From IMG/VR virus record IMGVR_UViG_3300048447_000253, positions 1 to 31,429 of that record: a stretch of DNA of 31,429 bases, one strand, 5' to 3'. Of this stretch, positions 1-31,429 are shown piece by piece (positions within the stretch are counted from its first letter, which is position 1; each line of letters begins with the position of its first letter). A model generated the notes under the pieces. It saw nothing but the letters and a program-made list of their open reading frames with translations. It was not told the origin of the DNA and searched no databases. The DNA is from a virus. Position numbers and translations under genes: made by a program.

Positions 1-1
1 G

Positions 2-421
2 GTAAATGAAGTTCATTTATGGATTCAGAAATTAACTGAAATACACGAAGTACTCGGCAATTATAGTATCTGTCCATATGCAGGTACTGCCGAGTATTCG
101 ATTATTCAGTGTAATCTGAAAGACATTATAATTGAAGATACTACAACTGTACAAGTATTCATTGTAGAGGATGATTGTAGTATTGAGAGTATGATGGACT
201 ATCGGAATATCTTAAATAGAAAATATAAGGACTATATGTTCTTAGATGATCATCGTGACGAACCAACGTATATTCAAGGTATACAGAGTAATTTTGGCAA
301 AGGTAATTTGCTAATATGTCAGAAGCGCGATGATTTATTAAAAGCAAGGAATACTTTGCATAAAACTGAGTATTATAGTTACTGGTCACAAGAAATGTAC
401 GGGAGAATTATCAATGGCTAA
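2..421 (+). CDS. Unrecognised phage protein, 3' part (139 residues visible)
   Basis: The frame is open from the left edge to a TAA at 419-421, so the gene starts outside the window; the Met-Met at 191 is internal. The visible part has a CPYAG motif near residue 25, an acidic middle (VEDDC), and a C-terminal half with LDDH, GIQSNFGKGNLL and YYSYWSQEMY segments rich in Tyr and Trp. There is no signal peptide or membrane segment in the visible part. It lies directly upstream of baseplate genes and overlaps the next gene by 8 bases, which suggests co-expression with the baseplate operon. It does not look like T4 gp53 or gp5, the genes one might expect here. The N-terminal CPYA faintly recalls small bacterial proteins with a CPFA motif, but this is too weak for a call. 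Function unknown. Confidence 0.85.
   Translation, partial: VNEVHLWIQKLTEIHEVLGNYSICPYAGTAEYSIIQCNLKDIIIEDTTTVQVFIVEDDCSIESMMDYRNILNRKYKDYMFLDDHRDEPTYIQGIQSNFGKGNLLICQKRDDLLKARNTLHKTEYYSYWSQEMYGRIING
401..406 (+). promoter_or_regulatory. Ribosome binding site of the 52-residue gene
   Basis: GGGAGA lies 7 bases before the ATG at 414, inside the 3' end of the upstream gene. It is one of the clearest Shine-Dalgarno matches in the window and is the main reason to accept this short gene. Confidence 0.65.
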
Positions 422-572
422 TAGTCCAACAGATGTAAGTGAGTTATTTGTAAAATCGGGGATGACTCTGATTACACAACCTGCGAGTGATCGATGGTTA
501 TATGCTGCTCGTAATGTCAAGAGACAAAAAGACCAAGGTGCGATTGAATTCATGAAAGGATTGACTAAATAA
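414..572 (+). CDS. Small hypothetical protein (52 residues)
   Basis: ATG at 414 overlaps the stop of the preceding gene by 8 bases and is preceded by a good ribosome binding site, GGGAGA at 401-406 with a 7-base spacer. This supports a real translated gene despite its small size. The product begins MANSPTDVSELFVKSG and ends in a basic, helix-prone stretch (ARNVKRQKDQGAIEFMKGLTK region). It has no Cys, no membrane segment and no recognised domain. It sits between an unknown protein and gp25, so a minor virion or assembly role is possible, but nothing in the sequence shows this. Confidence 0.7.
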   Translation: MANSPTDVSELFVKSGMTLITQPASDRWLYAARNVKRQKDQGAIEFMKGLTK

Positions 573-595
573 GGTAGACAAACTCTATTAATAGT

Positions 596-988
596 GTGGC
601 AAAGTTTCAAACCTTTAAGGATTTGAATATTACGTTCAAACCTCATCCTGTTACTGGCGATCTTATCGTTAAGAAGGATGAGGCAGCTGTTAAGCAAGCA
701 TTAATCAATTTGCTGCTTACTAGTAAAGGCGAGCGTCCTTTTCAACCTGATCTTGGATCAGATTTAAGAAAAATCCTATTTAATCCATTGGATGCAGGTA
801 CTGCAGCACAAATTGGAGAAAATATACAGGAAACTATTGAAACTTACGAACCTCGAATTAATCTTCTACAAATTGATGTAGATGCAAATTTTGATGACAA
901 TGGTTTTGATGTTTCAATAGAGTTTGAAATTATAGGCAGGGAAGATCAACCTGTTACCGTAGAATTCTTGCTAGAGAGAACTCGATAA
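596..988 (+). CDS. 25: Baseplate wedge protein gp25
   Basis: 130 residues, close to the 132 of T4 gp25. gp25 is the small conserved wedge component related to the T6SS protein TssE; it helps join the wedges to the tail tube and sheath initiation end. Visible family marks are the N-terminal FKPHPVTGDLIVKKDEAAVKQ segment, the NLLLTSKGERPFQPDLGS block (residues ~38-55) and the YEPRI motif near residue 84, which is the EPR motif of the family. The start is GTG at 596: a TAG at 575-577 closes the frame just upstream and there is no in-frame ATG between. No good Shine-Dalgarno is visible in front; AAGGTAG at 571-577 is too distant. The stop TAA abuts the ATG of gp6 with no gap. Confidence 0.95.
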   Translation: MAKFQTFKDLNITFKPHPVTGDLIVKKDEAAVKQALINLLLTSKGERPFQPDLGSDLRKILFNPLDAGTAAQIGENIQETIETYEPRINLLQIDVDANFDDNGFDVSIEFEIIGREDQPVTVEFLLERTR

Positions 989-2797
989 ATGCCATACGTA
1001 CAACTTTCCAATTTAGACTTTATAGAAATTAAAGCAGCTCTTAAGGAATACCTTAGGGGTCAATCAGATTTTACCGACTTTGATTTTGAAGGTTCGGTAT
1101 GGAGTAATCTCCTTGATGTATTGGCGTATAACACCTATTACACAGCATTTAACACCAATATGGTGGTGAATGAGATGTTCTTGGATTCAGCAACGCTGAG
1201 GGACAATGTAGTAGCATTAGCAAAACAATTAGGTTACAGACCAAAATCTGCAATTGCACCAAAAGCAGTTGTAAATTTTGAGGTAAGTATTCCTAATGCT
1301 CCACCAAATGAGATTGTATTGAAGCGTGGCACTGGATTTACTGCCACTTTTGATTCAAGCAGTTATAATTACGTTGCACTGGATGATATTAAGGCACAGG
1401 TTGTCAATAATGTTGCAACGTTCACAAATACACCAATTTACGAAGGAAACTTTGTAACAGATGAATATGTTGTTGATTCAACTATTTCACAAAAATTTAT
1501 TATCAAAAACCCAAATGCTGATGTATCTTCTCTGCGAGTGAGAGTATTTCAATCAGTTGCTGAGACTAGTGGCGATGTATTTGCAAGAGCAGATAGCATT
1601 TTAGATGTCAATAGTCTAAGTGATGTCTATTACCTGGAAGAAGTAGAAGATGAGAAGTATGAAATCTTCTTTGGTGATGGAATCCTTGGTAAGAAACTAG
1701 AAAATGGTAATCTTGTACAGATTACGTACTTGTCTACGAACGGCAGTCTATCAAACGGTTCAAAGACGTTTACCTTCAATGGCGTCTTAGAGGACCCACA
1801 AGGTGCTTCCAACTTTGTCTTTACGGTTAACTATAGTTCTTCGTCAGACCTCGTAGAAGTGGCAGCAGGTGGTGCTGAGATCGAATCTGTTACCAAGATC
1901 AAGTATAATGCACCAAAACTATTCGGAACACAGAACAGGGCAGTGACTGCTGCTGATTATGCAGCAATTGTACGTGAGATCTATCCTGCTGTTGCTGATA
2001 TTATTACATTTGGTGGTGAAGAAGATGATCCCCCTGAATACGGTAAAGTCAAGATTGCTGTACGTCCCCTTAATTCATCTAGACTAAGTTCTGTTACAAA
2101 AAAACAGATCATTGATAATCTAAAACCTTATATGGTTGCTTCGATTACTCCTGATGTAATTGATGCTTCAAGTCTGTATGTAGAAATGACTTCTACAATT
2201 TTCTACAATGCTACAGTAACCAACCTGAATCAGGAGCAGATTAAATCAAAAGTACTTGCAAACCTAGAAGCATACATTGCATCTTCAGATACAGAAAAAT
2301 TCAATGGTAAGTTCAGATATTCAAAATTCATTGGCGTTATTGATGATAGTGATCGTAGCATTAATAGTAATCTTACGACCATTAAAATGAGAAAGGATTT
2401 TTATCCTGCCATCAATAGTAAGTTCTTTTATGAAGTTTGTTTCCAAAATGCATTTGATGCAACCTGTGATGAAGATGTTATCGTTCAATCTACAGGTTTC
2501 AAAGTAAGTGAATATCCACTCTATACTGTGTATCTCGAAGATAGATTCGGTAAAATCATCCTATATAGAATAGATACCACAAATGGCGAAAAGATTGTTC
2601 TAAACGACTCTGTTGGAACAGTTGATTACGTCAAGGGTGAAATTAAATTATATGATTTGACAATCATTCAGGGCAGTTTCTTCGATAACCGTATCGAAAT
2701 CAGAACTGTACCATTAAGTAATGATATTAGTGCTTCCAGAGAAGTCTATCTAGATGTTGATATTCCGAAAAGTTCGTTCACGATTTACACAGAGTAA
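989..2797 (+). CDS. 6: Baseplate wedge protein gp6
   Basis: 602 residues against about 660 in T4. gp6 dimers form the inner ring that joins the six baseplate wedges. The N-terminus (IEIKAALKEYLRGQSDFTDF, SVWSNLLDVLAYNTYYTAFN, NEMFLDSATLRDNVVALAKQ) is the typical helical block of the gp6 family. Residues ~315-360 hold the baseplate-J-like signature: RAVTAADYAAIVREIYP followed by EYGKVKIAVRP. The C-terminal part is beta-rich. The ATG follows the gp25 stop directly and has a purine-rich AGAGAG about 10 bases upstream. Gene order gp25-gp6 is as in other T4-like phages, and six bases separate its stop from the next ATG. Confidence 0.93.
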   Translation: MPYVQLSNLDFIEIKAALKEYLRGQSDFTDFDFEGSVWSNLLDVLAYNTYYTAFNTNMVVNEMFLDSATLRDNVVALAKQLGYRPKSAIAPKAVVNFEVSIPNAPPNEIVLKRGTGFTATFDSSSYNYVALDDIKAQVVNNVATFTNTPIYEGNFVTDEYVVDSTISQKFIIKNPNADVSSLRVRVFQSVAETSGDVFARADSILDVNSLSDVYYLEEVEDEKYEIFFGDGILGKKLENGNLVQITYLSTNGSLSNGSKTFTFNGVLEDPQGASNFVFTVNYSSSSDLVEVAAGGAEIESVTKIKYNAPKLFGTQNRAVTAADYAAIVREIYPAVADIITFGGEEDDPPEYGKVKIAVRPLNSSRLSSVTKKQIIDNLKPYMVASITPDVIDASSLYVEMTSTIFYNATVTNLNQEQIKSKVLANLEAYIASSDTEKFNGKFRYSKFIGVIDDSDRSINSNLTTIKMRKDFYPAINSKFFYEVCFQNAFDATCDEDVIVQSTGFKVSEYPLYTVYLEDRFGKIILYRIDTTNGEKIVLNDSVGTVDYVKGEIKLYDLTIIQGSFFDNRIEIRTVPLSNDISASREVYLDVDIPKSSFTIYTE

Positions 2798-2802
2798 TTT
2801 AA

Positions 2803-3702
2803 ATGGCAGATACTAGAAGAATATCTACTCTTATTGAGAATCAACTGCCTGAGTTTATTTCTTCCGACTATGAAAATTTCACTAAAGTCGTTGAAAAATA
2901 TTACGAACAGTTAGAGTCTCAAGGGCAACCCCTTGATATCATTCAGAATATCACGAAATATCGTGATATTGATTTTTATGAAAAAAATCTTCTAAATCAA
3001 ACCTCAACTTTAGTTTCTAGCATTAATGCTTCGGAAAATACACTAGAACTTGCTGATGGTTCTTCTTTCCCGAAAGAAAACGGTTATGTTCGTATTGATG
3101 AAGAAATTCTGTTTTATGAGACTAGAGTCGATAATGTATTGAACGAAGTTTCCAGAGGTGTCTCTGGCAATACAAAACTAGGCGATCTATACGAAAAAAG
3201 CAATTTTGTAACTACAAATGCTGCAGAACATGTTTCTGGCAGCAATGTACAGAATATTAGTAATCTATTTCTGTATGCTATTGTTAAAAACTTTGAGTCA
3301 GACTATCTGGCTTCGTTCCCTGAGAAGTATCTCAAGAACGATGTAGACAAGCGTACTCTAATTAAAAATATTACGGACTTCTATCAGTCAAAAGGTACTG
3401 ATAGGTCTATCAAGTTTGTTTTCAACACTCTAATTTCTAAGACAGAGGAAGACAAACCAGAAGTTATTAGTCCAAAAGACTTTACTTTAAAAGCATCGAC
3501 TTCTGATTGGATCACATCCTATTCGCTGAAAGTCCAGGTGCTGCAAGGGGATCCAACGACACTGGTCGGTGAACAGATCGTTCAGCAACTAGATCCATTC
3601 AATTCGAGTATTGGTTACGCATCTGCGGTAGTTGATAACGTTTTTAGCGCAGGTAACAATCTTTATCAAATTTCGTTAGATACTTCTACGGTAAATAACA
3701 TA
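2803..3702 (+). other. gp7-like module, first part (residues ~1-300)
   Basis: This segment carries the helical LPEFISSDYENFTKVVEKYY start, the YLKNDVDKRTLIKNITDFYQ helix and the GEQIVQQLDP beta stretch. They follow the same order as the C-terminal domain of T4 gp7 as I remember it. An EExxY/RGxxG beta module is inserted at residues ~75-140. Confidence 0.6.
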
Positions 3703-6700
3703 TTTGATATAGCATCTAAAACAGAACTTACGGAAAATATTGGTGCTGGTGTAGGTTCTGGGGATCGTATTAATGTAGATTCTACCATTGGATGGGGTGA
3801 GCAAGGTAGATTTCTTATTGATGCGGAAGAATTCAGGTATGTCGATAAGAACATCAAGCAATTTGTAGTTGAAAGTCGCACTAACAACTTAACATACGTA
3901 AAAGGTACTCCAGTATACAGTTATACTACAGTTACTTCAGGTGATGTTACTCTATTAGTTACTGGCGTTCTATACAATCTATCTCCTAAGTCGAGTGTTC
4001 CTTTTTCCGAAGAAGGTGACGCTATTGAAATTTTTGATAAAGGTTTTGAGACTATTGACCCTAAAATTGCTGTTTTAGGTACAACAGTTCCTAGATGGAA
4101 GTTTAGTTCATTAAATGCTGCATCTAATTCTGCATCCGTTGATTCTCAGATTTCTGATCAGAAAGCAGGTGTACAAGCAATTTATGAAGATGAGAACTAT
4201 TACTATATCTGTTCTTCTGGTTTCCCACTATCACAAATTTTAAAGGCTGATACAGTTGCCACACTGAAAGAACAGAAAAATTTAAAACTAATTCGCAAAA
4301 ATCCTCAGAATACTACAGAAATCTATAAAACTACCCAACGTGATGTTGGTATGTTTGTTGACGGCACTATTGCGTTTAGTTACAAAGATTTTGATCAAAT
4401 CAAGTTTGGTGTTATTAATGAGTTTACTATTACTTCTAGAGGTGATGGTTATCTCGATCCACCGAAAGTTCTAATTGATAACGTTGATGGTAAAGCTCGT
4501 TCTAGTGTTAATGGTGAAATCGTAAGCAGTATTCAATCAATTGATTCTGCTGTATATAACGAACCACCTGCTATTACCATTACATCTGGTCGTAATGGTA
4601 AAGCATCTGCAATTGTTACTGCAGGTCGTATTACTAGTCTTGTTATTGAAGATGCAGGTGAGTATTATACTACACCACCTACTGTACGTATTATTGATAG
4701 ATTAGGCAAAGGAAGATTTGCTGACTACAATACCATCATTAAAGATGGAAAAATTGTAGATTTTGAAATGGTAGACGAAGGTAAGTTCTACACGCGAGCA
4801 AATGTAATTGTCGATATTTTATCAGTTGGTTCTGGAGCTGCAGCAGTCTGTGATATTGTAACTTGGACTAAAGATAGAGTTAATAAACTCAAAGATGTTC
4901 TCGATAGTAATAATGGTTATTACTTTACTAACTACAACACAGACAAAGGCAATGGATATGGCGTATGTGCTAGACCATTTGATTTAACTCAAAGTCTGGT
5001 TGATGATGGTAGTCAGCACTCACCCATTTTGGGATTTGCTTACGATGGTCTGCCAATTTATGGACCTTATGGTTTTACTAACCCTCTGGACAAAAATAGT
5101 GCTGTTGCTAAGTTATCTTCAGCATATGTTCTTAAATCTAATCGTTTGGGTGGTCCTAGCAGAGAAACATATCCACTAGGTACGTTTATTGAAGATTATG
5201 TATGGATGCCAAGTACAAGAACTGGAAAATTGGACTTAGATGAGAATAATGGACGTTTTTGTGTAACACCCGAATATCCAGAAGGAACTTATGCATATTT
5301 CACATCAATTGATGATGACGGTAATCCTGCCTTCCCATACATTGTAGGTGAAAAGTTTTATTCTCTGCCTGTTGATTCTAACTACAATTCAGATCTATCT
5401 CAAGAAAATCTACCTACAAATGTCAAACGACTAAAAACTGCAGATGGATTGGTTAATGGTTCTAACACCATCTTGAAAATCAACTCAGTATCTACTGGTA
5501 ACGTTGACGGTGTTGATGTAATCGAATCACCAGATAGTTTTAAAGTTGGAAATAAATTCATTACTAATGATAAAGGATCAGGTGGATTTGGTGCATCGGC
5601 ATTTGTTAAAGAAGTTACAGGTAAGACTGTTACCTCCCTAACATGCAAATCTTTAGATCCCAATAATCTAACTAGTGTTTCGTATTTAAGATTGGTCAGT
5701 GCAGCATACCTATTCAAAAATGACGTTATAACTCAAGAAGATTCAGATTTTACTGGTACAGTCATTGGTGACGTAATTAATTCTAATAATTTTGTCCTAG
5801 AAAATGTTACTGGTACATATGTACCTGGAAAGAAACTAAATTCGTCTTCTAGTATTCTAAGCATACTATTAGATAAGAATTCATTCTATACTGCTAATTC
5901 TGTTTTATCTTTGACTGATGGGGATCAAAGTACCTTAGCATCTGGTAGAATTATTGAATTTGTAAGCAATCAGAACACAGTTAAGGTAGAATTGCTTTCT
6001 GGCAATTTTATTGTACCTGAAGATGCAGTTGTTGAATATTTTCTACAGAGCAATACACTTGGAGATACAGTTGGATCTAAAGTTATTACTCAAAGTAATC
6101 TAAGTAGGAACCTGGAAGCATTTTCTGCCGATGATAATATTGCATTGATTGAGACTGATGAACCACACAACGTTGGTGTTGGTAGTCAAATTGATATTAC
6201 GTTAAATCCTGATGTAGCACAGACAACCACAGATTATTATGTAAGAAAACGTTTTTACCAAGAAATCAAATTACAGAAACCAAATTTCGATAGCGTATTG
6301 AAAGATAGTGGTGTTGGTAGAGGAATTCTTTTAAATGGTGGTTTAGGATACACTGCAGGTGAGTTTTTAGACGTTGAACTAATTTTCCTTGATCAAAGTC
6401 AAGTAAGATCTGATATTGGAGCTCCTGGTGATTCTAAAAATGCTAGAGCTACTCTATTTGTAAGTAATTTTGGTGGTAGTGGATATGGTAGTGTTTCTGT
6501 AGTTACCATCACAAATAAAGGTTCTGATTATATTAAAGGTGATGTCCTAACCGTTGTTGATTCAGATCTTAGTAGAAATCCGAGCGAGTTGTCTACACAA
6601 AGACTTGCTATTGATGTTGATCACGTAGGTTTGTCTCTACAGAACGATACTATTAAGGTTAATCAAATTAACAAACTATCAATTGATGATTTACTTCTTA

Positions 6701-9700
6701 TTGATAGTGAAATTGTAAAAGTTACTGCTATCAATGAGTCCGAAAGAACTATTGTCGTTGATAGAGGACAAGAATCAACCAAGTTAGTTGATCATTACAA
6801 TAATGCTCGCATTTCTTTGTATTCTGGTAAGTATAGGTTTGATGAGAATGCTAGACCTTTAGGTGATGGTGCAGATAAACCATATGTAATCAGTTATGAT
6901 CCTATTACACAAAATATGGTCTTGGCATTTAATTATGATGTCACATCACCTAGTGTAGTAACTTTTAGCAGTATTTTCCAAGACGACAGTACCCCTGCTA
7001 AGTCTATTGATATTTCTGAAGTCAATCAAGGTGAGAATCGCCTTGAGTTCTCCAAAGATATTAACTTCGCAACTTATGCAGCAAATACTGATATCAGGAT
7101 TCAGAAGTACTATCGTTATAAGTTTGACACTAGTCATTCTTCAATGCGTGGCATCTTCCTCGATTTCTCTGCTAGTAGACAAGGTAACCTATTTACTGAA
7201 GAAAAAGAAGTTAGTGGTATTCAACCTGGTAATGTGGGATCTTATGTTGCTATCACTTTAGGATTTGGTCCTGCTATTGTAGGATCTACGCAAAAACGTT
7301 ATCCAGTTAACTTTGACACGTATTACTACTTTATTAAAGCAGGTAGTAACGTCAATACTGATAATGCTGCACTTAAAGTAATTGATGATCCTATTGCTGG
7401 TTTGAAAAGTGCTGTTTTTGTTACTCCAAACAAATTTGCATATTCTATTAAAAAATTACCTGATTATGATGGTAAAGGTGATATTTCATACACTACAACA
7501 TCTGCATTTGCTGAAGGTAAGATTGTTTCTGCATCTATTGATAATCTAGGTCAAGAATATTCAAGAATGCCAATTATTGAAGGTTGCTTAGTATCTTCAA
7601 ACAATGAAACAGTTGTTACAGCAACCATCGATACTATTACTACAGGTATTTCTGCTATTGGTATTACTTCGGGTGGTAAAAAATATATAAATCCAGGAGC
7701 AATTGTCACCAATGGTGATGGCGAAGGTGCTGAGTTTAAGGTGTATTCAGAAGCAGGAACAGTTAGAAGAATTGATATTCTTAAACCTGGTAAAGGTTTT
7801 ACATATCCTCCCACAATTTCTGTATATGAAAAAGACGTAAAAGTATATTTTACATCATCTAATATTGGTGTACCTAAGGATATTAAAATTATTTCTAATG
7901 GTGGTGATTTCCATGCAGACAATACCATTGAAACGGTATTCAGATCTTCATATGCAGTTATTGCAAAAGGTGATATTCCTCAGTTCTTTGATGGAGAGCG
8001 TGTTCAGCAACGTATTGGAAACACAACTATCTTCTCAGCATATATTTCTAAGGGTGGTTGGAGACAAGGATCTAACATTATACGTCTATCAAAAATTGAT
8101 GGTGTATTTGATACTAATATCGAGTTGACATCTGTATTAGATTCTAGCAGAAGTGTTGAAGTTGATCAGGTACTTTATACTGAATTTGATACTGATGTAA
8201 GAACATACTACAATAACCTTGGTAGGTATGCATCTGATAGAGGTAAGATTAGCAGCAGGTCACAAAGACTAACTGATTCTTATTTCTACCAAGACTATTC
8301 GTATATGATTCAGTCTAGGACTCCCATTGATGTATGGAGAGACCTAATCAAGCAAACAACCCATCCAGCTGGTTTCCAACTGTTTGGTGAAGTTTTAATT
8401 GATAGTACACAACAAATTGAAATGCCTGTTGGTCAAACACCAACTACAAGCATTACTATTATTGAATTACCAAAGGTTACTATTAGTTCGGAGTACAAAT
8501 CCACAGTCCTTACTAATACTCTAGTTACTATACATGATCTCAACGTTCGTAGAGGTGTTGGATCTATTTCGATTGATGAATATGATGTTGAGGGTATTCT
8601 ATCCAAAGAATTAATTCTACAGCAAGATTTTGACGGTCGTTATGCAAGTGATGCCGATTTTATTGGAACAGCGAGAGAACTAAGCAGTACACCTACACTT
8701 TCTTCATCTGCAGGTACACTTAATGCTCCTGCTGGCGAAGTATTGAAATTATATGCAACTAAGCAGTTGAGTAATAGTATCAGTGTGCAACCCACCGATT
8801 TATTCTCGCAAACATATATTAGTACTTTAAGTGTAGGTGATGTTGAATTTGAAAGTGGTGGTGGCATAGTAGATTTAGGTTCTACGCCAGTCCAAGGATT
8901 TGTTTGGGATTACTCAAGCACCCAAAAAGTATTTGGTGTCAGGATTTCTGATACTGCTGAGAATCCTTTGCAGAATTGTGAAGTTGGTGATGTATTTACT
9001 TACTATCAAACTGCAACAACTTACTTTACATTTGAAATTACTGAGTTACTTGCACCTGCATATGACGCTGTTACTGGTATTAATGGTAACGGTAATGTCA
9101 TTGGAAGAAAAACGTTTACTTTAATAGATAAAGCAAACAATCTTCCATATACTCCATATAATGAGCAAGAACTATTTCTTACATTGAATGGTGTTGCTCA
9201 AGAACCTTTAAAATCATTTAAAGTTGAAGGTACTCAGATTACATTTTCAGATGCTCCTCTAGGAGCACAGTATCCTGTAACTGGGCAAGCTACTGATGAC
9301 ACCTATGAAACTGATCCTACTAAATTTGTTTGCCGATCATTTAAATTTAAGAATGACTTATATAATGATAGGTATCTCAGAAAGTTAAAAGATATTTCAC
9401 CTCAGTTTGATGGTATCACTACTCAGTTCGATCTTTATTGGAATGATGGTACTGTTGTTAAGTCAGCTGACGGTGAAAAGTTTCTTATCTTTATGAATGG
9501 TGTGCTACAGAAAGCAAAAACTACTGAGGATACTCCTCTTGGTAATGCATACTATATTAGGAAAAGAACTTCCGATTCGCAACCTGATGCTATTGTATTT
9601 GCTGAAGCACCTAGAAATTTTGCAGATGATATTGATAGTCCACCAGTCCAATTAGATCAAAGAGAATCATTCTTTGGATATACCGTTGGTGCTTATGATC

Positions 9701-12525
9701 GTCTGACCATTGACAATCGTCTTATTCCATATAGAGGCGTTGGTCCATACTTGGTATTTGATGAAGTTGAAAATACAATCAAGAATATCACTGATGCTAG
9801 ATTTGCTTATGTTTTCGTTGATGGTGTACTTCAAAATCCTGATACCTATATTCTTAATGGACCCAACATTACATTTACTGATATTCTAACTAAGTATACT
9901 CCAGAAACTGGGGAAGCAACGTTTAGTAAGGTAGATATCATTTCTTTGTATGGAAGACAGGTTCCAAAAACATTATCTTTCTATGATTTTGATAGATTTG
10001 GTTATACTAATGAATTAACAATAAACTTTGAAAGAAAAATTACCACTGCTAATGGAACTTCTGAATATCTAAATTTCCAGAACAGTCTTAATTCATTCAA
10101 TCCATATGCTACCAAAACTTTATATACACTTGCCGCTGATGGTACTAGAAAACATCTTGGTAAGGTAGATGGTATTTTCTATACTGAATTGGCAGATGGT
10201 ACAGCAGATGGCAGTTCTAAACCAGATGTTGTTGCAACCAAATTTAGATTCACGCTTTTAAATGCATCTAATATAGATTTTGAAAACTTTTCTTATGATC
10301 CATTAACAGATGACGATGATGATTACACTAAAGTTCAAACTATATTTGTAACTGATGGTGATATTATTATTAGTCTCAATAACCTGAACAAAGAATATTC
10401 CATCGATGTTTCATATAGAACTGATGATGAGGGATTGAGAGAACTTACTAGGGATATTCCTGGATGGTTGCGTGGGTCTGCGATTGGCGATGATGCATAT
10501 AATACTAAGTATGAATTGCTTAGTGATATTCTCGAAGGTGATCAAATTTTGGTTGACGGTGAATCTGAAACCAGAACTATTGAATCTATTCCTGCTTTTG
10601 CAACAACCAGAAACTTTAGGAATGGCGAAGTTGCTAAGTTTGAACACTTTGCTAAGGTAGAAGCAACTAATTATAATGGATTGATTAGAGGTGAAGGTCT
10701 TAGTGTTACTTGCCAAATTACTGATGGTGTAGTATCTAATATTGGATTTAGTGATCTTGAGTGGAACAAAAGAGACCTTAAGTTATTCTTTGACACAGGT
10801 ATTCTTCTACAACCAACAGCATACCAATACTTTAGTCCACCACAAATTAAATTTGTTGCCCAAGATGGTAATGGTGGTGGTGCAAAAGCAGAAGTTCTTT
10901 CTGTAAACGGTCAAATCTTAGATGTCATTCTGATTGAAGGTGGTTCTGGATATACTTCACCTCCTAAAGCAATTGTAACTAGAGGTTACGATGTATACAG
11001 AAAACCAAATCGTGTAATTAGCACTCTTTACAATTTTACTGTATCAACGCAAGTTGCTAGTGGTGGTTCTCTATCTGTAGTACAAACCGAAGTTGCTCTG
11101 TTTAGTGAAGGTGCTCAGTCTGGTATCTTCTCTATTATTTCTTTTGGTGGTCTTACTGGTGTAGCAACTCAAACTGCTTCTCAGAAAACTACAGAGGTTC
11201 ATGGTGAAGGTGTTGAAGCAGGTACTGAACTACGTCCTAATATAGGGCAGATCACTACCAGGCGTCCAATTGATACTAATGTTTCTCAGGCAACTATTCC
11301 TGGAACAACTGTTACTCAGATTACATTGGATATTACTCCAGTGTCGATTACATCTACATCTACTATTGAGACTCAAGAACTCAATCTTATTGTAGAGATT
11401 GACATTAACAAACCAGCAGTATTCATTCAAGATTCTGATGCCTACAGTGGCGTTGGTGCTTTCTTGGATTCTGCTTTGTCTCCAAGTGCTACTACAGTAT
11501 ACATTCCAAATACTTCCTTGTTCTCAGATCAAGGCAAACTGCAAATTGGTAAGGAAATTGTATCTTACGATTCCAAACTACTTGACAGATTCCTAGATGT
11601 AACCAGAGGTATTGATGGAAGTTTTGCTCAAGCACATCCAGGTGGTCAGTACCTTAGAACACTTCCTGAATCTATCAGTGTATTCTCTGCGGGTGTTCAA
11701 ACAATTCTGCAAAGCGAAATTTCTGTTGCAACCACTGACATCTCAGTAGTTGAGCAGACAGCAACTATAACTTCTGAACAGTCAGTAATCTCTCAAGAAA
11801 GAATTATTGAAGTTACTATTAGACATGAAGAAATTACCGCATTCCTTGATGTTGAAGTAGATAAAGAATTACTGATCATTCCCCCAGAATCAGAACTTGA
11901 TAATTCATCTTTAGCACTTGGATTCTCTAGCGTCAGTTACATTAGTACTGCAGTTGAAAATATTAGTTCTAATATTACAGCAGTTCAGCATAGTTCTACT
12001 ATCATTACGGTAGAGAACAATATTGAATTGGTACAGAACTTACAAGTTGGTACACAAATTACCAAGTTTGATGGGTTTGCTACCATTACTGCTATTTCTT
12101 CTGCACTACTAACACCTGAAACTCAGGTTCAGGTATCTGTTGCTCCTGTAATTAATACTATGAATGCCTTGGTGACAAATTCTGTCATCACTGTCATTCT
12201 TGCTACTGATACTACAGCAAGAGTTGATTTCACCAGAGGTGCTGACGGTGGCATTCTTGGTGGAGAAACAGCGACTGAAAGAAAGGATGCTGCAGCGACT
12301 CAGGCAAACAGTGTAGAAATGACTTCTACAGTGTTTACTACTATTATGAGTAACGTTGATACCTCCGCATCTGGTATCGAGTCTACATATAGTGTAAGTT
12401 CGCATCTACCAGTTATTGGTGGTATTGATAAACCTGCTGATATACAATTAACCAGACAAACTGGTTTAATCGATTACTTTACAGAACTTGTGGTATTAGA
12501 AACTTCCGTTGTAACTAGAAATTAA
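2803..12525 (+). CDS. Giant gp7-like baseplate wedge protein with YHYH domain (3240 residues)
   Basis: The position after gp6 and before gp8 is that of T4 gene 7. Residues ~1-70 and ~147-300 resemble, from memory, the C-terminal region of T4 gp7: an acidic-aromatic helical start, then VDKRTLIKNITDFYQSKGTDRS near 181-202 and LVGEQIV near 251. The next matching piece, SYMIQSRTPIDVWRDL followed by HPAGFQLFG, comes only at ~1833-1864. Between lie GxGY beta repeats (~540-700), a YHYH domain (~715-855) and more beta modules. Later parts hold three NGVxQ modules (~2129, 2232, 2340), another GxGY unit (~2713) and a Ser/Thr/Val/Ile-rich tail (~2730-3240). Four copies of a short module with EExxY and RGxxG are spread along the protein. 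No membrane segments or signal peptide. The stop overlaps the next ATG (TAATG). Virion structural role is confident; gp7 equivalence is an inference. Confidence 0.9.
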   Translation: MADTRRISTLIENQLPEFISSDYENFTKVVEKYYEQLESQGQPLDIIQNITKYRDIDFYEKNLLNQTSTLVSSINASENTLELADGSSFPKENGYVRIDEEILFYETRVDNVLNEVSRGVSGNTKLGDLYEKSNFVTTNAAEHVSGSNVQNISNLFLYAIVKNFESDYLASFPEKYLKNDVDKRTLIKNITDFYQSKGTDRSIKFVFNTLISKTEEDKPEVISPKDFTLKASTSDWITSYSLKVQVLQGDPTTLVGEQIVQQLDPFNSSIGYASAVVDNVFSAGNNLYQISLDTSTVNNIFDIASKTELTENIGAGVGSGDRINVDSTIGWGEQGRFLIDAEEFRYVDKNIKQFVVESRTNNLTYVKGTPVYSYTTVTSGDVTLLVTGVLYNLSPKSSVPFSEEGDAIEIFDKGFETIDPKIAVLGTTVPRWKFSSLNAASNSASVDSQISDQKAGVQAIYEDENYYYICSSGFPLSQILKADTVATLKEQKNLKLIRKNPQNTTEIYKTTQRDVGMFVDGTIAFSYKDFDQIKFGVINEFTITSRGDGYLDPPKVLIDNVDGKARSSVNGEIVSSIQSIDSAVYNEPPAITITSGRNGKASAIVTAGRITSLVIEDAGEYYTTPPTVRIIDRLGKGRFADYNTIIKDGKIVDFEMVDEGKFYTRANVIVDILSVGSGAAAVCDIVTWTKDRVNKLKDVLDSNNGYYFTNYNTDKGNGYGVCARPFDLTQSLVDDGSQHSPILGFAYDGLPIYGPYGFTNPLDKNSAVAKLSSAYVLKSNRLGGPSRETYPLGTFIEDYVWMPSTRTGKLDLDENNGRFCVTPEYPEGTYAYFTSIDDDGNPAFPYIVGEKFYSLPVDSNYNSDLSQENLPTNVKRLKTADGLVNGSNTILKINSVSTGNVDGVDVIESPDSFKVGNKFITNDKGSGGFGASAFVKEVTGKTVTSLTCKSLDPNNLTSVSYLRLVSAAYLFKNDVITQEDSDFTGTVIGDVINSNNFVLENVTGTYVPGKKLNSSSSILSILLDKNSFYTANSVLSLTDGDQSTLASGRIIEFVSNQNTVKVELLSGNFIVPEDAVVEYFLQSNTLGDTVGSKVITQSNLSRNLEAFSADDNIALIETDEPHNVGVGSQIDITLNPDVAQTTTDYYVRKRFYQEIKLQKPNFDSVLKDSGVGRGILLNGGLGYTAGEFLDVELIFLDQSQVRSDIGAPGDSKNARATLFVSNFGGSGYGSVSVVTITNKGSDYIKGDVLTVVDSDLSRNPSELSTQRLAIDVDHVGLSLQNDTIKVNQINKLSIDDLLLIDSEIVKVTAINESERTIVVDRGQESTKLVDHYNNARISLYSGKYRFDENARPLGDGADKPYVISYDPITQNMVLAFNYDVTSPSVVTFSSIFQDDSTPAKSIDISEVNQGENRLEFSKDINFATYAANTDIRIQKYYRYKFDTSHSSMRGIFLDFSASRQGNLFTEEKEVSGIQPGNVGSYVAITLGFGPAIVGSTQKRYPVNFDTYYYFIKAGSNVNTDNAALKVIDDPIAGLKSAVFVTPNKFAYSIKKLPDYDGKGDISYTTTSAFAEGKIVSASIDNLGQEYSRMPIIEGCLVSSNNETVVTATIDTITTGISAIGITSGGKKYINPGAIVTNGDGEGAEFKVYSEAGTVRRIDILKPGKGFTYPPTISVYEKDVKVYFTSSNIGVPKDIKIISNGGDFHADNTIETVFRSSYAVIAKGDIPQFFDGERVQQRIGNTTIFSAYISKGGWRQGSNIIRLSKIDGVFDTNIELTSVLDSSRSVEVDQVLYTEFDTDVRTYYNNLGRYASDRGKISSRSQRLTDSYFYQDYSYMIQSRTPIDVWRDLIKQTTHPAGFQLFGEVLIDSTQQIEMPVGQTPTTSITIIELPKVTISSEYKSTVLTNTLVTIHDLNVRRGVGSISIDEYDVEGILSKELILQQDFDGRYASDADFIGTARELSSTPTLSSSAGTLNAPAGEVLKLYATKQLSNSISVQPTDLFSQTYISTLSVGDVEFESGGGIVDLGSTPVQGFVWDYSSTQKVFGVRISDTAENPLQNCEVGDVFTYYQTATTYFTFEITELLAPAYDAVTGINGNGNVIGRKTFTLIDKANNLPYTPYNEQELFLTLNGVAQEPLKSFKVEGTQITFSDAPLGAQYPVTGQATDDTYETDPTKFVCRSFKFKNDLYNDRYLRKLKDISPQFDGITTQFDLYWNDGTVVKSADGEKFLIFMNGVLQKAKTTEDTPLGNAYYIRKRTSDSQPDAIVFAEAPRNFADDIDSPPVQLDQRESFFGYTVGAYDRLTIDNRLIPYRGVGPYLVFDEVENTIKNITDARFAYVFVDGVLQNPDTYILNGPNITFTDILTKYTPETGEATFSKVDIISLYGRQVPKTLSFYDFDRFGYTNELTINFERKITTANGTSEYLNFQNSLNSFNPYATKTLYTLAADGTRKHLGKVDGIFYTELADGTADGSSKPDVVATKFRFTLLNASNIDFENFSYDPLTDDDDDYTKVQTIFVTDGDIIISLNNLNKEYSIDVSYRTDDEGLRELTRDIPGWLRGSAIGDDAYNTKYELLSDILEGDQILVDGESETRTIESIPAFATTRNFRNGEVAKFEHFAKVEATNYNGLIRGEGLSVTCQITDGVVSNIGFSDLEWNKRDLKLFFDTGILLQPTAYQYFSPPQIKFVAQDGNGGGAKAEVLSVNGQILDVILIEGGSGYTSPPKAIVTRGYDVYRKPNRVISTLYNFTVSTQVASGGSLSVVQTEVALFSEGAQSGIFSIISFGGLTGVATQTASQKTTEVHGEGVEAGTELRPNIGQITTRRPIDTNVSQATIPGTTVTQITLDITPVSITSTSTIETQELNLIVEIDINKPAVFIQDSDAYSGVGAFLDSALSPSATTVYIPNTSLFSDQGKLQIGKEIVSYDSKLLDRFLDVTRGIDGSFAQAHPGGQYLRTLPESISVFSAGVQTILQSEISVATTDISVVEQTATITSEQSVISQERIIEVTIRHEEITAFLDVEVDKELLIIPPESELDNSSLALGFSSVSYISTAVENISSNITAVQHSSTIITVENNIELVQNLQVGTQITKFDGFATITAISSALLTPETQVQVSVAPVINTMNALVTNSVITVILATDTTARVDFTRGADGGILGGETATERKDAAATQANSVEMTSTVFTTIMSNVDTSASGIESTYSVSSHLPVIGGIDKPADIQLTRQTGLIDYFTELVVLETSVVTRN
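3025..3177 (+). repeat. EExxY/RGxxG beta module, copy 1
   Basis: Residues ~75-125 of the giant. The pattern is N-x-L-x-x-x-x-G-S-x-F, then IDEEILFYE and EVSRGVSGN. Such a module is common in phage tail proteins; here it recurs four times in one protein and once in the next gene. Confidence 0.6.
3745..3912 (+). repeat. EExxY/RGxxG beta module, copy 2 (divergent)
   Basis: Residues ~315-370. DRINVDSTIGWGEQGRFLID is followed by AEEFRYV and FVVESRTNN, so the RG of the other copies is replaced by SR. It is recognisable by order and spacing rather than by identity. Confidence 0.5.
4399..4860 (+). repeat. Cluster of GxGY beta repeats in the giant
   Basis: Units follow the pattern I-x-(D/N)-x-G-x-G-Y-x-x-P-P-x-V-x-I. 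Clear ones are RGDGYLDPPKVLI (~546-558) and DAGEYYTTPPTVRI (~617-630); YNEPPAITI and EGKFYTRANVIV are decayed ones. They probably stack as a beta-solenoid or a string of small beta units just ahead of the YHYH domain. Confidence 0.65.
4945..5367 (+). other. YHYH domain inside the giant gp7-like protein
   Basis: Residues ~715-855. The diagnostic block GFAYDGLPIYGPYG is at 744-757, preceded by HSPIL. It is followed by LDENNGRFCVTPEYPEGTYA and PAFPYIVG near 844-849. This order is that of the YHYH family. The name-giving Y-H-Y-H of cellular members appears here as Y-A-Y-F after GT, so a histidine is missing. Function of the family is not settled; in marine T4-like phages it occurs in virion proteins. 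Confidence 0.8.
6634..6828 (+). repeat. EExxY/RGxxG beta module, copy 3
   Basis: Residues ~1278-1342. LQNDTIKVNQINKLSIDDLL is followed by IDSEIVKV and IVVDRGQES, then a DHYNNA end. The glycine after the RG is lost, but the core spacing is kept. Confidence 0.55.
7945..8412 (+). other. gp7-like module, second part (residues ~1715-1870)
   Basis: SYFYQDYSYMIQSRTPIDVW (from residue ~1826) and TTHPAGFQLFGEVLI (~1854-1868) resemble the segment of T4 gp7 in which a Tyr-rich strand leads to a Trp and an HPVGF motif. In T4, as I recall it, this comes soon after the region matched by residues 1-300. Here about 1400 residues intervene. Confidence 0.55.
9175..9870 (+). repeat. Three NGVxQ beta modules in the giant
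   Basis: LFLTLNGVAQEP (Asn2129), FLIFMNGVLQKA (Asn2232) and AYVFVDGVLQNP (Asp2340) are spaced about 100-110 residues apart. Each is followed by a beta segment ending in I-x-F or IVF, as in QITFSDAP, AIVFAEAP and NITFTD. This is a widespread structural module of phage tail and fibre proteins; T4 gp10 has a similar FNGILQ. Confidence 0.65.
11434..11652 (+). repeat. EExxY/RGxxG beta module, copy 4 (best preserved)
   Basis: Residues ~2878-2950. ATTVYIPNTSLFSDQGKLQI, then GKEIVSY and LDVTRGIDGSFAQAHPGG. This copy has every element of the module, including the terminal H-x-x-G, and serves as the reference for the other copies. Confidence 0.7.
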
Positions 12526-13058
12526 TGGCAGAACTACAATTAGCATCACCATACAATCAAGTAACTAAACGTGACGGAACCAATGTTACTGTAGGAAATT
12601 TTCGACAGAGAATTCCTGCAGGATTTGAGTCCTTTACTAGCGGTACTGTAACATTCACTCTTGCTGATTATGAAGCAATTAAATTTGAAGGTGATCATGT
12701 TATAGATGATGTAACCAGAGCATATCCTCAACTTGCTATTAGAGATTTTGAATTAAGACCTTTTTCTGGATTCACTCTAGGCGGAGATAGATTCACTTTG
12801 GGACCATCACCAATGATGATGGGGTTGACCATGGCAAATGGCAATCAAACTATATCCGTAGATGCAGCAAATCCAACGGAAATTGTTGTGCAAACAACTA
12901 ATAATTTCCTAGATTCTGGGCATCTATTTACATCTGCGCGTTCACTTATAGAGTATACTTCTAAAGTAAGTAGTACTCGATTTTTGGGTTACGTTAAAAG
13001 CGGACCTAACACGCTAAATAACAATGATGAGTTGATCCAATTCTCTGGTCCTGAGTGA
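12525..13058 (+). CDS. Virion-associated hypothetical protein (177 residues)
   Basis: The ATG at 12525 shares bases with the stop of the giant (TAATG), so translation is probably coupled. The product begins MAELQLASPYNQVTKRDGTNV and contains a Met-rich run, GPSPMMMGLTM (~93-103). Residues ~113-158 repeat the short beta module of the giant next door: EIVVQTTNNFLDSGHLF, then LIEYTSKVSSTRFLGYV, in the order strand, F-x-x-S-G-x-L, IxY, F-x-G. It has no Cys, membrane segment or enzyme motif. Its place between the gp7-like gene and gp8 suggests a small baseplate or adaptor part. It is not recognisably T4 gp9 or gp11. The stop is followed by the late promoter that serves gp8. Confidence 0.85.
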   Translation: MAELQLASPYNQVTKRDGTNVTVGNFRQRIPAGFESFTSGTVTFTLADYEAIKFEGDHVIDDVTRAYPQLAIRDFELRPFSGFTLGGDRFTLGPSPMMMGLTMANGNQTISVDAANPTEIVVQTTNNFLDSGHLFTSARSLIEYTSKVSSTRFLGYVKSGPNTLNNNDELIQFSGPE

Positions 13059-13074
13059 ACCAAGGATAAATTAG

Positions 13075-13082
13075 TATAAATA
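13075..13082 (+). promoter_or_regulatory. T4-type late promoter (TATAAATA) for gp8
   Basis: A perfect TATAAATA box lies in the only gap of about 60 bases in the window (13059-13118), 36 bases before the gp8 start codon. In T4 this octamer around position -10 is the late promoter read by host RNA polymerase with the sigma-like gp55 and gp33. No -35 box is needed, and none is seen. Placement between genes and identity to the consensus make it convincing. Confidence 0.85.
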
Positions 13083-13118
13083 AATCAGATATTAAATAAC
13101 GTTCTAGAGAAAACAACA

Positions 13119-14993
13119 ATGGCTGCAATTATCTCAGATAAGTTTAGAATTTTTAATGCTAAACAGTTTCTAGAATCTTTGTCTGAAGGTGCTACAGACA
13201 CCTCCGACGAGAGAACTAGAATGTATTTCTTCGTAGGGCGTCCACAACGTTGGGATGCTTATCTGGAGATTTACTCAGCGAACGCAACTGCGTTCTCTGC
13301 AGGTCAAAGTGTGTATGTCAGTTCTGACACAAATGGATCCTATACATGGTCCAACGCACCTTTCCGCGCAACAATCGAAAAGGTTTATGACAACTCATTG
13401 GTATTGAGTTCTGTTACTCCTTCCGTTACTTCTGCTCCACTAACCAACGCTGTTATTGAAGGTTGGAACGGTTCTTCTGACACTGGTGCTGAGGCACGTG
13501 CAGGCGTTTACCGCTATGCAACAGAAGATGCACCTCCAACACCTCTCGACAACCAAGTTGAGAAATACGGTGTATATGACGAAATCATCGCTGCTAAGCG
13601 CATCACCGATCAATTTGCACGTGCTGTAATTACACGTTATGATTGGAACACGCTTGCTGCAGAAGCACGTTTCGACATGTTCAAGCCTGACTATTCTTCC
13701 ACAACAACTGGTCAAGTAGGTAAGCAGTCCACAACTGGTGCTACTACTCTAGGTGCTTCTAAGTTCTACGTTATTAACAGTAACTACGAAGTCTTTAAGT
13801 GTCTCTATAACGGTCAGTTCCCTGGTCAGACAGATCCACAACCTGCATACGAACCCAAGACTACACCTTCTGGTGGTGAAGGTACTTATAACTCAAGTAC
13901 TGGCATCTTTACAGAAGAAGCATCTGCAGTTGTTGCTAACGCTGCTGGTTCTGGTTATGTCTGGAAGTACATGTACACCATCCCTACCGATGATGTTCTG
14001 CGCTTCTTGTCCACTAACTTTATGCCTATCAACCTGAAGGCAGAAACAACACGTGCTGCAACCGAAGCTCTTGCAGTTGATGGTGCTGTAGACATCGTTC
14101 TAGTTGAAGATGTTGGTTCAGGTCTTCCTGATGGTACTCACTATGCACCTATTTCAGGTGATGGTCAGTCTGTTACCGAAGGCGTTGTTAAGGTTGTAGT
14201 TACCTCTGGTGCTATCGAATCTACCGAAGTTGTAGTTCGTGGCGCTGGTTACACCTATGCTAGTGTTCTCCTTGATGATGGCGCTACTACTGGTGGTGTT
14301 AAGTCTGGTCTTTATGCCGAACAGTCCCTGACTACTGCTCGCACTGGTGTTACTGGTGTTGGTGCTCTTGAGGTTGTTCTTGCTCCTCAGGGTGGTCATG
14401 GTTCTGACTTCGAGTTGGAATTGAACGCCAAGCGCGTCATGACTAACATCCGCCTTACTTATGCTGAAGGTTCTGGAGACTTCCCTGTCGATAACGACTT
14501 CCGTCGTATTGGTATTATTAAGGACCCCTACAACTTCGCTACCACAGATTACGCAGTTCTAGATACCCTTAACGGTCTCTATGCTGCTAAAGTCACAGGT
14601 GCTACTGCTGATTTTGTTCCTGACGAACAGATCACACAAGCACTTGCTTCTGGTGGTACTGCAAAAGGTACTGTGGTTTCTTGGACACTTGACAGTGGTT
14701 CTACTACCGCTGGTGTTCTTAAGTATCTCCAAGCACCTGAGCAGCATACCGATAGCGGTATTGTTCGTGCTTTCGATGATAGTGCTTCTATCATCGGTGC
14801 TTCTTCACTAGCACAGGGTACTGTAGATGATACAGTTACTGCAGTAACACTTCTTGGCGTTCCGTTCACTGACGGTTTCGGTACTCCACAGATTCAACCC
14901 AACTCTGGCGAACTCATCTATGTTGAGAACCGCCGTTTGATCACCCGTGCTGCTGACCAAATTGAAGACATCAAGTTAGTTATTGAGTTCTGA
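13119..14993 (+). CDS. 8: Baseplate wedge protein gp8 (enlarged, 624 residues)
   Basis: T4 gp8 has 334 residues; this one has 624 but keeps the family marks in order. They are an N-terminal SDKFRIFNAKQFLESL with MYFFVGRPQRWD (~35-46), VFKCLYN near 227, GSGYVWKYMYTIP (~277-289), NIRLTYAEGSGDFPV with RRIGIIKDP, and SGELIYVENRRLITR followed by DQIEDI at the end (~596-619). In T4, gp8 dimers sit in the wedge and bind gp7 and gp10. Extra length comes from inserts, among them a GxGY unit (GAGYTYA at ~375-381) and a segment before the C-terminal motif (~490-590). Codon use is visibly different from neighbours: AAC, TTC, ACC and CGT/CGC are frequent where neighbours prefer AAT, TTT and AGA. It has its own late promoter and a purine-rich TAGAGA upstream. 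Confidence 0.92.
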   Translation: MAAIISDKFRIFNAKQFLESLSEGATDTSDERTRMYFFVGRPQRWDAYLEIYSANATAFSAGQSVYVSSDTNGSYTWSNAPFRATIEKVYDNSLVLSSVTPSVTSAPLTNAVIEGWNGSSDTGAEARAGVYRYATEDAPPTPLDNQVEKYGVYDEIIAAKRITDQFARAVITRYDWNTLAAEARFDMFKPDYSSTTTGQVGKQSTTGATTLGASKFYVINSNYEVFKCLYNGQFPGQTDPQPAYEPKTTPSGGEGTYNSSTGIFTEEASAVVANAAGSGYVWKYMYTIPTDDVLRFLSTNFMPINLKAETTRAATEALAVDGAVDIVLVEDVGSGLPDGTHYAPISGDGQSVTEGVVKVVVTSGAIESTEVVVRGAGYTYASVLLDDGATTGGVKSGLYAEQSLTTARTGVTGVGALEVVLAPQGGHGSDFELELNAKRVMTNIRLTYAEGSGDFPVDNDFRRIGIIKDPYNFATTDYAVLDTLNGLYAAKVTGATADFVPDEQITQALASGGTAKGTVVSWTLDSGSTTAGVLKYLQAPEQHTDSGIVRAFDDSASIIGASSLAQGTVDDTVTAVTLLGVPFTDGFGTPQIQPNSGELIYVENRRLITRAADQIEDIKLVIEF

Positions 14994-14995
14994 TC

Positions 14996-15012
14996 TCCTA
15001 TATACTATAGGA
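14996..15012 (+). other. Short inverted repeat between gp8 and the next gene
   Basis: TCCTATA-TAC-TATAGGA is a perfect 7-base inverted repeat with a 3-base loop, three bases after the gp8 stop. It is AT-rich and has no following T run, so it is a weak terminator at best. It could be a processing or protein binding site, or chance. Confidence 0.35.
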
Positions 15013-15036
15013 AAATTAGATCGTTAGTTGCTAGAA

Positions 15037-18000
15037 ATGCCCCAGAATACTAACTTAAACTCATCGCCTTACTTTGAAGATTTCGATCCTCAGAAAAATT
15101 TCTATAAGGTCTTATTCAGACCAGGGTTCGCAGTACAGACCAGAGAGTTAATTCAACTCCAATCTGTACTGCAGTCCCAATTAGAAAATTTCGGTAGGAA
15201 CGTCTTCAAGCAAGGCGATCTTGTTGTGCCTGGAGAAGTTGGTCTAAACGTTAGACTTAACTATGTTAAACTGTCGTCAGTTTCTGAAGTTGCGGTTGCC
15301 GATGATAGCGGCAATGTAACATATAAGAAATATGACATTAAAACTCTAATCGGTCTTAAACTGCAGGGTGTATCTTCTGGGGTAACTGCAAGTGTCATTG
15401 AAGTTGAATATGGTTCTGATACAGAATCAGATACCTTATATGTGAACTATCTTAATAGTGGTGCTTCTGGTGATGAAGAAAGATTTAGACAAGGCGAAAA
15501 CCTTGAAGTTATTGGTGGCGTAAATTCTCCACTACTAGTTGTTGGTACTGATGGGGTATCACTTCCAACTTCTATCGGTATTACTAATAGTGATACTGGT
15601 GCCACAGGTGTTATGGATAGTCCTGCTTTGGGTTATGCCTCAGCAGTTAAGGTAGAAGAAGGTATCTATTTTGCTAATGGATATTTTGTACGTAATGCAG
15701 CACAACTACTTGTAATCGACAAGTACTATGATAGACCATCTGCTAAAGTTGGTTTTAAAATTAATGAACTTCTTGTAACTCCAGAACAAGATGCATCTCT
15801 GTATGATAATTCCAGAGGTTCATCAAACTTCTCAGCACCTGGTGCTCACAGACTTAAAATTACATTATCACTGGTTAGATATGATTACTTCCAGTTAACT
15901 GATAAGAATTTCATTCAGTTGCTTCTTGTTAAAGATGGTGTCATCCAAAAGCAACTGAAAGCAACCGATTACTCATTGGTAGAAGCTGCGTTAGCAAGAA
16001 AAACATTTGACCAGTCTGGTGATTATGTTGTAGATGAATTTCCCATTCAAGTTAGGGAATACTATCAGAAAAATGACAATCTGGGTTTCTATTCTGCTGG
16101 TACTGACGGTTTAGTCAATGGTCTCACTGCTATTGATGCAGAGAAAAAATTAGTAGGTACTGTTGGTTCTGGTAAAGCATATGTAAAAGGATACGAAGTC
16201 AAAAACAAAGAGACTAAGTATATTGAAATTGATAAAGCAAGGGACGTTCTAAAGAGAGAGAACGAAACTATTAAGACTACTGGTCTTAGTTCTTTCTATG
16301 CTACTAATGTATATGGCACAATTCCTCTAAACGCTGAAGGCGCTGAACTGACTGCATATCCTACATTATATCTAAACAGTGTATTTAATGATGGTTCTGT
16401 TGGACTCAATAAGACAGAATCACCTGGAGATCCTAAGCGCACTATTTCAAGAAGGGGCGAAGGATTCACTGTCGAAGATGGAGTTAAAACTTTCTATTGT
16501 TCTATTGTAGACCCACAAAAAACAATTGCTGACTTTGATGATGACGCAATTGGAACAGAACTTACGAAACTTTGGTTTATTAAAACTAGAAGCGACAATG
16601 GTTCTATCAATACATATGGTTATGCTGATGTGGTTGCATTCTCTCAGGTTAAAAGACCTGAATTGGGTGGCAATACATATCTAGAAATTACGGTTAAAGG
16701 TAATCGTGCTGACCTAGATTTGTATCTCACAAACTTTGATAGCACTGATGCTACTGCACAAGTACGATACCTATTTCCAGGTGAAGCACAGGTACAGCAA
16801 AATACACAGCAATTGCTTCGTGTCCTAGATTACAACGAAACAATTACTCCAGTTATTGGTGTTGCTAAACCAAAGAATATTGCAATTGAAAATATCAGTG
16901 ACGGTTTTAATGCTGATACTGATAAGATTGTATCCAAAGGCAAGCTTGCTGGTGGTGTAGAGAAGTACAACACTGTTTTCGACTTATCATATTTTGCTCC
17001 TACATTCTTTACTAGAATCACACTAGAAACACTTGCAGATGCTACTTTTAGTTCTGGTAAGTACATTACTGGTACTGTTAGTGGAGCAAAGGCAGTTATT
17101 GAAGGTGGTACAGAAAGAGTGTACTCATCAACTAATAAGTTGTTTGTTGTTATGGTTTCTGGAACGTTTGTATCTGGAGAAACTATTGTTAATGAAGATG
17201 GGGTTACTGCTAAAATTGCCACAGAAAATACTGTCTCCCACTTTATCATTACAAATAGAGGTGGAAACTATACTTCAGCATCACAGTTTAAATTAGATGG
17301 TGTTCTCTATGACACCAACAAAATTGCTTGGGTTCGAGGTGGTGGTGGAACTATTCAGAATGTTTCTATTGAAGATAGAAATGCCGTAAGCACTACCTAT
17401 TCACAACCTCCTATTGTAGAAATTGAAACTACTGCAGTAATTACAGATGTTGCAAAAGTCACACCTGTTCTGTTTAGAGATACTGTATACACATTCGATC
17501 CTTCCAACGTTAAGTCTGTTAATACTACGTTTGGATCAGGAAACAAAAATTCATTCACCTGTGATATTGAACTAGAGAAAACAGGATACGTTTACACAAA
17601 TTCTGTTACAGACTTTACGTTTACTGGATTTGCTGGTTATAAGTTTATTGAATGTAACGGTTTTGGTGGAGACGCTAGTCTGTCTATAACTAAAGGCGAT
17701 ATTATCCAATTTGCTGATAATGATGGTGATGTATATCGTTACTCTGTACAATATGCAACCAAACCTGATGGTGTCAAAAGATCCAGACTTTACTTGGATA
17801 GAACACTACAAGCAGATGCTGTTAATGCTAGTGTTGTTGTACAGAAACCAATCATTACTAATGCCAATGGCACACTAGTATTCTCAACTGGAGATAAGAA
17901 AATTTCTTCATTGATTGATTCTAGTGAAGATTCTAAGATCACATATTATTTCCGAAGAGACTTTATTACGTCAGCATCTTCTGGAGCAGGTAATCTAACG

Positions 18001-21000
18001 TTTGCTGCTCAACTACCATTTGGTACACAAAGATTTGCTGAATTCAGTCAGAAAAATTTCATGATGACTGTATTGGATCCAGGTATTGCGATCCATGGTT
18101 TAGATACTGCTGGTAACTTTGTACCTAATGGTGGTACTCTCAACAAAGGTGATGTTGTTTATATCGATCCTGCGTTTGTTAAAATTACCCAGACTGATTC
18201 CGAACTAACTGCTGGTAGTGTTACTGTTGACTTCCCAGAGAATCATTTCGGTAATGTTGATAGTATTAGATCTAAGGCAGAAGCATATAACGTTGCTAAC
18301 CCAACTACAACGGTTGATCTACCCAATAACAACTTCCCAGTCCTTAAACTAACTGCTACATTGCAGGTATCCAAAGCACGTCCTAGACTTAAGACTTGTA
18401 TTAGAAATAAGCGTATCATTGTACAGGCAAGTGGAACTACAACCGTTCCATTTAGAGGACAGGATTATGATGGAGAAAACATTCAGATTACTTCATATGC
18501 TGATGCATTTAAGTTGAAGTATGTCTATGAAGGTTCTGTCTCTGCTCCTCCAACTATTGATTCTGTTGGTGGTTTGGTAACAGGTACTGATGTTACTTCT
18601 AGATATATCTTTGATGATGGTCAACGTGATACATACTACGATGTTTCTCGCATTACACTGAAACCTGGTCAAACTGCACCTTCAGGTCAGTTGGTTATTG
18701 CGTTCGATTACTTCGAGCATTCACAAGGAGATTTCTGTACGATTGATTCGTACCTCCATGAGGCAGGTGTACCTAATACCGAAGTTCCATCATTCAACTC
18801 TACTGTTAGTGGTCTCATCTCCCTGAGAGATGCTATCGACTTTAGACCTAAAGTAGACAACTCTAACATTGTTTCTGGTTACTTGGATAAAACAATCCTA
18901 TCCAGTAGTGGTTATATCTCTTTCTCAGGCACCGCTGGAATCCCCGCTAGCACCCCTGCAGACGATGCTAACCTAAGTTATACAGTTAAGTACAATAAAA
19001 CCCAATACCTGGACCGTATCGACGGGGTGTTCCTTGATACTCAAGGTAATTTTATTGTTAAGAAAGGCAATTCTTCACTGAATCCTTCCAGACCTGAATC
19101 TATCAGTGATGCTATTTCACTATACTATCTGTATGTTCCTGCATATACTGACTCTAATAGAGATGTGAGAATCATTCCTGTAGAGAACAAGCGTTACACA
19201 ATGAAGGACATTGGTAAACTTGACAGTAGAATTGAGAGACTAGAATACTACACTTCACTGAGTGTTCTAGAACAGCAAGCACTTAATATGCAGATCACTG
19301 ATGAAATTGGTCTTGATCGCTTTAAGTGTGGTTTCTTTGTAGATAATTTTGAAACTCATAGAGGTGATGTTAAATCTTTTGACCATAAATCTTCTATTGA
19401 TACTCAGCAGTCTGTCCTTAGACCACAAGTAAATGAAGAAAGTTTAAATGTAAAAGAAGTAAACACCAGAAACGATCAGCGTGAAGTTGATGGTTATGTA
19501 ATTAACAACGGTGTTATCTCACTTCCATATAGTGAAGTTAAACTGGTAGGAAATAATTTTGCTACTAAGACAATTAACCCCAATCCATTTGTTGTCCTAC
19601 AATACGTTGGCGATCTAGATATTACACCTAGAGTTGATTCTTGGTATGATAGATCAATTGTACCTCTAGTTACTGATAACAATACAAATCTATTTGTTCC
19701 TTTCCTTGCCAAGGATGATGTTGTGGAGGCATTCTCATGCATTTATAACTCATTTATTGTAACATGGTCTGGAGCAGAAAGATCATTCTTCAATATCAAT
19801 CCACTATCTACTACAAATAGTGAGGTATCTAATTCCAGAATTGAATCTGCATCAGTTTCTAGTTCTTCAAACATTAGTCCACAGAATAATGAGACACCTA
19901 AAGGTGTTGCAACTAGTAGCAGACGTGGCAAGCAAATTGTAACTTCACTGAAGTATTTTGCTCGCAGCATCCCTGTTAAATTTACTATTCGTAGAATGAA
20001 ACCAAAGACTGAAGTCTTTGTATATCTCGAAGGAAAGAATGTTGGTAGATGGGTCGCACCCGACTCTAGATTTACAGGAATTGCAGGTAACTCTGTTTCG
20101 GCATTTGCAGCACCAATTATTACAGATGAAAGAGGCAATGCTTCTGGTGTTTTAATTGTTCCTGCTGGAGCTCCTCCAACATTTGCTACTACTTGGACAG
20201 GTGATGTATCTACAGTCTCATATGATGAGAGCGGTGAAGATATCAGAATTACTACAGGCGAAAAGACTTTACGTTTTACATCTAGCAGTACTAATTCAGA
20301 CAAGAACGCTGTAGAAACTTTTGCTGAGACTAAGTTCTATGCATCTGGTTTGCTTCCCGATAATCCTACATCTATTATTTCGACACAACCAGCATACTTC
20401 AAAGCAAATGAAGGTTTGCAGTTAGTTCAAAATAATACAGAGCAAGAACAGAAACCAAATCCTTTGGCACAAACTTTCAAGATTGAAGGTTTTGAAGGTG
20501 GTGTATTTACCACTGGTCTTGATCTATTCTTTGCTGAAAAGAGTGATACAGTTCCTTTGCGTGTTTACCTCACAGATGTTGAGTCAGAAAAACCAGGCAA
20601 GAACATTGTTCCAGGAACAGAAATTGTTATGGAACCCTATACTTATTTGAAAGTATACTTCTCTAATACTGTCACTGTTCTGAAAGGTGAAACTCTCACT
20701 GGCATCAATTCAAATGCTTCTGGTCCTATCCTTAAGATTTTTGATAAGAACGACAACGAAGTTACTATCTCCGAAGATAATGAGATTACATTAACAAACG
20801 AACAGGTCTATACTATTGTTCTTTCTAATCATAACGGTATCAACTTTACTCCAGATGAACGTTTAAGTATTGCTTCTATTATTACTTTCAATAATGCTAA
20901 CAATACCGAAATTGTTTCAAGAATTGCAAAAGATTCTGGTGTTGTATCTGCTATCAATATCACCAACGTTGGTGATAACTATGACAGTGCTTCAGTAACT

Positions 21001-23307
21001 ATTGAAAGTCCTAGTCTTCCAGGTGGAAACAATGCTACTGCAGCTGTATTTGTATCTGATAGCAAAATCTATGATTCTTTACTTACACTAGGAGGCAGAG
21101 GATATACCGAACCACCTTCTGTTGTTATTAGAGGTACAGGTACTGGTAATAGTGGTGCCGTAATCGAAACTGAAATTTCTATCACAGAACCAGCAGTTAG
21201 AATGGGTATTGCTGTTGACACAGTTGGTAATGTACCTTCTGTTGTTGCCACTAAGTTTGAGTTTAATTACCCTGTATATCTTCTCAATAATACTGAGTAT
21301 GCTCTAACAATTGAAACAGATTCTCAGGACTATTTAATCTGGGCATCTAAACTAGGTGAAACTGAGGTTGCAACTAGTACTACTGTTACGACCAATCCAT
21401 CTTTGGGTTCTGTATATAAATCACAAAATACTAATAACTGGGTAGAAGATTTGTTTGAGGATGTCAAGTTTACTCTGTATCGTGCAGAGTTTGATACGAC
21501 TAAAGATGCACAAGTTGAGATTAAGAATACTCCTCTTGGATACAATACCATGCAGGTAGATCCTCTAGAGACATATGCATTCGCTAATGCCAATGCTACT
21601 TCATCTTTGTTTAAGAATAATAACAATATTATTAAGGTATCACATAAGAATCATGGGTTTGAAGAAGATCAATCTTATGTTTTCTTTAGAAATTTAGTCT
21701 CTACTGCTGGATTTACTCAAGGTACTCTTAATAGTTCTTTGTTTAAAGTATCCAATGTAGGTGTTGATACTTTCACGGTCAGTGGAATTGGTAGAGCAGC
21801 AGACAGTATTTTTGGTGGTGGTTCAACTGGTTTGATTGCTGCCAATAAAAAGTATGAAAGATTGCTTGCTCAGATTTCTTACATTCAGACACCAGGAACA
21901 AATATTGATACTGAAGTCAAGACTACTAATATTATTCCTATTGACTCTAATACTCTAAACTACAATTCATATTCTGTATCGAATTATGAGAAAACTTTCT
22001 TGAATGAAGAACAGTTCTTTATCAACCAGAAAGTAATTGCTTCTGGAGTAAACCAATTGATGAACAATTTAGATAATTCATTGGTATACAAACTGAGTCT
22101 TTCTACAACTAAGTCTTATCTCTCACCTGTTATTGATTTAAACAACTCAACCATTAAAATTTCTACTAATAGAATTGAAAATGCTGGTGGTAGCGAAGGT
22201 AGATATGGTAAGAGATATCAACTCATTGAGTTGTATCCTGTTTATAAGTTTAATATTTCTGGCAATGTAGATCCAGATTCAGGTTTAATTATTCCTATTA
22301 CTGCTGGACAGACAGTCAATGGTATTGGAAACGATGCATTGAACATTGATCAGTCAGCAGCAAGCGGTGAAGTTGTACGATATGAATCTACTGGCAATAC
22401 AGTATATGTTAAAGTTAAAAACAATAGTGTATATCGCGGTGACGAAAACCTATACTTCTCACAACAATCATCTGAAAATGGTTCTTTAGGTAGTTCTAGT
22501 GTTGACCAAGATGGTAATCCAGTGTGGACACCATATACAATTACAATTTCTTCCAGTGGTCCTTTGGTTGAAAAACCAAATTTCGATTATAGAGAACTGA
22601 TTACTGCTACAAATCCATCTAATGTAACAGAAACATATGATAATTTAATTTCTGGTACGACTGAATTGTGGGATGCTCCTACACAAGTATTGAAGTTGGA
22701 AAATGATAGACAACCTATCAACAACAATTACACTGCTGACAATGGATCATCTGTATATGCGAGAGCACAGCAAATTGCTGATCAACCATCGGACATCTTT
22801 AGAGTAGGTGATCTAATTAATTCTCCATCTATTAGAGTTGGATTTGAAAACTTCTTTGAAATTAAGAAGATTAATTATACTGATGGTATTGACTATGTTT
22901 CTGAAGACAGCACTTTAGATAGTTCTGCTATTGCTAAGTATGTAACAAAAGAAATTATTCTGGACAAATCTGCTACAGCAATTGACGTTATTATTACCGC
23001 AAATCTTACTGACACTAAGAATGTTAAGATGCTATATAAAACCAAGACTACTTCGGTACAGTCTAAGTTTGATGACATTGAATGGATTCTATTCAATGAA
23101 ACAGGATACCCAGATGAGATAAAAGTTGCTACTCCACAGAATGCAATTTCTGCACAAAAAGAAGAGCAATCTGCATATCAAGAATTCAGATATAGTATTA
23201 ATACTTTAGATGAATTTACTTCATTCGGTATCAAAATTGCTATGCAAACAGATGATCCAGCATTTGTTCCTAAGATTCAAGATATTAGGGTGGTGTCGTC
23301 AAGATGA
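15037..23307 (+). CDS. Giant DUF4815-like virion protein (2756 residues)
   Basis: The start is taken as ATG 15037 because the product then begins MPQNTNLNSSPYFEDFDP, the usual beginning of this family; a TTG nine bases upstream is less likely. Residues ~10-70 (NFYKVLFRPGFAVQTREL, QLENFGRNVFKQG) are the DUF4815 N-terminal signature. Later marks are DDGQRDTYYDVSRITLK (~1193-1209), HSQGDFCTIDSY, LDSRIERLEYYTSLSVLE (~1395-1412), FKCGFFVDNF, PLAQTF (~1809) with GGVFTTGLDLFF, FNYPVYLLNNTEYAL, and the end PKIQDIRVVSSR. GxGY units (GGRGYTEPP, ~2020) interrupt the region after PLAQTF, and a KNHGF unit lies near 2200. Members are structural proteins of marine T4-like phages, probably peripheral baseplate or fibre base; no enzyme motif is seen. 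The C-terminus overlaps the next start (ATGATGA). Confidence 0.9.
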   Translation: MPQNTNLNSSPYFEDFDPQKNFYKVLFRPGFAVQTRELIQLQSVLQSQLENFGRNVFKQGDLVVPGEVGLNVRLNYVKLSSVSEVAVADDSGNVTYKKYDIKTLIGLKLQGVSSGVTASVIEVEYGSDTESDTLYVNYLNSGASGDEERFRQGENLEVIGGVNSPLLVVGTDGVSLPTSIGITNSDTGATGVMDSPALGYASAVKVEEGIYFANGYFVRNAAQLLVIDKYYDRPSAKVGFKINELLVTPEQDASLYDNSRGSSNFSAPGAHRLKITLSLVRYDYFQLTDKNFIQLLLVKDGVIQKQLKATDYSLVEAALARKTFDQSGDYVVDEFPIQVREYYQKNDNLGFYSAGTDGLVNGLTAIDAEKKLVGTVGSGKAYVKGYEVKNKETKYIEIDKARDVLKRENETIKTTGLSSFYATNVYGTIPLNAEGAELTAYPTLYLNSVFNDGSVGLNKTESPGDPKRTISRRGEGFTVEDGVKTFYCSIVDPQKTIADFDDDAIGTELTKLWFIKTRSDNGSINTYGYADVVAFSQVKRPELGGNTYLEITVKGNRADLDLYLTNFDSTDATAQVRYLFPGEAQVQQNTQQLLRVLDYNETITPVIGVAKPKNIAIENISDGFNADTDKIVSKGKLAGGVEKYNTVFDLSYFAPTFFTRITLETLADATFSSGKYITGTVSGAKAVIEGGTERVYSSTNKLFVVMVSGTFVSGETIVNEDGVTAKIATENTVSHFIITNRGGNYTSASQFKLDGVLYDTNKIAWVRGGGGTIQNVSIEDRNAVSTTYSQPPIVEIETTAVITDVAKVTPVLFRDTVYTFDPSNVKSVNTTFGSGNKNSFTCDIELEKTGYVYTNSVTDFTFTGFAGYKFIECNGFGGDASLSITKGDIIQFADNDGDVYRYSVQYATKPDGVKRSRLYLDRTLQADAVNASVVVQKPIITNANGTLVFSTGDKKISSLIDSSEDSKITYYFRRDFITSASSGAGNLTFAAQLPFGTQRFAEFSQKNFMMTVLDPGIAIHGLDTAGNFVPNGGTLNKGDVVYIDPAFVKITQTDSELTAGSVTVDFPENHFGNVDSIRSKAEAYNVANPTTTVDLPNNNFPVLKLTATLQVSKARPRLKTCIRNKRIIVQASGTTTVPFRGQDYDGENIQITSYADAFKLKYVYEGSVSAPPTIDSVGGLVTGTDVTSRYIFDDGQRDTYYDVSRITLKPGQTAPSGQLVIAFDYFEHSQGDFCTIDSYLHEAGVPNTEVPSFNSTVSGLISLRDAIDFRPKVDNSNIVSGYLDKTILSSSGYISFSGTAGIPASTPADDANLSYTVKYNKTQYLDRIDGVFLDTQGNFIVKKGNSSLNPSRPESISDAISLYYLYVPAYTDSNRDVRIIPVENKRYTMKDIGKLDSRIERLEYYTSLSVLEQQALNMQITDEIGLDRFKCGFFVDNFETHRGDVKSFDHKSSIDTQQSVLRPQVNEESLNVKEVNTRNDQREVDGYVINNGVISLPYSEVKLVGNNFATKTINPNPFVVLQYVGDLDITPRVDSWYDRSIVPLVTDNNTNLFVPFLAKDDVVEAFSCIYNSFIVTWSGAERSFFNINPLSTTNSEVSNSRIESASVSSSSNISPQNNETPKGVATSSRRGKQIVTSLKYFARSIPVKFTIRRMKPKTEVFVYLEGKNVGRWVAPDSRFTGIAGNSVSAFAAPIITDERGNASGVLIVPAGAPPTFATTWTGDVSTVSYDESGEDIRITTGEKTLRFTSSSTNSDKNAVETFAETKFYASGLLPDNPTSIISTQPAYFKANEGLQLVQNNTEQEQKPNPLAQTFKIEGFEGGVFTTGLDLFFAEKSDTVPLRVYLTDVESEKPGKNIVPGTEIVMEPYTYLKVYFSNTVTVLKGETLTGINSNASGPILKIFDKNDNEVTISEDNEITLTNEQVYTIVLSNHNGINFTPDERLSIASIITFNNANNTEIVSRIAKDSGVVSAINITNVGDNYDSASVTIESPSLPGGNNATAAVFVSDSKIYDSLLTLGGRGYTEPPSVVIRGTGTGNSGAVIETEISITEPAVRMGIAVDTVGNVPSVVATKFEFNYPVYLLNNTEYALTIETDSQDYLIWASKLGETEVATSTTVTTNPSLGSVYKSQNTNNWVEDLFEDVKFTLYRAEFDTTKDAQVEIKNTPLGYNTMQVDPLETYAFANANATSSLFKNNNNIIKVSHKNHGFEEDQSYVFFRNLVSTAGFTQGTLNSSLFKVSNVGVDTFTVSGIGRAADSIFGGGSTGLIAANKKYERLLAQISYIQTPGTNIDTEVKTTNIIPIDSNTLNYNSYSVSNYEKTFLNEEQFFINQKVIASGVNQLMNNLDNSLVYKLSLSTTKSYLSPVIDLNNSTIKISTNRIENAGGSEGRYGKRYQLIELYPVYKFNISGNVDPDSGLIIPITAGQTVNGIGNDALNIDQSAASGEVVRYESTGNTVYVKVKNNSVYRGDENLYFSQQSSENGSLGSSSVDQDGNPVWTPYTITISSSGPLVEKPNFDYRELITATNPSNVTETYDNLISGTTELWDAPTQVLKLENDRQPINNNYTADNGSSVYARAQQIADQPSDIFRVGDLINSPSIRVGFENFFEIKKINYTDGIDYVSEDSTLDSSAIAKYVTKEIILDKSATAIDVIITANLTDTKNVKMLYKTKTTSVQSKFDDIEWILFNETGYPDEIKVATPQNAISAQKEEQSAYQEFRYSINTLDEFTSFGIKIAMQTDDPAFVPKIQDIRVVSSR
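20932..21186 (+). repeat. GxGY repeat pair in the DUF4815-like giant
   Basis: NVGDNYDSASVTIES and LGGRGYTEPPSVVIRGTGTG form two adjacent units of the same repeat that occurs in the gp7-like protein, gp8, the fibre protein and the right-edge protein. They sit between the PLAQTF block and the YPVYLLNN block of the family, so they look like an insertion. Confidence 0.6.
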
Positions 23308-23486
23308 TGAAAGTCCAGGGTCACGACCATCTTTATCGTGACCCCAATACTGGTGCGATAATTAACACACAAACTCCACCTTCTAAAGTATTATCTTCTG
23401 CCATAAATGACATAAATACTTTGAAGAAAGAACTATATGAAATTAAACAACTCTTAAAAGAGATAGTACGAAATGGGAATTCTTAG
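23304..23486 (+). CDS. Small conserved-looking phage protein with C-terminal coiled coil (60 residues)
   Basis: The start is ATG 23304 or ATG 23307, both in frame in ATGATG; the first overlaps the TGA of the upstream gene. The N-terminal half, VQGHDHLYRDPNTGAIINTQ, resembles short proteins I recall from marine T4-like phages. The C-terminal half (INDINTLKKELYEIKQLLKEIV) has a leucine/isoleucine heptad pattern, so it probably forms a coiled coil, perhaps trimeric. It lies between two giant virion genes and overlaps the next gene by 14 bases, which suggests a small trimeric connector or chaperone. That role is an inference. Confidence 0.8.
   Translation: MMKVQGHDHLYRDPNTGAIINTQTPPSKVLSSAINDINTLKKELYEIKQLLKEIVRNGNS
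23411..23418 (+). promoter_or_regulatory. Possible late promoter (CATAAATA) for the fibre gene
   Basis: CATAAATA matches the T4 late consensus in seven of eight positions and lies 55 bases before the ATG at 23473. It sits inside the coding region of the 60-residue gene. Marine T4-like phages are known to tolerate a change in the first base. Being intragenic lowers the confidence. Confidence 0.4.
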
Positions 23487-26400
23487 AAACGTAGCTAAAT
23501 CTGACACCTTTGAACGTCAAAGGCAAACTATCAACCAGATTGCTCAAGATATTTACAATCTTGGTGGTGGTGGATCTGATTTGTCTACTGGTCTTCTAAG
23601 ACTTGGAAATGGAAGTAGAACAGAACCTTCATTGTCATTTGCAAATGACACATCGGTTGGTATCTATAGACCAGACACAAAGAAACTGGCATTTGTAAAT
23701 GATGGCAAAAAACTACAGCAGTTGCAGAACGAAGCATCGCTGTTTTATAGAAATTTAATTCTACAAAAAAATATTCTTCACAGTGAAGGTTTATCCATCA
23801 CTGCTAAAGGTCAAGATTATGATGAGGGATCTTATCAAGATATTGCCGCTATTGGTGGTACTGGTCAGGCAGGAACATTAGACCTAACAGTATCTGGTTT
23901 TGATGGAACTACAACTCCTGGTTCTGGATATACTTACGTATCTGGTGGACTTGGTGGTGGTGGTACAGAATCATACCAAGGAGTTCAATTAGTTGGTGGT
24001 AACGGTTCTGGTATTGAAGTCGAAGTTGTTCATGAATCTGGTTCATTTACATCTACAGTAGTATCTGATTATGGATCGGGATATCAAATAAATGACGTTT
24101 TAACATTACCAGTACAAGTAACTGGTGCTACTGGTACTGCAGATTCAGGTGGTAGTACTATTGTGATGTCCAGTAATGCTGGAATGTTTACTGGATGGAC
24201 TTGGACACAAACTGGAGGAACTGCTACATTTGATCCCCCAACAGACCTTGATGGTAACGCCGAACCAATTATCGTTCAAACTGTTGACGATTTAAGTGGA
24301 ACTGATATTGATATCAACGGAACTTGTACCGCTACTGGTACGGTAACGTTTACTCTTACTCCACCGTGGGGTAATGGTGGTTCTGGATATGCATTTACAA
24401 TTGATGTTCTTGGTATTATCACAGAAGCTACTGTAAATCAAGCAGGTGAAGGTTACTCTGTTGGAGATACTTTAAGTATCTTTAATTTAGATCTAACAGC
24501 AGCAATTCCTTATCTTGTAACAACAGTACAATACATTAAACCTGTTTTTGATGCAACTGTTCCATCAGGAACTTTTGTGGCAGGTCAAAATTATAATTTC
24601 TCACAGGAAGATGCATTAAATCCAGGAACATTTGCTAATGTTGCTGTAGTATGTGAAGAAGTATATGACAATGGATCTGAAATTGTCACAGTTACTTTTA
24701 CTATGGTTGATACGAACGAATCTATCAACCAAGGAGATTTGTTTGGTTCTCTAGAAGTTACTGAGATTTCTAGTCCTAATAGATTCCTCATCGATCTGGA
24801 TGAAGCAGATGCTGGCACTGATCCATTTCTATATCCAGACTTAACTCTATTTGTTAATAACAAATATGAATTTGATTGGTCTAATGCATCTAGTCACCCA
24901 TTTAGATTCTCTATCCACCCTGATGGTATTCACAACAAATATGAAGAAAGTATAACTGTTGTTGAAGATTCGCTTACTATTACAGTATCGGATGCTTCTT
25001 CTATTTTAGTTGGAATGACTGTCGTTAAAGATACTGAAAATGCAGGTCTTAATGATAGCGGTGATGTGGATGGGGAGGCAGTTGTAGAAGCAGTTAATGG
25101 TAATGTAATTACTCTAAGTGCTCCAGTTACTAGTTCTGGTACTATGCCAGTTATTATTGCTGGTGTAAAGTATGAAGGTTCTGAAGTAGACTATGATGAT
25201 AGTAATAGCAAGACTACTATTGCTGGAAATGATGCAACCCCAACAACGCTATATTACTACTGCGAAGTCCACCCAAACATGGCAGGTTTGACTGGTCAAC
25301 GTGCTGAAGTAACCATTGATCCTAATAATACTAAAGTATTTGGTAGTGGTTTTCAACTTCTAGTAACGTCAATTGTTTCAACAGATAATGTTACTCTAGA
25401 TGTAAGTAGTGGCGGTGTAACTGCTTTAGTGGTTACTGCAGATGATGTTCAATCCACAACTGCTACTATACCTACAATAGATGTAGAAGAACTGAACGTT
25501 GATACTGATGGTAAGGTTAATACAGAATATATTCTGTCTCCTACATCAATGAAGATTGAAACTACTGGTCTTTTGAGTCCATTCAATCTTAAAACTGCAA
25601 AAGTTAATTTCACAACTCCAGGTTCAACTGATCTAGTAAACATTGAAATTTTTACTGACACTGGAGATGTAGTTACATCGGGTCAATTCAAAACTACTGG
25701 AGTATTTAATTCCAGTGATCTACTAAAGATCGATGGTAATAAAATTGAAGCACAGGGTACTAGCGATCTTCTTTTAGATCCTGCACCAAATAGAGTTGCT
25801 ATCATTGGTGGTACACAGGCATTACAAATTCCTGCAGGTAACACTGCTGCTCGTCCTGCACTTGGTCTGACTAATGATGGTGCTATTAGATATAACACCC
25901 AGACTACTCAGTATGAAGGTTATAGTTCAGCAACTACTTCTTGGTCTTCTCTTGGAGGAATTCGAGATCTAGACGGTAATACTTATATTACTGCAGAAGA
26001 ATCGGTTGGTGCTAATGATGATACTTTCTACATCTATAACGGTAATAGTAATACCTTAAAAATTACTCCAACAAAATTTAAGTTTGAAGAATTAAAGCAG
26101 ATTGCATCTCTCAATACATCTGCTCCAACATATACTGAATGGTTCTCTAACACACCTGTAACTCTAGGTCAATACCTCAAGCACAGAAATAACATTTATG
26201 AAGTAACTGTTGCTGGCATTACTGCTACTGATGGCAATGCTCCAACGCATACAACAGGTGCTCAACCAAACAATACTTCAGAACTGACATTTTACACTAC
26301 GGCAGTAGGAAATCTTCTATTCCAAGAAATTGATGAAGTACAAATTGACCCATTTGGTGATACATATCTAACTGTATCTGGAGATCTGAGACTCAGAAAT

Positions 26401-27360
26401 AATGTTGTTGCTACAGACATCAATGACTTGATTCTGAGACCTAATGCTGGTAAGAAAGTTGTTGTTGATGCAACTAGTACGCTAGTTTTACCTGTTGGTA
26501 ATGAAAACGAAAGAGGTGCTGCCCAAACAGGTTCAGTAAGATTTAATACAACATCTCTACAGTATGAAGGTTATGACGGCAATAACTGGGGTTCTCTTGG
26601 TGGCGTCAAAGACGTTGATCAGAACACCTATATCATTCCTGAGACTGCACCTGGTGCCAACGAAAATATTCTTTACTTCTACAACAACGGTGTTAACACC
26701 GTCCAGTTAAGTACGTCTTCACTTGACCTGACAAATATTGATAGTATTACTTCAATCAATAATACATCTCTCGGATTTGAATTTAAGACACTTACTGCAG
26801 ATAATGGTTCTACTGTTCTACAGAACACATCTGCTGATGAGACTTTCCTTTACAACACCAAACAATACTTTAAGTTTGGTATGTCAGCAGGTCTTACAGT
26901 TGACCCACTGGTTGTCCTAGAAGATAATGGAGATATTTTCTACAATACAGGATTTGGTACTGGTAACGAAACTCCACTCAAATTATTGAATTCTAGTCTC
27001 ACTGACTTTGAACTAAAAGATTATAAGGTACAGACTAGTACACTTGAACTTGTAAAAGGTACACTTGATGTTGGTTCAGCACTTCTTTATAATACTACAA
27101 CATCTAAAGGTTGTAAATTGATGGTAATTTTGGAGAATACTATTTCCAATAAATCATCGTTCATGGAATTCAATGTTATTGATGATGGTACTGAAGTATT
27201 CTATAACGAATACGCTGGTGTAAATACTAGTGAAGATGCTGCAACTGCAGTATTTGATATTGACGTTGATAACAACGCTAGAATTACATTTACATTGACT
27301 GAAGATCATACTCTTAATGATAATATTAAAATCACTGTTGTTGCTCAAATTCTAAAGTAA
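23473..27360 (+). CDS. Tail-fibre-like protein with nested cupredoxin-like module (1295 residues)
   Basis: The start ATG overlaps the previous gene by 14 bases and has AGAGA about 10 bases upstream. Order of parts: a helical start and Gly run (~1-40); a fibre motif SFANDTSVGIYRPDTKKLAF (~55-75); GxGY-rich and Gly-rich beta region (~115-340); a cupredoxin-like module (~437-616) with His475 and C597-x2-H600-x2-M603; then a tandem pair of fibre repeats (~764-869 and ~984-1084) carrying IRYNTQTTQYEGY and VRFNTTSLQYEGY with SLGG. A WFSN...NAPTHTTG module (~890-941) lies between them, and the C-terminal beta domain has DGTEVFYNEY near residue 1240. These are typical of marine phage fibres and appendages. 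It presumably forms a trimeric host-contact part attached to the baseplate. Which T4 fibre gene it replaces is unknown. Confidence 0.88.
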   Translation: MGILRNVAKSDTFERQRQTINQIAQDIYNLGGGGSDLSTGLLRLGNGSRTEPSLSFANDTSVGIYRPDTKKLAFVNDGKKLQQLQNEASLFYRNLILQKNILHSEGLSITAKGQDYDEGSYQDIAAIGGTGQAGTLDLTVSGFDGTTTPGSGYTYVSGGLGGGGTESYQGVQLVGGNGSGIEVEVVHESGSFTSTVVSDYGSGYQINDVLTLPVQVTGATGTADSGGSTIVMSSNAGMFTGWTWTQTGGTATFDPPTDLDGNAEPIIVQTVDDLSGTDIDINGTCTATGTVTFTLTPPWGNGGSGYAFTIDVLGIITEATVNQAGEGYSVGDTLSIFNLDLTAAIPYLVTTVQYIKPVFDATVPSGTFVAGQNYNFSQEDALNPGTFANVAVVCEEVYDNGSEIVTVTFTMVDTNESINQGDLFGSLEVTEISSPNRFLIDLDEADAGTDPFLYPDLTLFVNNKYEFDWSNASSHPFRFSIHPDGIHNKYEESITVVEDSLTITVSDASSILVGMTVVKDTENAGLNDSGDVDGEAVVEAVNGNVITLSAPVTSSGTMPVIIAGVKYEGSEVDYDDSNSKTTIAGNDATPTTLYYYCEVHPNMAGLTGQRAEVTIDPNNTKVFGSGFQLLVTSIVSTDNVTLDVSSGGVTALVVTADDVQSTTATIPTIDVEELNVDTDGKVNTEYILSPTSMKIETTGLLSPFNLKTAKVNFTTPGSTDLVNIEIFTDTGDVVTSGQFKTTGVFNSSDLLKIDGNKIEAQGTSDLLLDPAPNRVAIIGGTQALQIPAGNTAARPALGLTNDGAIRYNTQTTQYEGYSSATTSWSSLGGIRDLDGNTYITAEESVGANDDTFYIYNGNSNTLKITPTKFKFEELKQIASLNTSAPTYTEWFSNTPVTLGQYLKHRNNIYEVTVAGITATDGNAPTHTTGAQPNNTSELTFYTTAVGNLLFQEIDEVQIDPFGDTYLTVSGDLRLRNNVVATDINDLILRPNAGKKVVVDATSTLVLPVGNENERGAAQTGSVRFNTTSLQYEGYDGNNWGSLGGVKDVDQNTYIIPETAPGANENILYFYNNGVNTVQLSTSSLDLTNIDSITSINNTSLGFEFKTLTADNGSTVLQNTSADETFLYNTKQYFKFGMSAGLTVDPLVVLEDNGDIFYNTGFGTGNETPLKLLNSSLTDFELKDYKVQTSTLELVKGTLDVGSALLYNTTTSKGCKLMVILENTISNKSSFMEFNVIDDGTEVFYNEYAGVNTSEDAATAVFDIDVDNNARITFTLTEDHTLNDNIKITVVAQILK
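24781..25320 (+). other. Cupredoxin-like module with CxxHxxM and an inserted beta segment
   Basis: Residues ~437-616. The first half has YEFDWSNASSHPFRFSIHPD with His475, where I expect the first metal ligand. The second half has TLYYYCEVHPNMAG with Cys597, His600 and Met603. A His followed far downstream by Cys-x2-His-x2-Met is the order of ligands in small blue copper proteins such as plastocyanin. Between the halves a second beta module (~497-563, ITVSDASSILVGMTV to VITLSAPVTSSGT) is inserted. Metal binding is inferred. Confidence 0.6.
25762..26724 (+). repeat. Tandem duplication of a fibre module (offset 220 residues)
   Basis: SDLLLDPAPN...IPAGN...IRYNTQTTQYEGY...LGGIRDLDGNTYI...GANDDTFYIY at residues 764-869 aligns with NDLILRPNAG...LPVGN...VRFNTTSLQYEGY...LGGVKDVDQNTYI...GANENILYFY at 984-1084. 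The offset is 220 residues, falling to 215 after a short deletion. The first copy spans 25762-26079 and the second 26422-26724. Confidence 0.8.
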
Positions 27361-27361
27361 A

Positions 27362-27868
27362 ATGCCAGTTATCCAAAAACTAGATAGCAACCAGGGTTTT
27401 TCTGTCGATCAAAAAGTGATCGTAGATGAACTCAGAAATGCTAAAGACTTAAACAGTTTAGAAATTAAAAATAGAAATTACGAAGAAAGTTATACATCAT
27501 ATAACATTCTCCGAGGTTCTAATACTGCTATTCTTTCTACAGATTTGGTAGGATCTCAAATCATTTTGCCAGATAATACAATATCTTTTATTACAGGAAA
27601 AATTGTAGCTGCTAATGAAATTGGAAATGCTTTTTATAATGCAAAAATTGAATCATGTGTAAACACTGATAATGTTGGCGCAAGTACTGTTCAAGGAAGC
27701 ATGATTACTGTCATTAAAGATAGTATTCCTGGTGGACAAACTTGGGATATTGAACCTTTTGTAGGTGGTGGAAACAACAAGTTTAGTTACTCAACTACAA
27801 GAGCAGGAACAACTCTATCAATTAGATGGTTGGTTTATACAGAAGTAATCAATATCGAATGGCTCTAA
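27362..27868 (+). CDS. Hypothetical virion-associated protein (168 residues)
   Basis: ATG 27362 is one base after the stop of the fibre gene. The product begins MPVIQKLDSNQGFSVDQKVI and has a helical N-terminal third with DELRNAKDLNSLEIKNRNYE. The rest is beta-rich: ILSTDLVGSQIILPDN, FITGKIVAANEIGNAFYNAK, GGQTWDIEPFVGGG and SIRWLVYTEVINIEW at the C-terminus. The beta part looks like a small sandwich similar in style to C-terminal fibre domains, so an adaptor or fibre tip is possible. There is one Cys and no membrane segment. No family is recognised with confidence. Confidence 0.82.
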   Translation: MPVIQKLDSNQGFSVDQKVIVDELRNAKDLNSLEIKNRNYEESYTSYNILRGSNTAILSTDLVGSQIILPDNTISFITGKIVAANEIGNAFYNAKIESCVNTDNVGASTVQGSMITVIKDSIPGGQTWDIEPFVGGGNNKFSYSTTRAGTTLSIRWLVYTEVINIEWL

Positions 27869-27870
27869 TG

Positions 27871-27877
27871 CTAAATA
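27871..27877 (+). promoter_or_regulatory. Possible degenerate late promoter (CTAAATA)
   Basis: CTAAATA keeps the TAAATA core of the late box and lies in the 44-base gap between two genes, 36 bases before the ATG at 27913. This is the same distance as the perfect TATAAATA box before gp8. The upstream half of the box is not conserved. Confidence 0.4.
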
Positions 27878-27912
27878 ACAACAGGGAAATAGTAGGCGGA
27901 GCTCAGTAGAAC

Positions 27913-30900
27913 ATGAGTTTTAACATTAATTCTGATAAAGAATTTATCTCAGGGTCAAGACCTCAGTTTATTGGTACAACACAGTTTTCTATTCGCGCTG
28001 GTACAGGCGTTGATGAAAAAGAAGTAATCAGAACACTTCTGGATTCGGAAGAAAAACTTCCACGTGTTGGTATCAATAGAACTGGGCAGCGAGTCAACAA
28101 TATTGCAATTTTGACTCAGGGTTCTGGATATACTGTAGAGCCTACTGTAACTGTCGGTCCTCCGCCTCAAGGCGAAAATGCCAAACAAGCATTAGCATCT
28201 GCCTTTATTTTTAACGGTCGTATTGTTAACATTGCTGTTAACGATCCTGGTAGCGGTTATAGTACTGCGCCAAGTGTTGTCATTACTGGTGGTAATGGTG
28301 CTGGTGCATCTGCTGAAGCATTCCTTGATACTGTTGATTTTGAACTTGATATCAACGGTGCAATCAGAACTTCTACGTCTATTATTTCCGACACGGCAAG
28401 AATTCTGAACCTGGATATCGATAACTTCGTTACTCCAGACCTTAATTTAAGGGGTCCTAACCTTAAAAATTATGTTAACAACACAGGTACAATCTGGGTT
28501 GCTAATACAATTGTCCAAAAAGATGTCTATAGGTACTTTGGTGCCAACGTATATCAATCACTAAATGCTGGACAGACTGGTCCTAATGCTCCTGAGCATT
28601 TGGATGGTATCGTTCTAAACAACGAAGTAAACTTCAAGCATATTGGTTTCCGTGTTGTAGACGAAAATGCATTTGGTTATAATGAAACTGGTGAAGCAGG
28701 TATATTCCCAAGGTCTATTACTCCATTGTTGGGTGATAGATCAGATAAGATTGCTACTACAGAATACGTACTAAACCTAGCAACCAATGACGTTGGTGGT
28801 CGTATCTATGTTTCTTCGCAGATTGGTAATGACCTTAACGATGGTCGATCTGCTGTAAACCCTGTACGTAGTATTAAGAAGGCAGCACAATTAGCATGGG
28901 AAACTCCTGGAGTTAAAGAAACAATTATCGTTTCTGGTGGAGATTATGTAGAAGATAACCCCATCTCCTTGCCGCCTGATGCATCAGTTGTTGGTGATAA
29001 CTTACGTCTGGTAATTGTAAGACCTAACAATCCTGGCAAGCACATCTTCAAGTTTGGTGATAAGAACTATGTTATCGGTGTTACCTACCGAGATAAGATT
29101 GATGCTAACGGTGACGCGATCTCCACGTGGGACTTCGCGATGGTGTTTGATGACAAGCAAAGGATTAATGTCGATTCTGAAGTCAATGGAGACTTTGGCG
29201 TTAACTTCCCAATTGGTCATCAGGTATTTGGTCCCGATAAATTTAGAATTGATTTCCAAAATAACACTGGATTGTCGCAACTTGTTTCTGGTCTAGAAGC
29301 AGTTGGTGTTAACACTGGTGCTAGAGGCGACATCTCTAATGTTGTTTTCAGTACAATTATTGGTAATAATGCATACCAAAATGGTTCATTAGATGTTGAA
29401 ATTACTAGTGGTTCCTTCCTAGAGGGTGAAGGATTTAGATATATTATTGGTGGCACCCAAGGTGCTTCTCTTACTTCATCTACAGGAACAGTAGGTGTTA
29501 ATCAATTTGCAATTACTAGCAATCCTACGCCAGCTGGACTGATTGTTGGTGCATATATTTACTTAGATGGCACTGCTAACTCAGAAGTAGGACAAGGATT
29601 CTACGAAATTATTCAAATTGACGATGACAATGAACCCACTCAATGGGAAATAACTGTTGCTCCACTTCTTTCTTCCATTGGATGGAGAGACACTGCTGCA
29701 GGTAATATTAACATTTATGCAGCATCGATCACAGAAGGTTCCTTCGACTCTACCAAAATTAGATCGATCCGAGCAGAAGGTGAAGTTGTATTCCAGGATG
29801 ATGATTACACTACACCACTTCCAATTGTCAGAATGGATTTCTCCCTACAGGGTGATCCAAGTATTGCAACTGGTGGTTTCCAAAATACACAATTTGGTGA
29901 CGCAGAAGATCTAGGTGGTGTTGTATTCTATACAAGTGCTCTTTCTGGTAGACAAAATTTCCACGACTTTAAAGAAGGTCAAGAAATTTTAATCGAAGGT
30001 CTATCTACTTCAGCACCTGATTTATCATTCCTTAATGGTAGACAAAGAATTTATAAAGTTATTGAAGATGCTGATGGTCGAGCAAGACGTTTTGTTATTC
30101 CTAAAAAGGTTCCTGCAGGTCTAGGTCTTAACGCAAACAACAATTTTGATCCAGGTCAATTTGCAGTTGTCAAATCTGCATCCAGATCAGTAACACTATC
30201 TCTACTCAACTCACCAAACAAATTCCCACTAGCTCAACCTGTTGATAGAAGATTCCAGGATGCTGCTATTTTTATTAGAAATAATAGAGAATTTATTGCT
30301 GATGAAGTTGTAGGTAGAATCAATAGAGAATTTGCACAAGATTATCATTCTGTTTACAGCATTGGTGGTCAATCATTTGGATCATACACAGCATCGGATG
30401 CTACATATAATCCTGCAACTGGTGAATTTGTAATCACCATGGCAAGTCATGGGTTGTCTGTTGGAGAAGGAATTAGAATTGCAGACAATTCATTCGTATT
30501 CACATGTGCGATGGATGGCAATGCTACAGAGCATTCTTTGCCAGAATCTACACAATATGCTAGCGGTAAGTCTCTACCTATTCTAGAATCGACTACAAAC
30601 ACTGTTACGGTCAACGTAGGTGCATCTGGACCAAACCAATACTATACGCCTTCTAACGCCAGTTACGACCCAACCCTAGGTACTCTACAACTTATTATTG
30701 GAAGCCACTCATTAACACCAGGAGAAGGTGTTGTTATCGATAACAACTCCCTATCGTTTAAGTGTGCGATGGATGGATATGATTCTGTTAAGACATATCC
30801 GAGAGCAGGTATTGACCCTTATGCTAGCAGATCAATTCCTATTACATCTGTAACTGCAGATTCTATTACTTTACAGGTTGGTATTTCTAGAGAAAACTTC

Positions 30901-31429
30901 TCTATGACTCCGACTGCTGTAACTTATAATGCAGCAACAGGTGATATGACTGTTGATGTTGGTCAGCATGGTCTAGGTGTAGGACGTAGCGTTGTTCTTA
31001 ATGACAACTCATTCACCTTCACATGCGATCTGGATGGAAATACGGTACAAAAGACATACCCACGTCCAGGTCAAGATCCTTATGCTGGTAAGTCTATTGC
31101 AATTACATCAGTTGGTACTACATCACATACCCCAACTGATGTAGATTACGATGCTTCTACTGGTGATATTGAAATGACTATTAATAGTCATGGATTCTCA
31201 ACTGGAGATTATATTAAAGTTGATGATGGATCTTTGGTATTCACCTGTGCTCTTGATGGAAACGTAGCACAGAAAGCATACCCACGTGCTGGATTTGATC
31301 TTCCAAGTGGTCGTTGGTTAGAAATCACTGTAGTTGATAGTTCTAATATTCGTTTCAATGTTGGTCCTTCTAGTTACACAGGTTTACATACTTGGATCTC
31401 TGCAGCTGCTGATGCTGTCAAGCGTCAAG
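27913..31429 (+). CDS. Large beta-helix tail-fibre-like protein, 5' part (at least 1172 residues)
   Basis: ATG 27913 follows a purine-rich TAGGCGGAG; the frame stays open to the right edge, so the C-terminus is missing. Order: N-terminus MSFNINSDKEFISGSRPQF; two GxGY units (~66-125: TQGSGYTVEPTV and DPGSGYSTAPSVVI); an IWVANTIVQKDVYRYFGANV module (~194-232) like the one in the fibre gene; DKIATTEYVLNLA, a common fibre motif; and a likely right-handed beta-helix start, GRIYVSSQIGNDLNDGRSAV (~296-315), with RSIKKAAQLA, IIVSGGDY and GDNLRLVIV, resembling DUF1565/pectate-lyase-like folds. Four tandem repeats occupy ~830-1157. Beta-helix fibres bind or cleave host surface glycans, but no catalytic residues can be assigned. 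It is probably a host-contact protein. Confidence 0.88.
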   Translation, partial: MSFNINSDKEFISGSRPQFIGTTQFSIRAGTGVDEKEVIRTLLDSEEKLPRVGINRTGQRVNNIAILTQGSGYTVEPTVTVGPPPQGENAKQALASAFIFNGRIVNIAVNDPGSGYSTAPSVVITGGNGAGASAEAFLDTVDFELDINGAIRTSTSIISDTARILNLDIDNFVTPDLNLRGPNLKNYVNNTGTIWVANTIVQKDVYRYFGANVYQSLNAGQTGPNAPEHLDGIVLNNEVNFKHIGFRVVDENAFGYNETGEAGIFPRSITPLLGDRSDKIATTEYVLNLATNDVGGRIYVSSQIGNDLNDGRSAVNPVRSIKKAAQLAWETPGVKETIIVSGGDYVEDNPISLPPDASVVGDNLRLVIVRPNNPGKHIFKFGDKNYVIGVTYRDKIDANGDAISTWDFAMVFDDKQRINVDSEVNGDFGVNFPIGHQVFGPDKFRIDFQNNTGLSQLVSGLEAVGVNTGARGDISNVVFSTIIGNNAYQNGSLDVEITSGSFLEGEGFRYIIGGTQGASLTSSTGTVGVNQFAITSNPTPAGLIVGAYIYLDGTANSEVGQGFYEIIQIDDDNEPTQWEITVAPLLSSIGWRDTAAGNINIYAASITEGSFDSTKIRSIRAEGEVVFQDDDYTTPLPIVRMDFSLQGDPSIATGGFQNTQFGDAEDLGGVVFYTSALSGRQNFHDFKEGQEILIEGLSTSAPDLSFLNGRQRIYKVIEDADGRARRFVIPKKVPAGLGLNANNNFDPGQFAVVKSASRSVTLSLLNSPNKFPLAQPVDRRFQDAAIFIRNNREFIADEVVGRINREFAQDYHSVYSIGGQSFGSYTASDATYNPATGEFVITMASHGLSVGEGIRIADNSFVFTCAMDGNATEHSLPESTQYASGKSLPILESTTNTVTVNVGASGPNQYYTPSNASYDPTLGTLQLIIGSHSLTPGEGVVIDNNSLSFKCAMDGYDSVKTYPRAGIDPYASRSIPITSVTADSITLQVGISRENFSMTPTAVTYNAATGDMTVDVGQHGLGVGRSVVLNDNSFTFTCDLDGNTVQKTYPRPGQDPYAGKSIAITSVGTTSHTPTDVDYDASTGDIEMTINSHGFSTGDYIKVDDGSLVFTCALDGNVAQKAYPRAGFDLPSGRWLEITVVDSSNIRFNVGPSSYTGLHTWISAAADAVKRQ
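28102..28332 (+). repeat. Two GxGY units near the start of the beta-helix protein
   Basis: ILTQGSGYTVEPTVTVGPPP and VNDPGSGYSTAPSVVITGG are about 43 residues apart, each with the G-S-G-Y-x-x-x-P-x-V core. NGRIVNIAV lies between them, in the place where GRITSLVIED lies between units of the gp7-like giant. Confidence 0.7.
30400..31383 (+). repeat. Four tandem ~74-87-residue repeats with conserved His and Cys
   Basis: Copies begin at 30400, 30658, 30919 and 31141. The common pattern is TYNxATGxxxxxIxSHGLxxG, then NSxxFTCAMDGN, YPRxGxDPYAGxSIPIT and a strand ending in VG. The cysteine is in every copy (FTCAMDGN, FKCAMDGY, FTCDLDGN, FTCALDGN), as is a histidine (SHG, SHS, QHG, SHG). The region is still repeating close to the window edge. 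Confidence 0.85.

Follow-up and report, generated by a model that had tools for sequence, protein, structure and literature searches.

A candidate insert-split cupredoxin-like domain in a virion structural protein of a T4-like cyanophage

The window, by which we mean the whole stretch of DNA analysed, is a viral record of 31,429 bases. Its genes have matches among baseplate wedge families and among large virion proteins, and the gene order around the open reading frame (ORF) considered here is that of Synechococcus myophages such as Sf-FP1, S-RIM44, S-RSM4 and S-PM2. Syntenic orthologs of the 1,295-aa product in Synechococcus myophages carry the annotation "virion structural protein", and the family that it matches, PHROG 6005, is filed under head and packaging. 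The PHROG matches together with the synteny with baseplate wedge genes place the ORF in a T4-like tail and baseplate cluster, and on this comparative evidence the assignment of its product as a virion structural protein from the baseplate region of a T4-like cyanophage is secure. A preliminary description of this DNA had called it a tail-fibre protein: the comparison supports a structural role among baseplate genes, with a fibre as the plausible or likely but less secure reading. We also noted a 60-aa ORF at 23304-23486 that overlaps both of its neighbours and is syntenic with the small gene T4-GC_112 of related phages, and a 2,759-aa ORF with a TTG start at 15028-23307 that matches PHROG 358 (function unknown) and whose counterparts in related phages are named baseplate wedge initiator gp7 or structural protein. 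The features of the locus are as follows.

23473-27360, plus strand: virion structural protein carrying the predicted site, 1,295 aa (PHROG 6005, E=0; ortholog of S-PM2 p086 and Sf-FP1 gene 86).
24757-25356, plus strand: predicted cupredoxin-like domain, residues 429-628, the unit that was aligned and modelled (122 distinct homologous domains; AlphaFold mean pLDDT 93.3, pTM 0.86).
24781-24939, plus strand: N-terminal half of the putative metal-site module, residues 437-489 (LTLFVNNKYEFDWSNASSHPFRFS); over this half the compact phage module aligned at Prob 99.5, E=1e-22 (hhalign).
24895-24897, plus strand: His475, first predicted ligand (in 87 of 87 homologs with a Cys-His loop; covariation with H600 and C597).
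24940-25191, plus strand: inserted beta module, residues 490-573, which splits the compact domain and is absent in the compact family.
25192-25320, plus strand: C-terminal half of the putative metal-site module, residues 574-616 (TTLYYYCEVHPNMAG...AEVTID), supported by the model, the compact-family alignment and hhalign.
25261-25263, plus strand: Cys597, predicted thiolate ligand at a strand end (DSSP strand 164-169 of the model stops here; invariant in the compact family).
25270-25272, plus strand: His600, predicted ligand in the loop that follows the Cys597 strand (model, conservation, covariation).
25279-25281, plus strand: Met603, predicted axial ligand (87 of 87 looped homologs have M or E following the loop His).

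Positions 24781-25320 code for residues 437-616 of the ORF, and its translation confirmed the placement of the four residues given in the preliminary description and their type 1 copper ligand order: His475 lies inside SSHPFRFS, and Cys597-x2-His600-x2-Met603 inside YYYCEVHPNMAG. When the protein was shuffled 20,000 times, C..H..M arose in 0.025% of the shuffles and a His with C..H..M 40-160 residues later in 0.005%; C..H..M occurs once only among the main ORFs of the window. The ligand order of cupredoxins, His...Cys-x(n)-His-x(n)-Met/Gln/Glu, is found in the window protein, in 87 of its 122 homologs and in a family of compact relatives. His475 and Cys597 are 122 aa apart, outside the range of about 35-75 residues taken for the distance from the first His to the Cys, because a module of about 84 residues is inserted between them.

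The compact relatives are modules of about 110 aa that occur without the insert in other copies of the protein family and in many other phage proteins. In an alignment of 52 such sequences, extending down to 25% identity, H38, C88 and H91 are invariant and M94 is conserved in at least 90%, and the His-Cys spacing is a plastocyanin-like 50. The window family stripped of residues 490-573 aligned to the compact family at Prob 99.8 and E 2.4e-27 (hhalign), and the insert alone matched neither cupredoxins nor the compact family. Judged from these alignments, the window domain is the compact module of about 110 aa with an insert of about 84 residues. The plastocyanin-like character first proposed for the site is upheld in part, by the ligand order and by the spacing of the compact relatives, but not by the spacing in the window protein itself. 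The insert (24940-25191) resembles further stretches, as partial matches, in homologous structural proteins, for example residues 502-638 and 723-812 of the L117 ORF, and its sequence gives it the look of a mobile or repeated unit. We also observed tandem pairs of compact modules, about 114 residues apart within one phage protein, in L146 (720-1397), L149, L153, L147 and L155.

Isolate genomes and IMG/VR together yielded 122 distinct copies of the domain. The Cys-His loop is present in 87 of them, all of which have His475; the 35 copies that lack the loop have lost His475 in 23 cases and kept it in 12 (Fisher 2e-16 for the association, with kinship ignored). The loop takes the form C-x2-H-x2-M in 49 copies, C-x5-H-x2-E in 15, C-x6-H-x2-E in 15 and C-x6-H-x2-M in six, with two further forms seen once each; every form ends in Met or Glu, and Glu replaces the axial Met in 30 of the 87 sites. 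Conservation of the four positions across homologs indicates that the ligand set did not arise by chance. Homologs that lack the site make up 29% of the total and still align over the whole domain. In L084, L132, L063, L102 and their relatives Glu takes the axial place of Met and the Cys-His loop is extended (x5 or x6), a combination reminiscent of the red copper protein nitrosocyanin.

In a phylogeny from which the ligand columns had been left out, the loop changed 10 times and His475 nine times; on the well-supported branches 3.4-3.7 of 4-5 independent loop/His pairs agreed and 0 opposed, which is too few for significance. Covariation was calculated as APC-corrected mutual information for the 17,766 column pairs with a separation of at least 12, under eight weighting and pseudocount settings. 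Across these settings H475-H600 ranked 1-2, H475-C597 ranked 3-5 and H475-M603 ranked 6-21 among all pairs, as a shared site with parts 122 residues apart in sequence should give. Where enough upstream sequence was available, at least one intact site was kept in 114 of 116 chains, and 33 of the 35 chains without a window-type site have an intact compact domain upstream. This retention (Fisher p 2.7e-7 without phylogeny) suggests selection for one site per chain, as far as sequence can indicate; a tree test was uninformative because the site was lost in lineages in which a second one was already present.

An AlphaFold model of the window domain, produced with 70 homologs, is nearly all beta, and the blocks that contain the four ligands have pLDDT values of 95-98. 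In the model His475 (model residue 47) directly precedes strand 49-52, Cys597 (model residue 169) closes strand 164-169, and His600 and Met603 are in the loop preceding strand 184-188. By sequence position along the predicted strands, the ligands are where a type 1 copper site would be expected to have them, and a model of the compact module (pLDDT 86.7) has the same ligand layout. The suggestion that the four residues form one site is thus supported by their joint loss, by their covariation and by their strand and loop positions in a confident model, and His475, Cys597, His600 and Met603 appear to behave as a single site.

Foldseek searches of the PDB returned no match at E<=0.001 for either the window model or the compact model. 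The top matches were phage proteins or Ig-like folds (Ig-like for the compact model), and against viral models Foldseek found chiefly relatives and phage proteins without a name. The cupredoxin AcoP of Acidithiobacillus ferrooxidans (7z3b, 7z3f, 7z3g and 7z3i) was among the top 50 matches of the window model, at ranks 11, 16, 17 and 43, with TM-scores of 0.19-0.31 that make it a lead only; it differs also in not being a virion protein. AcoP has a long Cys-His loop, like the C-x5-H and C-x6-H variants of the phage family. The preference of the compact model for Ig-like folds over cupredoxins would suit a metal-free reading, in which the site is a relic or has a non-metal role, His and Cys being conserved for packing of the domain or for an inter-chain disulfide, and so would the full-length alignment of the homologs that lack the site. 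However, packing or a disulfide would leave unexplained both an invariant Cys-His-Met that is lost jointly with a His 122 residues away and the alternation of Met and Glu at the axial place, and we consider this reading very improbable.

As a cupredoxin reference we used 18 sequences, comprising amicyanin, plastocyanin and 16 genomic Copper-bind proteins; the amicyanin and plastocyanin sequences are exact matches to PDB entries. With hhalign the compact family aligned to this reference with the ligands in register at Prob 86 and E 4.8e-6, and the insert-less window family at Prob 80 and E 1.4e-5. The corresponding scores were 36 and 34, against 19 or less in column-shuffled controls, from which one high-scoring control had been excluded as a 4-column alignment artefact. 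Masking the four ligand columns lowered the cupredoxin match from a score of 36 to 15, and the match is therefore mostly the site itself. On the sequence evidence the site would work like a cupredoxin site, whereas neither common descent with cupredoxins nor membership of their family follows from the match. Profile searches of the PDB returned plastocyanins weakly (E 0.39 and E 0.024), and in the latter search Ig-domain and antibody entries scored level with them; a direct sequence search of the PDB with the domain found nothing. No Pfam cupredoxin model scored above cut-off for the window domain or the compact members. Copper-bind reached E 0.077 in one of the 52 compact members and did not match the window domain, the matches below threshold included FixG_C, At5g54830 and Head_fiber_dimeric, and PF25489 had no match in the window search.

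Compared with amicyanin and plastocyanin (PF00127 Copper-bind), the phage domain has the same ligand types in the same order, the first His likewise comes just before a strand and the Cys at a strand end, and the C-x2-H-x2-M loop spacing of the window protein is identical to that of amicyanin CTPHPFM. Unlike them, the phage site is located in a 1,295-aa virion protein, is split by an insert of about 84 residues and has no similarity detectable outside the ligands. From the sequence comparisons and the models taken together, we consider it probable that residues 429-628 form an insert-split, cupredoxin-like beta-sandwich that acts as a copper-binding stabilising module in a virion protein of the baseplate or fibre region, and we infer that His475, Cys597, His600 and Met603 bind one copper ion. 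The ion would be acquired inside the host or, once lysis has occurred, from sea water, and would link the loop of His475 to the loop carrying Cys597, His600 and Met603. The linked loops could then lock one end of the domain and leave the appendage stiffened or protected. We favour stabilisation over electron transfer or sensing, since homologs that have lost the site keep the fold and both the axial ligand and the length of the loop are free to vary.

The same four residues might instead bind zinc or iron in a purely structural role, with no type 1 copper chemistry. On this view zinc is the likelier ion, because little free copper is available in the cytoplasm in which the phage is assembled, and zinc is the main rival to copper. 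Structural metal ions are known in phage fibres, as with iron in T4 gp37 (cited in PMC11705849), and the axial Glu found in 30 of the 87 sites would suit zinc as well. Nevertheless, the textbook copper set is a Cys, a pair of His and an axial Met ordered and spaced as they are here, down to identity with the amicyanin loop, and zinc would not need the Met that the compact family conserves in at least 90% of its members. We regard zinc or iron as unlikely, and copper as the probable metal of the site.

The nearest published idea is that of iron-binding HxH sites in phage fibres, described for T4 gp37 and Alteromonas phage R22Y (PMC11705849). These fibres resemble the present candidate in having a metal site in a phage appendage and a proposed marine role for the metal, but they use paired His, and no HxH motif (two His two apart) occurs in the 1,295-aa window protein. 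The domain and its compact relatives belong to PHROG 6005, 30742, 677 and 27200, whose descriptions go no further than virion structural, tail fiber, connector or unknown and note no metal site; PHROG 30742 (tail fiber protein) was matched by all 52 compact members. A search confined to the open-access literature found no description of a cupredoxin or blue copper site in a phage virion.

The preliminary description had mentioned related YYYCxxHxxM segments in other marine phage fibres, and these proved to be real and common: 286 of 50,697 isolate phage records contain the compact module, under names that give Synechococcus, Prochlorococcus, Pelagibacter and Methylophilales as hosts, and it occurs also in hundreds of environmental contigs. 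Module proteins in the isolates are annotated as structural, tail fiber or hypothetical. This distribution bears on the possibility of a redox or host-contact device, in which copper would shuttle between the Cu(I) and Cu(II) states or the host surface would recognise the domain in its copper-loaded form. The idea draws on analogy with the iron-based Trojan (Ferrojan) Horse proposal, and it fits a module known to date from marine phages, among them phages of copper-using cyanobacteria, and from appendage-type proteins of which nearly every chain retains one site. Exposure of the site, a redox partner and a receptor are all without support, however, and occurrence in phages of Pelagibacter and Methylophilales means that the module is not tied to plastocyanin-using hosts. 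Such a device seems to us a distant prospect beside a copper-bound stabilising module.

More broadly, and tentatively, marine phages may carry widespread blue-copper-like appendage domains, which would make their virions copper proteins whose appendages copper stabilises or arms, and would make the phages an uncounted copper ligand in the sea; we would put this somewhat below an even prospect. If copper is bound, a common virion module of marine phages would be a type of metalloprotein new to phage particles, within the open-access literature, and a concrete copper counterpart to the idea of iron in phage tails. Copper binding would likewise explain an extensive motif that lacks annotation in the genomes of ocean phages, and would suggest that phage stability or infectivity depends on sea-water copper.

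The module was also matched on bacterial contigs, five of which were looked at by eye; three of these (L187, L195 and L205) were phage-like by their neighbouring ORFs, and at least some of the bacterial-contig matches are phages captured along with single cells. In a SAR116 single-cell genome (L188, QCQB01000001.1) the compact module is in a 373-aa ORF near an apparent host nusG gene, and here it may belong to an integrated element rather than a free phage. The 189 kb contig of Prochlorococcus AG-418-C09 (L205) resembles a cyanomyovirus genome in its length and in the type of its genes, and probably represents a phage that was sorted with the cell.
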